A stretch of 64,000 nt of DNA. It comes from Pukyongia sp. GTDB lineage: Bacteria; Bacteroidota; Bacteroidia; Flavobacteriales; Flavobacteriaceae. Under the pieces are notes generated by a model. It ran no database searches, was not told where the DNA came from, and saw nothing but the letters and a program-made list of their open reading frames with translations. Shown piece by piece: positions 1-64,000 of this stretch. Every line of letters begins with the position of its first letter. The stretch's first letter is position 1. The translations under genes and the position numbers were made by a program. Where the stretch lies: assembly GCA_030148705.1 (NCBI GenBank), contig JASBSY010000014.1, positions 496,001 through 560,000 of the forward strand, written 5' to 3'.

Positions 1-315
1 AAATTCTACGGCGGTAAGGCGCGAAAAGGCTTTAGTGAACGGATGAACGATGAGGTGGTCGAGCCCGGTTTTTTCCAGTAATTGTTTCTTTTCACTCAGC
101 GTGTTAATGAGTTTAATTTCGCTGTTCTGTTGTAAAACCATTCGGGGATGCGGGAAGAAAGTAAATACGACGGATTCGAGGTCGTCATTTTTAGCAGTAG
201 ACACCAGACGGTCGAGTATTGCTTTATGGCCTATGTGTACTCCGTCGAAGGTTCCGATAGTGACTACCGAATTCCGCTCATTCTTGTAGGAGGCAGCCGA
301 GGTGTATTCCTTCAT
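1..315 (-). CDS. ribF: Riboflavin kinase / FAD synthetase, N-terminal part (cut by window edge)
   Basis: Translating the minus strand from the ATG at 313-315 gives an open frame running off the left edge (105 codons visible). Near the N-terminus it has the nucleotidyltransferase signature TIGTFDGVHIGHKAIL, and further on FTFFPHPR, both typical of the FMN adenylyltransferase domain of bifunctional RibF. The family makes FMN from riboflavin and then FAD in the cytoplasm. The C-terminal flavokinase domain lies outside the window. The start sits one base after the pth stop (TAG, G, ATG), so the two genes are probably co-transcribed and translationally coupled. Family assignment is firm; only about a third of the protein is visible. 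Confidence 0.88.
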   Translation of the reverse strand, partial: MKEYTSAASYKNERNSVVTIGTFDGVHIGHKAILDRLVSTAKNDDLESVVFTFFPHPRMVLQQNSEIKLINTLSEKKQLLEKTGLDHLIVHPFTKAFSRLTAVEF

Positions 316-316
316 C

Positions 317-949
317 CTATTTTCCGTTAAAACTGTTCATGGTAAGTTTAACACCCGCGAGCCCGAAACTCTCGATGATCTCACTTGCTTTTTTTAGTCG
401 TTCGGGCAGTTTTTCCAATTCTTCTTCACTCCATTCACCCAGTACGTAATCCACCTGTCTGCCCTTTGTAAACTCATCGCTTATCCCGAAGCGGAAGCGG
501 TTATAGTTGGTGGTTTGCAGAACGTTCTGAATGTCGTGCAAGCCGTTATGCCCCCCGTCGCTTCCTTTGGTCTTAACCCGTAGGGTTCCGAAGGGAAGAT
601 TGAGATCGTCTGTTATAACCAACAGGTTTTCCAGGGGAATATTTTCTTTCTCCAGCCAGTATTTTACAGCCTTTCCGCTCAGGTTCATATATGTACTCGG
701 TTTAAGAAGGATAAAGCTGCGGCCTTTTTTCTTGTGTACGGTTATATCGCCGAGTTTTGCGGTTTCCCATTCCAGCGACTCTCTTTCTGCAAGAAAGTCC
801 AGGATCTTAAAACCGATGTTATGTCGGGTATTGTGATATTTAGGCCCAATATTTCCCAGGCCTGCGATCAGGAATTTTTTCATAGGGTCACCTTCAGCGA
901 TTGGGGTGTTGGAGCTTAGTCCAAATAAGTTCTTTAAAAATGCGAACAT
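317..949 (-). CDS. pth: Peptidyl-tRNA hydrolase
   Basis: This 210-residue protein hydrolyses peptidyl-tRNAs released from stalled ribosomes, recycling tRNA in the cytoplasm. The core begins around residue 23 (MKKFLIAGLGN) and shows the family signature YHNTRHNIGF with the catalytic His43, Asn33, the YMNLSG motif at 88-92, the TDDLNLP segment with the active-site Asp at 114-115, and GSDGGHNGLHDI at 129-140. About 22 residues precede the conventional start; this short extension could be real or the true start could be Met23 (codon at 881-883). The gene lies just upstream of ribF in the same orientation and directly after the rplY terminator, so it probably has its own promoter, though none is obvious. 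Confidence 0.95.
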   Translation of the reverse strand: MFAFLKNLFGLSSNTPIAEGDPMKKFLIAGLGNIGPKYHNTRHNIGFKILDFLAERESLEWETAKLGDITVHKKKGRSFILLKPSTYMNLSGKAVKYWLEKENIPLENLLVITDDLNLPFGTLRVKTKGSDGGHNGLHDIQNVLQTTNYNRFRFGISDEFTKGRQVDYVLGEWSEEELEKLPERLKKASEIIESFGLAGVKLTMNSFNGK

Positions 950-970
950 CCAGTTGTTTCTTCAGTAAAA

Positions 971-1010
971 ATAAAAAAAGCATCCCGATTTACACGAGAT
1001 GCTTTTTAAA
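971..1010 (-). terminator. Intrinsic terminator of rplY
   Basis: On the minus strand, 20-30 bases after the rplY stop, a 10-bp stem (arms 975-984 and 998-1007) is followed by a run of T. The loop is about 13 bases. Confidence 0.8.
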
Positions 1011-1028
1011 TATATTTACGAAAGAGGA

Positions 1029-1697
1029 TTACTCTTTAACTGCAGCCACATCGTCGGTTTCAGTTGCGGGAACTGCACCATCGTCTGTGCCTTCTTCGCC
1101 TTCAACTCCTTCTTCGTCCTCTTCTTCTTCTTCCACTTCGTCAACGATAGCGGTACGTGAAGTTCTCACCTGACAAATCACTGTGTTGTCCGGGTGAAGG
1201 ATTTTATAGTCGTCTGATGTTACTGAAGTAACATATTTCTTGTGTCCGATCTTCATCTCTGTGATATCGACTTCGATAAAATCGGGAAGATTTTCCGGGA
1301 TTGCCTTAATACGTAGCTTTCGGGTTACGATACGTAACACACCACCGTTTCGAACACCTTTTGCGTTTCCTGTTACCCGTACCGGAATCTCCAGCATCAC
1401 TTCTTTATCGTCGAAGATTTGGTAGAAATCCATGTGAAGGATTCGGTCTGTTACAGGGTGAAACTGAATGTCCTGAAGAATGGCATTGATTTTACTGCCG
1501 TCTTTTAGGGAAATTACAACCGTATGTACATCCGGGGTATACACAAGGTTTTGAAACTCCTTTTCTTCTGCTGAAAAGTGAATAGGTTCGTCTCCTCCGT
1601 ATACCACGCAAGGAACCTCTCCAGCATTACGTAGGGCTTTGGTCGCTGCCTTGCCCACGCTTTCTCTTTTAGATCCGTTGATTGTAATTGATTTCAT
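1029..1697 (-). CDS. rplY: 50S ribosomal protein L25/general stress protein Ctc
   Basis: A 222-residue protein of the long L25 (TL5/CTC) type that binds 5S rRNA in the large ribosomal subunit. Residues 1-95 form the L25 RNA-binding domain (with [16 protein letters not shown]-like features and [18 protein letters not shown] at 76-93). Residues 100-182 form the CTC beta domain. From 186 on there is a low-complexity acidic tail rich in Glu, typical of Bacteroidota L25. It stands alone between prs and pth, with its own promoter (1749-1756), a leader hairpin and a terminator. The start ATG is unambiguous. Confidence 0.95.
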
Positions 1698-1719
1698 TAC
1701 TTTTTTAAGCTTTATTTAT

Positions 1720-1756
1720 CCTCTAAACTTCTTTGTTTAAGAGGGCTGCAAATGTA
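1720..1756 (-). promoter_or_regulatory. rplY promoter and leader hairpin
   Basis: On the minus strand TACATTTG (1749-1756) matches the Bacteroidota -7 consensus TAnnTTTG. A transcript starting about 5 bases downstream would open almost at once into a stem-loop at 1720-1744 (CCTCTTAAAC pairing with GTTTAGAGG, one bulged base, 6-base loop), 23 bases before the rplY ATG. A 5'-end hairpin could stabilise the mRNA or act in autoregulation; this is inference. The rest of the prs-rplY gap (1757-1874) shows nothing clear. Confidence 0.5.
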
Positions 1757-1874
1757 CTGTTTTTTCTGAAAAAAATTAAAAAAACCGACGAAAGATTAGG
1801 AGAGGGTGTCAATTGTGGAAACCGGACTTGTATTTTGAGGGCAGACAAAAGGTGGAAATCAGTGGCCGGGTGTT

Positions 1875-2816
1875 TTACATCAGGAACTTTGAACTGATGG
1901 ATTTGTTTTCCTGAACACTTAACATAACTTCTGCGAAGAGTTTGGCGCAGGTTAAAACGCGAATCTTGTCGCTTTGCTGTTTTAAAGGGATGGAGTCGGT
2001 AACAATGAGTTCCTCCAGTTTGGAATTTTCCAGTTTTTCGTATGCTCCGCCGGAGAGGATGGGATGAGTACAAATTGCGCGTACGCTCAATGCCCCCCGC
2101 TCTATCATAAGATCGGCGGCCGTGGTTAGTGTTCCTGCGGTATCCACCATATCATCGACAAGGACCACGTTCTTTCCGTTTACATCGCCTATGAGTTCCA
2201 TATGTGAAATGATATTGGCTTTCTCCCGTTGTTTGTAGCAGATAACTACATCACTTTCCAAGGCTTTAGAATAGGCATAGGCTCGCTTCGAACCACCCAT
2301 GTCGGGGGATGCAATAGTAAGGTTATCGAGGTTCAGGCTTTTCAGGTAGGGCAGGAAAATGGTGGATGCAAAAAGGTGGTCTACCGGTTTTTCGAAAAAG
2401 CCCTGAATCTGGTCGGCATGGAGATCCATGGTAATGATTCGGGTCGCTCCTGCGGTTTCCAGCATCTTAGCGACAAGTTTCGCGGCGATGGGAACCCTGG
2501 GTTTATCTTTTCTGTCCTGTCTTGCCCAGCCGAAATAGGGGAGCACGGCTGTGATATGTCTGGCGGAAGCGCGTTTGGCTGCGTCCAGCATGAGTAACAT
2601 TTCCATGAGGTGATCGCTGTTGGGAAAGGTGGAGCCGATGATAAAAACGCGGCTTCCACGCACCGACTCTTCGAATGAGGGTTGAAATTCACCGTCGCTG
2701 TATGTGGAAGTAATAATCTTTCCCAGCGGGATCCCAAAGGCATCGGCAATGTCCTGGGCGAGTTTCGTACTTTGTTTACATGGGAAGATTTTCGGTTCGG
2801 GAACAGCTACTGACAT
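1875..2816 (-). CDS. prs: Ribose-phosphate pyrophosphokinase (PRPP synthetase)
   Basis: A 313-residue enzyme that transfers pyrophosphate from ATP to ribose 5-phosphate, giving PRPP for purine, pyrimidine, NAD, His and Trp synthesis. Visible landmarks are the ATP-binding flexible loop RQDRKDKPR (99-107), the metal-binding DLHADQIQGFF (131-141, His133) and the PRPP/ribose-phosphate loop VDDMVDTAGT (220-229). The length matches class I bacterial enzymes. It is transcribed alone from the promoter at 2839-2846, with a leader of roughly 18 bases. Confidence 0.97.
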   Translation of the reverse strand: MSVAVPEPKIFPCKQSTKLAQDIADAFGIPLGKIITSTYSDGEFQPSFEESVRGSRVFIIGSTFPNSDHLMEMLLMLDAAKRASARHITAVLPYFGWARQDRKDKPRVPIAAKLVAKMLETAGATRIITMDLHADQIQGFFEKPVDHLFASTIFLPYLKSLNLDNLTIASPDMGGSKRAYAYSKALESDVVICYKQREKANIISHMELIGDVNGKNVVLVDDMVDTAGTLTTAADLMIERGALSVRAICTHPILSGGAYEKLENSKLEELIVTDSIPLKQQSDKIRVLTCAKLFAEVMLSVQENKSISSKFLM

Positions 2817-2838
2817 GGATTAGATTGCTTTGTTGTTG

Positions 2839-2846
2839 CAAATGTA
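2839..2846 (-). promoter_or_regulatory. prs promoter, -7 element
   Basis: The minus strand reads TACATTTG, a full match to TAnnTTTG, with a TTTG about 21 bases upstream as -33 element. The predicted start lies some 18 bases before the prs ATG. Confidence 0.6.
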
Positions 2847-2911
2847 AAATTATCGGGAGCGTTTTCGCAAAATTGCAGGCGTGAATTACTAACAATTTTC
2901 AATTTATTGTT

Positions 2912-2919
2912 TATTTTTG
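2912..2919 (+). promoter_or_regulatory. tRNA-Leu promoter, -7 element
   Basis: TATTTTTG fits TAnnTTTG and ends 11 bases before the first base of the tRNA. No clear -33 TTG is seen. Confidence 0.5.
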
Positions 2920-2930
2920 CCGTCCTCCCT

Positions 2931-3012
2931 GCCTCGGTGGCGGAATTGGTAGACGCGCCGGATTCAAAATCCGGTTCCGCAAGGAGTGTGGGTTCGATTC
3001 CCACCCGAGGTA
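2931..3012 (+). tRNA. tRNA-Leu, anticodon CAA
   Basis: An 82-base cloverleaf. The acceptor stem pairs GCCTCGG (2931-2937) with CCGAGGT (3005-3011), with one G:U at the first pair. The D arm carries GGCGGAATTGGTAGACGC. The anticodon stem CCGGA/TCCGG encloses the loop TTCAAAA, giving anticodon CAA (codon UUG). A variable arm of class II type and a GTTCGATTC T loop follow. The discriminator is A, as expected for leucine; the CCA end is not encoded. Confidence 0.96.
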
Positions 3013-3040
3013 CAATAAGAAACAAAAACAGTAAAACACG

Positions 3041-3074
3041 AGCGAGCTTCAAAAAGAAAGCTCGCTTTCTTTTT
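3041..3074 (+). terminator. Intrinsic terminator of tRNA-Leu
   Basis: The stem AGCGAGCTT (3041-3049) pairs with AAGCTCGCT (3058-3066) over an A-rich loop and is followed by TTCTTTTT. An alternative longer pairing (3050-3061 with 3064-3075) is also possible. Confidence 0.65.
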
Positions 3075-3471
3075 GAGGTGAGTCGAAGTGTTTGTTTTTG
3101 TTTCTTTCAAGCGGAGCTTGAAGGGAACATTTGCTCTGCAAATGAATCCCACCTGTGAGGTTGAAACATATTATGAGGTGAGTCGAAGTGTTCGTTTTTG
3201 TTTCTTTCAAGCGGAGCTTGAAGGGAAGCCGAGCGTATAGAAAATGTCCGGTGGACATTTTTAGTGAGGTGCACGGCCTGCCGCGCGGGTGAACCTTCCA
3301 TACTAAGTACAGAAGCTCAAAAGTCAGGGGTATAACCAAGTATGATACTGGCTCTGCAAATGAATCCCACTCTAGGGTAGAACCTTTCTTTTTCACGGTG
3401 AAGCGGTGCGTTCGTTTTTGTTTCTTTCAAGCGGAGCTTGAAGGGAAGCCGATCGTATAGAAAATGTCCGG
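3075..3471 (+). repeat. Mosaic direct-repeat block downstream of tRNA-Leu
   Basis: A non-coding block with three related units. 3075-3127 and 3175-3227 are 53-base copies differing at one base and exactly 100 bases apart. 3190-3251 and 3410-3471 are 62-base copies differing at one base. Each contains the perfect hairpin TTCAAGC-GGA-GCTTGAA. A separate 20-base word (GCTCTGCAAATGAATCCCAC) occurs at 3133-3152 and 3351-3370. At 3241-3261 AAAATGTCC-GGT-GGACATTTT forms another perfect hairpin followed by T. No convincing coding frame is present. It resembles decayed tRNA 3' ends with terminators (see findings). Confidence 0.85.
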
Positions 3472-3527
3472 CCTGTCCGCCGAAGCTTTTCTCTATCACC
3501 TCAATGTTTCAACTCCACCTAATTCCG

Positions 3528-3535
3528 TATTTTTG
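3528..3535 (+). promoter_or_regulatory. Promoter -7 element of the persulfide dioxygenase gene
   Basis: TATTTTTG matches TAnnTTTG and lies 25 bases before the ATG at 3561. This placement rules out the in-frame TTG at 3438 as the start. Confidence 0.55.
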
Positions 3536-3560
3536 CGTAACTAATCCAGAAAGCAAGATC

Positions 3561-4976
3561 ATGAGAATAGAACAGATATACACAGGATGTCTCGCACAGG
3601 GAGCGTATTATATAGAAAGCGAAGGAGAAGCTGCGATCATCGATCCGCTGCGGGAAGTACAACCCTATATGGATCGTGCCGGGAATGATAATGCAACCAT
3701 AAAGTATATTTTCGAAACTCATTTCCACGCCGATTTTGTGAGTGGTCACCTCACCCTCTCCAGGAAGACCGGAGCCCCTATTATTTTTGGTCCTAACGCC
3801 AATCCATCCTTCGATGCAACTATCGCCAAGGACGGACAGGAATTTAAGTTGGGAGAAATAACAATCGTTGTTTTACACACACCCGGCCATACCATGGAGA
3901 GTACGACTTACCTGCTGCGGGACAAGAACGGAAAAGATCACGCCATCTTCAGTGGGGACACCCTTTTTCTAGGGGATGTTGGCCGACCGGATCTCGCCCA
4001 GAAAAGTGCCGATATGACGCAGGAAGACCTGGCGGGAATACTTTACGACAGTTTGCGGGAGAAGATCTTGCCCCTGGCCGATGATGTTATCGTTTATCCG
4101 GCCCACGGAGCGGGCTCGGCCTGCGGAAAGAACCTGAGTAAGGAAACAGTGGGTACCATAGGCGGACAAAAACAAACCAACTACGCCTTAAGGGAGGATA
4201 TGACAAAAGAAGAATTCATTAAGGAAGTTACCGACGGCCTGTTGCCACCACCCCAGTATTTTCCCCTGAATGTAAAGATGAACCGTGAAGGTTACGAAGA
4301 CATCGATACCATTGTAAAACGAGGTACCCATGCCTTAAACCCGGCCGAGTTTGAAGTGGCCGTTAATGAAACCGGCGCTGTGGTACTGGATGTGCGTCAT
4401 CAGAATGAATTTGTAAAGGGCCATATTCCCAGGTCTATCTTTATCGGACTGGACGGTGGTTTCGCCCCCTGGGTAGGAGCGCTGATCGGGGATGTGGAGC
4501 AGCCTATACTATTGGTCACTCCCGAAGGAAGGGAAGAAGAGGCTATCACCAGGCTATCCCGGGTGGGCTTTGACAATACGCTGGGTTATCTTAAAGGCGG
4601 CTTTTCAGCATGGAAAGAAGCCGGGAAGGAAATCGACAGTCTGAGTTCGATCCCTGCCGGGGAATTCAAACAGCGGCTGGACGCGGAGGACATCCCCGTT
4701 TTCGACGTGCGAAAGCCCGGGGAATACGAGAGTTCACACATCGACAATGCAAGCCTCACTCCGCTGGATTTCCTGAACGATCACTTGGCCGAATTTCCCG
4801 AAGAGGAGAGCTTTTATCTGCATTGTGCAGGAGGGTATCGATCGGTGATCGCAGCCTCCATTTTAAAAAGCAGGGGAATTCATAACCTTGTGGATGTGGC
4901 CGGCGGATTTAAAGCAATTAAAGAAGCAGGGATACCTGTAACCGATGAGGCCTGTCCCACTAAGTTGAAGAATTAG
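3561..4976 (+). CDS. Persulfide dioxygenase-like MBL hydrolase fused to two rhodanese domains
   Basis: A 471-residue cytoplasmic protein. Residues 1-240 form an ETHE1-like metallo-beta-lactamase domain with THFHAD (His54, His56, Asp58), His63, TPGH (His110), SGDTLFLGDVGRPDL (Asp133) and PAHG (His182), the iron ligands of the glutathione persulfide dioxygenase family. Two rhodanese domains follow (about 255-355 and 362-460). The second has the active loop HCAGGYRS with Cys422; the first has no cysteine at the equivalent place (LLVTPEGREEEA) and is probably inactive. The protein likely oxidises or transfers sulfane sulfur in sulfide detoxification. The ATG at 3561 is chosen because an upstream in-frame TTG (3438) lies in repeat DNA and before the promoter. 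Its 3' end overlaps the convergent hydroxylase gene by 17 bases. Confidence 0.9.
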   Translation: MRIEQIYTGCLAQGAYYIESEGEAAIIDPLREVQPYMDRAGNDNATIKYIFETHFHADFVSGHLTLSRKTGAPIIFGPNANPSFDATIAKDGQEFKLGEITIVVLHTPGHTMESTTYLLRDKNGKDHAIFSGDTLFLGDVGRPDLAQKSADMTQEDLAGILYDSLREKILPLADDVIVYPAHGAGSACGKNLSKETVGTIGGQKQTNYALREDMTKEEFIKEVTDGLLPPPQYFPLNVKMNREGYEDIDTIVKRGTHALNPAEFEVAVNETGAVVLDVRHQNEFVKGHIPRSIFIGLDGGFAPWVGALIGDVEQPILLVTPEGREEEAITRLSRVGFDNTLGYLKGGFSAWKEAGKEIDSLSSIPAGEFKQRLDAEDIPVFDVRKPGEYESSHIDNASLTPLDFLNDHLAEFPEEESFYLHCAGGYRSVIAASILKSRGIHNLVDVAGGFKAIKEAGIPVTDEACPTKLKN

Positions 4977-5853
4977 TACTGCGTTTTTTTCTTTTGAAAC
5001 CGTAGAGTACCTGGCCTTTAAAGGATTTGGGAATCTCGTCGTCTCCTTCAAACCCCAGCGGAATGGTTCCGCTGTCCTCCGGAATGTAGTTGGTGCCGAA
5101 AAGATAATCCCACAGACTGAGGCTAATCCCGAAATTCACCCCGTACCGGCCTTCGGGCAGCACATACGAATGATGGTACAGGTGCATTACCGGATTGTTA
5201 AAGACGTATTTTAACGGTCCCCAAGTAATTTTGATATTGGCGTGATTAAAATGCCCGATCGAGATGGCCAGGAAGTGAACGATATAGGCCTGCTCCGGTT
5301 CAAAGCCACCCAGCAGCATCACTCCGAAGGTCTTTAAGGGTTTATAGAAGATGTTTTCCATCCAGTGATATCGCAGGTGAGCGGCAAACCCCATTTCCTT
5401 AACACTGTGATGTATCTTGTGATACTGCCAGAAAAAGGGGTATTTGTGCAGCAGGATATGGGTAAACCACTGAACAAAGTCGAGGAGCACGAAGAATACA
5501 AGTAGCTGCAGCCACATAGGCCAGGAACTCATATCGATAAGCGCGAGGGAGCTCATACTTACTCCAAACTCTCCAAAGCCCAGTTCCAGCAGTTTGTAGA
5601 TACCGCTAATCGCTATGGCGAAGATGAAGAAGTTAAAGAACATATAGAAGCCGTCCAGCCAGAAGTCTTTTCTGAAGATCGCCTGTTCCTTACGCCAGGG
5701 AAAAAGGATTTCCAGGCACCAGACAAACAGTGAAATGGCGATCAAGCCCCAGAAGTAATTGGTGTACCAGGGCACGCGAAACAGTATGGAATCCCAGGTC
5801 CATTGCAGGGTTCCGGTAAATGCATTTAATATGGCGTCAAGGTATTCCCCCAT
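4960..5853 (-). CDS. Fatty acid hydroxylase / sterol desaturase family membrane protein
   Basis: A 297-residue integral membrane di-iron enzyme. Histidine clusters are clear: HILLH (132-136), HKIHH (145-149), HFNH (201-204) and HLYHH (224-228), the pattern of the FA_hydroxylase family. Hydrophobic segments lie at about 34-52, 68-92, 113-130 and 185-200. The family hydroxylates or desaturates lipids or sterols; the substrate cannot be told from the sequence. It lies 16 bases downstream of the T9SS-secreted protein gene on the same strand and overlaps the persulfide dioxygenase gene tail to tail. Confidence 0.9.
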   Translation of the reverse strand: MGEYLDAILNAFTGTLQWTWDSILFRVPWYTNYFWGLIAISLFVWCLEILFPWRKEQAIFRKDFWLDGFYMFFNFFIFAIAISGIYKLLELGFGEFGVSMSSLALIDMSSWPMWLQLLVFFVLLDFVQWFTHILLHKYPFFWQYHKIHHSVKEMGFAAHLRYHWMENIFYKPLKTFGVMLLGGFEPEQAYIVHFLAISIGHFNHANIKITWGPLKYVFNNPVMHLYHHSYVLPEGRYGVNFGISLSLWDYLFGTNYIPEDSGTIPLGFEGDDEIPKSFKGQVLYGFKRKKRSTNSST

Positions 5854-5869
5854 ATTGCAAAGATACGGC

Positions 5870-6565
5870 TTACTGTTTTATGAATTTGTGCAGTAGTTTT
5901 CGATCATCCCATAGGATTTCGAGAAAATACATACCATCCGAAAGCCCTGAAACATCGATCTTATCAGTTGGTGAATAATTTGAAATAAGTTGTTGTCCGT
6001 TGAGGTCGTAGACGACAAGTTTATCTACGGTTAATTTTTCAGAAGTGATATTTAGAATATCTGAAACCGGGTTGGGGTACAAGTTAATTGTGGGATGTTG
6101 AGCCTGGCCGGTAGAAAGTATTGGCGGGAAACTATCATAATATAAATTGTCGCCATTTGGAAGGAATAACCACAGGGATTCAACACCATTGGTGTCGTAA
6201 ATAATTGCGTAATGGAAGGAGTTACCCTCGGCAAAAAGGCTGAAATAATCTGTTTCGAAATCGGTGTGTGATTGGAATCCGCAGGGATCGGATGTGAATG
6301 TTATGGTATCAACTATCAATTCATCATTAGCCTGATTATAGATGAAATTACCGCTATAGTCGTTGCAGGCAGCTGTTCCGTAAAATTGAAGATCGTTTTC
6401 TATGGTTAAGGAGGGGGAAACAGGCGGTGTTATTTGGCTAACCCCATAGTTTATACCGTCAAGCTCGTAATTAACAAGATACCACTCATGGTAAATACCT
6501 CCGTGCTGGCCAAAACCGAGTTGGTATATCAGGAGGATGATTAAAATAAACAAAAACTTTTTCAT
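5870..6565 (-). CDS. Secreted protein with META-like domain and T9SS type A sorting domain
   Basis: A 231-residue protein. Residues 1-19 are a signal peptide (MKKFLFILIILLIYQLGFGQ). The middle part, about 25-140, contains FYGTAACNDYSGNF and SDPCG, similar to the META/HslJ-type fold (a small beta domain with paired cysteines). The last ~75 residues match the type IX secretion C-terminal sorting domain: PTINLYPNPVSDILNI, VYDLNGQ, GLSDGMYFLEI and a final KFIKQ. The protein should cross the inner membrane by Sec and be exported to the cell surface or medium by the T9SS. The function of the META-like part is unknown. It is divergent from the hupE-like gene. Confidence 0.85.
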   Translation of the reverse strand: MKKFLFILIILLIYQLGFGQHGGIYHEWYLVNYELDGINYGVSQITPPVSPSLTIENDLQFYGTAACNDYSGNFIYNQANDELIVDTITFTSDPCGFQSHTDFETDYFSLFAEGNSFHYAIIYDTNGVESLWLFLPNGDNLYYDSFPPILSTGQAQHPTINLYPNPVSDILNITSEKLTVDKLVVYDLNGQQLISNYSPTDKIDVSGLSDGMYFLEILWDDRKLLHKFIKQ

Positions 6566-6618
6566 CTTATGGTTATTCAGCAGTTATATAAATATAACAA
6601 TATTCGACTGCGTTTTCC

Positions 6619-6626
6619 TATCTTTA
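6619..6626 (+). promoter_or_regulatory. hupE-like gene promoter, -7 element
   Basis: TATCTTTA, a one-base variant of TAnnTTTG, lies 25 bases before the ATG at 6652. The same variant occurs before 22084, 57677 and 60110. Confidence 0.4.
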
Positions 6627-6651
6627 CCCAAATCATTGATCCCCAATACTT

Positions 6652-7230
6652 ATGACGGATTTCTGGCTTTATGTAAAATTAGGACTGGATCACGTCCTGG
6701 ACCTGAGCGCCTACGACCATATACTCTTCTTGATCGTATTGTGTGCGGCATATACGTTTAACCTCTGGAAAAGGCTGTTGCTGCTGGTGACCCTTTTTAC
6801 GATTGGACACACCATATCCCTGCTCTTAGCCCATTACGAAGTAGTATCGGTAAGTGGTACTTATATCGAGTTTCTTATTCCCATAACCATACTGGCAACG
6901 GCTGTTTATAACCTATTTACCGCCGGCACTGCAGCGAACAATCAGAAGCACGCCCTTTTGTATGTGGTTACCGTTTTCTTCGGACTCATCCACGGTTTTG
7001 GATTTGCTAGGTATTACGAAATGATCAGTGACGAAGAGAGTATTGCCCCCTTGTTGGAGTTCGCCCTGGGAGTAGAACTGGCCCAGGTGATCATAGTGTT
7101 GCTTACCCTGATCCTGGCTTTTGTGATCCAGGCTGTATTCAGGTTTAACAAAAGAGACTGGGTGTTGGTGATTTCTTCAGTAGTAATAGGAATGGTGATT
7201 CCGATGCTGGTAGCTAACTGGCCCTTCTGA
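6652..7230 (+). CDS. HupE/UreJ-like membrane protein
   Basis: A 192-residue polytopic membrane protein with about six hydrophobic segments. It has the HupE/UreJ_2 family hallmarks: LGLDHVLDLSAYDHILFL near the N-terminus, TLFTIGHTISLLLA at about 46-60, and FFGLIHGFGFA at about 108-119. These conserved His/Asp residues in membrane segments suggest divalent metal (nickel or cobalt) transport, as proposed for HupE. No hydrogenase or urease genes are near, so the substrate is open. It stands alone, divergent from the T9SS protein gene. Confidence 0.82.
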   Translation: MTDFWLYVKLGLDHVLDLSAYDHILFLIVLCAAYTFNLWKRLLLLVTLFTIGHTISLLLAHYEVVSVSGTYIEFLIPITILATAVYNLFTAGTAANNQKHALLYVVTVFFGLIHGFGFARYYEMISDEESIAPLLEFALGVELAQVIIVLLTLILAFVIQAVFRFNKRDWVLVISSVVIGMVIPMLVANWPF

Positions 7231-7259
7231 AAATTTAATTACATTTAGTTCCACAAGTT

Positions 7260-7290
7260 TTTGTGATGCTGTAACATCCTGCTAATTTTG
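7260..7290 (+). promoter_or_regulatory. Promoter of the dCMP deaminase-protease operon
   Basis: TTTG at 7260-7263, a 19-base spacer and TAATTTTG at 7283-7290: a textbook Bacteroidota promoter. An in-frame TTG at 7288 lies inside the -7 element, so translation must start at the ATG at 7309. Confidence 0.75.
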
Positions 7291-7308
7291 CCACTTATCT
7301 GTAACCGC

Positions 7309-7734
7309 ATGACGCAAGAAAAACAAACCAAATACGACACTGCCTATCTAAGGATGGCCATGGAGTGGAGCAAACTTTCTTATTGTATCAGAAGACAAGT
7401 TGGCGCACTTATTGTTAAGGATAAGATGATAATAAGCGACGGCTATAATGGAACACCTACAGGTTTTGAGAATATTTGCGAAGACGATGAGGGCTATACC
7501 AAGTGGTATGTATTGCACGCCGAGGCCAATGCCATTTCGAAAGTAGCGGCTTCTACACAGTCCTGTGAAGGGGCCACCCTGTACATCACTATGTCGCCCT
7601 GCCAGCAGTGCAGCAAGCTGATTCACCAGGCCGGGATAAAACGATTGGTATACCTGGAGGAGTATAAGGACAACTCGGGTGTAAAATTTTTAAAGAAAGC
7701 CGGCGTTAAGGTAACACACATAAAATCTATTTAG
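7309..7734 (+). CDS. Deoxycytidylate (dCMP) deaminase family protein
   Basis: A 141-residue zinc-dependent deaminase. The zinc and catalytic residues are His70 and Glu72 (HAEANA) and Cys98/Cys101 (PCQQC). SYCIRRQVGALIVKD and GYNGTPTGFEN near the N-terminus are typical of dCMP deaminase/ComEB proteins and distinguish it from TadA. It would convert dCMP to dUMP for dTMP synthesis. The start at 7309 is fixed by the promoter just upstream. It is followed five bases later by the S41 protease gene, a pairing seen in other flavobacteria as far as I recall. Confidence 0.92.
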   Translation: MTQEKQTKYDTAYLRMAMEWSKLSYCIRRQVGALIVKDKMIISDGYNGTPTGFENICEDDEGYTKWYVLHAEANAISKVAASTQSCEGATLYITMSPCQQCSKLIHQAGIKRLVYLEEYKDNSGVKFLKKAGVKVTHIKSI

Positions 7735-7739
7735 TCCCT

Positions 7740-9335
7740 ATGGGCATTCAAAAGAAATATTTGCCTCTAATCATATCGGTAGCCATCGCTACCGGTGTTT
7801 TTGTAGGCTCTAAACTGAACTTTCAGGACAGTAACGAAAAGATCTTCGCCACTAATTCTAAAAAAGACAAACTCAACCGACTCATAGATTATATAGATTA
7901 CGAGTACGTGGACAAGGTGAATACCGACAGCATAGTAGATGTAACCGTAAACGGGATACTTGAAAACCTGGATCCGCACTCGGTATATATTCCGGTTGAC
8001 GATTACGAGAAGAATGCCGACGATATGCGCGGGAACTTCATAGGAATCGGGATAAGTTTCTATCCGTACAGGGATTCCATAGCCGTAATAAGGGCCATCG
8101 AGGGTGGTCCTGCAGAAAAAGCAGGTATCAAAGGGGGAGATCGAATATTATATGCAGATGGCCGTAAATTATTCGGCCCCGATGTGCATCGCGACAGTAT
8201 TTCGGCCTTTTTAAAAGGTGAGATCAATTCGAAGGTTAACCTGAAAGTGTACAGGCCTTCAGAAGATAAAATGATCGATATCAGACTTAAACGCAAGAAT
8301 GTACCGCTTGTAAGCGTAGATGCTTCCTATAAACTCACAGAAGACATTGGATATATCAAGGTGAATCGTTTTTCAGAAACCACCTACGGAGAATTTCGGG
8401 ATGCCTTGGACGAACTTGTCGATTCGGGGATAAAATCCCTGGTGCTTGACCTGAGAAACAACCCAGGCGGATATATCTATGCTGCGGAGAAGTTAGTGGA
8501 CGAGTTCCTCGAGAAGGATAAGCTTATAGTTATCACCAGAAACAAGAGCGGAGAAGAGAGCAAAAGTTATGCTACCGGCAAAGGCTCTTTTGAAAAAGGT
8601 CATATCTACGTACTCATCAACGAGAATTCTGCCTCGGCAAGCGAGATCGTTGCCGGAGCCCTTCAGGACAATGATAAAGGCACCATCATAGGGCGCAGGT
8701 CTTTTGGAAAAGGCCTGGTGCAAAGGGAAATGGCGCTTGGCGACGGCAGTGCGGTGAGGCTTACCATCGCAAGGTACTACACCCCTACAGGAAGATCCAT
8801 ACAGAAGCCTTATGGAAACGGTAATGGCGAATATTACAGCGATTACGAAAAGCGCTACAAGAACGGGGAATTAGAGGATCCGGAGAACATCCGGGTGGCC
8901 GATTCCCTGCGGTATGTAACACCCAAAGGAAAGGTAGTTTACGGGGGAGGCGGTATTATCCCGGACGTGTTCGTGCCTAAGGATACCAGTGTAGAGAACG
9001 AGACCCTGGAATACGTTTCCAGGAGTAGTTTTATGAGCTTCTTTATTTTCGAATACCTGGAAAACAACCGATCCTTTTTTAACGGGATGACCTTCAAGCA
9101 GTTTGCCCGGAATTACGAGATTCCTGAATCACTTAAAGAAGAGTTTATTTCGTACTCGCGATTCGAGGAAGCACAGATCGATCTTTCCAGCTACAAGGAA
9201 CAATTGGGAGTTGCCTTAAAGGCGAACATAGCACAACAACTTTTCGGCCCGAATGCCTTCGAATTCTTTATAAATGACGGTGACCCCATGCTTCAGAAAG
9301 TGATAGAGATCGAAACAGGATCCGATTCAGATTAA
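7740..9335 (+). CDS. S41 family C-terminal processing peptidase (CtpA/Prc-like)
   Basis: A 531-residue periplasmic serine protease. Residues 1-24 form a signal anchor. A PDZ domain covers about 90-185 (GNFIGIGISF, GGPAEKAGIKGGDRIL). The protease domain, about 190-370, has the Ser/Lys dyad: Ser299 in NSASASEI, Lys324 in SFGKGLVQ and Gln328, with the same spacing as Prc. LVLDLRNNPGG (236-244) is conserved. Such enzymes trim or degrade envelope proteins from the C-terminus. It forms an operon with the dCMP deaminase gene and ends immediately next to the convergent 63-residue ORF. Confidence 0.94.
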   Translation: MGIQKKYLPLIISVAIATGVFVGSKLNFQDSNEKIFATNSKKDKLNRLIDYIDYEYVDKVNTDSIVDVTVNGILENLDPHSVYIPVDDYEKNADDMRGNFIGIGISFYPYRDSIAVIRAIEGGPAEKAGIKGGDRILYADGRKLFGPDVHRDSISAFLKGEINSKVNLKVYRPSEDKMIDIRLKRKNVPLVSVDASYKLTEDIGYIKVNRFSETTYGEFRDALDELVDSGIKSLVLDLRNNPGGYIYAAEKLVDEFLEKDKLIVITRNKSGEESKSYATGKGSFEKGHIYVLINENSASASEIVAGALQDNDKGTIIGRRSFGKGLVQREMALGDGSAVRLTIARYYTPTGRSIQKPYGNGNGEYYSDYEKRYKNGELEDPENIRVADSLRYVTPKGKVVYGGGGIIPDVFVPKDTSVENETLEYVSRSSFMSFFIFEYLENNRSFFNGMTFKQFARNYEIPESLKEEFISYSRFEEAQIDLSSYKEQLGVALKANIAQQLFGPNAFEFFINDGDPMLQKVIEIETGSDSD

Positions 9336-9527
9336 TTACTTCTTCGCGGCTATCTTCCGAGACATCAAAAGAATGATCATAAGCAGGATCACACAGGCAG
9401 ATGCCAGCACACTTATGGCGGCGATCAGGCTGTCGCCTTCGAATAAGGCATCGAATTCGAGTTTTGTGGCATTGAACACCAGCAGGGCTGCTGCCAGTAC
9501 TATAAAAATATATATTGCGATTTTCAT
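9336..9527 (-). CDS. Small two-helix membrane protein, unknown function
   Basis: A 63-residue ORF. It has two hydrophobic segments (about 3-19 and 34-55), joined by an acidic loop (KLEFDALFEGDS) and ended by a basic tail (MSRKIAAKK). I do not recognise the family. It follows marC by five bases on the same strand, so it is probably co-transcribed. Its stop abuts the stop of the convergent protease gene. Clean coding frame, no homology claim. Confidence 0.6.
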   Translation of the reverse strand: MKIAIYIFIVLAAALLVFNATKLEFDALFEGDSLIAAISVLASACVILLMIILLMSRKIAAKK

Positions 9528-9532
9528 GGGAT

Positions 9533-10114
9533 TTAATTGAATAGTTCCTGAATATTCGACGCAAACAGCTTAACGGCAATTGCCAGCAGTATCACCCCGA
9601 AAACCTTCTGGATAACACTTATACCATTCTTGCCGAGAAATCGCTGTAATCTGGACGATGTTTTAAGTACGATATAGATCACGACGGTGTTTAGCAAAAC
9701 CGCTATGATCACATTCTGAATTTCATATTCTGCCCTTAGCGACAACAAGGTGGTAAGGGTGCCCGGGCCGGCCAGCATGGGGAAGGCGAGCGGGAAAACC
9801 GAAGCGACCTTGGGACTGCTGCCATCATCCTTAAAAAGCGTAACTCCCAGGATCATCTCCAGGGCTATAAAGAACAGCACAAAGGCACCGGCCACGGCAA
9901 ATTCGTTCACATTGATCCCGATTAATTTGAGGATGCTTTCACCCACCCAAAGAAATAAGATCATCACAACTACCGCGATCAGAGAAGCTTTTTCACTGTG
10001 AATATGCCCGGCTTTTTGCCGCAGGGAGATAATGATGGGAATGTTCCCGATAATATCGATCACCGCAAACAGGACCATACTGGCTGTAAAGATCTCCTTG
10101 GCGTTCAGCGTCAT
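9533..10114 (-). CDS. MarC family integral membrane protein
   Basis: A 193-residue protein with six predicted membrane segments. It carries MarC (UPF0056) family features: the N-terminal FAVIDIIGNIPI, the central FPLAFPMLAGPGTLTTLL at about 128-145, and the C-terminal GVILLAIAVKLFASNIQ. Despite the name, MarC proteins are not shown to cause multiple antibiotic resistance and their role is unknown. It is preceded by a good -7 element (10134-10141) and followed by the small membrane ORF. Confidence 0.9.
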   Translation of the reverse strand: MTLNAKEIFTASMVLFAVIDIIGNIPIIISLRQKAGHIHSEKASLIAVVVMILFLWVGESILKLIGINVNEFAVAGAFVLFFIALEMILGVTLFKDDGSSPKVASVFPLAFPMLAGPGTLTTLLSLRAEYEIQNVIIAVLLNTVVIYIVLKTSSRLQRFLGKNGISVIQKVFGVILLAIAVKLFASNIQELFN

Positions 10115-10133
10115 TGAAAATAGATTTAAACGG

Positions 10134-10141
10134 CAAAATTA
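10134..10141 (-). promoter_or_regulatory. marC promoter, -7 element
   Basis: The minus strand reads TAATTTTG, a full consensus match 19 bases before the ATG, giving a leader of about 15 bases. Confidence 0.5.
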
Positions 10142-10218
10142 GAGAATAGAATCAAATTAACGGGTACCCGCACTCATAAATCGAGTAGCGGTTTGTCGAT
10201 TGTCTTTAGGAAAGAGAT

Positions 10219-10226
10219 TATCTTTG
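10219..10226 (+). promoter_or_regulatory. DUF3109 gene promoter, -7 element
   Basis: TATCTTTG fits the consensus and ends four bases before the ATG at 10231. The predicted transcript start coincides with the ATG (see findings). Confidence 0.5.
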
Positions 10227-10230
10227 CCGG

Positions 10231-10806
10231 ATGTTTCAATTGGGAAAGACAATAGTATCTGAAGATATCCTGGAGAAGGAATTTGTATGCAACCTAAGTG
10301 CCTGCAAAGGCGCTTGCTGTGTGGAAGGAGAAGCCGGGGCACCACTAACCCGGGAAGAAACCGGGATACTGGCTGAGATCTATCCCGACATCAAGGGGTT
10401 TTTAAGGAGTGAAGGCATAGCCGCTATTGAAGCCCAGGGAACTCATATAACCACTTCGCAGGGAGAATTGGAAACTCCGCTGGTAGGCGGTAAAGAATGT
10501 GCGTATGCCACCTTTTCCGACAATGGAACGGCGGCCTGCGGTATCGAACAGGCCTATAACGAGGGCGTTGTTGAATTTCGCAAACCGATCTCCTGTCATC
10601 TGTATCCGGTAAGAGTTCAGGATTACAGTGAATTTGCTGCGGTGAATTATCACAAATGGCCAATATGTAACGATGCCTGTACTTTGGGAAAGGAATTAAA
10701 AGTTCCGGTCTACAAGTTTGTAAAGGAGGCGCTCTTGCGGAAATTCGGCAAGCACTGGTATTCCGAGCTTGAAAAGATCGCAATTAAGCAGCAGGAAAGT
10801 CGGTAA
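10231..10806 (+). CDS. DUF3109 family cysteine-rich protein
   Basis: A 191-residue soluble protein. It is rich in conserved cysteines: C20, C25, C29 and C30 near the start (VCNLSACKGACC), then C90, C103, C122 (ISCHLYPVR) and C146/C150 (ICNDAC). The spacing recalls the YkgJ zinc/iron-chelating families, suggesting a metal or iron-sulfur cluster. The family is widespread in Bacteroidota and has no defined function as far as I know. The start is the ATG directly after a -7 promoter element, so the mRNA may be leaderless. Confidence 0.88.
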   Translation: MFQLGKTIVSEDILEKEFVCNLSACKGACCVEGEAGAPLTREETGILAEIYPDIKGFLRSEGIAAIEAQGTHITTSQGELETPLVGGKECAYATFSDNGTAACGIEQAYNEGVVEFRKPISCHLYPVRVQDYSEFAAVNYHKWPICNDACTLGKELKVPVYKFVKEALLRKFGKHWYSELEKIAIKQQESR

Positions 10807-10936
10807 TACTTCTCGATTCCGTATCACTGACTGCGGATATACATTACTTAAACTAACTTATGGGTTGTGATAGTTGATTGATATTTAATAAATTAGTATG
10901 TTGTAATTACTACTAAAACAAATAAATATTTCAATT

Positions 10937-11536
10937 ATGAAACAACTACTACTCATCATTGCAGTCGTTGGATTGCTTTTCGCCTGCGACAATCCCGTGT
11001 CCAATAAGATTAAAGAGACGAAGGAAAATGTTTCCAATACCCGAAATGCGGTAAAGGAAATGGAGAATATGCAGGAAGATATGGAGGACCTTCAGCAAAT
11101 GGAGCCCTTAACAAATGAAGAATTAAAAGCGTGGTTGCCGGAAGAGATCAACGGAATGAAGCGAACCGGTTATAAAGCGGGTCAGACAGCATATATGCAG
11201 ATAGCCCAGGTAGAGGGAACCTATCAGAATGAAGATAAAACCAAGCGTTTAAGAATACAGGTGATCGACGGTGCCGGACAAATGGGTGCTGCGGCAACGG
11301 CCGGCTTCCGATTGGTGTTTTCTCAGGATTTCGAAGAGGAGGATGAGTATAAGATCAGGCGGACCGTTCGAAAAAATGGAATGAAGGCCATAGAGGAATA
11401 TAAAAAGAATAACAATAACAGCGAAGTACAGTTTATGCAGAACGATCGCTTCTATATACAGGTGAACGGAACCAATATGGATCTGGATGAAACCTGGGAA
11501 GCGATAGAAGAAATGGATGCTTCAGACCTGAGTTAA
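10937..11536 (+). CDS. Predicted lipoprotein, unknown function
   Basis: A 199-residue protein with a lipoprotein signal (MKQLLLIIAVVGLLFAC, lipidated Cys17). Residues 22-58 form a charged, probably coiled-coil stretch (KIKETKENVSNTRNAVKEM, MQEDMEDLQQME). The remainder looks globular (MKRTGYKAGQ, RLRIQVIDGAGQMGAAATAGFRL, FYIQVNGTNMDLDETWEAIEEMD). Probably attached to the outer membrane facing the periplasm. I do not recognise a named family. It stands alone, with a terminator right after it. Confidence 0.8.
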   Translation: MKQLLLIIAVVGLLFACDNPVSNKIKETKENVSNTRNAVKEMENMQEDMEDLQQMEPLTNEELKAWLPEEINGMKRTGYKAGQTAYMQIAQVEGTYQNEDKTKRLRIQVIDGAGQMGAAATAGFRLVFSQDFEEEDEYKIRRTVRKNGMKAIEEYKKNNNNSEVQFMQNDRFYIQVNGTNMDLDETWEAIEEMDASDLS

Positions 11537-11561
11537 GGAAGAAAGGTCCGCAAAAAATGCT

Positions 11562-11589
11562 ACGCGCTCTTATCGGGGCGTGTTTTTTT
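11562..11589 (+). terminator. Intrinsic terminator of the lipoprotein gene
   Basis: The stem ACGC(g)CTC / GGGGCGT (11562-11581, one bulge) is followed by seven T (11583-11589). Confidence 0.7.
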
Positions 11590-11958
11590 ATTTTTTAGCT
11601 GAAGAATGCTTTTTTATTTGAAATAAGTGTTAAAGTTTCTATCGAATTTTTGTTGAAAATTTAAGTTTCATTTTGGTATGCAAATCGACGAGCAAGTGCG
11701 GTAAAACGGATACCTGTCGCAGTTTTCAACGAGCCCGCCAACGAATTGTTCATAACTTTGAAACATATTTATAAACAACTGAAAAACAATAATATAACCC
11801 TCTATTTTAAGATAAATATAAGAACAGTTTAAAAATAGTCATGTTGAAAACTTTGTTGAAAACCAACATTCAATTCTAACTGTTTTCCTTTCAAATTTTT
11901 TCATATTTGTTAGTCCCGAGTAAGCACAAATTTTCTAATAAATTCAAAAACGAAGGAC
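11590..11958 (+). promoter_or_regulatory. Long AT-rich nrdB upstream region with repeated TGTTGAAAA words
   Basis: A 370-bp non-coding stretch before nrdB. TGTTGAAAA occurs at 11651-11659, 11842-11850 and 11854-11862. An inverted near-copy is at 11722-11730 and TGTTCATAA at 11747-11755. These resemble the inverse DnaA box TGTGGATAA (two mismatches each). A near-consensus -7 element CATATTTG is at 11902-11909, and the ATG is at 11959. No NrdR box is evident. Confidence 0.45.
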
Positions 11959-12936
11959 ATGAGCGAAGTAGAACCCATTTTAACTGAAAACGAAGGCAGA
12001 TTTGTAATTTTTCCAATAGAGCATCACGATATTTGGGAATGGTACAAGAAAAGTGAGGCTAGTTTTTGGACTGCGGAAGAAATCGATTTACATCAAGATC
12101 TATCCGACTGGACCCAAAAACTAAACGACGATGAACGCTATTTCATCAAACACATCCTTGCGTTCTTTGCAGCTTCAGATGGGATTGTTAATGAGAACCT
12201 GGCCGAGAACTTCGTAAATGAAGTACAGTACAGCGAAGCCAAATTCTTCTACGGGTTTCAGATCATGATGGAGAACATTCACAGTGAGACTTACTCCTTG
12301 TTAATTGATACCTATGTGAAGGACGACAAAGAGAAGGACCAGTTGTTCAATGCCATCGAAAACTTCCCGGCTATCAAAAAGAAAGCAGACTGGGCGCTGA
12401 AATGGATAGAAAGTCCAAGTTTTGCCGAACGGCTTATCGCTTTTGCTGCCGTAGAAGGAATATTCTTTTCAGGAGCCTTCTGTTCCATTTTCTGGCTAAA
12501 GAAAAGAGGTTTAATGCCGGGACTTACTTTTTCCAATGAACTGATATCCCGGGATGAAGGTGTTCACTGCGACTTTGCGGTACACCTGCACAACAATCAC
12601 CTGGTGAATAAAGTGCCAAAAGAACGTATTCGCGCTATTATCGTGGATGCGCTTAACATAGAACGTGAGTTCATTACCGAATCGCTGCCCGTAAGCCTAA
12701 TCGGTATGAACGCCAAGCTCATGACTCAATACCTTGAGTTCGTTACCGACCGCCTACTGGTTGAACTTGAATGTGAAAAGGAGTACAATGCTACGAATCC
12801 GTTCGATTTTATGGATATGATATCCTTGCAGGGCAAGACCAACTTCTTCGAGAAACGCGTTTCCGAGTACCAGAAAGCTGGTGTAACGAATATGGACAAG
12901 GAATCGAACAAGATTAGTTTCGACGCAGATTTCTAA
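11959..12936 (+). CDS. nrdB: Ribonucleoside-diphosphate reductase, class I small (R2) subunit
   Basis: A 325-residue di-iron protein that generates the radical for ribonucleotide reduction. The iron ligands align with E. coli R2: Asp74 (ASDG), Glu105 and His108 (ENIHSETY), Glu166 (AVEG), and Glu200 and His203 (DEGVH). The radical tyrosine is present as Tyr112, placing this in class Ia rather than the Tyr-less Ic group. The C-terminus ends in a short acidic/aromatic tail (SFDADF), the usual docking peptide for R1. It precedes nrdA in an operon with a 122-base gap to the preferred nrdA ATG, and is preceded by an unusually long upstream region. Confidence 0.96.
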
Positions 12937-12945
12937 GATCGTATA

Positions 12946-12969
12946 GCGCCAAGGGCGAATCGCCGGCGC
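12946..12969 (+). other. GC-rich stem-loop between nrdB and nrdA
   Basis: GCGCC (12946-12950) pairs with GGCGC (12965-12969), and inside it GGCG (12954-12957) pairs with CGCC (12961-12964) over a 3-base loop. No T run follows, so it is not a terminator. It may affect mRNA stability or coupling between the subunits. Confidence 0.5.
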
Positions 12970-13058
12970 AATTTCAATATATCGCTGATAATGTGGCGTT
13001 TAACAACGACCAAACAGCACCCTTTTACAAAATACTAACCTCATTAAAAAAAGAACAG

Positions 13059-15479
13059 ATGAATGTAATTAAAAGAGACGGCCGGAAAGAACCGATTATG
13101 TTCGACAAGATCACGTCGCGCGTACGCAAATTGTGCTACGGGCTCAATGAACTTGTCGACCCGGTAAAGATTTCAATGCGGGTAATAGAAGGATTATACG
13201 ATGGTGTTACCACCAGCGAACTGGATAATCTCGCCGCTGAAGTCGCAGCCACGATGACGACCTCTCACCCTGATTACGCACGTCTGGCCGCAAGGATCTC
13301 TGTTTCTAACCTTCATAAGAATACTAAAAAATCATTCTCGGAGGTCATGACCGATCTGTACGAATACGTAAATCCGAGAACAGGTAAGAAGGCTCCGCTG
13401 CTAAGCGATGAGGTTTATGAAATTATAAAGGCAAATGCCGATGAGTTGGACTCTACCATCATTTACAATCGTGATTTCGGTTACGATTATTTTGGATTCA
13501 AAACCCTGGAGCGTTCTTATTTGCTGAAACTGAACGGCCAAATAGCAGAGCGTCCTCAGCATATGCTCATGAGAGTATCGGTTGGAATACACCTGGATGA
13601 TATGGACGCAGTTAAAGAGACATACGAGCTTATGTCGAAAAAATATTTCACCCACGCGACACCTACTTTGTTCAATAGTGGTACTCCAAAACCACAAATG
13701 TCGTCCTGTTTCCTACTAACGATGAAGGACGACAGTATCGACGGTATCTACGACACACTGAAGCAGACTGCGAAAATCTCACAATCTGCCGGGGGTATTG
13801 GGTTGTCTATTCACAACATCCGAGCAACCGGGTCGTATATCTCGGGAACTAACGGTACATCAAACGGAATAGTTCCCATGCTTCGTGTGTTCAATGATAC
13901 CGCGCGATACGTAGATCAAGGTGGAGGAAAGAGAAAGGGATCCTTCGCTATCTACGTCGAACCATGGCATGCCGACATCTTCGATTTCCTTGATCTTAAG
14001 AAGAACCATGGAAAGGAAGAAATGCGTGCCCGCGATCTGTTCTACGCCATGTGGATCCCGGACCTCTTTATGAAAAGAGTTCAGGAGGACGGTGAATGGA
14101 CGCTGATGTGCCCCAATGAGTGTCCGGGTCTTTTCGATACTCATGGAGATGAGTTCGAAGCGTTGTATACCAAATATGAAGCTGAAGATAAGGGCCGGAA
14201 AACAATAAAAGCCAGAGAGCTTTGGGAGAAGATACTGGAATCTCAGATCGAGACCGGAACTCCTTATATGCTCTATAAAGATGCTGCGAATAGGAAGAGT
14301 AATCAGAAAAACCTGGGAACCATCCGCTCGTCTAACCTCTGTACGGAGATCATGGAGTACACCTCCGAAGACGAGATTGCCGTATGTAACCTCGCATCCA
14401 TCGCTCTACCGATGTTCGTGAAGAATGGACAGTTCGATCACAAGGAACTTTTCAGGGTAACCAAGCGGGTAACCAAGAACCTTAACAAGGTGATCGATCG
14501 AAATTACTACCCTGTAAAAGAGGCCGAAAATTCGAACTTCCGTCACCGTCCCGTAGGATTGGGAATTCAGGGATTGGCAGATACCTTCATCTTGATGCGC
14601 CTACCGTTTACCTGCGACGAGGCGCAAAAACTGAATCAGGAAATATTTGAAACCCTTTATTTTGCAGCCGTAAGTGCTTCAGTAGAAGAGGCCAAAGCCG
14701 ATGGGCCTTATGAAACCTATAAAGGATCTCCTATTTCGAAAGGTGAATTCCAGCATAATCTGTGGGGAATCAAGGACGAAGAGCTAAGTGGCAGATGGGA
14801 CTGGGCAAAACTGAGGAAAGACGTGAAGAAACACGGAGTACGTAACTCACTGCTGGTAGCACCCATGCCAACGGCTTCAACTTCCCAGATCCTGGGGAAC
14901 AACGAGGCCTTCGAGCCGTACACCTCGAATATTTATACCCGCAGAGTGTTGTCGGGCGAATTCATCGTAGTAAACAAACACCTGCTTGAAGACCTGGTAA
15001 AACTAGGTTTGTGGAACGATGATCTGAAGGAAGAGATTATGCGGGCAAACGGTTCAGTCCAAAACGTGGATGTTATACCTCAGGACCTCAAAGAGCTTTA
15101 TAAAACCGTATGGGAATTGAGCATGAAAGATATTATAGATATGTCGAGGCATCGAGGTTATTTTATCGATCAGTCTCAATCCCTCAACCTATTCATGGAA
15201 AACGCAAATTTCGCAAAACTCACATCCATGCATTTTTATGCCTGGAAAAGCGGCCTGAAAACGGGCATGTATTATTTGCGAACAAAGAGTGCAGTAGATG
15301 CCATTAAGTTTACCCTTAAACAGGAAAACAAGAAAGAACCTGTGGCGGCAGCGGCCGACACAGCGGTGGAAGCGACAACAGTTGCTTCCAACAAACCACT
15401 AACACCGCAGGAATTACGGGATATGCTTGCGAAATCGCGCGATGCGGAAGACGATGATTGCCTAATGTGTGGTTCTTAA
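13059..15479 (+). CDS. nrdA: Ribonucleoside-diphosphate reductase, class I large (R1) subunit
   Basis: An 806-residue catalytic subunit from the ATG at 13059 ([18 protein letters not shown]). The frame stays open to a GTG at 12993, but those 22 codons are not family-like, so I prefer 13059. Residues 1-95 form an ATP-cone allosteric domain. The substrate-site cysteines appear in [21 protein letters not shown] (with Asn and Glu of the catalytic set) and [12 protein letters not shown]. The C-terminus ends in CLMC, the mobile thiol pair that re-reduces the active site. It reduces NDPs to dNDPs with NrdB in the cytoplasm. It is preceded by a GC-rich hairpin and followed by a strong terminator. Confidence 0.95.
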
Positions 15480-15500
15480 TTTTAAGTGTTATTAATTTAG

Positions 15501-15530
15501 AAAAAGGAAGGCATAAGTCTTCCTTTTTTT
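15501..15530 (+). terminator. Intrinsic terminator of nrdBA
   Basis: AAAAAGGAAG (15501-15510) pairs perfectly with CTTCCTTTTT (15519-15528) over an 8-base loop, followed by T. Confidence 0.85.
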
Positions 15531-15565
15531 ATGGATTAAACTATATTCGCTTCACAATTTCAGCT

Positions 15566-16075
15566 ATGGATAACCCTATCGATTTAATCGACCATACCAG
15601 AAGATGTTCTCTCTGTGAAACTTCCATGGCGGAAGATCAGAAATTTTGTGTGAATTGCGGATACCCCGAGGGCGGTACAGAACAGCAGCAGAGCAGCTAC
15701 CATGCAAGGCGCGTTTTAAAGAAGAGGCGAGGTACTGAAGCATCTAAAAAGATCAGATCGGGGCGTAATAGTTTATTTGTAATCGCAGCGTTTACCCTTG
15801 CAATCGGGGTGTTCTACTTTATTCGGTATGGGGATAATGCCACCCTAATCACAAATGCCATACTCGCTATAATCTATATGGTGTTGGGGTTCTGGTCGCA
15901 GAAACGGCCGTTGATCGCACTAATACTCGGCCTGCTGGTTTACTTAACCACCATAGTCCTCAACGGAATTCTTGAACCTGAAACCATTTACAAAGGGATT
16001 ATTATCAAAGTTCTGATTATACTGTACCTGTCTAAAGGAATTAATTCGGCGCTTCAAATTAGAAATACTCTGTAA
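15566..16075 (+). CDS. Zinc-ribbon integral membrane protein, unknown function
   Basis: A 169-residue protein from the ATG at 15566; the frame extends upstream into nrdA but that part is not plausible. A four-cysteine zinc ribbon sits near the N-terminus (C14/C17 and C28/C31: CSLC and CVNC). A basic linker (ARRVLKKRRGTEASKKIRSGR) leads to about four membrane helices at 75-165. It is three bases upstream of a second zinc-ribbon membrane protein, so the two are co-translated. No function is assigned; the ribbon on the cytoplasmic side suggests protein or nucleic acid contact. Confidence 0.75.
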   Translation: MDNPIDLIDHTRRCSLCETSMAEDQKFCVNCGYPEGGTEQQQSSYHARRVLKKRRGTEASKKIRSGRNSLFVIAAFTLAIGVFYFIRYGDNATLITNAILAIIYMVLGFWSQKRPLIALILGLLVYLTTIVLNGILEPETIYKGIIIKVLIILYLSKGINSALQIRNTL

Positions 16076-16078
16076 GCT

Positions 16079-16837
16079 ATGAATAGCTGTAAGATTTGCC
16101 AAGCAGTTTTAAACCCCGGCGATATCTATTGCGGTAACTGCGGCACTAAAAGAAGAATCGACCGCTCGAAGAAGGAAAACGACAGCGTACGTCAGGTAAT
16201 TGTCTTTTATATCACGTTCCTCATCTTCGCCGTTGTCTCTTATGTTACCTACCTCGAGAACAATTCACTTCTCACCGAGATCGTCCTGGAAAGTATATTT
16301 GTTCTGCTTACGCTGGGGTTCAGTCTTTTCGATATTAAAGGTATATTGGCATTATATAGGTTCGACAGGATAAACTGGAAGAACCTGTTATTCGCCTTCA
16401 TCTTCCCGCTTTTCTCTGCCATCGCAGTCTATTTTGGAATGGGGCTGTTGAATGAGTTGCTGTTCTTTGAAGATTACAACCTGTTTTACGATTACATAAG
16501 CTACGACAATCCCTTTTTATGGGCTTTTATCTTTTACGCAATACTTCCTCCGATATTTGAAGAACTCGCTTTCAGGGGCTTTTTATTCAATAAGCTTCGC
16601 GATGTTGCCTCTGCGAATGTAACCATCCTAGCCACGGCATTTATCTTCGCCCTCGTTCATTTTTCGTTTATCTCCTTCATCTGGATCTTTCCCTTCGGAA
16701 TTGTTCTGGGTTATTTACGACACAGGTTTAAAACCTTATGGCTTGGAATGATCGTCCACTTCATCCATAACCTGCTGGTGGTGCTCATCGAGTATTATTA
16801 TTTCTACCAGGATCCCTGGAATGTTTTATTGGAATAA
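16079..16837 (+). CDS. Zinc-ribbon CPBP family intramembrane metalloprotease
   Basis: A 252-residue protein. An N-terminal zinc ribbon (C4, C7, C18, C21) precedes six to eight membrane helices. The CPBP/ABI (Rce1-like) motifs are present: EELAFRG with Glu161, Glu162 and Arg166, FALVHFSF with His194, and the C-terminal HFIHN with His227/His230. These residues form the metal site of intramembrane prenyl-protease-like enzymes; bacterial members act in immunity to bacteriocins, signalling or membrane protein turnover. It is in an operon with the preceding zinc-ribbon gene. Its 3' end overlaps chrA by 12 bases, tail to tail. Confidence 0.88.
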   Translation: MNSCKICQAVLNPGDIYCGNCGTKRRIDRSKKENDSVRQVIVFYITFLIFAVVSYVTYLENNSLLTEIVLESIFVLLTLGFSLFDIKGILALYRFDRINWKNLLFAFIFPLFSAIAVYFGMGLLNELLFFEDYNLFYDYISYDNPFLWAFIFYAILPPIFEELAFRGFLFNKLRDVASANVTILATAFIFALVHFSFISFIWIFPFGIVLGYLRHRFKTLWLGMIVHFIHNLLVVLIEYYYFYQDPWNVLLE

Positions 16838-17956
16838 GTAAAAAAGATAACCCAGGATCAGCCCCGTAATAATCACCATAACAGAATTGACTCTTTTAAA
16901 CCCGAAGAATAGAATTCCACAAATGGCAACTATGACCATACTCTGAATGTCGACAAGAGTTTCCCGCGTCATTAGGATGAGCACTGCAATCATAACAGCT
17001 ACCGCGGCGACGTTCACACTATCCAGAAACCCCCTAAGTAGTCGGGAACGTTGCATTTTGGGAATAAGGGGGTTCAGAATCCATACAAAAATAAAAGAAG
17101 GTAAAAAGATCCCTGTCGTGGCGGCGAGGGCACCCCAGAAGCCTCCCAACTGATAGCCTATAAAGGTGGCGGTCGACAACACCGGTCCGGGCGTAAACTG
17201 CCCTATTCCGATGGCTTCCATCAGGTCGGGCCTACTTAACCAACCATTCGAAACTAATTCGGCATCGAGATAGGCGAAGAGGACATAACCACTTCCGTAG
17301 AGAATACTTCCAACCTTGAGAAAGGTCCAGAATATCTTGGCAGTACTGAGCTTGGCTACGATGGTTGAGGAAAGGAAAATCGGCAAAATTGGCGCAACCC
17401 CTGCAAGTCGGTTAGTGGAGGATTTAAAGTAGAAGTACAGCCCGCCGAGCAGCCCACCAAGAAGAAGGGCTATGATCTCATTCACACCCAAAAGGCTGGC
17501 AACCAGAACTACTATCCCAACCACAATAAGTTCAAGGTTCTTAAAGGCTTTCTTTCCAAGCTTGAGGATGGCGGCTGCAATAATGACCAGCACGGCCGGT
17601 AAAATCCCCGATATCAGGGGCTGAATTTCGGGAAGACTGCCATATTCAACATAAATCCAGGCCAGGAAAAGGGTAATGCAAACTGCCGGGAATATAAAGC
17701 AAAAACCTGCTACAAAGAGACCCAATCGTCCGCCGCGTTCGTATCCGCAGTGCATTGTCATTTCGGTCGAATTAGGCCCCGGGATTAAATTGGTTGCTCC
17801 TATAAGATCAAGAAAATGTTGTCTGCTCATCCAGCCCCGGCGACTCACTATTTCCTCTTCCATCATCGCGATATGAGCAGCCGGCCCTCCAAAGGCAAAA
17901 AGCCCTAGTTTTAAGAATACTGCGGCGATTTCTTTGAGTACATTAAGTTTTGCCAT
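16826..17956 (-). CDS. chrA: Chromate transporter, two-domain ChrA
   Basis: A 376-residue membrane protein made of two homologous CHR domains in tandem. The first (about 8-180) has FGGPAAHIAMMEEE, and NLIPGPNSTEMTMHCGYERGG. The second (about 205-370) has LFAYLDAELVSNGWLS and IGQFTPGPVLSTATFIGYQLGG. The pattern is that of the long-chain CHR family, which exports chromate in characterised members; many family members in non-metal habitats have unproven substrates. Monocistronic. The Pit transporter terminator lies just upstream. Confidence 0.92.
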   Translation of the reverse strand: MAKLNVLKEIAAVFLKLGLFAFGGPAAHIAMMEEEIVSRRGWMSRQHFLDLIGATNLIPGPNSTEMTMHCGYERGGRLGLFVAGFCFIFPAVCITLFLAWIYVEYGSLPEIQPLISGILPAVLVIIAAAILKLGKKAFKNLELIVVGIVVLVASLLGVNEIIALLLGGLLGGLYFYFKSSTNRLAGVAPILPIFLSSTIVAKLSTAKIFWTFLKVGSILYGSGYVLFAYLDAELVSNGWLSRPDLMEAIGIGQFTPGPVLSTATFIGYQLGGFWGALAATTGIFLPSFIFVWILNPLIPKMQRSRLLRGFLDSVNVAAVAVMIAVLILMTRETLVDIQSMVIVAICGILFFGFKRVNSVMVIITGLILGYLFYLFQ

Positions 17957-18050
17957 AAGCTAAAACCGTTAATTGACGCTTTCGGAGAGTATATCCCCAT
18001 GCCTCAAGGCCGATTTGAATGTATAAAACCGGCACATGCTATCAGGGTTC

Positions 18051-18087
18051 AATAAAAAAACCCCCGGCTAGCAGTAGACAGGGGTTT
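18051..18087 (-). terminator. Intrinsic terminator of the Pit gene
   Basis: On the minus strand AAACCCC (18081-18087) pairs with GGGGTTT (18058-18064) over a 16-base loop and is followed by a T run. Confidence 0.75.
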
Positions 18088-18100
18088 CTAAAAAGGATGT

Positions 18101-20341
18101 TTATTTCCTCGAACTCTTATAGTATTCCTCCACCAGGTTCATCAGTGCCGTAAGCAGGTCTTTTGTTTCCAACAACAGACTGAAATACAAGGTAGTATTC
18201 TTCGGACTGGATTCCTCGTCCCTGGTGCGCTTGATCTGTTTCTCGATCATTTCAGAGATATCGGTATAGGCCTTTTCCTTTCTGATAAGGATATCATCGA
18301 GTTTTTCGAACTCTCGTTTTTCAAAGATGGCCTGAATATCTACCAGCAGATGGTCGAAAGACGAATCTATCTGCTGAAGGTCTTTGATCTGATTAAAACG
18401 AAGGCCTTTGTGTTTGTTGTTAACGTGCTTGTAACTGGCCTTGCCCATATACTCCAGCGACTGGGTAACATCGGTGAGGTAACCCAAAATAAGGATATAG
18501 AAATTACTACCGCGAACACTGGACTCATCGAGGTTCTTGATAAAGTAGAAGATATTGTTCCTCAGTTCATCGACCTCGTCACTTAGTTTGTCTATTTTTT
18601 GTCTGCTCTTCTTCAATTTCGAACTGTCTTCTTTTGCCAGTCCGACGATGATAGACGAATAGATCTTATTGGTGCGGGCCACGGCTTTGGCCACATTATC
18701 TGAAGTTTCTTCTATAATCCCCTGAACGGTACTGCTTTCAGCTTTTTTCAGCTTATCCGGTTCGATAATAACATTCGATTTCTTTTTATGTGAAATATAA
18801 TTTCTTACCAATAGAAGAATTGCCAACAGCAATAGTACGGCGATCATGGGCGCTTTTCCGATGTAAATCAGGTATGCCAGAACACCCGCTGCAACAAAGG
18901 CACTAAAGGCAGTAAAGAACCACCCGCCTATTACGTTGAGTACTCCTGCAACCCTGTAAACTGCACTTTCTCGTCCCCATGCCCGATCTGCGAGAGAGGT
19001 ACCCATGGCGACCATAAAAGTTACATAGGTAGTAGAAAGCGGAAGTTTCATGGATGTTGCGATAGATATCAGCACCCCTGCTACCATGAGGTTTACAGAA
19101 GCACGGATCATATCGAAAGCCGGCAACTGATAGGTTTTGTGTTTTGGCAGATTAACTACCGGTTTTTCAAAACTCGCGTTGATTTTATCCTGAGTTGCTT
19201 GTGGTATGAATGCTCCAAGTGCTGAAACCAATTTTGTTGAACCGGAAACAACGGCTCGGGACAGCATATTTGGCTTGAATTTTTCATGACCTTCTCCCTG
19301 TCGTGAAAGCCCGATTTCTGTTTCTGTAACAGTTTTAGCTTTTTTCGAGAACCATAAGGTGAGTACCATCACCGCTCCTGCAATTAACAGCAGTATGGGC
19401 TCCGCAGGGACTTTCTCCTCCAGAATACTCATTGAAAAAACATTGGCGGCTTCACCTGATGCGGCCCAGGCTTCGTATGAATGGTAGGCAGCCATGGGTA
19501 CACCGATAAAGTTTACCAGGTCGTTACCCGAGAATGCCAGTGCGAGGCCAAACGTTCCTACCGCAATCACGAATATGAGGATGCTCTTTTTGAATATCTT
19601 CATAAACAAATACGAAAACAGGGTCCAGAAGATAAAGCTACCTATAACCAACCACAGCACCTGCTCTTCGAGTATATCTTTAAAATCGCCGTAATAGGGT
19701 GTTCCCTTTAATCCTTTGAAGAAAATAAAATAAGCAATTGCCGTAAGAGCGATGCCGCCAAACAGGGTCCCGAAATGTCTGATCTTTTTCTCGTAGTGAA
19801 ACGTAAATATCAAGCGGGAAAACCATTGTACCAGGGCACCCACCGTAAAGGCGATTACTACAGAGAGCAGGATACCGGAAATGATCTCGGTTGCTTTTTC
19901 GGTGTTGATATATTTAGCTAAATCGGCAACGGATTCGGTATTCGAGACGCTTATCTTAATAAGGGCCATCACCACAGCCGCTCCCAACAATTCAAATACT
20001 ATGGAAACCGTGGTGGAAGTAGGCATCCCCAGCGTATTAAAGAAATCGAGCAGGAGAATATCCGTGATCATTACTGCCATAAAAATGATCATAATCTCTT
20101 CAAAATAGAACTCACCCGGAACGAAAATTCCCTTTCGCGCCACTTCCATCATCCCACTCGAGAACACAGCCCCGATAAAGATTCCCAAACTGGCAACGAT
20201 CATGATCGTCCGGAATGAGATAGCTTTCGATCCTATAGCCGAATTTAGGAAATTAACGGCATCGTTACTCACTCCAACTACCAGGTCGGCGATTGCAAGA
20301 CCGGCAAGGGCAACGATCATTAACAGATATATATTTTCCAT
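18101..20341 (-). CDS. Pit family inorganic phosphate transporter with fused PhoU-like domain
   Basis: A 746-residue protein. Residues 1-525 form the PiT permease, with the paired family signatures DLVVGVSNDAVNFLNSAIGSKA near the start and the matching repeat around PLSTTYVTFMVAMGTSLADRAWGRES. Twelve or so hydrophobic segments are visible. The last ~210 residues (540-746) are soluble, helical and PhoU/DUF47-like (SNVIIEPDKLKKAES onward). Pit carriers import metal-phosphate with protons; PhoU-like proteins tune phosphate uptake or signalling. The fusion puts transport and its likely regulator in one chain. The outer-membrane porin gene lies upstream on the same strand, 80 bases away. Confidence 0.9.
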   Translation of the reverse strand: MENIYLLMIVALAGLAIADLVVGVSNDAVNFLNSAIGSKAISFRTIMIVASLGIFIGAVFSSGMMEVARKGIFVPGEFYFEEIMIIFMAVMITDILLLDFFNTLGMPTSTTVSIVFELLGAAVVMALIKISVSNTESVADLAKYINTEKATEIISGILLSVVIAFTVGALVQWFSRLIFTFHYEKKIRHFGTLFGGIALTAIAYFIFFKGLKGTPYYGDFKDILEEQVLWLVIGSFIFWTLFSYLFMKIFKKSILIFVIAVGTFGLALAFSGNDLVNFIGVPMAAYHSYEAWAASGEAANVFSMSILEEKVPAEPILLLIAGAVMVLTLWFSKKAKTVTETEIGLSRQGEGHEKFKPNMLSRAVVSGSTKLVSALGAFIPQATQDKINASFEKPVVNLPKHKTYQLPAFDMIRASVNLMVAGVLISIATSMKLPLSTTYVTFMVAMGTSLADRAWGRESAVYRVAGVLNVIGGWFFTAFSAFVAAGVLAYLIYIGKAPMIAVLLLLAILLLVRNYISHKKKSNVIIEPDKLKKAESSTVQGIIEETSDNVAKAVARTNKIYSSIIVGLAKEDSSKLKKSRQKIDKLSDEVDELRNNIFYFIKNLDESSVRGSNFYILILGYLTDVTQSLEYMGKASYKHVNNKHKGLRFNQIKDLQQIDSSFDHLLVDIQAIFEKREFEKLDDILIRKEKAYTDISEMIEKQIKRTRDEESSPKNTTLYFSLLLETKDLLTALMNLVEEYYKSSRK

Positions 20342-20421
20342 TTAACTTATTATTAAGTTGCGACAAATGTCTAAATTAATACAGCTTCATTTGTTACCAA
20401 ATTGTTATCTCTTTTTCTTCC

Positions 20422-21648
20422 TTAAAAGTGCAGGTCGAATCCAATTCTGAACTCTATAAAATCCTCATTACCTCCGGCTGTTGCATACGTAATATCAGAC
20501 TGAACTTTTAGTTTATGACCTACTAAATATTTTGAAACACCCAGGGTATATTGCTCTTCTTTTGCTCGGTTTGTAACAGATTCGTATGCGGCGGTAGTAA
20601 ATCGTCCTGCAACTTCATAATTATTTTTAAAGAGATAACCTGCCTGTAGGTTAAATGCGTTGCCAACTAATACGACATCTCCGGTGGGATCGCCATCTTC
20701 GTCGGTAGTACTTGTACCGTCGGCTTCAGTTGCTATAGGAGCCTCGGCGTCTCGATTGGCGAATTCACCCATAAACGAAAAGCCCTGATACTTGAACATA
20801 GCATCAACGAATATGGAGGTAATATCGGTTTCATAAAGTGAGCCGTCACTGCGGAACATATAGTTACCCAGGTTTGACCTAGTTTTTACGGCGTCCTGAT
20901 TAAAGTCGTAGGTTACCCCCATCATAAGTTTTGGAGCAGGTTCACGCTTCAGGTCGGACTGGGAATAGTCTCCCTTAGATGCAAATTCTCCGAAGGGCAA
21001 TAGTTCCAGGCGACCGGTATACTGCAACCCGCCTTCGTTTCCTTCAGTAATATTACGTCCTTCTCCCTGGGAGACGGCTAATTTCTCCCTCATAACCACT
21101 TCTCCGCCAAGGCTGGTGTGGTGACGCAGCTGGATTCCCATATCGCGGTCTATATTGAAGCGACTGTTGAGAATCGAGCGGTCTATGAGCTGCATGTTGG
21201 CCGAAGAAACAACGCGTTCCACGTTTCCGGGCAATTTTGTTTGTCCCGCCCAGAGTTCGAAATTCTCATAGAAATTCCACATGATGACTGCGTCGAGAAT
21301 GTAACGGGGTGTATTCCTGTTAAACTGGTTGGCTCCTGAGAGATCCCTGTTAGAAAGTCCTAGTTCTATTTTATATTTTAGTTTTGGAGAGTAGGCAAAA
21401 CCGTCGAATTTCAAGCGTGCCCGTCTTATCAGGAAGTTGGTTTCGCCACTGCCGTAATCGTTTCCGTCGTGATTCCAGGCCACCATGTATCGTCCCTGGA
21501 TCCGAGGGGCAAATTTCACACTGAACGAGCTGTCCTTGGCAACATAATTAATTATTCCTTTACCGAATGAAGTGTCACTTATTTCCTGGGCATTTACTGA
21601 AAAGATGGTCAGTAGGATTGCGGCAACGAATAGGCGATATTGTCTCAT
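20422..21648 (-). CDS. OprO/OprP-type phosphate-selective porin family protein
   Basis: A 408-residue outer-membrane barrel. Signal peptide 1-20 (MRQYRLFVAAILLTIFSVNAQ). The mature part has alternating amphipathic strands, with family-type segments FAPRIQGRYMVAWNHDG, LIRRARLKFDGFAYSPKLKYKIELGLSN and RDMGIQLRHHTSLGGEVV, and ends in the strand FRIGFDLHF. This matches the phosphate-selective porin O/P family, although many members pass other anions. Placement directly before a Pit transporter supports phosphate. Two Pho-box-like repeats on the upstream side suggest induction by phosphate starvation. Confidence 0.87.
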   Translation of the reverse strand: MRQYRLFVAAILLTIFSVNAQEISDTSFGKGIINYVAKDSSFSVKFAPRIQGRYMVAWNHDGNDYGSGETNFLIRRARLKFDGFAYSPKLKYKIELGLSNRDLSGANQFNRNTPRYILDAVIMWNFYENFELWAGQTKLPGNVERVVSSANMQLIDRSILNSRFNIDRDMGIQLRHHTSLGGEVVMREKLAVSQGEGRNITEGNEGGLQYTGRLELLPFGEFASKGDYSQSDLKREPAPKLMMGVTYDFNQDAVKTRSNLGNYMFRSDGSLYETDITSIFVDAMFKYQGFSFMGEFANRDAEAPIATEADGTSTTDEDGDPTGDVVLVGNAFNLQAGYLFKNNYEVAGRFTTAAYESVTNRAKEEQYTLGVSKYLVGHKLKVQSDITYATAGGNEDFIEFRIGFDLHF

Positions 21649-21689
21649 GAAAGAATCGTTCTAAGTTTTTGTCGCTGCAAAGAACCAAC

Positions 21690-21722
21690 CTTAATGTTAA
21701 GTGAATGTTTCCTAAATATTAA
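21690..21722 (-). promoter_or_regulatory. Pho-box-like element upstream of the porin
   Basis: Three 11-base units in phase: CTTAATGTTAA, GTGAATGTTTC and CTAAATATTAA. Its 30-base core (21691-21720) matches 21995-22024 at 26 of 30 positions. A weak -7 candidate (minus strand TTCTTTG, 21679-21685) follows, so the element would cover the -15 to -45 region of the porin promoter. The 11-base period is that of PhoB-type sites. Confidence 0.5.
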
Positions 21723-21762
21723 TTTTAGAACCTCAGCAGCTCTAAATTAATGAAATGTAACC

Positions 21763-21792
21763 AAAAAAAAGGGCCGCTTTTTCAAGCAGCCC
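21763..21792 (-). terminator. Minus-strand terminator upstream of the porin gene
   Basis: On the minus strand GGGC-T-GCTT / AAGC-G-GCCC forms a hairpin (21771-21792, one internal mismatch, 4-base loop) followed by eight T. No known minus-strand gene ends here, so it implies an unannotated short transcript from the right. Confidence 0.6.
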
Positions 21793-21889
21793 TCCCATCT
21801 TAAAAATCCAGTCGACAAAAACTTAACGATTTTTCAAAAGATGTAATCGTCTTAACGACCTGGTAAAGAAAGCAATCTGCTGTGGTGTT

Positions 21890-21919
21890 AATATGAAGCA
21901 AATATTAAATTAACATTAA
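21890..21919 (-). promoter_or_regulatory. Second Pho-box-like element (minus orientation)
   Basis: Read on the minus strand it matches the 21995-22024 element at 24 of 30 positions, including the first 16. It lies upstream of the orphan terminator at 21763-21792. Confidence 0.4.
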
Positions 21920-21993
21920 GAAAGAACATGATAAATGCTACGATTTTATCTTATTAGGATGAATTAAGTATCTGGATTTCAACGAAAAACCGC

Positions 21994-22026
21994 TTTAATG
22001 TTAATTTAATGTTACCTAAACATTTC
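21994..22026 (+). promoter_or_regulatory. Third Pho-box-like element, upstream of the MORN-like gene
   Basis: TTTAATGTTAA and TTTAATGTTAC are adjacent 11-base direct repeats, followed in phase by CTAAACATTTC. A -7 variant TATCTTTA (22046-22053) and the ATG at 22084 follow. The remainder of 21649-22083 is AT-rich with no gene. Confidence 0.5.
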
Positions 22027-22083
22027 TTAATTGTTATTTCTTCCTTATCTTTACTAAGTCGACAAGAGTAAATCAAAATTCAT

Positions 22084-22458
22084 ATGAAAAAAGTAATCGC
22101 ATTATTCGTAATGATCCTTGCTGCAAATGCGACGTTTGCACAGGAATGTAAAAAGACGTGTACAAAGAATGACTACGTCATGGTCGACGGCCTGATTAAG
22201 GCTAAACTGTATCATGATAATGGAGTAGTAGCTCAAACCGGCTATTATAACCAGGACAACAAGTTGCAGGGTGAATGGATTAGTTATGACCCTCAAGGAA
22301 ACAAGACTGCCGTTGCCTATTACGACAACGGTGCTAAGGTAGGGACCTGGTACTTCTTTATCGACAATGAAATCAAAGAAGTTCTGTACGACAATTCAAA
22401 AATTACAGAAGTTAAGACCTGGTCTGTAGCAGACACCAGAGTCGTATCCTACCGTTAA
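22084..22458 (+). CDS. Small exported MORN-repeat-like protein
   Basis: A 124-residue protein with a signal peptide (1-20, cut after ATFAQ) and two cysteines close behind it (ECKKTC). The mature part has repeated strand motifs with the MORN/YwqK pattern: AKLYHDNGVVAQTGYYNQDNKLQGEWISYDPQGN and AVAYYDNGAKVGTWYFFIDNE. Such proteins are common envelope proteins in flavobacteria, with no defined function. A Pho-box-like element lies about 60-90 bases upstream, so it may belong to the phosphate-starvation response. It shares a bidirectional terminator with the convergent TonB receptor gene. Confidence 0.75.
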   Translation: MKKVIALFVMILAANATFAQECKKTCTKNDYVMVDGLIKAKLYHDNGVVAQTGYYNQDNKLQGEWISYDPQGNKTAVAYYDNGAKVGTWYFFIDNEIKEVLYDNSKITEVKTWSVADTRVVSYR

Positions 22459-22479
22459 GTATAGGTTTAAAGAAAAAGT

Positions 22480-22512
22480 AAAGCCCTGTTCAAACAGATT
22501 GAACAGGGCTTT
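22480..22512. terminator. Bidirectional terminator between the MORN-like gene and the TonB receptor
   Basis: A perfect 14-bp stem (22480-22493 with 22499-22512) over a 5-base loop, beginning AAAGCCC and ending GGGCTTT; it serves both converging genes. Confidence 0.88.
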
Positions 22513-22537
22513 CTAATGGTCATATGTCACGTATAAA

Positions 22538-25366
22538 TTAGAAATTTATACTGTAACCGAGACTAATTCGCTGACCCGGATTCCATTTGGAGTACAGTTG
22601 ATCTTCTGTACCGAATGACTGATACACACTTTCAATATCGTCATCAAGTAGGTTGTCAAATGAAAGTGATAGGGTTGAATTCTGTTTGTTTCCGAAGGTT
22701 TTGGAAAGATTTAACTTCACGTTGTGGAAGGGCAGGGTATACACATCTGCAATATCCCCGGCTCCCACTATTTGAAGGGTTTTACCCTGAACGTTGTAAA
22801 AGATTCCTCCTTGCCAGGTCGATTTTTCCGAATCGAAGGTGAACCCCGCATTCAGGAGATAGGGGCTTTGCCCCTGAAGTTGCCTGGTATCGTCTAAAGT
22901 CTCACCTTCCCGAAGATTATCAAGTCGCCCTTCGCGCTCATCATCACTGTATTCCTGTTTCGAATCGATAATAGATACGTTGGCGACAAGTCGAATATTT
23001 TCGAGGCCGCGAATAAAGTCCAGTCTTTTCCTAAGTTCAAATTCACCTCCGATGACCTGGGCGTCGCCGAGGTTCAGGGGTGTAAATTGGCCATATGCTC
23101 TGCGTATGAACGATAATTCAATCGGATCATCGAAGGATTTGTAGAACCCGCTGAATGCAATGAAATCACCTTCGGCGCCGTACAACTCATATCGCAGGTC
23201 GAAGTTATCGATATAAGTAGGCTGTAAATCCAGGTTTCCTATAAAGGTATTACTGCTGATGGGATCGAAAATTTCAGCCAGGGAGGCTTCTTTAAATGAA
23301 GGTCTGGCCGTGGTTCTTGAATAGGAGGCTCTAATCTTTGAACTTTCATCTTCGTTTAGATCGAAGATTAGGTTGGCCGATGGGAAGAAATCCGATTTGT
23401 CTAAGATTTTTGCGTTTCGAAACGATGATCCGTCCTGGCGTTCACCGGTATAGGTCAAATCGAACTTTTCGAAGCGAACTCCCAGCACAAGTCGCATCCA
23501 ATTTTTTAGTTTAAAGGATTCTGAAACATATCCTGCCGTTATGATCATTTCAGATTCGAAAGAATCTGAATCGCCAGAATCCCGTCTTACATAGACACCA
23601 GAGTTTGTTTCAGGATCGTAAATATTCTGATCGAGCAGCAATAGATCGGGGTTTCCGTTGAGCACCGAAGATTGAAAATTCAAAAAAGGAAATGAATACC
23701 GGACCACATCGAAGGTTCGATGTTTTAGGGTATAAGCAGCTCCTATTTTCGATTCGGCATCGAATCCGAACAGCTTGTGGTCCAAACTCAAATCAACTCT
23801 TCCGGGCAGGGTGTATTCTTCAAGGTCTCTCCAAAACCTTCCTGCGTCTCCCGATTCGCTGGGCTCTATAACAAAGCTCTCTTCTCCTGTTATATCATCT
23901 GTGATTACGCGGAAAGGGGTAACCCGAAAATCCTTATCGTAGATGGTGGCGAATGAGGGCGAAAATTTCCACTCCAGTTCGAGGTTTCCATCTTCCAACA
24001 GGGTGTGCAATCCTGTAATGGAGGCATTGCTCACCGATCTTTGAGTATAGATTAAATTATCTTTTTTTACTTCATTCGAACTTATAATACCGTTTACCTG
24101 CCTGAAAATGGAGGATTGTGTTTCTCCGTTTTGTATATGCAGGGCATTGAAACTATATTTCGATTTTTCAGATTTAAAGGTAAGGCCAATCAATCCGCTA
24201 ACCAGTACGTTGTTGTTGCCTACTTCTCCGTTCTGACCTCTATCGAGCAACAGATCGAAGTTCGATTTATCGGTTTCATCTTTTCTATAGATCTGACCGT
24301 CTATGTATTCATCGAAATAGCTGGTTTCATTGCGATACGCCAGGGACGCAAAGAACCCTAATGAGTTATCGCCTATGTCGTATCTGTTTCCTGCGGTAGC
24401 GGAGAAATTCACATCCATCAAACTGGTTTCGCGTTGAGCCGCCAGGTTTTCTTCAAACCTCCGGGTTAAGATAGATACTACTTCCCCGTTTTGCTGAGGA
24501 AAAGGAATTTCCTGGGCGTCGGGGATGGGATTATTCCTTAGTCCGTTATCAAATCCAAGCACATCCGTAGCACTTCTGTCCTGGGTTAAATAGTTGGAAT
24601 TGAAGTGAAAATCGGGATTATAGGCAACTCCTAAATTAACACTATATTCGGCCGAACTTGGGATGGAACGGGTTACGATATCTACCACCCCGCCTGTAAA
24701 ATCGGCAGGTTGATCGGCCGTAGCCGATTTAACCACAACAATATTTTCAAGTATTTTGGTAGGAAACAAATCCAGTTGTAAGGTGTTTCTATCGGGATCT
24801 AAACCGGGAATATCCATACCGTTGAGAGTGGATTTGGTATACCTGTCGCCCAGGCCTCTTACATAGACGAATTTTCCTCCCTGAATTGAGACACCGGGCA
24901 CATTCTTCACCGCTGCCGCGATATTACTTGCGCCTGTTTTTTTAATCGATTCCAGGGAAAGGCCATCCAGCAGATTGACCGAGTTTTTTTGAAAACTCAG
25001 TACAGCAGATTCGGAGTTTTTCCTGGCGGTTGTTTTGATGATTATCTCATCCAATTGGCCTGCTGACGGATTTAGGGTAACATCAATTCTCAGTTCCTGG
25101 CCGGCCACGATTTTAACTTCGGAAACCTCTTTGGTCTGATAGCCCACAAAGGAGTAAACAATGGTGTAAGTGCCTTCGTCCAACTCGAGTGTGTAACCGC
25201 CTTCGAAATCGGAAGTGGTTCCGATACTGGCATCCTTTACAAAAACATTGGCAAAAGCTAAGGCGTCATTGAAGTCGCCGTCTATCACATTTCCTGTAAG
25301 CGTTCCTTGTTGCGCAAAGAGTTGTACCGAAGTGCACAGGATCAATAAAGCGAAGAATTTTTTCAT
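22538..25366 (-). CDS. TonB-dependent outer-membrane receptor
   Basis: A 942-residue outer-membrane transporter. Signal peptide 1-19. Residues about 20-105 form a carboxypeptidase-regulatory-like beta domain (GTLTGNVIDGDFNDALAFANVFV). The plug spans about 110-240 (NIAAAVKNVPGVSIQGGKF, YVRGLGDRY, LNGMDIPGLDP, FTGGVVDIVTRSIP). A long barrel ends in the typical aromatic strand GQRISLGYSINF. The substrate is unknown. It lies downstream of a beta-helix lipoprotein gene in the same orientation. The gap holds a strong stem-loop, suggesting one operon with differential expression. The ExbB/ExbD genes at 57677-60022 could energise it. Confidence 0.92.
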   Translation of the reverse strand: MKKFFALLILCTSVQLFAQQGTLTGNVIDGDFNDALAFANVFVKDASIGTTSDFEGGYTLELDEGTYTIVYSFVGYQTKEVSEVKIVAGQELRIDVTLNPSAGQLDEIIIKTTARKNSESAVLSFQKNSVNLLDGLSLESIKKTGASNIAAAVKNVPGVSIQGGKFVYVRGLGDRYTKSTLNGMDIPGLDPDRNTLQLDLFPTKILENIVVVKSATADQPADFTGGVVDIVTRSIPSSAEYSVNLGVAYNPDFHFNSNYLTQDRSATDVLGFDNGLRNNPIPDAQEIPFPQQNGEVVSILTRRFEENLAAQRETSLMDVNFSATAGNRYDIGDNSLGFFASLAYRNETSYFDEYIDGQIYRKDETDKSNFDLLLDRGQNGEVGNNNVLVSGLIGLTFKSEKSKYSFNALHIQNGETQSSIFRQVNGIISSNEVKKDNLIYTQRSVSNASITGLHTLLEDGNLELEWKFSPSFATIYDKDFRVTPFRVITDDITGEESFVIEPSESGDAGRFWRDLEEYTLPGRVDLSLDHKLFGFDAESKIGAAYTLKHRTFDVVRYSFPFLNFQSSVLNGNPDLLLLDQNIYDPETNSGVYVRRDSGDSDSFESEMIITAGYVSESFKLKNWMRLVLGVRFEKFDLTYTGERQDGSSFRNAKILDKSDFFPSANLIFDLNEDESSKIRASYSRTTARPSFKEASLAEIFDPISSNTFIGNLDLQPTYIDNFDLRYELYGAEGDFIAFSGFYKSFDDPIELSFIRRAYGQFTPLNLGDAQVIGGEFELRKRLDFIRGLENIRLVANVSIIDSKQEYSDDEREGRLDNLREGETLDDTRQLQGQSPYLLNAGFTFDSEKSTWQGGIFYNVQGKTLQIVGAGDIADVYTLPFHNVKLNLSKTFGNKQNSTLSLSFDNLLDDDIESVYQSFGTEDQLYSKWNPGQRISLGYSINF

Positions 25367-25384
25367 TTAAGTTTATCTAAGTAA

Positions 25385-25418
25385 GATGCTCGTATACACT
25401 TTAATGTAGACGAGCATC
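25385..25418 (-). other. Intercistronic stem-loop between lipoprotein and TonB receptor genes
   Basis: GATGCTCGT (25385-25393) pairs with ACGAGCATC (25410-25418); four more pairs continue inside past one mismatch, over a 6-base loop. No T run follows on the minus strand, so it looks like an mRNA-stabilising element rather than a terminator. Confidence 0.6.
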
Positions 25419-25449
25419 CTTATTATATTATAGTTATTTTGACTGCTGA

Positions 25450-26688
25450 TTATAGTCCTCCTTTAAGACTGGTAAAGGTCCAGCTGAAAACATTCAGGTC
25501 TGCACCACCGTTGTTGCCGGTTGCAGTCCAGTTAGCTGCACGTGTAGGGAAATCGGGATTAACGATTATTTGTACTTCTCCGTCGGCCGTCCCTTCAAGG
25601 AAAACTTGGTTTGGGTTATCGCGATCGAGAATCCAGTTTTCAAATACAAGGTCTCCGTCTAGGAAATTTTGAGCAACAGCGTTGTTGTCCAGTTCCACGT
25701 CGGAGTCGGATTTAAAATTCAATGCAAGCACGTTTTTTGTAGTACCCATTGCGTTGTCTCTGTAATCTGCATATTCGCCTCCTTCAGTATTCAGGTTGCC
25801 GATGATGGTGAGTTTATCAATGGTGAATTTACCTTCCAGTGATCCGGCAGGCCCGTCGATTTCCAGTGCGTGATCTGAAATATTTCCGAGGATTACAGCC
25901 GAATTGGTAATGGTGCCGCTATAGGCTTCGTCGATATCCAGGCCATCATCGCCTTGTGCCCAAACCACGATGTTAGAGCAGTTTACACTTCCGCCGAACC
26001 ATTCTACTCCGTCGTCTACGTTTGCAACCACTTCAATATTCGAAATAGTGGTTCCATTACCCACAGCGCCAAGGGTTAAACCGTTGATTTCATTCCCCTC
26101 TCCAATAAGTGCACCTCCATGTCTGATTGAGATATAGTTCAGGGTTCCGGAATCATCAGCATCGTCGTTACCACCGTATAGTCCGTTGGTGTCCGAAGCA
26201 GGGATTCCTTCAATTTGATTTTCAGTAGCATCTCCGGATAAGGAGGCTCTGGCGTTTCCAAGTACAATTAGTCCACCCCACAGGCCTCTGTCGTTCTCAT
26301 TAAGATTCGAACCGGCGGTTTGGCCAAGTTGTATGTTATCGGCAATCGAAGTAAATATTATAGGTGAGGCGGCGGTTCCGTTTGCTTCAATCTTTGCCCC
26401 TCTTGCAATAATAAGAGCTGATGCATTGGCTCCTGTCCCGGGCAATGCCTTTATAATGGTTCCGGGTTCTATTGTAAGTGTAGTTCCTGATGTCACTGCG
26501 ACACGTCCGCTGAGCTCCCAGATCACATCGGAAGTAAGCGTCATATCGGCAGCAATATTGCCCGTAAGTACATTATTAACCGGATCCGGATCGGGATCGA
26601 CGGGGATAACCGTATCGTCATCTGAACTACAGCCGGTGATAAAAAGTGTAGCTGCTATGGCCATGAATGGTAAAAAAAGTTTTCTCAT
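25450..26688 (-). CDS. Beta-helix lipoprotein paired with TonB receptor
   Basis: A 412-residue protein from the ATG at 26686-26688; an extra in-frame ATG 14 codons upstream is less likely because the lipoprotein signal MRKLFLPFMAIAATLFITGC starts here (Cys20). A short Asp/Pro linker (DDDTVIPVDPDPDP) follows. The rest repeats right-handed beta-helix turns (LTIEPGTIIKAL, IIARGAKIEANG, NYISIRHGG, DDGVEWFGGSVNCSNIVVWAQGDDG). It is presumably surface or periplasmic, bound to the outer membrane, and may capture the receptor's ligand or bind a polymer. Family function is not established. It is first in the operon with the TonB receptor. Confidence 0.82.
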   Translation of the reverse strand: MRKLFLPFMAIAATLFITGCSSDDDTVIPVDPDPDPVNNVLTGNIAADMTLTSDVIWELSGRVAVTSGTTLTIEPGTIIKALPGTGANASALIIARGAKIEANGTAASPIIFTSIADNIQLGQTAGSNLNENDRGLWGGLIVLGNARASLSGDATENQIEGIPASDTNGLYGGNDDADDSGTLNYISIRHGGALIGEGNEINGLTLGAVGNGTTISNIEVVANVDDGVEWFGGSVNCSNIVVWAQGDDGLDIDEAYSGTITNSAVILGNISDHALEIDGPAGSLEGKFTIDKLTIIGNLNTEGGEYADYRDNAMGTTKNVLALNFKSDSDVELDNNAVAQNFLDGDLVFENWILDRDNPNQVFLEGTADGEVQIIVNPDFPTRAANWTATGNNGGADLNVFSWTFTSLKGGL

Positions 26689-26875
26689 TTTAGTGCTATT
26701 TAAGTGTTTTTTGTTTTCAAAATGAATCACAATGGTTCATCTTTTTTTGCATGACAAAGAAACCCTTACAATGTAAAGTCGGTGTTAGCTGCAGATTAAA
26801 ATTGTGTGATAAGAAGGTTAGTTAATTGTTAACAAGAGAGTGGTTTCGGCTTTAGAGCGTTTAGCTTCATTTTGG

Positions 26876-26883
26876 TATCTTTC
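26876..26883 (+). promoter_or_regulatory. dgt promoter, -7 variant
   Basis: TATCTTTC (one mismatch to TAnnTTTG) ends 21 bases before the ATG at 26905 and excludes the in-frame TTG at 26872 as start. Confidence 0.4.
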
Positions 26884-26904
26884 GCAGACCTAAAACACCG
26901 GGTT

Positions 26905-28245
26905 ATGATGCAATGGGAAAAACTGCTGTCACTTCAGAAACAAGGGGACAAAAAAAAGCGCTTACGTATTGAAGAAAATCAAACCAGAAGCAGCTTTGAG
27001 GTGGATTACGACCGGGTAATATTCTCGGCTGCATTCCGGAGCCTGCAGGACAAGACCCAGGTTATACCCATGTCGAAAACGTCTTTTGTACATACCAGGT
27101 TAACACACAGCCTGGAGGTTTCGGTAGTGGGTCGTTCTCTGGGAAGACAGGTAGGGCAGGCTGTTTTAAACAAGCATCCTTATCTGCAAAAAGTACACGG
27201 CTATGAAGTGAACGATTTTGGAGCCATAGTGGCAGCTGCGGCCCTGGCACATGACATTGGAAATCCTCCTTTCGGGCACAGTGGTGAAAAAGCCATTGGC
27301 AACTATTTTAAAAATGGCAATGGCAAGCGGTTTCGAGACCGTCTTAGTGAAAAAGAGTACCAGGACCTGATTGATTTCGAGGGTAATGCAAACGGGTTTA
27401 AGATCCTTACCGAGAGCAAATACGGGGTGGAAGGTGGGCTCCGATTGACTTTTGCCACCTTGGGTGCATTTATGAAATACCCCAAACAATCGCTTCCAAA
27501 GCGACCCGATGATCATATAGCGAGTAAAAAGTTCGGGGTATTCCAAAGCGACGCCGACTTCTTTTCTCTGGTGGCCGACAATTTAGGACTGTCGAGGAGA
27601 GGGGCGGATAAAGATGAGCTTTATGCTCGTCACCCGCTCGCATTCCTCGTTGAGGCTGCCGATGATATCTGTTATTCGATTATAGATTTTGAAGATGGGA
27701 TCAACCTGGGGTGGATACCGGAAGAAACGGCATTGGAATTCCTCATAAATCTGGTAAAAGACACTATCGATACTGCCAAATATCATGAGCTAACAAGGAC
27801 CAAGGACAGGCTGGCATATTTACGATCTTTGGCAATCGGCACCCTTATTCAGGAAGCAGTGAAGGTCTTCGTCGAGAATGAAGACAGCATCCTGGACGGA
27901 AGCTTTTCAGATTCTTTATTGGACCGAAGCAGGTACAAGGCGCAAATTGGTGATATTCTCTCGGAGAGCATTTCGAAAATCTATAAGAACAGGGAAGTGA
28001 TCGATAAGGAGATTGCGGGTTATGGGATATTAACCACTTTGCTGGACGGTTTTACCACCGCTTTTGAGAATCACTATGAAGGAAAGCCCACTCATTTCGA
28101 TAAATTATTGCTGAAAAGTATAGAAGCTCCTCTGCCGGAAACTGCAACCGCTTACCAATATGTTATGGACTGCTGTAGTTTTGTTTCCATGCTTACCGAC
28201 GGGAATGCGCTCTTACTGCATCAAAAGCTGTCCGGCACGCTTTAA
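26905..28245 (+). CDS. dgt: Deoxyguanosinetriphosphate triphosphohydrolase-like HD protein
   Basis: A 446-residue dNTPase from the ATG at 26905 (a second ATG is at 26908). The HD-domain residues are His63/His68 (FVHTRLTHSLEV), His116-Asp117 (LAHDIGNPPFGHSGE) and His125. SSFEVDYDRVIFSAAFRSLQDKTQV is the family N-terminal motif. It splits dGTP (or dNTPs) into deoxynucleoside and triphosphate, balancing the output of ribonucleotide reductase. The 3' end overlaps dxs by four bases, tail to tail. Confidence 0.93.
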   Translation: MMQWEKLLSLQKQGDKKKRLRIEENQTRSSFEVDYDRVIFSAAFRSLQDKTQVIPMSKTSFVHTRLTHSLEVSVVGRSLGRQVGQAVLNKHPYLQKVHGYEVNDFGAIVAAAALAHDIGNPPFGHSGEKAIGNYFKNGNGKRFRDRLSEKEYQDLIDFEGNANGFKILTESKYGVEGGLRLTFATLGAFMKYPKQSLPKRPDDHIASKKFGVFQSDADFFSLVADNLGLSRRGADKDELYARHPLAFLVEAADDICYSIIDFEDGINLGWIPEETALEFLINLVKDTIDTAKYHELTRTKDRLAYLRSLAIGTLIQEAVKVFVENEDSILDGSFSDSLLDRSRYKAQIGDILSESISKIYKNREVIDKEIAGYGILTTLLDGFTTAFENHYEGKPTHFDKLLLKSIEAPLPETATAYQYVMDCCSFVSMLTDGNALLLHQKLSGTL

Positions 28246-30029
28246 AGCAATTCTTTTAATGTTTCTGCCAGTTTTTCAGCGGAAAGACCTGCCAGGTCAT
28301 GAAGTTCGGCTGTACTTCCATGTTCCGGGAAGACATCCGGTATCCCCAGCATTTTAATTGTTTTCTGAACAGTCACTTCTGTGGCCAACTCGGCTACAGC
28401 ACTTCCAAATCCTCCGGCTATCACTCCATCTTCAACCGTTACCAGAGTGTCATAATTCTCAAAGATGGCCATTAGTAATTCTTTATCGAGAGGTTTAACA
28501 AACCGTAGGTCGAAGTGACCTATCCGTTCTTTTTCATCAAGCAGATCGATTGCTTTACTTACATTATCGGCAATAGGGCCAATGGAAAGCACAGCTATAT
28601 CGCTGCCGTTCTTCAGCACTGAACCTCGGCCAATATCCATGCGCTGAAAGGGCTGTTGCCAATCAACCATAGTGCCGCGACCACGAGGATAACGGATGGC
28701 GATGGGCCCGTGGAGGCCCAGTTGGGCGGTATAAAGAATATTGCGCAGTTCCAGCTCGTTTCGGGGCGACATAATCGCTATATTGGGGATACAACGCAGG
28801 TATGATATATCGAAAATGCCGTGATGGGTTGCCCCGTCTTCACCTACTATGCCTGCCCGGTCCAAACAGAAGATAACGGGGAGATTTTGAAGGCATACAT
28901 CGTGTATCACCTGGTCGTATGCTCTTTGCAGGAAAGTAGAATAGATATTACAGTAAACCATCATGCCCTGGGTTGCAAGCCCGGCCGCAAAGGTTACGGC
29001 GTGTTGTTCGGCGATTCCCACGTCGAATGCCCGTTCGGGGAATTCTTCCATCATGAACTTAAGAGAGCTTCCGGTTGGCATGGCCGGGGTGATCCCTATG
29101 ATACGGGGGTTATCCCTTGCCAGTTCCACTATGGTATGTCCAAAAACATCCTGGTACTTTGGTGGCAGGTGGGCCGTTTCGGTTTTAAGAACGTCCCCGG
29201 TAAGGGCATTGAATTTCCCCGGAGCATGATATTTCACCTGGTCCATTTCAGCCTGGAGTAGTCCTTTACCTTTAGTGGTTATTACGTGCAACAGTTTAGG
29301 GCCTTTTACCGATTTCAGTCGATTGAGCTCTGAAAGAAGCGCGTTTAGGTCATGGCCGTCTATCGCCCCGGAATAGTTAAAATTGAGGGCTTCGAATATA
29401 TTATCGCTGTCCGGGACATCATCCAGGGTAACTTTGGTGAGATAATCTTTTAAAGCACCTACACTGGGGTCTATTCCAATGGCATTATCGTTAAGGATAA
29501 CCAGCAGGTTAGTGTTGGTGACCCCGGCGTGGTTTAGCGCTTCGAAGGCCATACCGCTGGCAATGGAAGCGTCGCCCACCACGGCAATGTGCTGCCGCTC
29601 GGCATCAGATGTCAATTGCGCAGCAATTGCCATTCCCAGCGCAGCTGAGATTGCCGTGGAGCTATGACCGGTGCCAAAGGTGTCGTATTCGCTTTCACCT
29701 CGTTTTGGAAAACCGCTTATGCCTCCCAATCTTCGGTTTGTATGAAATTGCTCTCTGCGGCCTGTAAGTATCTTATGCCCGTAGGCCTGGTGCCCAACGT
29801 CCCAGACCAGCAAATCGTCGGGGGTGTTAAAAACATAATGCAGGGCGATGGTGAGCTCTACTACTCCGAGACTTGCGCCCAAATGTCCTTCCTTTACCGC
29901 AACTATATTGATGATAAAGTCCCGAAGTTCGGCCGCGAGTTGTGGCAGATCTTCTTTTGGAAGTCGACGCAGGTCTGAGGGCTTGGTTATAGTATTTAAA
30001 AGGTTTTCTGACACTCTGTAAAGATACAT
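28242..30029 (-). CDS. dxs: 1-deoxy-D-xylulose-5-phosphate synthase
   Basis: A 595-residue thiamine-diphosphate enzyme joining pyruvate and glyceraldehyde 3-phosphate at the entry of the MEP isoprenoid pathway. Motifs: EGHLGASLGVVELTIALH (residues ~44-61), WDVGHQAYGHKILTGRR, the TPP/Mg segment VVGDASIASGMAFEALNHAG with ILNDN, and in the second half DRAGIVGEDGATHHGIFDISYL and RYPRGRG. It is shorter than the E. coli enzyme (~620), as usual for Bacteroidota. The start ATG at 30029 gives MYLYRVSENLL before the family-like IT-PSDLRRL, and I see no better choice. It is divergent from tadA. Confidence 0.94.
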   Translation of the reverse strand: MYLYRVSENLLNTITKPSDLRRLPKEDLPQLAAELRDFIINIVAVKEGHLGASLGVVELTIALHYVFNTPDDLLVWDVGHQAYGHKILTGRREQFHTNRRLGGISGFPKRGESEYDTFGTGHSSTAISAALGMAIAAQLTSDAERQHIAVVGDASIASGMAFEALNHAGVTNTNLLVILNDNAIGIDPSVGALKDYLTKVTLDDVPDSDNIFEALNFNYSGAIDGHDLNALLSELNRLKSVKGPKLLHVITTKGKGLLQAEMDQVKYHAPGKFNALTGDVLKTETAHLPPKYQDVFGHTIVELARDNPRIIGITPAMPTGSSLKFMMEEFPERAFDVGIAEQHAVTFAAGLATQGMMVYCNIYSTFLQRAYDQVIHDVCLQNLPVIFCLDRAGIVGEDGATHHGIFDISYLRCIPNIAIMSPRNELELRNILYTAQLGLHGPIAIRYPRGRGTMVDWQQPFQRMDIGRGSVLKNGSDIAVLSIGPIADNVSKAIDLLDEKERIGHFDLRFVKPLDKELLMAIFENYDTLVTVEDGVIAGGFGSAVAELATEVTVQKTIKMLGIPDVFPEHGSTAELHDLAGLSAEKLAETLKELL

Positions 30030-30067
30030 TTTCGCCTATAATCTATGCTTCTAAACACTAAATAATT

Positions 30068-30109
30068 ATGCGGTTTCATACATAGAGAAATACGCATTTT
30101 GTAACTTTA
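30068..30109 (+). promoter_or_regulatory. tadA upstream element and -7 variant
   Basis: ATGCG (30068-30072) and CGCAT (30093-30097) form an inverted repeat enclosing GTTTCATACATA. TAACTTTA at 30102-30109 is a plausible -7 variant. A closely similar element lies before exbB (57586-57616). Confidence 0.4.
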
Positions 30110-30128
30110 CACCAATTAGAATCATTAT

Positions 30129-30578
30129 ATGTTACAACCTCCGGACGATACATTTTTTATGAAGAAGGCTTTGCAGGAAGCCGAAGCCGCTTACAAGAAG
30201 GGGGAGGTACCCATAGGCGCGGTGATAGTGATACACGATCAAATCATTGCCAGGGCACATAATTTAACCGAAACCCTGAATGATGTTACTGCACATGCCG
30301 AAATGCAGGCCATTACTGCTGCGGCCAATTACCTGGGAGGTAAGTACTTAATCGATTGCACCTTATACGTTACCCTTGAACCCTGCCAGATGTGCGCCGG
30401 AGCCCTGTATTGGAGTCAGATTTCCCGGGTTGTGTATGGAGCCCGGGATGAACAAAGGGGATGTATAGAGATGAAAACGAAGTTACATCCTAAGACGGCC
30501 ATGACGGGAGGCATACTGGAAACCGAGGCCTCCGATTTATTGAAGCAATTCTTTATTGAGAGACGGAATTTGAACTAA
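30129..30578 (+). CDS. tadA: tRNA-specific adenosine deaminase
   Basis: A 149-residue zinc deaminase that converts A34 of tRNA-Arg(ACG) to inosine. Zinc and catalytic residues: His56 and Glu58 (HAEM), Cys86 and Cys89 (PCQMCAGAL). GEVPIGAVIV at 25-34, and the C-terminal VYGARDEQRGC with later FFIERR are typical of TadA. Monocistronic and divergent from dxs. Confidence 0.93.
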   Translation: MLQPPDDTFFMKKALQEAEAAYKKGEVPIGAVIVIHDQIIARAHNLTETLNDVTAHAEMQAITAAANYLGGKYLIDCTLYVTLEPCQMCAGALYWSQISRVVYGARDEQRGCIEMKTKLHPKTAMTGGILETEASDLLKQFFIERRNLN

Positions 30579-30606
30579 TAAAAAAACCCTTCGAAATTCG
30601 AAGGGT
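30579..30606 (-). terminator. Intrinsic terminator of the cold-shock gene
   Basis: A perfect 10-bp inverted repeat around one base (30586-30606), followed on the minus strand by seven T. On the plus strand it could also slow read-through from tadA. Confidence 0.82.
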
Positions 30607-30636
30607 CTGTTCTGGTTTGGTTGATTAAGATATATC

Positions 30637-30834
30637 TTAGTCGTGAATTACGCGTACCTGAGCAGCAACCATTCCCTTGCGGCCTTCCTCTTCCACGTAC
30701 TCCACTTTATCACCTTCATTCAGGGCTTCTCCGTTGAGACCGGTAACATGAACAAAGATATCTTTGCCTGTGTCATCGTTAGTAATAAAGCCGTAGCCTT
30801 TCGATTCGTTAAAAAACTTTACTGTACCTTCCAT
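30637..30834 (-). CDS. Cold-shock domain protein
   Basis: A 65-residue single cold-shock domain protein with RNP1 KGYGFIT (12-18) and RNP2 DIFVHV (25-30). It binds single-stranded RNA and DNA and acts as an RNA chaperone. Length and the VEYVEEEGRKGMVAAQVRVI ending fit the CspA family. Monocistronic, with a TACCTTTG promoter and a strong terminator. The leader is short (~25 bases), unlike the long thermosensing leader of E. coli cspA, so cold regulation of that type is unlikely. Confidence 0.95.
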   Translation of the reverse strand: MEGTVKFFNESKGYGFITNDDTGKDIFVHVTGLNGEALNEGDKVEYVEEEGRKGMVAAQVRVIHD

Positions 30835-30862
30835 TGTAATAAAAAAATAAATTAATAAAAAT

Positions 30863-30870
30863 CAAAGGTA
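30863..30870 (-). promoter_or_regulatory. Cold-shock gene promoter, -7 element
   Basis: The minus strand reads TACCTTTG, a full consensus match 28 bases before the ATG. Confidence 0.55.
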
Positions 30871-30927
30871 AGAGATTTCTGTTTTTGTACATTATGAAAA
30901 TTAAACTATTTTGTAAAACTGCCTGAT

Positions 30928-31173
30928 TTACAGTTTTTTCTTACGCCCTTCCTCACGCATCTTTTCGATGTTTTCCTTGGTAAGCATATAGTCCTTAAAA
31001 CTTCTTTTATTCCACCTGAAATAAATAAACAAGGGGATCAAAACGAAAAAGATAACTACTACGGAAATTCCAATAATCAGGTTTCCGGTGGCTTCATTCT
31101 CGGGTTTGATGTAAAATCCGGTTGCAGTTCCGCCAATGACGGCTATCAGTAATATTAGCAGCAAAGTTCTCAT
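30928..31173 (-). CDS. Small membrane protein downstream of the ClC channel
   Basis: An 81-residue protein with two hydrophobic segments (about 3-21 and 32-52) and a long basic tail (WNKRSFKDYMLTKENIEKMREEGRKKKL). It begins directly after the stop of the ClC gene, so it is translationally coupled. No family recognised; perhaps an accessory of the channel, which is inference from position only. Confidence 0.65.
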   Translation of the reverse strand: MRTLLLILLIAVIGGTATGFYIKPENEATGNLIIGISVVVIFFVLIPLFIYFRWNKRSFKDYMLTKENIEKMREEGRKKKL

Positions 31174-32970
31174 CTATTGTTCTGTATATTCTATTAATTG
31201 TCTTCTATAAGCGGTAAGCAGTTTCGATTTGGATATAAACCCGTGGTATGTTCCATTCGATAACACCGGAAGGTTCCATGAACCACTGTCCTGAAATTTT
31301 TTCATCACCTCCGTTGTCTTATCCAATTCGAGATTTATTACGGTTGGTGGATTTTTCATCAAATCCTCCGCCTTCAATTCTTCGTACATGCTCTGATCGA
31401 ACATAACTGCCCGCAAATCGTCCAGCAGTATTATGCCTTGCAGTTCCTTTGTCTCGCGATGTACCACCGGGAAGATATTCCTGTTCGACTTAGTCACAGC
31501 CTGATGCACGATCTCGCCCAGGGTCATTTCCGGTGATATGATAACGAAATTTTTTTCAACCACATTTTCCAGATCCAACAAGGTGAGCACTGCGTGATCT
31601 TTGTTGTGGGTAATCAATTCTCCTTTTCTTCCCAATTCCATGGCATAGACCGAATGCGGGGCAAAGGATTTAGTAATTGTGAAGGAAATGGCTGCTGTTA
31701 TCATGAGCGGAATAATGAGTTCATAACCGGCAGTTACTTCTGCTATGAGGAAGATAGCCGTAAGAGGAGCATGAAGTACTCCGGCCATCAAGCCTGTCAT
31801 ACCCACAAGGGTAAAATTGCTTTCCGATACCGGATTAGTCAGTATATTGGTGGCATTGATGATCTTGGCAGTACAAAAACCCATGATACTTCCCATAAAC
31901 AGGGTAGGTGCAAATATTCCTCCAACCCCTCCGGCACCAAATGTAAGAGAGCTGGCGATCACTTTAAAAAGAACCAGTCCTGCGAGTAAACCTATCATGA
32001 TCCAGACGTTGTCGACATCCAGTTGGAAGATGTTGTTCCTCAATGCCAGATCGGCATTGCCCTGCACCAGGTTATTTATTACATCGAAGCCTTCGCCGTA
32101 TAGCGGAGGAATAAAGTAGACCAGGACCCCAATTCCGAGGCCTCCAATGATAAGTCGTTTTATGGGCGAACCGAAGCGGTCGAAGAATTTCTGTATGCGT
32201 TCATAGGTAATGGTGAAGTAGATAGAAACCGCACCCGCGACTGCTCCCAGCAGTATATACAGAGGAATATCGGAAAGGGCGAATTTATCCGTAATACTGA
32301 ACGGCAGTAAAATATCATTTCCGAAGAAAAAATAGGAAGTGATAATGGCCGAAACAGAAGCAAGCAATAAAGGGATAAGAGAAAACAAAGTGAGGTCCAG
32401 ACTGAATACTTCCACTGCAAAGATGATGGCCGCGATTGGCGCTTTAAAGATGGACGACATAGCACCTGCTGCCGCACAACCAATAAGCAGGGTACGAGTA
32501 GACTGGTTCATATGCAACAGTCTCGATAGGTTAGAACTAAGAGCAGACCCCGTTGCAACGGTTGGGCCTTCCAGTCCTACCGAGCCTCCAAACCCAACAG
32601 TGATGGGGGCCAGGATAAGGCTGGCGTACATCTGGAACGATCTCATGATTCCTTTTTTCTTGGAGATTGCAAAAAGCGTGGCCGGTATTCCCTGGGTAGG
32701 TGTATGTTTTATCAGGTATTTAATGAGGAAATAAACTATGGTAAAGCCCAGCAGGGGGAAAATAAAATAGAATGCGGTTTGGTAGTCGCGTATCAGAGTC
32801 CCTTCGAGCACAGACTGAATGATATGCGTTCCGTTCTTTATAACCACGGCGCACATCCCGGATAGAAAACCAACAACAATACTAAGGATATACAGGAATT
32901 GCCTGTGTGATATGTGCTTAAGGCGCCATATTAGAAAACGAGCCAGAATCGTCCGATTATGTGCAGGCAT
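31174..32970 (-). CDS. ClC-type chloride channel/antiporter with C-terminal CBS pair
   Basis: A 598-residue protein. Residues 25-435 form the ClC membrane core, with HTPTQGIPATLFA (first selectivity motif variant), GGSVGLEGPTVATGSA (contains the gating glutamate) and GAGGVGGIFAPTLFMGS. Two CBS domains follow (about 460-590), containing ISPEMTLGEIVHQAV and MKNPPTVINLELDKTTEVMKKFQDSGSWNLPVL, probably sensing adenine nucleotides or ionic strength. The first motif reads GIP without the usual GSG, common in this Bacteroidota branch. Whether it is a channel or a Cl-/H+ exchanger cannot be settled here. Confidence 0.92.
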   Translation of the reverse strand: MPAHNRTILARFLIWRLKHISHRQFLYILSIVVGFLSGMCAVVIKNGTHIIQSVLEGTLIRDYQTAFYFIFPLLGFTIVYFLIKYLIKHTPTQGIPATLFAISKKKGIMRSFQMYASLILAPITVGFGGSVGLEGPTVATGSALSSNLSRLLHMNQSTRTLLIGCAAAGAMSSIFKAPIAAIIFAVEVFSLDLTLFSLIPLLLASVSAIITSYFFFGNDILLPFSITDKFALSDIPLYILLGAVAGAVSIYFTITYERIQKFFDRFGSPIKRLIIGGLGIGVLVYFIPPLYGEGFDVINNLVQGNADLALRNNIFQLDVDNVWIMIGLLAGLVLFKVIASSLTFGAGGVGGIFAPTLFMGSIMGFCTAKIINATNILTNPVSESNFTLVGMTGLMAGVLHAPLTAIFLIAEVTAGYELIIPLMITAAISFTITKSFAPHSVYAMELGRKGELITHNKDHAVLTLLDLENVVEKNFVIISPEMTLGEIVHQAVTKSNRNIFPVVHRETKELQGIILLDDLRAVMFDQSMYEELKAEDLMKNPPTVINLELDKTTEVMKKFQDSGSWNLPVLSNGTYHGFISKSKLLTAYRRQLIEYTEQ

Positions 32971-33009
32971 AGTATTACATTGACAAATCCCGAATATATG
33001 AAACCAGGT

Positions 33010-34767
33010 CTATTGGTTCTCTATATTCAGCTTTAAATGTAGTTCTTTTAGTTGTGATTCGTCGATTTTGGCCGGGGCGTCGATCATTACGTCCCTGCCT
33101 GCATTGTTTTTCGGAAACGCGATAAAATCCCTTATTGTTTCCTGTCCGCCGAGTATAGCTACCAGTCGGTCCAGGCCAAAGGCGATCCCGCCGTGAGGAG
33201 GTGCTCCGTATTCGAAAGCATCCATAAGGAATCCAAACTGGGCTTTAGCTTCTTCTTTACTGAAGCCGAGGTAATCGAACATTTTCGCCTGTACTTTTTT
33301 GTCGTAAATCCGTATGGATCCACCACCGATCTCATTGCCGTTCAGCACTAAATCGTAGGCATTGGCTTTTACGGCTCCGGGATTGGATTCGAGTAGTTCC
33401 AGCTGTCCGGGTTTTGGGGAGGTAAAAGGGTGGTGCATGGCGTGGTATCGCGATGTTTCTTCGTCCCATTCCAACAGGGGAAAGTCGGTTACCCAAAGCG
33501 GAGCAAATTCGTCGGCTTTTCTCAGGCCAAGTTCCTGGGCAAGGTGCATTCTAAGGGCACTCAATTGAGTGCGTGTTTTATGTACGTCTCCTGAAAGCAC
33601 ACAGATAAGGTCCCCGGGCTTGGCGTTGGTTTTTTCTGCCCACCTAGCCAAGTCCTGCTGATCGTAGAATTTATCGACCGAAGATTTGTAGGACCCGTCT
33701 TCGTTACAGCGCACATAGACCATCCCCATGGCTCCTATCTGGGGGCGTTTCACCCAGTCGATCAGGGCATCTATCTCCTTACGGGAATATGTATTTCCGT
33801 TAGGAACAGCAATTCCCACCACGAGTTCGGCGCTGTTAAATACATTAAAATCTTTGTGCTGAGCCACCTCATTCAGTTCACCGAACTCCATCCCGAATCG
33901 TATGTCCGGTTTGTCATTTCCGTATCGCCGCATGGCTTCGTCGTAGGTCATTCTTGGGAAATCGGTTACGGTAACTCCGTTTATTTCTTCGAGCAGGTGC
34001 CTGGTAAGACCTTCAAACATTTGCAGTATATCCTCCTGTTCCACAAAAGCCATCTCGCAGTCGATCTGGGTAAACTCGGGTTGCCTGTCGGCTCTAAGGT
34101 CTTCGTCTCTGAAACACTTTACAATTTGAAAATATTTGTCCATCCCGCCTACCATTAGCAATTGCTTAAAGGTTTGGGGCGATTGGGGCAGGGCGTAGAA
34201 TTGACCTTCGTTCATTCGTGAAGGAACCACAAAATCCCTGGCACCTTCGGGGGTGGATTTAATAAGGTATGGGGTTTCCACTTCCACAAAATCTTTCTCG
34301 GAAAGATAATTTCGCACTGCCATGGTAACCTTGTGGCGAAACACCAAATTCTGGCGTACGGGTTTTCTGCGTATATCGAGATATCGGTATTTCATACGGA
34401 GGTCTTCCCCGCCATCGGTTTCATTTTCTATGGTAAAAGGAGGTGTGAGCGACTCATTAAGAATTTGAAGATCTGAGACTAGAATTTCAATATCGCCTGT
34501 GGGCATGGCCGGATTCTTCGATTCGCGTTCAATTACCTGACCGGTGACTTGAATTACGTATTCACGGCCAAGGCTTGCAGCAATTTCCATGACCTCAGGA
34601 GATGTGCGTTCTTCATCAAATATCAATTGGGTAATACCGTATCGGTCGCGCAGGTCGACCCAGATCATAAATCCTTTATTACGGGTTTTTTGTACCCAAC
34701 CGGCTAAAGTAACCGTCTTATTGACGTGTTCAATGCGTAGTTCTCCGTTTGTATGCGTTCTGTACAT
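33010..34767 (-). CDS. aspS: Aspartyl-tRNA synthetase
   Basis: A 585-residue class IIb synthetase of bacterial size. The N-terminal OB-fold anticodon domain (1-105) contains [22 protein letters not shown]. Motif 2 is [25 protein letters not shown] insertion domain runs about 290-410. Motif 3 is [16 protein letters not shown] near the C-terminus. It charges tRNA-Asp. Monocistronic, from the promoter at 34791-34798 with a leader of about 20 bases. Confidence 0.96.
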
Positions 34768-34790
34768 CTTTGCACCTGAAATTTAGGCTG

Positions 34791-34798
34791 CAAAGGTA
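34791..34798 (-). promoter_or_regulatory. aspS promoter, -7 element
   Basis: The minus strand reads TACCTTTG. Just upstream an 8-bp inverted repeat TGGCATAT/ATATGCCA (34807-34814 and 34845-34852) lies in the aspS-susC gap; its role is unknown. Confidence 0.55.
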
Positions 34799-34947
34799 AG
34801 AAGAACTGGCATATTGGCGGATATAATTGCCGAATTATTGGTATATATGCCAAAACAATTTTAAATATCTACGTAATTCATGTATTTAATAATTTTTTTT
34901 CAACAAAACTTTAGTAATTTAGAGGACTTAACAAAAACTTAAACATT

Positions 34948-37917
34948 ATGAAACAAAACAACTCTTACCGCAGGATACTTCTGCTCTTTTTATTTGTTTT
35001 CCCTTGTTTGGTATTTGCACAGAATACCATAACAGGAACGGTGAATACGTCGAGCGGCGAGACCCTGCCCTTTGTTAACGTTGTTGAGAAAGGAACTAGC
35101 AACGGAACCACGACCGATATCGATGGTAACTTTACAATTGATGTTGCGAGTATGCCGGCGACATTAGTGTTTTCATCTTTAGGGTTCGAAACAGTAGAGC
35201 AAGTAGTCAATAGCTCGACAGTAGTGGTTGAGATGAATGAATCAGCTGAAGCCCTTGACGAAGTAATAGTTACGGGTCTTGCAACTTCAACCAAAAGATC
35301 CAATGCCGCAAACGCCGTGGCATCCATTTCTGCTGAACAACTTGTAGGTATAACTACGCAGTCCAATTTGGACGGCGCTTTATACGGAAAATTTACAGGT
35401 GCGGAAATAAAATCGAATTCCGGGGCTCCGGGAGGTGGTATATCCATGCGATTACGAGGGGTGACTTCCATCTTTGGTGATCAGCAGCCACTGTTTATCG
35501 TCGACGGAGTTTATGTCGACAATTCATCAATCGGACTGGGAAATAATATTGTTAGTGAAGCCGCCGGGGGAGGAAACCCTTCCAACAACCAGGATGACGC
35601 TTCAAACAGGATCGCCGATATCGATCCGGAGGATATCGAGAATGTCGAAATCCTTAAAGGAGCATCTGCAGCTGCCATTTATGGTTCACGAGCTGCCGGA
35701 GGTGTAGTTATTATCACCACAAAACGAGGAAAAAGAGGAACTCCTAAAGTTTCGTTTTCTCAAACTGTGGGACTTCGTTCTCCAACACAGCTTCTGGGAC
35801 TCAGAGACTGGGACCAAAGTGAAATTGAAGCTTTAGGCGGACCAGCCAATTTTAATCTGAATAACTTAAGAGATTACGAAGCAGAGCTTTTCGATCATAC
35901 CAGAGTATCGTTTACAACTCGTTTTTCTTCTTCAGGTGGTAGCGACAAGACCGATTATTTCTTCGGGGTTACTCATAAAGAAGAACCGGGCTTAGTAGAT
36001 AATACCGGCTATGTAAAAAGCGCCGTACGACTTAATGTAGGGCAGCGATTTACGGATTGGATGGATCTTTACGTCACTACGAATTACATTAATTCGAAGG
36101 CAGACCGAGGGTTCTTTAACAACGGTAACGCCAACAGAACTGTAGGTTACGCGCTTGCGTTTACCTATCCATGGGAGAATTTATCCCCACAGGATGGAAT
36201 CTATCCGCAGGGTGGAGCCGGATCGAACGTGCTTGAAACTGTTGCTCTTACTACCAACAGAGAAAAAGTAAATCGTTTTATCGGTAGTGCGACTTCGAAT
36301 ATCAAGATGATCGATGGAGACATGAACCGACTGAAGTTAGTGCTTCAGGGTGGTTTCGACCAGTATACCTTACGTACAACTACTATCTTCCCAAGAGCAC
36401 TGTCTTATTTCAGAGACCCGTCTTCTTTGGGTGGTGTTGCTATTTCAGGTACAACGGTTAATACAAACTTCAACCTTTCTGCCTTCCTGGTACACAACCT
36501 GGATTTCGAAAACGGACTAAGCTTTACGACCCAGTTCGGTAATTTCTTACAGAACTTCGATCGTAATACCGTAATCACGGTTGCAACAGGATTGAATGGT
36601 TCTCAGACCAATGTCGGGCAGTCTTCCAACGTTCAGACAAGCCAGAATATAGTACCTCAGGAAGATACAGGATTCTTTGGTCAGACCGAGATCAACTACG
36701 ACGATAAAATTATCGGAACCGTGGGTATTCGAGGTGATAAATCGACCAATAACGGAGATGTAAACAAGACTTATTACTATCCAAAAGCCAACTTAGCCGT
36801 AAACATTCACAATTTCGGCGTGTTTGGTGATGGCGAAGTAATTAGTGTCCTTAAGCCACGAGTTGCTTACGGGGAATCGGGTAGATTCTCAAACTTTGTG
36901 GACAGGTTCTCTCTGATGAATGCACAATTCATCGATGGGGTTTCAGGTTTAAGTGTAGCTAACCTAAGAGGTAACCCGGATGTTGGTCCGGAACGCCAGA
37001 AGGAATTAGAGTTCGGACTTGACCTCGAATTATTCAGCAACAGAGTTCGAATCGAAGCGACAGCTTACAACAAAGCTATTGACGACCTGCTGCTAACAAC
37101 CAACGTTCCTACAAGTTCAGGGTTTACCACCGCAGTGAAAAACGCCGGTGAATTCGAAAACAGAGGTATAGAACTCGGCCTGATGGCAAACGTTGTGGAT
37201 GGTGCAGACTTCAAGTGGAACACCAACCTTAAATGGTGGAAGAACGAGTCGGAAGTTACCAGACTTGACGTACCGTCATTTACGGTAGGAGGCTTTGCAT
37301 CGGCACTGGGTACCTTCCAGATTCAGGAAGGAAAAAGTGCTACGCAAATCGTAGGTACTTACGATCCTTCACAGTATACAGAGGAGGAGATCGCAAGATT
37401 AGACCCTGAAGGTGACGGATTCTTTGTATATGGTAATGCCGAACCGGATTTCCAGGCATCCTGGTATAACGAATTCAGCTATAAAGGCTTCGATCTTACA
37501 TTCCTATGGCACTGGAAAGAAGGTGGTGACGCGATAAACCTTACGACCTTACTTTATGACCTTGCCGGAACAACCTGGGATTATGACGAATTCGGATTAG
37601 ATCCATCAGGTCAATTGGCAAACGGACCATACAGGGCCAGCCAGGCATTTGTTAATCCTGATCCTGTTATTGAAGATGCGGGATATATCAGATTAAGGGA
37701 AATTGGATTGTATTATACGCTGCCCGACGGGTGGATTAAATACACAGACAAGATAAAAGTGGGAATTTCAGGTAGAAACCTGATCAACATTTTCGACTAT
37801 AACAGTTATGACCCGGAAGCATCTAACTTCGGTAATAACGTATTGGCCAATAACGTTGAGGTAACACCTTATCCTGCTTCAAAGTTTGTTAATTTCCATT
37901 TAAACGTTAATTTCTAA
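34948..37917 (+). CDS. SusC/RagA family TonB-linked outer-membrane protein
   Basis: A 989-residue outer-membrane transporter. Signal peptide 1-25 (ending CLVFAQ). Carboxypeptidase-regulatory-like domain about 26-105 (ITGTVNTSSGETLPFVNVVEKGTSNGT). The plug (about 110-250) has the SusC signatures MRLRGVTSIFGDQQPLFIVDGVYVD and IENVEILKGASAAAIYGSRAAGGVVIITTKRG. The barrel ends in KFVNFHLNVNF. With SusD it forms a hinged uptake complex for oligosaccharides or peptides. No glycoside hydrolase, sulfatase or sensor gene is adjacent, so the ligand is not predictable. Terminated together with susD. Confidence 0.95.
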   Translation: MKQNNSYRRILLLFLFVFPCLVFAQNTITGTVNTSSGETLPFVNVVEKGTSNGTTTDIDGNFTIDVASMPATLVFSSLGFETVEQVVNSSTVVVEMNESAEALDEVIVTGLATSTKRSNAANAVASISAEQLVGITTQSNLDGALYGKFTGAEIKSNSGAPGGGISMRLRGVTSIFGDQQPLFIVDGVYVDNSSIGLGNNIVSEAAGGGNPSNNQDDASNRIADIDPEDIENVEILKGASAAAIYGSRAAGGVVIITTKRGKRGTPKVSFSQTVGLRSPTQLLGLRDWDQSEIEALGGPANFNLNNLRDYEAELFDHTRVSFTTRFSSSGGSDKTDYFFGVTHKEEPGLVDNTGYVKSAVRLNVGQRFTDWMDLYVTTNYINSKADRGFFNNGNANRTVGYALAFTYPWENLSPQDGIYPQGGAGSNVLETVALTTNREKVNRFIGSATSNIKMIDGDMNRLKLVLQGGFDQYTLRTTTIFPRALSYFRDPSSLGGVAISGTTVNTNFNLSAFLVHNLDFENGLSFTTQFGNFLQNFDRNTVITVATGLNGSQTNVGQSSNVQTSQNIVPQEDTGFFGQTEINYDDKIIGTVGIRGDKSTNNGDVNKTYYYPKANLAVNIHNFGVFGDGEVISVLKPRVAYGESGRFSNFVDRFSLMNAQFIDGVSGLSVANLRGNPDVGPERQKELEFGLDLELFSNRVRIEATAYNKAIDDLLLTTNVPTSSGFTTAVKNAGEFENRGIELGLMANVVDGADFKWNTNLKWWKNESEVTRLDVPSFTVGGFASALGTFQIQEGKSATQIVGTYDPSQYTEEEIARLDPEGDGFFVYGNAEPDFQASWYNEFSYKGFDLTFLWHWKEGGDAINLTTLLYDLAGTTWDYDEFGLDPSGQLANGPYRASQAFVNPDPVIEDAGYIRLREIGLYYTLPDGWIKYTDKIKVGISGRNLINIFDYNSYDPEASNFGNNVLANNVEVTPYPASKFVNFHLNVNF

Positions 37918-37921
37918 AAAA

Positions 37922-39241
37922 ATGAGTATGAAAAATATAACCATAAAATTTATTCTGTTTGCCGCCGTGATTGTTCTTTCCGGCTGTGAACTGGAAGAAA
38001 TAAGCAATCCAAATGCACCCACCGTGGAGAGCTTCGATGAAGGTGCAACCCAAGCCGACGTGCAGTTACTGGCCGTAGGTATGGAAGCAGTTATGCGTAA
38101 CGACCTGGAGTTTCACTATGATACCATGAGTATACTGGCGCGTGAATACTACGACCTAACAGGGGTAGACCCACGTTACACAGGAGAACTTCTTAAAGGA
38201 CCTCTTGACGACAACGGATTCTTAACTACCAGGGCTTTTGCTGCCTGGTATAAGATCGTTAAGTCGGGGAATGTGTTGATTACCGCAGTGGAGAATTCTG
38301 ATGCGGGATTCAGCAATGCCGTTAAGAACAGTTATTACGGATATGCTAAAACATTAAAGGCGTATGCATTGTTGATGGTGGCTAACAGACAGTACACCAA
38401 CGGAATTCGTCTTGATGTGGCAGATCCTGACAACCTGGGACCAATCGTAGGATATTCAGAAGCACTTGAGGGAATTATGGCTCTTTTAAATGACGGATTA
38501 AGCGACTTGAATAATTCATCAGCCGAATTCGATTTTCCTTTGAGCAGTGGATTCGCAGGATTTGATACTCCGTCTACGTTTGCAAGGTTCAACAGAGCCA
38601 TCGCTGCAAGAGTAGCACTGTATCAGGGGAACTATAGTCTCGTTCTTAATTTGCTGAATGCATCGTTCTTCGATCTCAATGGCGATTTATATCTTGGACC
38701 TGCTCACGTTTTCGGACTTACAGGTAACGATATATCGAACGCCCAGTTCCATGTTCCTAATCAATCAGGTCAGGAGTTCATGGTACACGATTCGTGGATT
38801 GATGATGCAACTCCCGGAGATGCACGTGTGGCCGAAAAGGCATTGCTATTCGACTCAGGTACGGTTACCTTCGATAACCTTACTGCCGATTATCAGATCG
38901 CTGTGTACGACAGCAATGTCGATCCGGTTTATCTGATACGTAATGAGGAACTAATCCTAATGTATGCTGAAGCCTTGGCTGCGAGTAATCCCGGTGAGGC
39001 CGTTAATGCTATTAATATCGTTAGAAATGCCGCCGGAATAGGCGATTATACCGGTCCTACAGATACTAACGCTCTTATCACTGAGATCCTGTATCAACGA
39101 AGATATTCTCTGTTCGCAGAAGGACATCGCCTTGTGGATCTTAGACGATTGGACCGTCTAAACACCGATAACGTGCCGTTAGATCGTCCCGGGGATAACA
39201 TAATTCCTATGTTCCCTACACCTTTTAACGAAGGATTATAA
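37922..39241 (+). CDS. SusD/RagB family surface lipoprotein
   Basis: A 439-residue lipoprotein with lipobox VLSGC (Cys22). The second ATG (37928) would give the same signal two residues shorter. TPR-like helices include FAAWYKIVKSGNVLITAVENS, AKTLKAYALLMVANRQY and the C-terminal RNEELILMYAEALAASNPGEAVNAINIVRNAAG with FAEGHRLVDLRRL, the SusD family hallmarks. It forms the lid of the SusC barrel at the cell surface. Four bases separate it from susC. Confidence 0.94.
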   Translation: MSMKNITIKFILFAAVIVLSGCELEEISNPNAPTVESFDEGATQADVQLLAVGMEAVMRNDLEFHYDTMSILAREYYDLTGVDPRYTGELLKGPLDDNGFLTTRAFAAWYKIVKSGNVLITAVENSDAGFSNAVKNSYYGYAKTLKAYALLMVANRQYTNGIRLDVADPDNLGPIVGYSEALEGIMALLNDGLSDLNNSSAEFDFPLSSGFAGFDTPSTFARFNRAIAARVALYQGNYSLVLNLLNASFFDLNGDLYLGPAHVFGLTGNDISNAQFHVPNQSGQEFMVHDSWIDDATPGDARVAEKALLFDSGTVTFDNLTADYQIAVYDSNVDPVYLIRNEELILMYAEALAASNPGEAVNAINIVRNAAGIGDYTGPTDTNALITEILYQRRYSLFAEGHRLVDLRRLDRLNTDNVPLDRPGDNIIPMFPTPFNEGL

Positions 39242-39267
39242 TTTAATTAGTGCAGTTTTATCTGCTG

Positions 39268-39299
39268 AAAAAACCCGCTTCTTCGGAAGCGGGTTTTTT
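39268..39299. terminator. Bidirectional terminator between susD and the RND operon
   Basis: A perfect 14-bp stem (39268-39281 with 39286-39299) closed by a TTCG tetraloop, with A/T runs at both ends so it works for both converging transcripts. Confidence 0.92.
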
Positions 39300-39301
39300 A
39301 T

Positions 39302-42300
39302 TTATGCGGCACCGGAATACTCCTGATCCCTGTTGCTTACTTCGCTTTTTGTTCGCCAACGCCTGATGCGTACTTTCAACTTGTGCACCAGGTAAAACAT
39401 TACCGGAACTATTATTAGCGTGAGGAAGGTAGCAATTATCAACCCGTAAATTACAGCCCATGCCAAAGGCCCCCAGAAAATCACGTTGTCACCTCCCAGA
39501 TAGATCTTCGGATCGAACTCCCCGAACAGGGAGAAGAAATCGAGATTGAACCCAATCGCCAGAGGGATCAGCCCCAGGACAGTGGTGATAGCGGTAAGCA
39601 GTACCGGTCTTAAACGAGCCTTACCACCTTGTATAATGATGGCCTTTACCTCTTCGTTCGGTAGCAGGGCGTCTTCTTCCATATCCAGTTCAACCATTCT
39701 TCGGTCGATAAGCAACTGGGTATAATCCAGTAACACCACCCCGTTATTCACGACGATACCCGCCAGTGAAATAATCCCCATCATGGTCATCATGATAACA
39801 AAAGAAGCCCCGGTTATCAGTATTCCGCCGAATACGCCTATAAAACTCAGGAAAATAGCGATCATGATTATGGTGGGCTTAGAGATAGAACCAAATTGAA
39901 AGATGAGTATCAACATGATAAGTCCCAGGCCGGTAAAGAAAGCACCCATTAAAAATGCCATCTGTTTGTTCTGTTCTTCGATTTGTCCCGTATAATCTAT
40001 GGAAACCGAATCGGGCAGATCGTTAAAATTGGCCATTTCAGACTGAATTTGCGCCACTACGGCCCCTGCATCGGTATAGCCCGCTTTCAGTGCCGAATAT
40101 ACCGTAACAACCCGTTTTGTGTCCCGGTGTTTTATCGCGCTGAAGGACGAAGTATTCTTCTGGGTGGTCACCGCTGAAACCGGGATCTCCTTTATCTTTC
40201 CGGTAGCCTGATCCCTGAAAATTATATTCTGATTGAACAAGGCACTTTTATTGTACTTCAGGTCTTCATTGAATCGAACATAGATATCGTAATCTTCTCC
40301 TTCACTTTTATAGATACCCGCTTTCTCCCCGAATAAAGAACGCCTCAACTGGTTGCCCACCTGTCCGGCCGATACGCCCAGAGCTCCTGCTTTTTCACGG
40401 TCTACATAGACTTTCATAGAAGGTTTCCCCTTGTTTACATCGATCTTTAATTCATCAACCCCGGATATATTCTTCGAATTGATGAAATTCCGCATCTTTT
40501 CAGCGGTTTGGATAAGCTCGTCGTAGTCGTCGCCTTCAAGCTCAATATTGATAGGATATCCCGCCGGAGGCCCAACAGGATCTTTTTCTACCGAAATGGC
40601 TACGCCCGGGTAGATTCCGTTAAGAGCCTGTTGCACTTTCTTCCGAAGGATTTCAGAATCCTCACCTCTTCTGAATTTATATTCCCGCATGGTAGCCGTA
40701 ATCTTACCCCGGTGCGGCATTTCAGCAGCCGAACCTCCGTCGGTTTGAGGGTTACCCGCCCCTTCACCAACCTGTGATACGGCAGATTCGACCATAAAGT
40801 TATAGCCGTCGTCCATATACTGCTCGGAGTTTAGCACGTCGTAAACCCTGGTTTCGATTTCTTTGGTGATCTGGTTGGTCTTGTTAATATCTGTACCTTG
40901 TGGATATTCGATATATACTACAATCTGATTTGGTTTATTGTCCGGGAAGAATTCTACACTGGTTCGTTGGGTAGCTACGGACGCCCCGAAAAGCATAAAG
41001 ACGATTATCAGCAATACAAAAGTACCAACTACAAAGCCTCCGGCACGCCACCCTGTTAGTGCCATGGCGAGGAATTTTCTGTAGCGCTCTTCCATCCAGC
41101 GCAGGACATTCCGCTGAAAATACGTGGCAGCTCGTCTTAAGAAGTACCTGTAGATCCAGAACATTATCGCTACAAAGATCATTAACGTGCCTAATGCTCG
41201 CATCTGTCCTCCGAAAACTAAAATAAGAAGTCCGAATCCACCTAATACAATCGAGACTCTGATTAGTTGCCGGCGCGTTAGCACTTTTTCGCTGGTTTCC
41301 ATAAACTGGGATACCAGCATGGAGTTAAAGAAAATAGCGACAAACAAACTGGAGCCCAGCACCACGGAGAGCGTTATAGGGAAATAGATCATAAACTCGC
41401 CCATAACCCCCGGCCACATTCCCAGGGGAACAAAGGCGGCTACCGTAGTTGCGGTAGAGATAATGATGGGAAAAGCAATTTCCCCAATTCCTTTTTTGGC
41501 CGCTTCTATCCGCGACATGCCCTCCTCGTCCATCAGGCGATACACGTTCTCTACGACGACAATCCCGTTGTCAACCAGCATCCCAAGTCCCATGATAAGA
41601 CCGAATAAGATCATGGTGTTCATGGTGTATCCCAATGCCGAAAGGATCATAAAGGACATAAACATGGACATAGGTATTGCAAATCCTACGAACAACGCAT
41701 TGCGGAAACCCAGGAAGAACATCAGGACAGTTACTACAAGGATAATTCCGAAAATAATATTATTCACCAGGTCGTCCACCTGGTTGATGGTCTTGGCAGA
41801 CTGGTCGTTTGCGATGGTTACTTCGACGTCGGGAGGAAACACATTTTCCTTTGCGTCTTCCACAATGAGTTCGATCTTCTGTGCAGCTTCCACCATGTTC
41901 TTACCGGCTCGTTTTTTAACATCCAGCATCACTACCCCTTCACCAAATTCTCTGGCGTAGGTGGTGCGTTCTTGCTCCTGAAAATTGATATCAGCGATAT
42001 CCCTCAGGTAGACGGCCCCGTTTTCCGATTTTACGACGAAATCGCGTAAGGCAGATGGTTCCTCAACTTCACCCAGTATTCGGATTGTTCGGCGCTGGCC
42101 ACTTGTTACGAGATTTCCGGCCGACATAGTTACATTTCCATTTCTAATGGCATTCAGGACATCGTCGAAACTAACTTTGGCCGCCATCATCTTATAGATA
42201 TTCACAGCCACTTCCACTTCCCTGTCCTGAGCCCCGCGAATATCGGCCTGTTTAATTTCGGGCAGGTCTTCGATCTTGTCCTCAAGATACTCGGCATACT

Positions 42301-42811
42301 CTTTAAGTTGTTCGGTAGTGTAATTCCCTTTAATATTGATATTGCTAATAGGGACTTCCTCGGAGAAATTGAGGTCGAATACATTTGGTTCTACCTTTGC
42401 ATTGTTAAAAGTGGGCCAGTCTTCACTTGCCTTTTCACTGTCCACCTCATCCTTTACCTTCTGTTTGGCTTCTTCAACCGTAATATTTTCATCGAATTCG
42501 ATGGTGATAATGCCGTAATCTTCCTGCGAAGTGGATATTATCTCCACCACATTACTCAGATTCCTAACTTTATCTTCAAGCGGATCGACGATAAGACGCT
42601 CAATATCTTCAGCGGTATTGCCGGGATAGGGAGTGCTAATATAGATCTTGGTTTCCTTGATTTCGGGAAAACTCTCTCTAGGCATACTGAAGTAGGCAGA
42701 AGCTCCCAGGAACAGTATGATGCCGATCATTACATAGATAGTGGTCTTGTTGTTGATCGCCCAGGAGGAAAGACGAAATTCCTTGTCGACATTCTTAGTC
42801 CTTTTACTCAT
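39302..42811 (-). CDS. RND efflux transporter, inner-membrane permease
   Basis: A 1169-residue AcrB-like pump, 12 main membrane helices with two large periplasmic loops. It is ~120 residues longer than AcrB; an extra hydrophobic stretch (about 520-565: VLGGFGLLILVFGG, TLMIFVAIMFWIYRYFL) between the halves explains most of this. In helix 4 the proton-relay pair is Asp414-Asn415 (LVDNGIVVVENV) instead of Asp-Asp, and the Lys of helix 10 is Asn1022 (GIVVNNGVVLL). It overlaps the adaptor gene by eight bases. The substrate range is unknown; drugs, dyes, bile-like compounds or lipids are possible. Confidence 0.94.
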   Translation of the reverse strand: MSKRTKNVDKEFRLSSWAINNKTTIYVMIGIILFLGASAYFSMPRESFPEIKETKIYISTPYPGNTAEDIERLIVDPLEDKVRNLSNVVEIISTSQEDYGIITIEFDENITVEEAKQKVKDEVDSEKASEDWPTFNNAKVEPNVFDLNFSEEVPISNINIKGNYTTEQLKEYAEYLEDKIEDLPEIKQADIRGAQDREVEVAVNIYKMMAAKVSFDDVLNAIRNGNVTMSAGNLVTSGQRRTIRILGEVEEPSALRDFVVKSENGAVYLRDIADINFQEQERTTYAREFGEGVVMLDVKKRAGKNMVEAAQKIELIVEDAKENVFPPDVEVTIANDQSAKTINQVDDLVNNIIFGIILVVTVLMFFLGFRNALFVGFAIPMSMFMSFMILSALGYTMNTMILFGLIMGLGMLVDNGIVVVENVYRLMDEEGMSRIEAAKKGIGEIAFPIIISTATTVAAFVPLGMWPGVMGEFMIYFPITLSVVLGSSLFVAIFFNSMLVSQFMETSEKVLTRRQLIRVSIVLGGFGLLILVFGGQMRALGTLMIFVAIMFWIYRYFLRRAATYFQRNVLRWMEERYRKFLAMALTGWRAGGFVVGTFVLLIIVFMLFGASVATQRTSVEFFPDNKPNQIVVYIEYPQGTDINKTNQITKEIETRVYDVLNSEQYMDDGYNFMVESAVSQVGEGAGNPQTDGGSAAEMPHRGKITATMREYKFRRGEDSEILRKKVQQALNGIYPGVAISVEKDPVGPPAGYPINIELEGDDYDELIQTAEKMRNFINSKNISGVDELKIDVNKGKPSMKVYVDREKAGALGVSAGQVGNQLRRSLFGEKAGIYKSEGEDYDIYVRFNEDLKYNKSALFNQNIIFRDQATGKIKEIPVSAVTTQKNTSSFSAIKHRDTKRVVTVYSALKAGYTDAGAVVAQIQSEMANFNDLPDSVSIDYTGQIEEQNKQMAFLMGAFFTGLGLIMLILIFQFGSISKPTIIMIAIFLSFIGVFGGILITGASFVIMMTMMGIISLAGIVVNNGVVLLDYTQLLIDRRMVELDMEEDALLPNEEVKAIIIQGGKARLRPVLLTAITTVLGLIPLAIGFNLDFFSLFGEFDPKIYLGGDNVIFWGPLAWAVIYGLIIATFLTLIIVPVMFYLVHKLKVRIRRWRTKSEVSNRDQEYSGAA

Positions 42812-43982
42812 CGTTGGAAACGTTTAAAATTTTTACTGTTTGTCCGTCCTTCACGCTTCGTGCTCCTTCGTTTACTATGGTGTCTCCATCGGAAATACCG
42901 CTTATTATTTCTACATAATCTCCCTGTGTCTTTCCGGTACGGACGATCTGCCTGGTGGCAACGGCTTCATTCTCCTTATTCAGTCCTTTGGTTATAAACA
43001 CGTATTGTTCTCCATCGGCGTTTTCAGACAGCACACTTTGCGGTATTAGAATAGCTTCGGGATTGGTATAATCGTTAATCTGTAATCTGGCGGTCAGATT
43101 CGGTTTAATCATCTTCTGGTCGTTGGGAACAGCAATTTCTACCCTAAACGTCCTGTTTGAAGGATCGATGTAATTCCCAACCTGTCGAATTTTAGCATTT
43201 ACAGTATCCCCCAGTACAGGAAAATAGGCAGCCACATCCTTACCGGTGGTCACACTGCCCAGGTAGGATTCGGGAATGTCTGCGACTATATACATATCGC
43301 TAAGATCTACCAGCCGGATTACCGGCGTTTGTCCCGCACTAACCACGGTGCCTTGTTCTGTCATTACATCGTCGATTATACCCGAAAATGGCGCGGAGAT
43401 TCGTGTTTTTCCAAGCTGTGCCTTTAATTGGTTTACGGCGTTTTGCTGTGCTTCATAATTGGCCTTGGCCTGCAGGTACTGAATCTCACTGCCAATTTTC
43501 TGTTCCCACAAGCGTTGTTGTCGTTCGAAAGTTGTTTTTGCCAGGCTTGCCTGAACTTCTATCTGGGCCAGTTGCTGGGACAGACCACCGTCATCTATAG
43601 AGGCCAGAGTTTGTCCTTTTCGCACCCTATCGCCTTCTTTCACATAAATTCGAGTAAGTACACCGTTGTATTCCGGGTAGATTACTATGTTCTTCTTGGT
43701 GTCCACATCTCCCTGAATCTCGAGGAAGTGATCGAAGGTTTGTTTTTGGGCGGCAAAAGCAGTTACCAACGGAAGTTTTTTAACCGAATCGAGTTTAGAT
43801 ATCACTGCGTCGATCTCAGACAGCTGTTCGTTCAACTCCTGTTGTTTTGCGACCAGCTCTTCTCGTTTGGTCCTTATATCATCAAGATTCTCGCTTTCAA
43901 GAACAGATTCTAGAGATTTACCATCGCCACCGCATGAACTTAAGATCAGGGCGACGAATAGAAGTATAACTGTGTTTTTCAT
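42804..43982 (-). CDS. RND efflux periplasmic adaptor (membrane fusion) lipoprotein
   Basis: A 392-residue adaptor. Lipoprotein signal with Cys17 (LILSSC). A coiled-coil segment at about 28-65 (LDDIRTKREELVAKQQELNEQLSEIDAVISKL) precedes the first lipoyl half (YPEYNGVLTRIYVKEGDRVRKGQTLASIDDGG). A helical hairpin of about 60 residues follows, then the second lipoyl half (AQLGKTRISAPFSGIIDDVMTEQGTVVSAGQ) and beta-barrel and proximal domains. It joins the pump to TolC across the periplasm. Located between tolC and the permease gene. Confidence 0.94.
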   Translation of the reverse strand: MKNTVILLFVALILSSCGGDGKSLESVLESENLDDIRTKREELVAKQQELNEQLSEIDAVISKLDSVKKLPLVTAFAAQKQTFDHFLEIQGDVDTKKNIVIYPEYNGVLTRIYVKEGDRVRKGQTLASIDDGGLSQQLAQIEVQASLAKTTFERQQRLWEQKIGSEIQYLQAKANYEAQQNAVNQLKAQLGKTRISAPFSGIIDDVMTEQGTVVSAGQTPVIRLVDLSDMYIVADIPESYLGSVTTGKDVAAYFPVLGDTVNAKIRQVGNYIDPSNRTFRVEIAVPNDQKMIKPNLTARLQINDYTNPEAILIPQSVLSENADGEQYVFITKGLNKENEAVATRQIVRTGKTQGDYVEIISGISDGDTIVNEGARSVKDGQTVKILNVSNDE

Positions 43983-44001
43983 GAGTACGGGATATGGTAG
44001 T

Positions 44002-45354
44002 TTAGTTTCTTAATTGAGGTGTATTGAGAACCGTTTCCAGTTCGGTTTTAGAGTTTATAAGGCTAAGCATGGATTGGAAATATTGCTGCTGAGCCGTGTA
44101 AAGTTGTGTTTGTGCCTGCCGCAGATCGAAACTGCTGGCTATTCCTTCGCTGAATTTTATCTGATTCTTTTGCTCTATCCGTTCCGCCAGCGCTAGATTC
44201 TTTTTGGCGTTCTCATAGTTTTCCACGCTGAACTGGTAATTACTTAAAGCCGTATCGAATTGCAGCCTGATGTTTTGTTCTGCTTCCTGAAGTTGAGTCT
44301 CGGCTTGGTCCAGCGCTATTTTTGCACGTTGCGACCTTGCGCTTCGCAGGCCACTGCTGAAGATGGGGATGTTCATATTTACGCCCAGAACAGAATACTG
44401 GAACCAACGCTGGTCATTATCGAAAAAGCTAAATTCATCGCTGTTTCCCTGAGTGCCGTAATTCACGAATGCTGAAATACTCGGCAGGGCCCGGCTCTTT
44501 TCCAACTTTAATTCCAGGTTTCGCTGCTCGGTAAGGTTGTAGGCGATCTTATAATCCACATTCTCTTCTACGCTGAGGTTGGAATTCATTAGTCCGAGAT
44601 CGATCCTTGCCTGTGCCAGGTCGTCCAGGTCGTCGGTAAGAACAACGCGTTCGTCCAGATCGAGTCCCAGTGCTACCTTAAACATCTGGCGTGCTATCTC
44701 GTTGGTGCGTCGGGCGTTGTTCAGCTGTGTATCCACGTCGAGCAGGGTAATTTCCAATTGCTCGACATTCTCTTCTTCGATAAGCCCGTTTTTAAATATT
44801 TCCCTGGTTTCGAAAAGGTTGTTTTCTAAGGTTTCCTTGTTGCGCTGAAAGGTCTGCAGCAGTTGTTCAGAAAGAAGTACACTTCCATAGGCATTGATAA
44901 CACCCTTGCGCACTTCCAGTCTAACTTTTTCATTCGAATTTTCTGAGTAATCCAGAAATGCTCTGGCAGCCTGGAGCCCTACCAGATAACTTCCGTCGAA
45001 AATAAGCTGGTTTAGGGTGGCCACAGCAGTTGCACTTTGTTTGGTGCCAAAAACCACCGGCACGAAAGTTCCGGGTTCACCTCCCGTAAATTCGGCCGGG
45101 ATGAGCGATACAGGTTGTTTTAAATTATTCTGATAGGATACCGCCCCGTCTATCTGTGGCAGGCCGGTTGCGGTGGTTTCCCATTTTTGTTTGATAGCCT
45201 TGGCTATTTCCCGCCGGGCATTAATAGCTGTATAATTGCTATCCAGGGCAAATACAATGGCTTCATCTAAAGAAAAACTATACTCAGCAGAAGTTTGTCC
45301 GTAAAGGGAAATTGCTGAGAAACAGAGGGTGAAGAGTAGGAGAAAGTTACGCAT
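44002..45354 (-). CDS. TolC family outer-membrane efflux protein
   Basis: A 450-residue protein from the ATG at 45352-45354, where a good signal peptide begins (MRNFLLLFTLCFSAISLYGQ). The frame is open 19 codons further, but that part overlaps tetR and has no signal character. Two repeated coiled-coil halves (outer membrane efflux domains) are visible, each ending in long helices (LSEQLLQTFQRNKETLENNLFETREIFKNG and YENAKKNLALAERIEQKNQIKFSEG). It forms the exit duct of the RND pump. It overlaps tetR by eight bases, implying coupled translation. Confidence 0.92.
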   Translation of the reverse strand: MRNFLLLFTLCFSAISLYGQTSAEYSFSLDEAIVFALDSNYTAINARREIAKAIKQKWETTATGLPQIDGAVSYQNNLKQPVSLIPAEFTGGEPGTFVPVVFGTKQSATAVATLNQLIFDGSYLVGLQAARAFLDYSENSNEKVRLEVRKGVINAYGSVLLSEQLLQTFQRNKETLENNLFETREIFKNGLIEEENVEQLEITLLDVDTQLNNARRTNEIARQMFKVALGLDLDERVVLTDDLDDLAQARIDLGLMNSNLSVEENVDYKIAYNLTEQRNLELKLEKSRALPSISAFVNYGTQGNSDEFSFFDNDQRWFQYSVLGVNMNIPIFSSGLRSARSQRAKIALDQAETQLQEAEQNIRLQFDTALSNYQFSVENYENAKKNLALAERIEQKNQIKFSEGIASSFDLRQAQTQLYTAQQQYFQSMLSLINSKTELETVLNTPQLRN

Positions 45355-45958
45355 TCTGCACGTTGGTTTTAATGAATTTGTTGAGGGTTTGTAAGCCTGT
45401 TTTTGTGACAATTCCTCTTAGGTGATATTCGAGATAATCCTCCATGAGTTTAACCCTGTCGAAAGTCTCCAGAGGAAACAATTGCTCATCCTTAAGTCCG
45501 TTGACCCCGATAAAATAGATCCGTGATACAAAGTCGATGTCGAGGTTTTCGCGGTATAAACCAAGCTCCACTCCGCGCTGTAAGTTTCGAAGGGTGCATT
45601 GGGTCATTTTTGAATAGTGGAGCATCTTTAATTCTGAATAGATCTGTGGATAATATTTTTGTAATTGGAACTGGGGGGATGCCCGCTCATTTTTAAGATG
45701 AAGCATTACCAGCTTCTTGATTTCGTATAATTCTTCAATGGGGTCTTTCTGCAGATCGCAAATACAATCGATACCGTGGCAAATTGTATCGAACACTCCA
45801 AGGGTCACCGCCTTCACAAGGGCTGTTTTATTTTTAAAATGGGTATAGATCGTCTTTTTCGATATGGCCAGTTCATTGGCGATATCGTCCATGGTCACAC
45901 TTTTAAAGCCCAGAGTGAGAAACATCTTGGCGGCTTTTTCTATAATATTTTCCTTCAT
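45347..45958 (-). CDS. TetR/AcrR family regulator of the RND operon
   Basis: A 203-residue repressor from the ATG at 45956-45958. An in-frame TTG 12 bases upstream lies in the -7 promoter element and is excluded. Residues 1-50 hold the TetR DNA-binding domain (AAKMFLTLGFKSVTMDDIANELAISKKTIYTHFKNKTALVKAV). The ligand domain follows, with CICD and other segments of no clear specificity. First gene of the tetR-tolC-adaptor-pump operon. It probably represses its own promoter through the inverted repeat at 45980-46007 and is released by a pump substrate. Confidence 0.92.
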   Translation of the reverse strand: MKENIIEKAAKMFLTLGFKSVTMDDIANELAISKKTIYTHFKNKTALVKAVTLGVFDTICHGIDCICDLQKDPIEELYEIKKLVMLHLKNERASPQFQLQKYYPQIYSELKMLHYSKMTQCTLRNLQRGVELGLYRENLDIDFVSRIYFIGVNGLKDEQLFPLETFDRVKLMEDYLEYHLRGIVTKTGLQTLNKFIKTNVQNA

Positions 45959-45967
45959 AATGAAGCG

Positions 45968-46007
45968 CAAATGTATAACGGAAACTATAAAAACCTAAAA
46001 AGTTTCC
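45968..46007 (-). promoter_or_regulatory. Efflux operon promoter with candidate TetR operator
   Basis: On the minus strand TACATTTG (45968-45975) is a full -7 element. GGAAACT (45980-45986) and AGTTTCC (46001-46007) form a perfect 7-bp inverted repeat with a 14-base spacer, filling the region between the -7 and -33 positions, where a repressor would block RNA polymerase. Confidence 0.55.
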
Positions 46008-46111
46008 AAAGTTTTACATTTTTTTAACATTTATGTAACATTGAAACTTTTTTGGAATGCCCTTATCGTATTTATCATTACAAACAGTATTTTAGCGACA
46101 AATCTTCCTGC

Positions 46112-47086
46112 ATGCAACTACTAGAGAAATACAGCAAATCCCTCGAAATCCGTTTGTCTGCGGCTATAAAAAAGGAAGAGCCCTCCTCACTTTACGAACC
46201 TATTAGGTATATACTTTCACTAGGAGGAAAACGCCTTCGCCCGGTTCTAACCTTAATGTGTTGCGACTTCTTTGGTGAAGATCAGCTGAAAGCCATGAAT
46301 GCCGCACTGGCAGTGGAGCTCTTTCATAATTTTTCGCTTATTCACGACGACATTATGGATAATGCACCCCTGAGACGGGGGCAGGAAACCGTACATGAAA
46401 AATGGGACTTGAACACCGGGATTCTTTCCGGAGACGCCATGCTCATCCTGGCCTACCAGCTCTTTGAAGCCTACGAACCAAAATTATTCGTGTCCCTGGC
46501 TGAACTTTTTAGCAAGACAGCGATCGAGGTTTGTGAAGGCCAGCAATACGATGTCGATTTCGAGAATCGCGACGATGTAAGTATAGCCGAATATCTGAAA
46601 ATGATCGAATACAAGACCGCGGTTTTAATGGGAGCAGCTATGAAGATGGGCGCTGTTGTGGCAAATGCGCCCGAGGCAGATGCAGATAGGATATACGAAT
46701 TTGGGAAAAATCTCGGCATTGCATTCCAGTTACAGGACGACTACCTCGATGCCTTCGGAAATCCGGATTCCTTCGGAAAACAGTTAGGAGGGGACATTAT
46801 CTCGAACAAAAAGACCTTTTTGTACCTTCAGGCGCTAAATTCCGGAGCTAAAGAGGATGCATATAAACTGAGGGAACTTTACGGCACTCAGTCTGAAAAT
46901 CCTTCAGAGAAAATAATTATTGCCAGGCAGATATTCATCAATTCCGGCTCTGTAGAGGCTACTAAAAAAGCTATTAATACATATACCGATACCGCCAATT
47001 CGGTCTTAAACGATATCCAATTACCGGAGACCCATAAACAACAACTTCGCGATTTCGGAAAGTGGCTGATGACCAGGAGAATTTAA
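46112..47086 (+). CDS. Polyprenyl (all-trans) diphosphate synthase
   Basis: A 324-residue prenyltransferase from the ATG at 46112; an upstream in-frame TTG at 46052 is not supported. GGKRLRP (38-44), the first aspartate-rich motif DDIMD (79-83) with LRRG, and the second motif QDDYLDAFG are intact. It adds isopentenyl units to make farnesyl-, geranylgeranyl- or longer diphosphates for quinones, carotenoids or undecaprenol. The two residues before DDxxD (Ile-His) with upstream Phe suggest a medium to long chain, but length is not certain. Divergent from the efflux operon; overlaps the barrel protein gene by four bases, tail to tail. Confidence 0.92.
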   Translation: MQLLEKYSKSLEIRLSAAIKKEEPSSLYEPIRYILSLGGKRLRPVLTLMCCDFFGEDQLKAMNAALAVELFHNFSLIHDDIMDNAPLRRGQETVHEKWDLNTGILSGDAMLILAYQLFEAYEPKLFVSLAELFSKTAIEVCEGQQYDVDFENRDDVSIAEYLKMIEYKTAVLMGAAMKMGAVVANAPEADADRIYEFGKNLGIAFQLQDDYLDAFGNPDSFGKQLGGDIISNKKTFLYLQALNSGAKEDAYKLRELYGTQSENPSEKIIIARQIFINSGSVEATKKAINTYTDTANSVLNDIQLPETHKQQLRDFGKWLMTRRI

Positions 47087-47622
47087 AAGTACACTCTTAC
47101 AAAAGGCAGCCAGGCCGTTCCGTAAATACTCTCACCTTCTTTATAAAGTACGTCATATCGCAAACCCACGGTAACATGCTGAAGCCGATAACCCGCTCCT
47201 AAAAACAAGGCCGTGTACCAAAAGTTGGTTTCAGGTTCCCGCACAAATATAAGCCGCTGGTCGTATCGTCGATTTTCATTCAGCTGTTCCAACTCGGCTG
47301 AAAGCTGTATAGCCTGAATTATATTGTACAGAGCCAGCACGCTTCCACCCAGGATGGTAGAGCGGTAAAAATCCTTCTCACTGCGATAGGTGGCATTAAG
47401 GCCTAAGCCCGCTGCAAATTTTTCATCGAATTCGTAGATAGCACTGGGAGCCAGGGTCCCGCTGAAGTAATCACTCCCGAAACTTAATCCGACACCCCCT
47501 CCAAAGCGGACCTTACTCCAAAATTCATTTGGTGTTTCCTGCCCGTGAGTTGTATTAAAATACATACACAGGAGCAAGAAATTAAGTAACAGGAACTTTA
47601 TCTTGGGAAGGGGGATTTTCAT
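47083..47622 (-). CDS. Small outer-membrane beta-barrel-like protein
   Basis: A 179-residue protein with a signal peptide (cut near THGQ, residue ~28). The mature part is a series of short amphipathic strands (KVRFGGGVGLSFGSDYFSGTLAPSAIYEF, FLGAGYRLQHVTVGLRYDVLY) ending in WLPFVRVYF, typical of eight-stranded barrels. No specific function. Overlaps the polyprenyl synthase gene by four bases, tail to tail. Confidence 0.8.
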   Translation of the reverse strand: MKIPLPKIKFLLLNFLLLCMYFNTTHGQETPNEFWSKVRFGGGVGLSFGSDYFSGTLAPSAIYEFDEKFAAGLGLNATYRSEKDFYRSTILGGSVLALYNIIQAIQLSAELEQLNENRRYDQRLIFVREPETNFWYTALFLGAGYRLQHVTVGLRYDVLYKEGESIYGTAWLPFVRVYF

Positions 47623-47689
47623 ATGAAATTCTCGTGTCTCGACGATTATAAATATATAGATTAAAAAGGTTTAGTTATTTGATTTGTTG

Positions 47690-47697
47690 TAAATTTG
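47690..47697 (+). promoter_or_regulatory. sucA promoter, -7 element
   Basis: TAAATTTG matches the consensus and lies 38 bases before the chosen ATG at 47736; it excludes the upstream in-frame start at 47679. Confidence 0.55.
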
Positions 47698-47735
47698 TAC
47701 CGTTTTATCATTTAATGACCCTCGGTTTTCCAATT

Positions 47736-50489
47736 ATGGATCGATATTCTTTTCTCAATGCGGTACATCCTGCATATATCGCAGAACTTTACGACAAATA
47801 TTTGCAATTTCCCGATACTATTGAACCCAGCTGGAGGGCGTTTTTTCAGGGTTTCGATTTCGGTATAGAACACGGTTCCATCGAGGCCCTTGGCATTGAA
47901 GCTGAAGCCAGGATCCCGGAAAACGTGCTCAAGGAATTCCGGGTTATCCGGTTGATAGACGGCTACAGAACTCGTGGACACCTCTTTACCAAGACCAATC
48001 CCGTACGCGAAAGAAGGAAGTATACCCCTTCGCTCGATCTGGAGAATTTTGGTTTAAGCTCCGGCGATCTGCAAACAAAGTTCCAGGCCGGCGAAGTGCT
48101 TGGAATCGGAGAAGCTACCCTCGAGAATATACTGGTTCATCTCAATAAGATCTATTGTCAGAGTATTGGGATCGAATACATGTATATCAGGAAACCTGAG
48201 GAGATCGAATGGATTCAGCGGAAGCTCAATATAAACGACAATCAGCCAAATTTTTCCGCAGATCAGAAGCGATACATTCTGAAAAAATTAAACGAGGCGG
48301 TGTCCTTCGAAAACTTTCTTCACACTAAGTATGTGGGGCAAAAGCGATTTTCACTGGAAGGCGGGGAAAGCCTGATCCCGGCACTGGATACACTTATTGA
48401 AAGTGCGGCCGCTAAGGGCGTGGAACAATTTGTAATGGGGATGGCGCACCGCGGCCGCCTCAGCACACTTACGAATATTTTCGGGAAAAGTGCCAAGGAC
48501 ATCTTCAGTGAATTCGACGGCAAGGATTACGAGCAGGATATTTTCGACGGGGATGTGAAATACCACCTCGGATGGACCTCGCATCGGGAAACCGATGGAG
48601 GAAGAAAGATCAACCTCAACATAGCGCCTAACCCTTCTCACCTGGAAACGGTTGGTGCCGTTGTTCAGGGGATCGCCAGAGCTAAACAGGACAGGCACCA
48701 CAAGGAAAACATCAGTAAAGTACTCCCAATTGTTGTTCACGGAGATGCCGCAATTGCCGGTCAGGGAATTGTCTATGAGGTCGTGCAGATGGCACAACTG
48801 GAAGGGTATAAAACCGGAGGAACCATACACATCGTGGTAAACAACCAGGTTGGGTTCACAACAAACTACCTCGACGGACGATCATCTACCTACTGTACAG
48901 ATGTAGGTAAGGTTACGCTCTCTCCAATTCTCCACGTTAATGCCGACGATGTAGAAGCCGTGGTACACGCCGTATTGTTCGCCCTGGACTTCAGGATGGA
49001 ATTCGGCAGGGATGTATTTATCGATTTACTGGGTTACAGGAAATACGGGCATAACGAGGGGGATGAACCGCGATTTACGCAACCTAAATTATACAAGGCG
49101 ATTGCCAAGCATAGGAATCCGAGGGATATTTATGCGGAGAAATTGTTGAATGAAGGCGTCATCGAAAAAGGACACACCAGACAGCTGGAGCAGGAATACA
49201 AAGATAAGCTGGAGGAGAAACTGGAAGATTCACGCAAGGAAGAGAAGACCGAGATTACCGCCATCATGAAGGATGAGTGGACCGGTTTTACCTATGCCGA
49301 ACGCGATAGTATGGTGAAACCCTTCGACACTACGTTCAAAATGAAAGAGTTGGACAAGGTGGCCGAAGTGATTACCAGATTACCGGAGGATAAGAAGTTT
49401 CTGAGGAAAATATCAAAACTTATCGAAGCCCGGCATACAATGTACTTCGAGGATAATCGCCTGGACTGGGCTATGGGAGAATTACTGGCCTATGGCACCT
49501 TGCTGAAGGAAGGATACGATGTTCGTATCTCCGGCCAGGACGTTGAGCGAGGCACCTTCTCACACCGGCATGCGGTGGTAAAGGTAGAAGATAGCGAAGA
49601 AGAAGTTATCTTACTGAATGAACTTGACAGGGAGCAAGGAGATTTTTACATTTATAATTCACTGCTTTCCGAATACGGTGTAGTAGGCTTCGATTACGGG
49701 TATGCAATGGCGAGTCCGAAGACGCTGACAATTTGGGAGGCACAGTTTGGAGACTTTAGCAATGGAGCGCAGATCATGATCGATCAGTACATTTCCGCTT
49801 CCGAAGACAAATGGAAACTACAGAACGGATTGGTGATGCTTTTACCGCACGGATATGAGGGGCAGGGTGCAGAGCACTCTTCAGGACGAATGGAGCGTTA
49901 TCTGCAATTATGTGCCGTGGACAATATGTTTGTGGCCGACTGCACTACTCCGGCTAATTTTTATCACCTTCTCAGAAGGCAGATGAAGGTGAATTTCAGA
50001 AAACCGTTAATTGTATTTACACCTAAAAGCCTGCTTCGACATCCAAAAGTGGTCTCTACCAAAGAGGAACTCGCAAATGGCAGTTTTCAGCTGTTAATCG
50101 ACGATCCGGAGGCTAAGGTTAAAGATGTACGAACTTTGGTTTTTCTGAGTGGTAAGTTCTATTACGACCTGCTGGAAGCAAGAGAGGAACGAGGGCGTAA
50201 GGATGTGGCCCTGGTGCGTATAGAGCAACTGTTCCCACTTCCGAAAAACGAAATTGAGAAGATTTTAAAGAAATATAAGAACGCCACCGACATCGTCTGG
50301 GCTCAGGAAGAACCTAAGAATATGGGTGCGTATTCACATATGCTGATGCACTTTGAAGAATCGAGGAATTGGCGAGTTTGCAGCAGAAAGATGTATGCCG
50401 CCCCGGCCTCGGGAAGTTCAACAAGAAGCTTGCAACGTCATAAGCGAGTAATTGAAAGCGTTTTTGATAATACTGATACTAACAACTAA
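47736..50489 (+). CDS. sucA: 2-oxoglutarate dehydrogenase E1 component
   Basis: A 917-residue thiamine-diphosphate enzyme. The start MDRYSFLNAVHPAYIAELYDKYL is the conserved family N-terminus; two in-frame ATGs upstream (47715 and earlier) are less likely. Motifs: VEQFVMGMAHRGRLSTLTNIFGKS, KYHLGWTSHRE, PNPSHLETVGAVVQGIARAKQD, GDAAIAGQGIVYEVVQM, VGFTTNYLDGRSSTYCTDVGK, and in the second half GTFSHRHAV and LPHGYEGQGAEHSSGRMERYLQLCA. It decarboxylates 2-oxoglutarate and passes the succinyl group to E2 in the TCA cycle. sucB follows 26 bases later. Confidence 0.97.
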   Translation: MDRYSFLNAVHPAYIAELYDKYLQFPDTIEPSWRAFFQGFDFGIEHGSIEALGIEAEARIPENVLKEFRVIRLIDGYRTRGHLFTKTNPVRERRKYTPSLDLENFGLSSGDLQTKFQAGEVLGIGEATLENILVHLNKIYCQSIGIEYMYIRKPEEIEWIQRKLNINDNQPNFSADQKRYILKKLNEAVSFENFLHTKYVGQKRFSLEGGESLIPALDTLIESAAAKGVEQFVMGMAHRGRLSTLTNIFGKSAKDIFSEFDGKDYEQDIFDGDVKYHLGWTSHRETDGGRKINLNIAPNPSHLETVGAVVQGIARAKQDRHHKENISKVLPIVVHGDAAIAGQGIVYEVVQMAQLEGYKTGGTIHIVVNNQVGFTTNYLDGRSSTYCTDVGKVTLSPILHVNADDVEAVVHAVLFALDFRMEFGRDVFIDLLGYRKYGHNEGDEPRFTQPKLYKAIAKHRNPRDIYAEKLLNEGVIEKGHTRQLEQEYKDKLEEKLEDSRKEEKTEITAIMKDEWTGFTYAERDSMVKPFDTTFKMKELDKVAEVITRLPEDKKFLRKISKLIEARHTMYFEDNRLDWAMGELLAYGTLLKEGYDVRISGQDVERGTFSHRHAVVKVEDSEEEVILLNELDREQGDFYIYNSLLSEYGVVGFDYGYAMASPKTLTIWEAQFGDFSNGAQIMIDQYISASEDKWKLQNGLVMLLPHGYEGQGAEHSSGRMERYLQLCAVDNMFVADCTTPANFYHLLRRQMKVNFRKPLIVFTPKSLLRHPKVVSTKEELANGSFQLLIDDPEAKVKDVRTLVFLSGKFYYDLLEAREERGRKDVALVRIEQLFPLPKNEIEKILKKYKNATDIVWAQEEPKNMGAYSHMLMHFEESRNWRVCSRKMYAAPASGSSTRSLQRHKRVIESVFDNTDTNN

Positions 50490-50515
50490 TCCTTGTATAG
50501 GAAAATTATAGAATT

Positions 50516-51817
50516 ATGGCATTAGAAATGAAAGTCCCTTCACCGGGAGAATCCATAACCGAAGTAGAAATCGCCCAATGGCTTGTTGAGGATGGGGATT
50601 ATGTAGAAAAGGATCAGGCTATTGCCGAGGTCGATAGTGATAAAGCCACCCTGGAGTTACCTGCTGAAGCGAGTGGAATTATAACACTTAAAGCGGAAGA
50701 AGGTGATGCAGTGGCCGTAGGAGACGTGGTTTGTTTAATAGACACAGACGCACCCAGGCCCGATGGTGCAACTCAACCAGAGACTTATAAGAACCCGGGA
50801 GATGAGAAAGGCGAAGGTAATTCAGGTCCTGACCTCGATAAGGCCGATGCGGAAAATGCAGATACCGGTGAAAAGGCTGAGGCCTTAACCGAATCACCAT
50901 CAAAGAGTTCCACCCAAGAGCAGGGAGCTAAAAAGACCTACGCTACCGGTACGGCTTCCCCGGCAGCACGAAAAATATTGGATGAAAAAGGAATAGAGGC
51001 CGATAACGTAAAAGGAAGCGGACGAGATGGCCGGATTACCAAAGACGATGCTGTAAAGGCGACCCCTTCAATGGGAACTCCGGGACAAGGAGCCCGGGGG
51101 ACCGAGCGTACGAAATTATCGATGTTAAGAAGAAAGGTTGCCGAACGATTGGTTTCTGCTAAGAATGAAACCGCAATGCTGACTACTTTTAACGAAGTGG
51201 ATATGTCTGCCATCTTCGAACTGCGGAAACAGTATAAGGAGAAATTTAAAGACAAACACGGGGTTAGTCTGGGCTTTATGTCCTTTTTCACTCTAGCTGT
51301 TGTTCGCGCCCTGGATTTATATCCTGATGTGAATTCAATGATCGATGGCGATTACAAGATCACTTACGATTATAAAGACATCTCCATCGCCGTTTCCGGA
51401 CCGAAAGGTTTAATGGTTCCGGTGATTAGAAATGCCGAAAACCTTACCTTCAGGGGAGTGGAAAACGAAGTAAAACGACTTGCTCTGAGGGCTCGTGACG
51501 GACAGATCACCGTCGATGAGATGACGGGGGGAACCTTTACAATTTCAAACGGAGGAGTATTCGGGAGTATGCTTTCCACGCCAATTATCAACCCACCACA
51601 GTCGGGAATACTCGGAATGCACAATATAGTGGAACGTCCTGTCGTGAAAGACGGAGCCATCGTAGCAGCACCTGTTATGTTCGTGGCACTTAGTTACGAT
51701 CACCGGATAATCGATGGCAGGGAATCTGTAGGATTCTTGGTGGCAGTAAAAGAAGCCCTGGAAAATCCTTCAGAATTGTTGATGAACAATGATGCGAAAA
51801 AAGCTTTGGAACTATAG
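50516..51817 (+). CDS. sucB: 2-oxoglutarate dehydrogenase E2 (dihydrolipoyl succinyltransferase)
   Basis: A 433-residue protein. The lipoyl domain (1-80) carries the modified Lys43 in DSDKATLELP. A Pro/Glu/Ser-rich linker (80-140) leads to the E3-binding domain (about 145-182, ASPAARKILDEKGI, GSGRDGRITKDD). The catalytic domain (200-433) ends with SYDHRIIDG (His396, Asp400). It forms the multimeric core of the complex. E3 (lpd) is not in this window. Followed by a terminator. Confidence 0.97.
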   Translation: MALEMKVPSPGESITEVEIAQWLVEDGDYVEKDQAIAEVDSDKATLELPAEASGIITLKAEEGDAVAVGDVVCLIDTDAPRPDGATQPETYKNPGDEKGEGNSGPDLDKADAENADTGEKAEALTESPSKSSTQEQGAKKTYATGTASPAARKILDEKGIEADNVKGSGRDGRITKDDAVKATPSMGTPGQGARGTERTKLSMLRRKVAERLVSAKNETAMLTTFNEVDMSAIFELRKQYKEKFKDKHGVSLGFMSFFTLAVVRALDLYPDVNSMIDGDYKITYDYKDISIAVSGPKGLMVPVIRNAENLTFRGVENEVKRLALRARDGQITVDEMTGGTFTISNGGVFGSMLSTPIINPPQSGILGMHNIVERPVVKDGAIVAAPVMFVALSYDHRIIDGRESVGFLVAVKEALENPSELLMNNDAKKALEL

Positions 51818-51841
51818 AGAATAATAAGACCAATATAATTG

Positions 51842-51870
51842 ATAAAGCCCGGTTGATGCCGGGCTTTATT
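51842..51870 (+). terminator. Intrinsic terminator of sucAB
   Basis: A perfect 11-bp stem (51842-51852 with 51859-51869) over a 6-base loop, ending CTTTATT; its symmetry could also stop minus-strand transcripts. Confidence 0.82.
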
Positions 51871-51900
51871 GGTTAGTTAGTCAAATCTTAACGGACTTTT

Positions 51901-52032
51901 TTATGAAACGAAATAGTTTATAATATTCAGTAATATAACTGTCACTATACAAACTGCAAGTGCAATTACGAATACTCTCTGAACTACGCTCTTATTATGC
52001 TTATCTTTTTTAGATATCATAAGACCTTTCAT
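51901..52032 (-). CDS. Predicted 43-residue single-helix membrane microprotein
   Basis: A minus-strand ATG (52030-52032) opens 43 codons and a TAA. The N-terminus is basic (MKGLMISKKDKHNKSVVQRV), followed by one hydrophobic helix of about 22 residues (FVIALAVCIVTVILLNIINYFV), the layout of a membrane-anchored small protein with its N-terminus inside. It lies 75 bases after the response regulator on the same strand, with a perfect 16-bp palindrome in the gap. No homology is claimed. Read-through peptide or chance ORF are alternatives, but the charge and hydrophobicity pattern favours a gene. Confidence 0.5.
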   Translation of the reverse strand: MKGLMISKKDKHNKSVVQRVFVIALAVCIVTVILLNIINYFVS

Positions 52033-52067
52033 GTAGTAAAATTCAGAAAGTTTTCTCTAATCTGAAA

Positions 52068-52083
52068 TACGTGTTAACACGTA
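52068..52083. promoter_or_regulatory. Perfect 16-bp palindrome between response regulator and microprotein
   Basis: TACGTGTTAACACGTA is a perfect dyad, 36 bases before the microprotein ATG. A dimeric NarL-type response regulator is a natural candidate ligand, and one is encoded next door. Confidence 0.45.
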
Positions 52084-52106
52084 AATTCTTTTATAACAGG
52101 GCCTTA

Positions 52107-52739
52107 TTACTGCAATTTATCGTGATGTTCCTTGGCCCAGCTGAGTAAACTGTTGGTTTTTGGCTCCAGATTTAGCTTGTGGATAATATTGGAGCGGTGC
52201 TTTTCAACAGTTCGATATGAAATAAAAAGAAGGGAGGCAATTTCCTTATTGGTCTTGTTACGGGCAATTAGCTTTAAAATTTTCTTTTCGGAAGGTGTAA
52301 GAACATTCAAGGCTTCGTCGTCTGCGGCGTTTACGTTCAGCATATCGGTAATTTTCTGACTGAAATAGGGTTCGCCCTGTGAAACTGTATCAATACAGTT
52401 CTCTATTTCCTCTATGGCAAATTCCTTTAAGATATACCCAAAGATATTTAGTTCCTGAGCCTTGTTATACAACTCTTTTTCCTTGTGAAGGGTAATGAGA
52501 ACGATTTTAGTGTGCAGGCCGTTAGTCTTACATTTTTTCGCAATCTCGAGTCCGGACATAAACGGCATCTGTATATCGAGGATGGCAATATCCGGCTTTA
52601 ATTTGGTGATTAGGTTATACGCCTCCCTGCCCGTAGAACCACTCCCTACGATATTGTATTTCTTTTCAATGAGGAAGTCGTTTAATCCTTTAAGGAGTAA
52701 CGGGTGATCATCGGCTGTTATAATAGACTGGTGTCTCAC
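52107..52739 (-). CDS. NarL/LuxR family response regulator
   Basis: A 210-residue two-domain regulator. The receiver has Asp10-Asp11 and the phosphoacceptor Asp55 (AILDIQMP), and the conserved Lys in ITLHKEKE. The C-terminal LuxR helix-turn-helix (about 145-205) reads LTPSEKKILKLIARNKTNKEIASLLFISYRTVEKHRSNI. Its start overlaps the kinase stop by four bases, so the pair is co-translated. Target genes are unknown; the palindrome just downstream is a candidate site. Confidence 0.94.
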   Translation of the reverse strand: MRHQSIITADDHPLLLKGLNDFLIEKKYNIVGSGSTGREAYNLITKLKPDIAILDIQMPFMSGLEIAKKCKTNGLHTKIVLITLHKEKELYNKAQELNIFGYILKEFAIEEIENCIDTVSQGEPYFSQKITDMLNVNAADDEALNVLTPSEKKILKLIARNKTNKEIASLLFISYRTVEKHRSNIIHKLNLEPKTNSLLSWAKEHHDKLQ

Positions 52740-54757
52740 GAGATTGGAAATTGAAATTGAAGCGTAGTACCAATGTTTGCAATCGATTCCACTTTCATAT
52801 TGCCATTTAAAAATTTTGTCCGTTCCAGAAGCGTCTTAAGCCCCAGAGACTTTACACTCTGAAATTTTTCAGGAAAATCGAACCCAACCCCATTGTCCTT
52901 GACAGAGATTACTACAATATTAGTTAATTTTTTCACAGATACCTTGCTGGCTTCAGCTTTTGCATGTTTGAGTACATTACTTAGGCTTTCCTGGACAATT
53001 CTGTAAATATTCACTTCAGCTTCTTTGTTAAAAATATTATCGATATTATCGATTTCAGATGAAATAAATAATGAGGTATTCTCGTCGATCTGGGTGATGG
53101 TATACTCCAGGGCTTTGGTAATACCCATTTCCTGAAGCTGAAACGGGTGAAGATCGCGCGAAATAGTCCTTACTTCCTCAATGGATTCATCCACCATATT
53201 CCGGGTTTCTGCATCGCCGGAGGCAATTAATTTATTCTTTATAACCAACAACCGCTGCCCCAGGCCATCGTGCAGGTCTTTGGAGATCCGCATCCGTTCC
53301 TCTTCCTGGGAGACAATTAATTTCTGACTGAATTTTTCCTGAAGGATCTTTTTGTTTTTGAAATAGAGTTGATTCCGGTATAAGAGGATCACCCCAAAAA
53401 ACAGCAAAAGTGCAACTCCACCAAAGATCAAAAGGTTGCGGAACGTCTGATTGTCCTTCTCGAGAAGTTGAATGCTGGTGTTCTTTTCAACCAGGTCTCT
53501 TTCGGTTTTTTCGGTTTCATACAGGGTTTGGTAATAAGCCAGAGAAATTGCCACTTCCCGGTTGTAAATGGAGTCCTTGAGCGTTGAATAACTCAATTCA
53601 TGCTCCATTGCTTCCTTGTACTCTTTCTGGGCCGAATAGATTTCCGAAAGCATTTTGTGCGATGCCAGAATATTCTCCTCGTACTTCAGGATTAGTGCAT
53701 ATTTAAGTCGTTGCTTGGCGTATTGCAATGCAATATCATAGTTGCCTACCGTATAATTGTACCTGGCATTCGCCCCTAAAAACTGGCATACTGTAATAAG
53801 GTCGCCCGTGGAATCCCTGTTGTATTCGTTTATAAGTTTCAGGTATTTTTCGGCTGCCGTGAGATTCCCCTGCTCGCAGTAATAATCTACAAGTTCGGTA
53901 TAAATATACAGGGCATTGGAGGTCTTTTCTTTTTTATCTATGGATTCGGACAAGGCCGATTCGGCCTTCATAAGAAATTCCAGGTATTTTTCCTTATTAC
54001 CTATTTTCTCGTAATCCAGGGCCTGATTATAGTATTCGGTTGGAAGATGGTGCAGAAGTCCAAGTTCCAGAATGTTCGCAATATTCTTTTGCCGTTCTGT
54101 CATCGCTTTTTCGTGAAAACCATTCATGCTGAACATGGTGGTAATTCCCTGTTGCGCGTAGAACATATATTCATAATCTTTCAGGGCTTCGAAATAATCG
54201 TAAGCTTTCCGGTAACTTTCACCCGCCGGGACGAATTTACCCATATTCGAATATGCCTGTCCGCTGAACAAATAAGCGTCTGCTACATACAGAGAATCCT
54301 CGTCCGAAAAGTTAGCAATGGCCAGCTTATAATCCTCGATTGCATCGTTGAGGTTTAACTTGTTATTGGACATTCCTCTTTTCAGATAGAGTCCCCCCAG
54401 AAGGTAACTGCTGGTGATCTTGTATTTCCTGGCCAGGATACCGTCTATAATGGTCAATGCTTTACGCGGATCATTTTTCAGCACACTCAGGCTGTGATGG
54501 ACCCGAATCATTTTTCGCGCAGCGGCATTTATGCTGTCGAGTTCCTTTGCGAATTCAATATATTCCAGGCTGTATTTAACGAAAGAGTCGAGGTCGAGCT
54601 TGGAAGCCTTGCTTACCACAGAATCCATTGCTACTAATCGTTCTCCGTCTGTTGAAGCAGTTTGAGCTAATTTCTTATAAAAAGTAATATCCTGCGCCCA
54701 CCCGAAAAAAGGAAGTGTTAAGATTAGAATGACTATGATTCTGGTCACGACCAACAT
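52736..54757 (-). CDS. TPR sensor histidine kinase (HisKA_3)
   Basis: A 673-residue membrane kinase. An N-terminal signal peptide or anchor (1-21) leads into a large tetratricopeptide-repeat sensor region (about 40-410). One transmembrane helix follows at about 440-460 (LLIFGGVALLLFFGVILLY). The HisKA_3 dimerisation helix has the phosphorylated His496 in KDLHDGLGQR. The ATPase domain has the N box ESLSNVLKHA and DNGVGFD (Asp621). No input ligand is known for this family; the TPR part is periplasmic by prediction. It forms an operon with the response regulator. Confidence 0.93.
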   Translation of the reverse strand: MLVVTRIIVILILTLPFFGWAQDITFYKKLAQTASTDGERLVAMDSVVSKASKLDLDSFVKYSLEYIEFAKELDSINAAARKMIRVHHSLSVLKNDPRKALTIIDGILARKYKITSSYLLGGLYLKRGMSNNKLNLNDAIEDYKLAIANFSDEDSLYVADAYLFSGQAYSNMGKFVPAGESYRKAYDYFEALKDYEYMFYAQQGITTMFSMNGFHEKAMTERQKNIANILELGLLHHLPTEYYNQALDYEKIGNKEKYLEFLMKAESALSESIDKKEKTSNALYIYTELVDYYCEQGNLTAAEKYLKLINEYNRDSTGDLITVCQFLGANARYNYTVGNYDIALQYAKQRLKYALILKYEENILASHKMLSEIYSAQKEYKEAMEHELSYSTLKDSIYNREVAISLAYYQTLYETEKTERDLVEKNTSIQLLEKDNQTFRNLLIFGGVALLLFFGVILLYRNQLYFKNKKILQEKFSQKLIVSQEEERMRISKDLHDGLGQRLLVIKNKLIASGDAETRNMVDESIEEVRTISRDLHPFQLQEMGITKALEYTITQIDENTSLFISSEIDNIDNIFNKEAEVNIYRIVQESLSNVLKHAKAEASKVSVKKLTNIVVISVKDNGVGFDFPEKFQSVKSLGLKTLLERTKFLNGNMKVESIANIGTTLQFQFPIS

Positions 54758-54790
54758 CTATAAGTATTTTTTGGGGAACTGGTTAGTACA

Positions 54791-54798
54791 CAAATATA
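54791..54798 (-). promoter_or_regulatory. Histidine kinase promoter, -7 element
   Basis: The minus strand reads TATATTTG, a full consensus match 33 bases before the ATG at 54757. Confidence 0.5.
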
Positions 54799-54808
54799 TA
54801 GTAATTTT

Positions 54809-55246
54809 CTATTTCACGTACAGTACATTCCTTCCATAATCAATGACTGCCCGATTGGCTTTAAGGAAATCTGCCCCGATTATTCCGTCCACCGCTTCCT
54901 CGTTTGCCTGTTCAAGTGCTTCGTTTACGTGTTCCAGGTCCAGGATAACAAAGGACATATTGTTGACGGTTTTTCCGCCAAGCTCGAAGGTATTATCGTT
55001 GCCTATATTGGTTATCATATTTGTGGCACCGGCGCCGGCTGCCTTTACATCGCTGTCTTCAGATTTCATACGGAAATGGAGAACGCTCGTAAATCCGATG
55101 CAGCTGTTTGAAGCGCCGGTATCAAGTATAAAATAGCCGGGTTGCCCGTTTATACTGGCACGCAGCTTATAATGTCCCGTCGTTAACTTTTTAAGTGGAA
55201 TTCTGTAATACTCACTCGATTCCAGCAATTTTCTTAGTGTAGTCAC
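54809..55246 (-). CDS. Retropepsin-like (clan AA) aspartic protease domain protein
   Basis: A 145-residue protein from the GTG at 55244-55246. The family-like N-terminus (TTLRKLLESSEYYRIPLKKL) begins there, and a -7 promoter element at 55260-55267 rules out the longer frame. The active-site motif is FILDTGASNSCIGF with Asp42-Thr-Gly. A second conserved segment VDGIIGADFLKANRAVIDYG closes the fold. One domain of this kind would act as a homodimer. Substrate unknown; family members in bacteria are little studied. Divergent from tatD with a shared inverted repeat between the promoters. Confidence 0.82.
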   Translation of the reverse strand: MTTLRKLLESSEYYRIPLKKLTTGHYKLRASINGQPGYFILDTGASNSCIGFTSVLHFRMKSEDSDVKAAGAGATNMITNIGNDNTFELGGKTVNNMSFVILDLEHVNEALEQANEEAVDGIIGADFLKANRAVIDYGRNVLYVK

Positions 55247-55259
55247 GCCTTTTTTATGA

Positions 55260-55289
55260 CAAATATAGCTAACAAAATAGTTAGCTTTG
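55260..55289. promoter_or_regulatory. Back-to-back promoters with shared inverted repeat
   Basis: The minus strand has TATATTTG (55260-55267, for the protease) and the plus strand TAGCTTTG (55282-55289, for tatD). AGCTAAC (55267-55273) and GTTAGCT (55280-55286) form a perfect inverted repeat with a 6-base loop that touches both -7 elements. Confidence 0.55.
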
Positions 55290-55294
55290 TAGCC

Positions 55295-56062
55295 ATGCTT
55301 ACCGATACGCATACACACTTATACAGCGAAGCCTTCGATGAGGACAGGGGTGAAATGATGGCTAGGGCTCAGGCAACAGGAGTTTCCAGGTTTTTTATTC
55401 CCGCCATAGATTCCACCTATCTGCAATCCATGCTCCGCTTGGAAAAAGATTATCCCGATGTAGTACACCTTATGATGGGGCTTCACCCCACATCTGTAAA
55501 ACCCGGGTCCTATATAGATGAATTGGAACTGGTTGAAAAGCTTTTTAAGCAAAGAAAGTTTGTTGCTGTTGGGGAAATTGGCATTGATCTCTATTGGGAT
55601 CGTTCTACTTTGGAGATACAAAAGGAAGCGTTTAAGCGACAGATAAAACTGGCAAAAAAACATAAACTGCCCATCGTGATTCATTGCAGAGATTCGTTCG
55701 ATGAGATATTCGAAGTGTTAGAAACCGAAAAAGACGACGACCTGTACGGCATTTTTCATTGTTTTACCGGAACTTTTGAGCAGGCGAAAAGGGCGATAGG
55801 ATTTAATATGAAACTGGGGATAGGAGGAGTGGTTACTTTTAAAAACGGCAAGATCGATGGTTTTCTCGACTCAATTGATATAAAACATATTGTTTTGGAA
55901 ACAGATTCCCCTTACCTTTCCCCGGTACCCTTTCGCGGCAAACGGAATGAAAGCGCTTATCTTAAGTTGATCTGCGAAAAAGTGGCGCAGTTATACGGGC
56001 TCAGCGTGGAGGAAGTTGCCGAGATTACAACACAAAATTCAAAAGAAGTCTTCGGAATTTAA
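55295..56062 (+). CDS. TatD family metal-dependent hydrolase
   Basis: A 255-residue TIM-barrel hydrolase from the ATG at 55295; the frame extends upstream into the promoter, so earlier starts are excluded. Metal ligands: His6 and His8 (DTHTHLY), Glu in GEIGIDLYW, His in VIHCRDS and HCFTG, and Asp in ETDSPYLSP. TatD enzymes are 3'-5' exonucleases or D-aminoacyl-tRNA deacylase-like hydrolases. It is followed two bases later by ansA. The -7 element ends five bases before the ATG, suggesting a leaderless message. Confidence 0.93.
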   Translation: MLTDTHTHLYSEAFDEDRGEMMARAQATGVSRFFIPAIDSTYLQSMLRLEKDYPDVVHLMMGLHPTSVKPGSYIDELELVEKLFKQRKFVAVGEIGIDLYWDRSTLEIQKEAFKRQIKLAKKHKLPIVIHCRDSFDEIFEVLETEKDDDLYGIFHCFTGTFEQAKRAIGFNMKLGIGGVVTFKNGKIDGFLDSIDIKHIVLETDSPYLSPVPFRGKRNESAYLKLICEKVAQLYGLSVEEVAEITTQNSKEVFGI

Positions 56063-56064
56063 TT

Positions 56065-57093
56065 ATGAAAAATCAAGCCAAAATACTTTTGATCTATACC
56101 GGGGGAACCATTGGTATGATAAAGGACTACAGTTCGGGAGCACTTTCGAATTTTAATTTTGCCGACCTCTTAACCTATATTCCCGAACTTCAATTGTTGG
56201 ATTGTACAATTTCAACCACGAGTTTCGACAAACCTATCGACAGTTCGAATATGAATATTGGTTTTTGGGTTCAGCTGGCTACAATCATTGAGGAGAATTA
56301 TAATCAATACGACGGATTTGTGGTATTACACGGTAGCGACACCATGTCCTATACCTCCTCGGCCCTAAGCTTTATGTTGGAGAATCTGAAGAAACCCGTA
56401 GTATTTACTGGATCTCAATTGCCAATTGGAGATCTAAGGACAGATGCCAAAGAGAATTTAATCACCTCAATACAGATAGCCGCTTTAAGGAATAAGGGTG
56501 CAGCTTTGATTCAGGAAGTTTGTCTTTATTTTGAATACAAGTTGTATCGTGCCAATCGTACCACCAAGATCAACGCTGAACATTTTGAGGCCTTTGCTTC
56601 CTTGAACTACCCTGCCCTTGCCGAAAGCGGCGTTAATCTGCGGGTAAATGAAACGGCACTTTTGGTTCCGGAATCAGACGAGAACCTTATTGTGCATAAG
56701 AATCTTGTTTCCGGAGTGGTTTTACTGAAGATGTTCCCGGGCATGGATCGCGATACGCTCGAGTATATGCTGTCTTATCCCGAAATGAAAGGATTGGTAC
56801 TGGAGACTTACGGCAGTGGCAATGTTACTACTGAAGAATGGTTTCTCGATCAACTGAAGGCTGTAATAGCGCGAGGTATTCCCGTGATCAATGTCACTCA
56901 ATGTTCCGGGGGTAGTGTAACAATGGGGATGTACGAGACCAGTGTGGAATTAAAGAAAATGGGCGTTATTTCGGGTAAGGATATTACTACTGAAGCTGCG
57001 CTGGCCAAAGTGATGTATTTATTAGGACAGCAAATTTCACCCCAGACGTTCGCTACTTTTTTTGAAACCTCTATTCGGGGCGAAATGACCTGA
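56065..57093 (+). CDS. ansA: Type I (cytoplasmic) L-asparaginase
   Basis: A 342-residue amidohydrolase converting asparagine to aspartate and ammonia. The two threonine motifs are IYTGGTIGMIKD (Thr15) and VLHGSDTMSYTSSALSFML; DLRTDAKENL and NVTQCSGGSV are also conserved. No signal peptide, so a cytoplasmic enzyme. Co-transcribed with tatD (gap of two bases). Confidence 0.95.
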   Translation: MKNQAKILLIYTGGTIGMIKDYSSGALSNFNFADLLTYIPELQLLDCTISTTSFDKPIDSSNMNIGFWVQLATIIEENYNQYDGFVVLHGSDTMSYTSSALSFMLENLKKPVVFTGSQLPIGDLRTDAKENLITSIQIAALRNKGAALIQEVCLYFEYKLYRANRTTKINAEHFEAFASLNYPALAESGVNLRVNETALLVPESDENLIVHKNLVSGVVLLKMFPGMDRDTLEYMLSYPEMKGLVLETYGSGNVTTEEWFLDQLKAVIARGIPVINVTQCSGGSVTMGMYETSVELKKMGVISGKDITTEAALAKVMYLLGQQISPQTFATFFETSIRGEMT

Positions 57094-57175
57094 AATTTCT
57101 CTCGATTTTATTTTAAAACCCGCCATTTTTTTTGTTATTTGGCAGCCCTTTCCGGATTGCGATTCGGATTTGAAT

Positions 57176-57263
57176 AGAGAGGTGGCCGAGTGGTCGAAGG
57201 CGCACGCCTGGAAAGTGTGTATACGCCAAAAGCGTATCGAGGGTTCGAATCCCTTCCTCTCTG
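57176..57263 (+). tRNA. tRNA-Ser, anticodon GGA
   Basis: An 88-base class II tRNA. AGAGAGG (57176-57182) pairs with CCTCTCT (57256-57262). The D arm is TGGCCGAGTGGTCGAAGGC. The anticodon stem CACGC/GTGTG encloses CTGGAAA, giving GGA (codons UCC/UCU). A long variable arm (TATACGC...GCGTATC) and GGTTCGAATCC T arm follow. The discriminator G is as expected for serine. CCA is not encoded. Confidence 0.96.
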
Positions 57264-57282
57264 CGAATGAAGTTACGAGCGA

Positions 57283-57477
57283 GAGAATTTGTCGAAGCTT
57301 GCTTCAGCAAATTCTCGAGCGAGGAACTTGGAGATGCGCAGCATCTGTGTTCATTGCCAGCATTGTCTTAAGGGATCAGCGAGCGACAGCGAGCTAATCC
57401 CGTCGGGGATCATCGCAGATTTGCTTCAGCAAATTCTCGAGCGAGGAACTTGGAGATGCGCAGCTTCTGTGTTCATT
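57283..57477 (+). repeat. Direct repeats with hairpins downstream of tRNA-Ser
   Basis: 57299-57355 and 57421-57477 are 57-base copies differing at one base (57343 vs 57465), 122 bases apart. The first copy completes a nested hairpin: GAGAATTTG (57283-57291) with CAAATTCTC (57308-57316), and GAAGC-TT-GCTTC (57294-57305) inside. The second carries ATTTGC-TTCA-GCAAAT. No coding frame is convincing. 57478-57585 holds nothing recognisable. Confidence 0.85.
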
Positions 57478-57585
57478 CAGATTTTCGGTGAAAATAGTAA
57501 TTGATTCCTGTAAATCCAGAGGTTTCAGCATAGGATCCCTCATTTAGTCCAGAGAATGTGAAATTTCAACGGAATTATAGAACAT

Positions 57586-57640
57586 ATGCGGTCTCATTCA
57601 TATAATTATTGCGCATTAACTAATTATTTTTATATCTTTA
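57586..57640 (+). promoter_or_regulatory. exbB upstream element and -7 variant
   Basis: ATGCG (57586-57590) and CGCAT (57612-57616) enclose GTCTCATTCATA, similar to the element before tadA. TATCTTTA (57633-57640) is a -7 variant, 37 bases before the exbB ATG. Confidence 0.4.
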
Positions 57641-57676
57641 AACCTTTAACTAAAATCAAACTTTAAGTCGATAGCA

Positions 57677-58483
57677 ATGAAAAAATTATTTTCTATTATG
57701 GCAATTGCCGCATTATGTTTTGCGGGAACATTTAACGCAAATGCAACAGCTGCTCAAACTATGCCGACCAGTGCTCAATCCCTGGTAACTGCAGCTACGG
57801 TTACGATTATTCAAGATGACGAAGAAGCCGTTGTCGCGGATGAACCACAAGGATGGCATCAAAATCTTAAACAGCGATTCATTGAAGGTGGCCCGGGGTT
57901 TATGGGAATTGTATTGTTGTGTTTAATTCTTGGGCTAGCAATTGCTATCGAGAGAATTATTTATTTAAATCTTTCTACCACTAATACTCAGAAGCTCGCT
58001 GAAAATGTTGAAGACGCTCTGAATAGTGGAGGCGTAGAAGCTGCCAAAGAAGTTTGCAGAAACACTAAAGGACCTGTTGCTTCCATTTACTATCAGGGAC
58101 TTGACCGCGCCGACGAAAGTATCGAGGCCGCCGAAAAGGCTGTTATCGCTTACGGAGGTGTTCAAATGGGACAGTTGGAAAAGAACGTATCCTGGATATC
58201 ATTGTTTATCGCACTCGCACCCATGCTTGGTTTCATGGGAACTGTAATTGGTATGATTTTGGCATTCGATAAGATCGAAGCCGCCGGAGATATGAACCCA
58301 TCTCTTGTAGCAGGAGGTATTAAAGTAGCACTTCTAACAACCGTATTCGGTCTTATAGTTGCTATTATCCTTCAAATCTTTTACAACTACATCATCGCTA
58401 AGATCGATAGTATTGTAAACAGTATGGAAGATGCATCTATCACCTTGATAGATATGTTGGTTGACTACAAGAACAAAAGATAA
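57677..58483 (+). CDS. exbB: MotA/TolQ/ExbB proton channel family protein
   Basis: A 268-residue inner-membrane protein. It starts with a signal-like helix (1-25), a low-complexity Ala/Thr/Gln stretch, then membrane segments at about 73-93 (GFMGIVLLCLILGLAIAIERIIY), 173-195 (WISLFIALAPMLGFMGTVIGMIL) and 210-235. The last two carry the conserved core of the channel. With ExbD it harvests the proton gradient to drive TonB or gliding/T9SS-like machines. First gene of a four-gene operon with two ExbD-like proteins. Confidence 0.92.
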   Translation: MKKLFSIMAIAALCFAGTFNANATAAQTMPTSAQSLVTAATVTIIQDDEEAVVADEPQGWHQNLKQRFIEGGPGFMGIVLLCLILGLAIAIERIIYLNLSTTNTQKLAENVEDALNSGGVEAAKEVCRNTKGPVASIYYQGLDRADESIEAAEKAVIAYGGVQMGQLEKNVSWISLFIALAPMLGFMGTVIGMILAFDKIEAAGDMNPSLVAGGIKVALLTTVFGLIVAIILQIFYNYIIAKIDSIVNSMEDASITLIDMLVDYKNKR

Positions 58484-58504
58484 TTAACCCAAAATCTAAA
58501 CAGA

Positions 58505-58909
58505 ATGGGATTACACAAAGTATTTAAAATAATTGCGCTTCTGCTGGCAGTTGCCGGTATCGTTTCCCTGATCATGGTATTGGTTAATGGTAACGGACTG
58601 GATTTCCAGATGTACGTAGCGTATATTATACTGGCACTTACGTTATTACTCGTACTTGTCTATGTATTGAAAGGAATATTCTCTGGAAATTTGAAAAAGA
58701 CCTTAATGTCTGTCGGCGCCTTTTTACTGGTAATTATTATTGCCTACGTGCTGGCGGATGGGACTTCAGTCGAAATGAGAGATGGTGAAATGTTATCTGA
58801 AAGTGGTTCTAAATGGGTAGGTACCGGATTGTATACGTTTTACATTCTGGCAATTCTGGCGATTGGAGCAATGGTTTTAAGCGGAATTAAAAAAATGTCT
58901 ACTAGATAA
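58505..58909 (+). CDS. Four-helix membrane protein within the exb operon
   Basis: A 134-residue protein with four hydrophobic segments (about 7-27, 36-58, 68-85, 110-128) and a short polar loop (DGTSVEMRDGEMLSESGSKW). I do not recognise it. Its last base is the first base of the next exbD start codon region, so translation is coupled. Conserved position in the operon would suggest a partner of the proton channel; that is inference. Confidence 0.78.
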   Translation: MGLHKVFKIIALLLAVAGIVSLIMVLVNGNGLDFQMYVAYIILALTLLLVLVYVLKGIFSGNLKKTLMSVGAFLLVIIIAYVLADGTSVEMRDGEMLSESGSKWVGTGLYTFYILAILAIGAMVLSGIKKMSTR

Positions 58910-59532
58910 TGGGAAGAAGAGCAACACCTGAGGTTAATGCCGGGTCCATGGCGGACATTGCATTCCTGTTACTTATCTTTTTTCTTGTTACCACAACAAT
59001 AGAAAAAGATAAAGGAATAGCACGTCAGCTACCCCCGATAGAGCCTCCAACGGAAGAACCTCCTCTGATCAAGCAAAAGAACCTGTTTATTGTTAATGTA
59101 AACAAGGATGATCAGTTGCTGGTTGAGGATGAACTGATGCAATTAAAAGATCTTAAGCAAGCTGCTATCGAATTTCTGGATAATGGTGGCGCTCCTGCAG
59201 GTAGTCCGGAATATTGCTCGTATTGTAAAGGGAAAAGAAGTCCTTCTTCTTCAGATAATCCCGACAAAGCGGTAATAAGTGTTCAGAACGACAGGCTTAC
59301 TTCCTATAAAATGTACATCGCCGTTCAGAATGAACTGGTGGCTGCATATAACCACCTTAGGGACCGGGAATCGGAACGCCTTTACGGATGGAAGTTTACG
59401 GATGTGAGCAGGGCCATTAATGAGGGCACCTTTCAGGGGAATGAAGAGGCAGCCAAGGAAAAACTGGAAGTAATTCAAAAGTTATTTCCACTGAAGCTTT
59501 CTGAAGCCGAACCGAAAACTAAAGCACAATAA
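58909..59532 (+). CDS. exbD: ExbD/TolR family protein with CxxC insert
   Basis: A 207-residue protein. A single N-terminal membrane helix carries the conserved proton-carrying Asp16 (MADIAFLLLIFFLVTT). The periplasmic domain follows, with an insert of about 25 residues containing Cys103 and Cys106 (EYCSYCKGK) before AVISVQNDR. Works with ExbB as the channel stator. Larger than E. coli ExbD (141 residues). Confidence 0.92.
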   Translation: MGRRATPEVNAGSMADIAFLLLIFFLVTTTIEKDKGIARQLPPIEPPTEEPPLIKQKNLFIVNVNKDDQLLVEDELMQLKDLKQAAIEFLDNGGAPAGSPEYCSYCKGKRSPSSSDNPDKAVISVQNDRLTSYKMYIAVQNELVAAYNHLRDRESERLYGWKFTDVSRAINEGTFQGNEEAAKEKLEVIQKLFPLKLSEAEPKTKAQ

Positions 59533-59545
59533 ACGAGAGGAGATT

Positions 59546-60022
59546 ATGTCAAAATTCAAAAAGAAAAAAGGCGGTGAAATTCCGGCTGTCAATACAGCCT
59601 CATTACCGGATATTGTCTTTATGTTACTGTTTTTCTTTATGGTTGTTACCGTATTGAGAGATACAGACCTATTGGTGAAGAATGAACTTCCCAAGGCCGA
59701 TCAGGTTGAAAAACTAAAAAAGGATCGCGCCGTTTTTATCTACGCAGGCAAACCGAGTTCTCGCTATCAGGACAAGTTTGGTACCGAAGGTAGAGTGCAA
59801 ATAGGCGATAAATATACCGATATAAGTAATATAGGATTGGCCCTGGAAGAAGCCAGGCGTAAACTTCGTCCTGAGCTTCAGGACAAGGTGTACGTGGCTT
59901 TAAAGGTCGACGGAGAAACCAATACGGGACTCGTTAGTGATATCAAACAGGTTTTGAGAGAACGAAATCTATTGAAGATCATGTACATTACCACACCCGG
60001 AAACGAATTGGTTAGTAATTAA
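59546..60022 (+). CDS. exbD: Second ExbD/TolR family protein
   Basis: A 158-residue protein with a lysine-rich N-terminus, one membrane helix holding Asp22 (LPDIVFMLLFFFMVVTV) and a small periplasmic domain (DKVYVALKVDGETNTGLVSDIKQVLRERN). Last gene of the exbB operon. Two different ExbD proteins suggest a heteromeric stator, common in Bacteroidota. Confidence 0.92.
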   Translation: MSKFKKKKGGEIPAVNTASLPDIVFMLLFFFMVVTVLRDTDLLVKNELPKADQVEKLKKDRAVFIYAGKPSSRYQDKFGTEGRVQIGDKYTDISNIGLALEEARRKLRPELQDKVYVALKVDGETNTGLVSDIKQVLRERNLLKIMYITTPGNELVSN

Positions 60023-60046
60023 TACAATTTCTATCGAAAAATATAG

Positions 60047-60080
60047 CGCCCTGGCAATATAGCCGGGGCGTTTTTGTTTT
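60047..60080 (+). terminator. Intrinsic terminator of the exb operon
   Basis: A 9-bp stem (60047-60055 with 60062-60070, one G:U pair) over a 6-base loop, followed by five T. Confidence 0.82.
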
Positions 60081-60097
60081 ATAATTCGAAATACTAT

Positions 60098-60105
60098 TAT
60101 CTTTA
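60098..60105 (+). promoter_or_regulatory. Promoter -7 variant of the barrel protein gene
   Basis: TATCTTTA ends four bases before the ATG at 60110, implying a leaderless transcript if active. Confidence 0.35.
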
Positions 60106-60109
60106 ACCT

Positions 60110-60811
60110 ATGCGGGACAGACTTCATTTCGGCATCCTTTATCTCATTCTCATTACAGGGGTTACTGCTGTTGCCCAGGATACGATTCAGCCGCCGGCAG
60201 ACCAGCGATACCGGGAAGACCAGTTCTATGTTGGGGCAACATATAACCTGCTCTCAGACGTTCCCGATAATGTGGTCTCAAGAGGGCTTTCGGGAGGACT
60301 GCATTTCGGATACCTGCGGGATATGCCCGTTAATGAACGAAGAAATGTGGCCATTGCAGTCGGTCTCGGTATGTCGATCGATCGATTCGGGCACAACCTT
60401 TTTATCGGAGAGCTCGACAACGAGCAAACAGTATTCAGGGTACTGGATGAGGATATCGATTTTGATGTTAATCAGTTTAGTACATCCACTCTTGAGGTGC
60501 CTATACAATTCCGGTGGCGGACCTCTACGGCCACTTCATATAAATTCTGGAGAATCTATACCGGTTTGCGCATCGGATATACCTTTTGGTATAAATCCAG
60601 CTTTAAACAGCCCAACAACGAAGTCTATCAAACCGACATACCCGAGTTCGACAGGTTGAGGCTGGGAGCCAGTCTGAGTTTTGGTTACAACACCTTCAAC
60701 TTCTATGTGTATTACAGCGTTAATCCTTTCTTCAAGGACGCCCTTACCGATATGGGGGACGAAGTGAATTTCAAGACCATCAAAGTAGGGCTGATGTTCT
60801 ACATCCTATAG
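60110..60811 (+). CDS. Outer-membrane beta-barrel (PorT-like) protein
   Basis: A 233-residue protein with a signal peptide (1-22, cut after AVAQ). The mature part is strand-rich (REDQFYVGATYNLLSDVP, GLSGGLHFGYLRDMP, LRIGYTFWYKSSF, FNFYVYYSVNPFF) and ends in IKVGLMFYIL. It fits the porin/PorT-type OMP_b-brl family. True PorT/SprT is a T9SS component, but family-level similarity does not prove that role here. The 3' end overlaps the convergent membrane protein gene by six bases. Confidence 0.8.
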   Translation: MRDRLHFGILYLILITGVTAVAQDTIQPPADQRYREDQFYVGATYNLLSDVPDNVVSRGLSGGLHFGYLRDMPVNERRNVAIAVGLGMSIDRFGHNLFIGELDNEQTVFRVLDEDIDFDVNQFSTSTLEVPIQFRWRTSTATSYKFWRIYTGLRIGYTFWYKSSFKQPNNEVYQTDIPEFDRLRLGASLSFGYNTFNFYVYYSVNPFFKDALTDMGDEVNFKTIKVGLMFYIL

Positions 60812-61414
60812 CCAGAAGTTCAATAAGATAAGCTGAGGAAGGAGCCCGATAAAGAGCCCAATTATCAGCTCTGAATTCAGGTGCGATTCTGTATGCAAAC
60901 GAGAAGAGGCCACCCAGCCGTTAGCCACGAATAGAGCAATGATCCACAACAACAGATTTACCTTAAAGTGAGCGCTTAAAGCGATGAGAAACATGGTCAC
61001 CCCGGCTATACCCATTTGGTGTAAGCTGATCTTGATCTTGAAAAAAACCAGTATTAAGGCCGTTAGGGCTGAGAATAATATTCCTACAAAGAAATAATAC
61101 AACTCCGGACTGTCGTAAGGATCGAAAACCATCTTTATAATCAACAGCAGTAGTATACTCTGTAACATCAAAGGAATCTTGCGTTCCGAAACCGCTTCCA
61201 AATGAATGCTGGAAACCAACTTCAGATTTTTCAAAAGGAAGAATGTTACCAGTGGAATCAGGAAGGTAATTATACAAACCGCCGTTAATTTAGCAATTAG
61301 CAGTTCGGGTTCGACATATCGCGGCGTGATAAAATAATAAAGCAATGTACCCAGTAAGGGCATCAGCAGGGGATGAAACAAATAAGCTGCGGCACGTAAA
61401 AAGATGTTCATCAA
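60806..61414 (-). CDS. Polytopic membrane protein, PAP2-like
   Basis: A 202-residue protein with about six hydrophobic segments. The C-terminal VASSRLHTESHLNSELIIG resembles the third motif of PAP2 phosphatases (SR...H), but the first two motifs are not clear, so activity is doubtful. It overlaps rpoN by four bases and is translated with it. Confidence 0.72.
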   Translation of the reverse strand: MMNIFLRAAAYLFHPLLMPLLGTLLYYFITPRYVEPELLIAKLTAVCIITFLIPLVTFFLLKNLKLVSSIHLEAVSERKIPLMLQSILLLLIIKMVFDPYDSPELYYFFVGILFSALTALILVFFKIKISLHQMGIAGVTMFLIALSAHFKVNLLLWIIALFVANGWVASSRLHTESHLNSELIIGLFIGLLPQLILLNFWL

Positions 61415-62874
61415 ATTTCTTTTCTTAATCGCGCAACCGGCAGATCCAGTTGCTCCCTGTATTTGGCTACGGTTCGTCTTGCGATAGGATATCCCTTCTC
61501 TTTAAGAATTTTGGCCAGTTTATCGTCGGTAAGAGGCTTTCTCTTGTTTTCATCCGAAATGGTCATTTCCAGGATCTTTTTGATCTCTCGGGTAGATACA
61601 TCCTCTCCCTGGTCATTTTTCATCGACTCACTGAAGAATTCCTTGATGAGCTTGGTGCCGTAGGGCGTATCCACGTACTTACTGTTGGCTACCCTCGAAA
61701 CAGTAGACACATCCATGTTGATCTTATCGGCAATATCTTTCAGGATCATCGGTTTTAATTTACGCTCATCCCCGGTGAGGAAATACTCCTCCTGGTGATG
61801 CATGATGGAGTTCATGGTTACAAACAGGGTTTGCTGCCGCTGCTTAATAGCGTCGATAAACCATTTTGCGGCATCCAGCTTCTGTTTTATAAACATCACG
61901 GCATCCTTTTGCGATTTCGACTTGTCCTTGGCCTCCTTATAGCCTTTAAGCATATTGGTATATTCCCGGGATACGTGTAATTCGGGGGCATTCCGCCCGT
62001 TAAGGGTAAGTTCCAGCTCGCCGTCGACAATCTTTATTGCGAAATCGGGAACCACGTGTTCCACCATACGGGTGTTCCCTGAGTAGGTACCACCCGGCTT
62101 GGGATTTAAGCCCTCGATCTCGTGAATGGCTCCCCGCAATTGTTCTTCAGTTATATCGTATTTCTGAAGTAGTTTCTTATAATGCTTTTTGGTAAAGTGA
62201 TCGAAGGCCTCGTCAATGATCTTAGTCGCCAGATCGACCGATTCGGTTGGTGCCTTGCGATGTAATTGAATTAACAGGCATTCTCTTAGGTTTCTGGCAC
62301 CCACCCCGGCAGGATCGAGTTCCTGTACCAACCTAAGTACTTTTTCTATCTTTTCGACCGTGGTGTACACATTTTGGGTAAATGCAAGATCGTCAAGGAT
62401 ATCGTTAAGCTCCCTTCTGATATACCCACTCTCGTCTACACTTCCCACCAGGAACCTGGCAATTTCTTCGGCTTCCTCGTCGAGTCTGTAGGTGCTTAAT
62501 TGCTGCAGCAGGTGCTGGTTAAAGGAAGTTCCCGATGCATAAGGGGTCTGTTTTTCATCGTCATCGGCGCTGTAGTTGTTGGCGGAGAGTTTGTAACTCG
62601 GAGTTTCGTCATCACTGAGATAATCGTCCACATTGATCTCGGTTTCAATTACCTCGGTTCCCTCGTCGTAAGTGTCCTCGTAGGTGTCATCGCCAAAATC
62701 ATCGTTAAACTCATCGAGCTCCTCCTTGCCCGATTCCAGCGCAGGATTTTCCTCCATCTCCTGGGCAATACGCTGCTCGAATGCCTGGGTAGGCAATTGA
62801 ATCAGCTTCATCAGCTGAATTTGCTGAGGAGAAAGCTTCTGGGATAATTTAAAGTTTAACTGTTGCTTTAACAT
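61411..62874 (-). CDS. rpoN: RNA polymerase sigma-54 factor
   Basis: A 487-residue sigma factor. Region I is the Gln/Leu-rich activator-interacting part (MLKQQLNFKLSQKLSPQQIQLMKLIQLPTQAFEQRI). An acidic linker follows (about 50-110). The core-binding domain covers about 120-300. The DNA-binding part has a helix-turn-helix and the RpoN box ARRTVAKYR (465-473). It needs an AAA+ activator, none of which is in this window. It is followed by the small membrane protein and preceded by asnS. Confidence 0.96.
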   Translation of the reverse strand: MLKQQLNFKLSQKLSPQQIQLMKLIQLPTQAFEQRIAQEMEENPALESGKEELDEFNDDFGDDTYEDTYDEGTEVIETEINVDDYLSDDETPSYKLSANNYSADDDEKQTPYASGTSFNQHLLQQLSTYRLDEEAEEIARFLVGSVDESGYIRRELNDILDDLAFTQNVYTTVEKIEKVLRLVQELDPAGVGARNLRECLLIQLHRKAPTESVDLATKIIDEAFDHFTKKHYKKLLQKYDITEEQLRGAIHEIEGLNPKPGGTYSGNTRMVEHVVPDFAIKIVDGELELTLNGRNAPELHVSREYTNMLKGYKEAKDKSKSQKDAVMFIKQKLDAAKWFIDAIKQRQQTLFVTMNSIMHHQEEYFLTGDERKLKPMILKDIADKINMDVSTVSRVANSKYVDTPYGTKLIKEFFSESMKNDQGEDVSTREIKKILEMTISDENKRKPLTDDKLAKILKEKGYPIARRTVAKYREQLDLPVARLRKEI

Positions 62875-62904
62875 ACTGCATTTCTAGTGATGTATAAATT
62901 TAAA

Positions 62905-62942
62905 AAAAAGGGACTACTTTATAGTGAAAGCAGCCCCTTTTT
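62905..62942 (-). terminator. Intrinsic terminator of asnS
   Basis: A 16-bp stem (62905-62920 with 62927-62942, two G:U-type pairs on the RNA) over a 6-base loop, followed on the minus strand by T. It lies between the asnS stop and rpoN. Confidence 0.85.
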
Positions 62943-63008
62943 AATAAAAGCTTGTGAAATGTTTTTTTCTGAAAGAACCCAATATTTAAAGGTCTTTACA
63001 GCGATTGA

Positions 63009-64000
63009 TCAGAAATCGGCATTGCCGGGAGTTCTTGGATATGGAATTACGTCGCGTATATTTCCCATTCCGGTGACAAACTGAACCAGCCTTTCAAATC
63101 CAAGGCCGAATCCACTGTGAACACAGGTCCCGAATTTTCGCAGATCCAGGTACCAGTACAACTCTTCTTCCGAAATATCCATGGCCCGCATTTTGTCCAG
63201 AAGTACATCGTATCGCTCCTCTCTTTGTGAACCACCTACGATTTCGCCTATACCCGGGAACAATACGTCCATGGCACGAACGGTCTTGCCGTCGTCATTC
63301 AGCCTCATATAGAAGGCTTTGATGGTAGCCGGATAATCGAAGAGGATGACAGGACATTTAAAATGCTTTTCAACCAGGTAACGCTCATGTTCGCTCTGCA
63401 GGTCGGTACCCCATTCCTCGATGAGGTATTTGAATTTTTTCTTCTGATTCGGCTTGCTTCGCTTTAAGATATCGATAGCCTCTGTATAGGTAACCCTTTT
63501 GAAATTGTTTTCGGTGATAAACGATAATCGCTCTCTAAGCGGCCGCTCACTGCGTTCAGCCTGGGGTTTATTCTTTTCTTCATTCAGAAGGCGGGTTTCC
63601 AGGAATTCAAGGTCGTCCGCACAGTGTTCAAGCGCATATTTTATCACGTATTGAATAAATTCTTCGGCCAGGTCCATATTCATGTCCAGGTCGTAAAAAG
63701 CCATTTCCGGTTCTATCATCCAAAATTCAGCTAAATGTCGGGAAGTATTACTGTTTTCAGCCCTGAATGCAGGCCCGAACGTATAAATTTTACCCAGTCC
63801 CATTGCATAGGTTTCCCCCTCCAACTGCCCGCTTACGGTTAAATTTGTCTCCTTGCCAAAGAAATCCTCTTTATAATCTATCTCTCCATTTTCATTAAGG
63901 GGTGGATTCACGGGGGGTAATGAGGTAACGCGGAACATTTCTCCGGCACCTTCAGCGTCACTTCCCGTAATAATAGGGGAGTTCATATAGAAAAAATTGT
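63009..64000 (-). CDS. asnS: Asparaginyl-tRNA synthetase, C-terminal part (cut by window edge)
   Basis: About 330 residues of a class IIb synthetase whose N-terminus lies beyond the right edge; the frame is still open upstream of the internal Met at 63984-63986 (...[22 protein letters not shown]). Motif 2 appears around [28 protein letters not shown], motif 3 as [16 protein letters not shown] near the end. It charges tRNA-Asn. The internal Met is not the true start; family length is about 460-480. Confidence 0.95.

Follow-up and report, generated by a model that had tools for sequence, protein, structure and literature searches.

The window considered here is the whole analysed stretch of Pukyongia sp. 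DNA, 64,000 nucleotides in length, and it contains a two-component system that is followed on the same strand by a short palindrome and a small open reading frame (ORF). The features of the locus are as follows:

51842..51869, no strand: terminator hairpin common to the microprotein ORF and the convergent odhB, an 11-bp perfect inverted repeat
51901..52032, minus strand: microprotein ORF of 43 aa with an ATG start, predicted single-pass membrane protein
52032, minus strand: predicted transcription start of a leaderless mRNA, coinciding with the A of the ATG at box+51 and derived from the position of the -7 element
52037..52044, minus strand: GAATTTTA, a weak match to the -7 promoter consensus TAnnTTTG, at a fixed distance from the box
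52068..52083, no strand: regulator box TACGT-N6-ACGTA, TACGTGTTAACACGTA, a full palindrome and the putative binding site of the adjacent NarL-type regulator
52107..52739, minus strand: NarL/FixJ-type response regulator, receiver and GerE domains (PF00072, 7.7e-24; PF00196, 8.5e-15)
52736..54757, minus strand: TPR sensor kinase with a hydrophobic signal-like start, a TPR region, a hydrophobic stretch at about residues 440-460, HisKA_3 and HATPase_c

With PF00072 and PF00196 above cut-off in the regulator, and PF07730 and PF02518 above cut-off in the kinase (the TPR models of Pfam stay below theirs), the pair belongs to the NarL/FixJ-type two-component systems, partner kinase included. A kinase motif lies 5' of the regulator in 68 of the 73 testable loci. 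The first-pass annotation had described a perfect 16-bp palindrome beside this system, between the regulator and a minus-strand ORF of 43 residues with a basic N-terminus and one hydrophobic stretch, and both features are found at these positions. The gap from the ORF start to the regulator stop codon measures 74 bases, and the near edge of the palindrome stands 35 bases before the ATG. The encoded microprotein reaches a 19-residue hydropathy of 3.14 at residues 20-38, giving a small protein with a single predicted transmembrane helix, and has no Pfam match above cut-off and no NCBIfam match. Judged by eye, the terminator hairpin holds the same position in congeners. Beside it, at 51870-51882, lies TGGTTAGTTAGTC, and a CTAACTAACC-like element is likewise placed in congeners.

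Within the window TACGTGTTAACACGTA occurs in a single copy, even when up to 3 mismatches are allowed. The perfection of its symmetry, which had been taken as remarkable in itself, is not, as first-order Markov simulation yields 1.35 perfect 16-bp palindromes per window and at least one in 43 of 60 simulated windows. Indeed, a second such palindrome, GCACTCAATTGAGTGC, is present at 33557-33572 within a 585-codon ORF and serves as a chance control; by eye, this ORF resembles an aspartyl-tRNA synthetase. A perfect dyad by itself is thus weak evidence, given the expected frequency and the second copy inside a coding ORF.

Conservation is more informative. Orthologues of the regulator are 89-92% identical in six congeners and 50-78% identical in 13 more genomes that were aligned, and the 16-mer is identical after the regulator stop codon in all six congeners, while other genera carry variants of TACGT-N6-ACGTA after the regulator, some with one mismatch. 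A scan of named genomes covered 532 relatives, of which the best 80 were retained (Aureitalea, Ulvibacter, Altibacter, Aequorivita and Marixanthomonas among them), a sample that for this reason leans towards close relatives. TACGT-N6-ACGTA is exact in 64 of the 80 regulator loci; with the window added and one mismatch at most, the box is present in 71 of 81 loci and lacking in 10. Only 13 of the 64 exact boxes are palindromic across all 16 bases, so that the middle six bases need no symmetry. In the genome from which the window comes, the scan that had been suggested for the palindrome returned one exact copy and three copies with 2 mismatches, and all three keep TACGT-N6-ACGTA. The conservation among relatives on which the first-pass annotation had made its proposal depend is therefore found for the palindrome. 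In two Aequorivita loci (L121 and L131, from A. xiaoshiensis and A. sinensis), the regulator is kept and both the box and the microprotein ORF are absent, which argues that the microprotein is dispensable there.

The small ORF is tied to the box by a fixed distance. In 59 of the 71 boxed loci, a reading frame 30 codons long or more begins precisely 51 nt from the start of the box; of the 12 without it, several have a small ORF further downstream. Frames at neighbouring offsets are rarer (nine each at 50 and 53 nt, none at 49 and 52 nt). A profile built from the 59 microproteins was searched against 1341 ORFs of 31 loci, nearly all from other genera, and ranks 1-22 (E 3.8e-15 to 0.16) were small ORFs near the regulator, found across genera; the top match came from the training clade and the next had an E of 6.1e-6, and further regulator-adjacent small ORFs fell among the noise (E 0.25 to 5.7). 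The microproteins listed share a charged start and one hydrophobic stretch, and the consensus has an Asn near the end of this stretch. Among same-length microprotein ORFs of 70-98% nucleotide identity, pN fell below pS in 82 of 84 pairs, and pooling 15 independent pairs gave a pN/pS of 0.225. The 43-codon ORF, whose presence beside orthologous regulators the first-pass annotation had proposed to search for, is thus, by its substitution pattern, a conserved gene under purifying selection.

The same spacing bears on the promoter. In flavobacteria the TAnnTTTG element is described as sitting at -12 to -5 (PMC9723704). In the window, TTTR stands at box+43 to +46, and the same register is seen at sRNA-2 (see below) and at some curlin promoters; from the position of the element, transcription would start at box+51, on the first base of the ATG. 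The microprotein mRNA is accordingly predicted to be leaderless, with the box centred at -43.5. The suggestion that the palindrome stands where an activator site would be expected is supported by this comparison, and an activator-like spacing makes sense precisely because the mRNA is predicted to lack a leader. The weak match of GAATTTTA to the -7 element is what is expected of an activated promoter, though it also counts as a point against the model. In 24 of the 59 frames, codons 2-15 hold no further ATG, GTG or TTG, and in these the first codon is the likely start. The start codons comprise 45 ATG, seven GTG and seven other codons (3 CTG and 4 others), and such non-ATG codons are unusual for leaderless starts; in F. 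psychrophilum leaderless mRNAs are put at only 5.5% (PMC9723704).

The combined pattern, box+27+TTTR, was searched in 299 genomes of the family alongside a reversed-pattern control, and gave 321 matches in 114 genomes against 28 in 26 genomes for the control. It is present in 99 of the 122 genomes with the regulator and in 15 of the 177 without it, corresponding to 2.49 and 0.096 matches per genome, respectively, whereas the reversed control gave 0.082 and 0.102; the rate without the regulator equals that of the control. Fisher's test returned an odds ratio of 46 (p 9e-40), a value that ignores shared ancestry. Presence of the regulator was defined here by a profile E <= 1e-75, a cut-off picked after the match list had been seen; with the looser E <= 1e-40, the pattern is present in 105 of 147 genomes against 9 of 152. 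Among the 23 of 122 regulator genomes that lack the exact pattern, three (G015, G023, G025) have a box with one mismatch or a shift of one base. Several further sites may be recorded on their own account. One of those in the genome of the window precedes a secreted-looking protein of 161 residues and a VWA protein, and in another genome (L202, G261) the protein downstream of the box carries a Vap-type domain (PF05526, E 4e-24). At L215-L223 (G258, G159, G136) box-like promoters lie before orphan genes, several with a repeated leader resembling a cassette or mobile promoter, and these may be unrelated to the regulon.

Among the box-preceded sequences is a structured RNA, sRNA-2, which was first met behind boxes in 12 copies. 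Searched by its own letters, it was found in 22 of 299 genomes, belonging to 16 genera, and all 22 loci have the box in front, exact in 20 and with one mismatch in 2. Ten of them had served to define the RNA, having been reached through the box; the other 12 had no part in that definition. TTTG begins at box+43 in 20 of the loci and one base earlier in 2. When 24 sequences were folded singly, the closing helix was recovered in 23 and both helix P2 and the GGGG-loop hairpin in 24, with a mean z of -3.3. P2 has 23 different sequences among the 24, close relatives included, and was left free by the search pattern, which did prescribe the hairpin and, in the closing helix, one of the two strands. 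RNAalifold, applied to 12 sequences, returned the closing helix and the hairpin and no P2, with most double changes falling in the terminator. The genome of the window has one copy of sRNA-2 (L003, L254).

Loci of other genera in which the box is not immediately followed by the microprotein carry, behind the box, units of about 60-70 nt that frequently form tandem arrays. These units (sRNA-1) number 47 and occur in 24 of 31 loci; of the remaining seven, four are not oriented by the regulator motif and three are oriented and show no unit under the rule applied. Among 41 of the 47 units that were folded, the common form joins an unpaired GCUAUUAAU to a hairpin whose loop contains AGGG and to a terminator; several units lack this form. 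Most of these loci also contain a small microprotein-like ORF. In the clade of the window the search for sRNA-1 gave no match in 14 of 15 genomes and one 3-mismatch match in G018. Rfam 15 gave nothing above the gathering score in 25 loci that included copies of sRNA-1 and sRNA-2, and permissive thresholds returned sub-gathering matches only. More candidate small RNAs, short hairpins behind a box whose loops are G-rich (GGGGAG, GAGGAG), were noticed at L199 (minus strand) and L206 (plus strand), near an ORF that by eye is ruvB-like.

The box also precedes curli genes. In the draft genome of the window, the regulator lies on contig C2 and a complete csg operon on contig C5, with the box in front; PF07012, PF10627, PF10614 and PF03783 are all above cut-off, placing curlin repeats, CsgE, CsgF and CsgG together. 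The -7 element of this box promoter stands 291 nt before the ATG of the curlin gene. Among 30 hand-picked genomes of the clade CsgF is present in 26, and 24 of these could be examined upstream, two (G004, G230) being too near contig ends. Counting a box as exact, or as having one mismatch with TTTR in register, it precedes a curlin-like gene in 17 of the 24 CsgF-bearing genomes and, after exclusion of the four first met through the box (G000, G107, G119, G130), in 13 of 20. These 13 comprise 2 exact boxes with TTTR in register, 6 exact boxes with TTGA or TTGT, and 5 boxes with one mismatch and TTTR. A recognised box is absent at 7 of the 24 curlin loci, two of them in stretches that reach the contig end. 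In one genome (G092) three tandem curlin genes each have an exact box before them.

Pairing between sRNA-2 and the curlin leaders was evaluated at two scales. Whole-length duplex energies are mixed (mean z -0.76 for 16 leaders of 14 genomes, with -2.15 to -3.73 in five leaders and +2.08 in one) and were set aside as support. For the loop of sRNA-2, the mean longest complement in 19 leaders of 17 genomes is 6.11 against 5.38 after shuffling, with 0 of 60 shuffle sets as high; the reversed loop, as a control, gave 4.95 (60 of 60 sets as high), and with the 3' segment of sRNA-2 the leaders did not exceed the shuffled sets (17 of 60 as high). UAUCCCC is found in 6 of the 19 leaders against 0.2 expected. 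As the leaders share descent and the loop was picked after they had been viewed, this complementarity is a lead only, and an action of sRNA-2 on the curlin leader via its GGGGAUA loop is possible but rather doubtful. As a separate observation, CUCCUC is present in 12 of the 19 leaders (L197, L200, L204, L312, L323, L325 and others) against 0.6 expected from shuffles.

The box, the microprotein gene, their spacing and the gene set are conserved. Binding by the regulator, activation and a leaderless start and translation are what we infer from these patterns. The best explanation, which we regard as probable, is that the regulator binds the adjacent palindrome as its operator and activates a regulon of curli, small RNA and microprotein genes. 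According to this model, a phosphorylated dimer of the regulator would bind TACGT-N6-ACGTA centred at -43.5 and activate a weak sigma-A type promoter starting on the first base of the microprotein ATG, and the leaderless mRNA would encode a protein of 43 residues that spans the membrane once. With a spacing that is unchanged or almost so, this box would also place sRNA-2 under the regulator, together with the curli operon (curlin, CsgE, CsgF, CsgG), which has a long 5' leader. The kinase-regulator pair would thus act as a curli and biofilm switch among bacteria that are described as devoid of CsgD. Of the original proposal, the box as a promoter element tied to the regulator, the conserved ORF and the activator spacing find support in the comparison; the perfect dyad as evidence does not, and the leaderless mRNA, the small RNA and the curli sites had been missed.

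Different readings of the same data have to be weighed against this model. The box could be the site of another factor, either a paralogue of 43-48% identity or an unlinked one, with the adjacent pair as a mere neighbour or another target. Paralogous regulators do adjoin TACGT-N6-ACGTA boxes in two genomes (G034:C4:281334, 44%; G035:C3:280533, 43%), and G223 and G315 (L245, L252) have sRNA-2 with its box, in G315 with one mismatch, and yet no regulator match at E 1e-40. However, box presence follows the class of the regulator orthologue (99/122 versus 15/177), and the genome of the window has box sites even though no close paralogue is among the matches listed (the next has E 4.9e-19 and 25% identity), which makes this reading improbable. 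A slightly lower probability still is given to the possibility that the ORF owes its expression to transcription running on from the kinase and regulator genes, with the box serving autoregulation or repression instead of activating the microprotein. The ORF does follow at 74 nt on the same strand, no terminator was noticed by eye in between, and repression is also conceivable where an operator and a promoter overlap; yet read-through leaves the 51-nt distance from the box to the start codon unexplained, and free-standing sRNA-2 genes have the same distance between box and -7 element, as do curlin genes exactly or nearly. That a chance palindrome happens to lie next to a random ORF agrees with how common perfect 16-bp palindromes are, but is contradicted by conservation, spacing, purifying selection and the common gene set, and its likelihood is negligible.

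The role of the microprotein is a separate matter. Feedback on the kinase from within the membrane is a candidate role for it and the least supported step of the model, to which we give appreciably less than an even chance. It may make no contact with the kinase, aiding the envelope during curli export or acting on another membrane protein, a reading that falls somewhat short of being probable: it accords with the box common to microprotein and curli operons and with the absence of the microprotein from L121 and L131 despite the regulator, but in the loci read the microprotein is encoded beside the regulator and not beside csg. Returning to activation of the regulon by the adjacent pair, its parts can be joined into one tentative picture, somewhat short of being probable, in which the pair would be the missing curli master switch of Flavobacteriaceae and would command, through one box at one promoter distance, a feed-forward loop made of a leaderless feedback microprotein, an sRNA-2 whose G-rich loop pairs with C-rich sites of the long curlin leader, and the amyloid operon. 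With the same reserve, this loop would stand in for both CsgD and Gac/Rsm in bacteria without CsrA.

Curli regulation beyond proteobacteria is an open question, and the comparison provides a specific candidate: a regulator with its putative binding site, the register of the promoter and the genes concerned. In marine flavobacteria, where the curli regulator is missing, the pair may fill this place. To these are added a conserved microprotein family, a structured small RNA family without an Rfam 15 match and a second, tandem small RNA family, in a phylum whose small RNA networks are little known. In the literature, where sequences and themes were searched and subscription journals lay mostly outside, no earlier description of the system was among the matches listed.

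Several known systems resemble parts of this one. MgrB and SafA are small proteins of the membrane through which sensor kinases receive feedback; the likeness lies in a single-pass microprotein under the control of a regulator, a control that is predicted here, while the microprotein of the window has, as noted, no family match and its contact with the kinase is a candidate feature. In Enterobacteria, small RNAs take part in the control of curli by CsgD, and CsgD is likewise a regulator of the LuxR/FixJ family standing before curli genes. In contrast, the regulator described here is a two-component one, unlinked to csg and with its own TPR kinase, and it scores 52.7 bits against the CsgD equivalog model, whose cut-off is 250. 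According to one account, Bacteroidetes genera lack csgD except Spirosoma and possibly use other pathways (PMC3521004). The GacS/GacA-RsmX/Y/Z system is similar in its NarL-type regulator and in its several copies of small RNAs with G-rich hairpin loops. The Gac upstream palindrome has its own letters and a six-base centre, and the letters of the box differ from it. In the GacA system, this palindromic sequence is described as lying upstream of the small RNA genes (PMC2375449). Against the GacA equivalog model the regulator scores 88.3 bits (cut-off 280), and CsrA (PF02599) is above cut-off in none of 40 genomes, that of the window included, with one sub-threshold match in G051. A Gac/Rsm reading is weakened by this result, as titration of CsrA is unlikely there, and another RNA-binding protein is possible. 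The system would thus work like a CsgD or GacA regulon while being, by models, CsrA and linkage, a member of neither. As for the small RNAs, Rfp18 of Flavobacterium psychrophilum is, by its description, a flavobacterial structured small RNA with conservation beyond the species (PMC9723704), traits that sRNA-2 shares. The FopS/GibS small RNAs of Bacteroides thetaiotaomicron, described together with RbpB, have copies that act on polysaccharide utilisation genes, and their activator is called unknown in that source (PMC11697453). Compared by description, they resemble the small RNAs described here as multicopy paralogous small RNAs of Bacteroidota, and differ from the present system in that here the box co-occurs with a two-component regulator.
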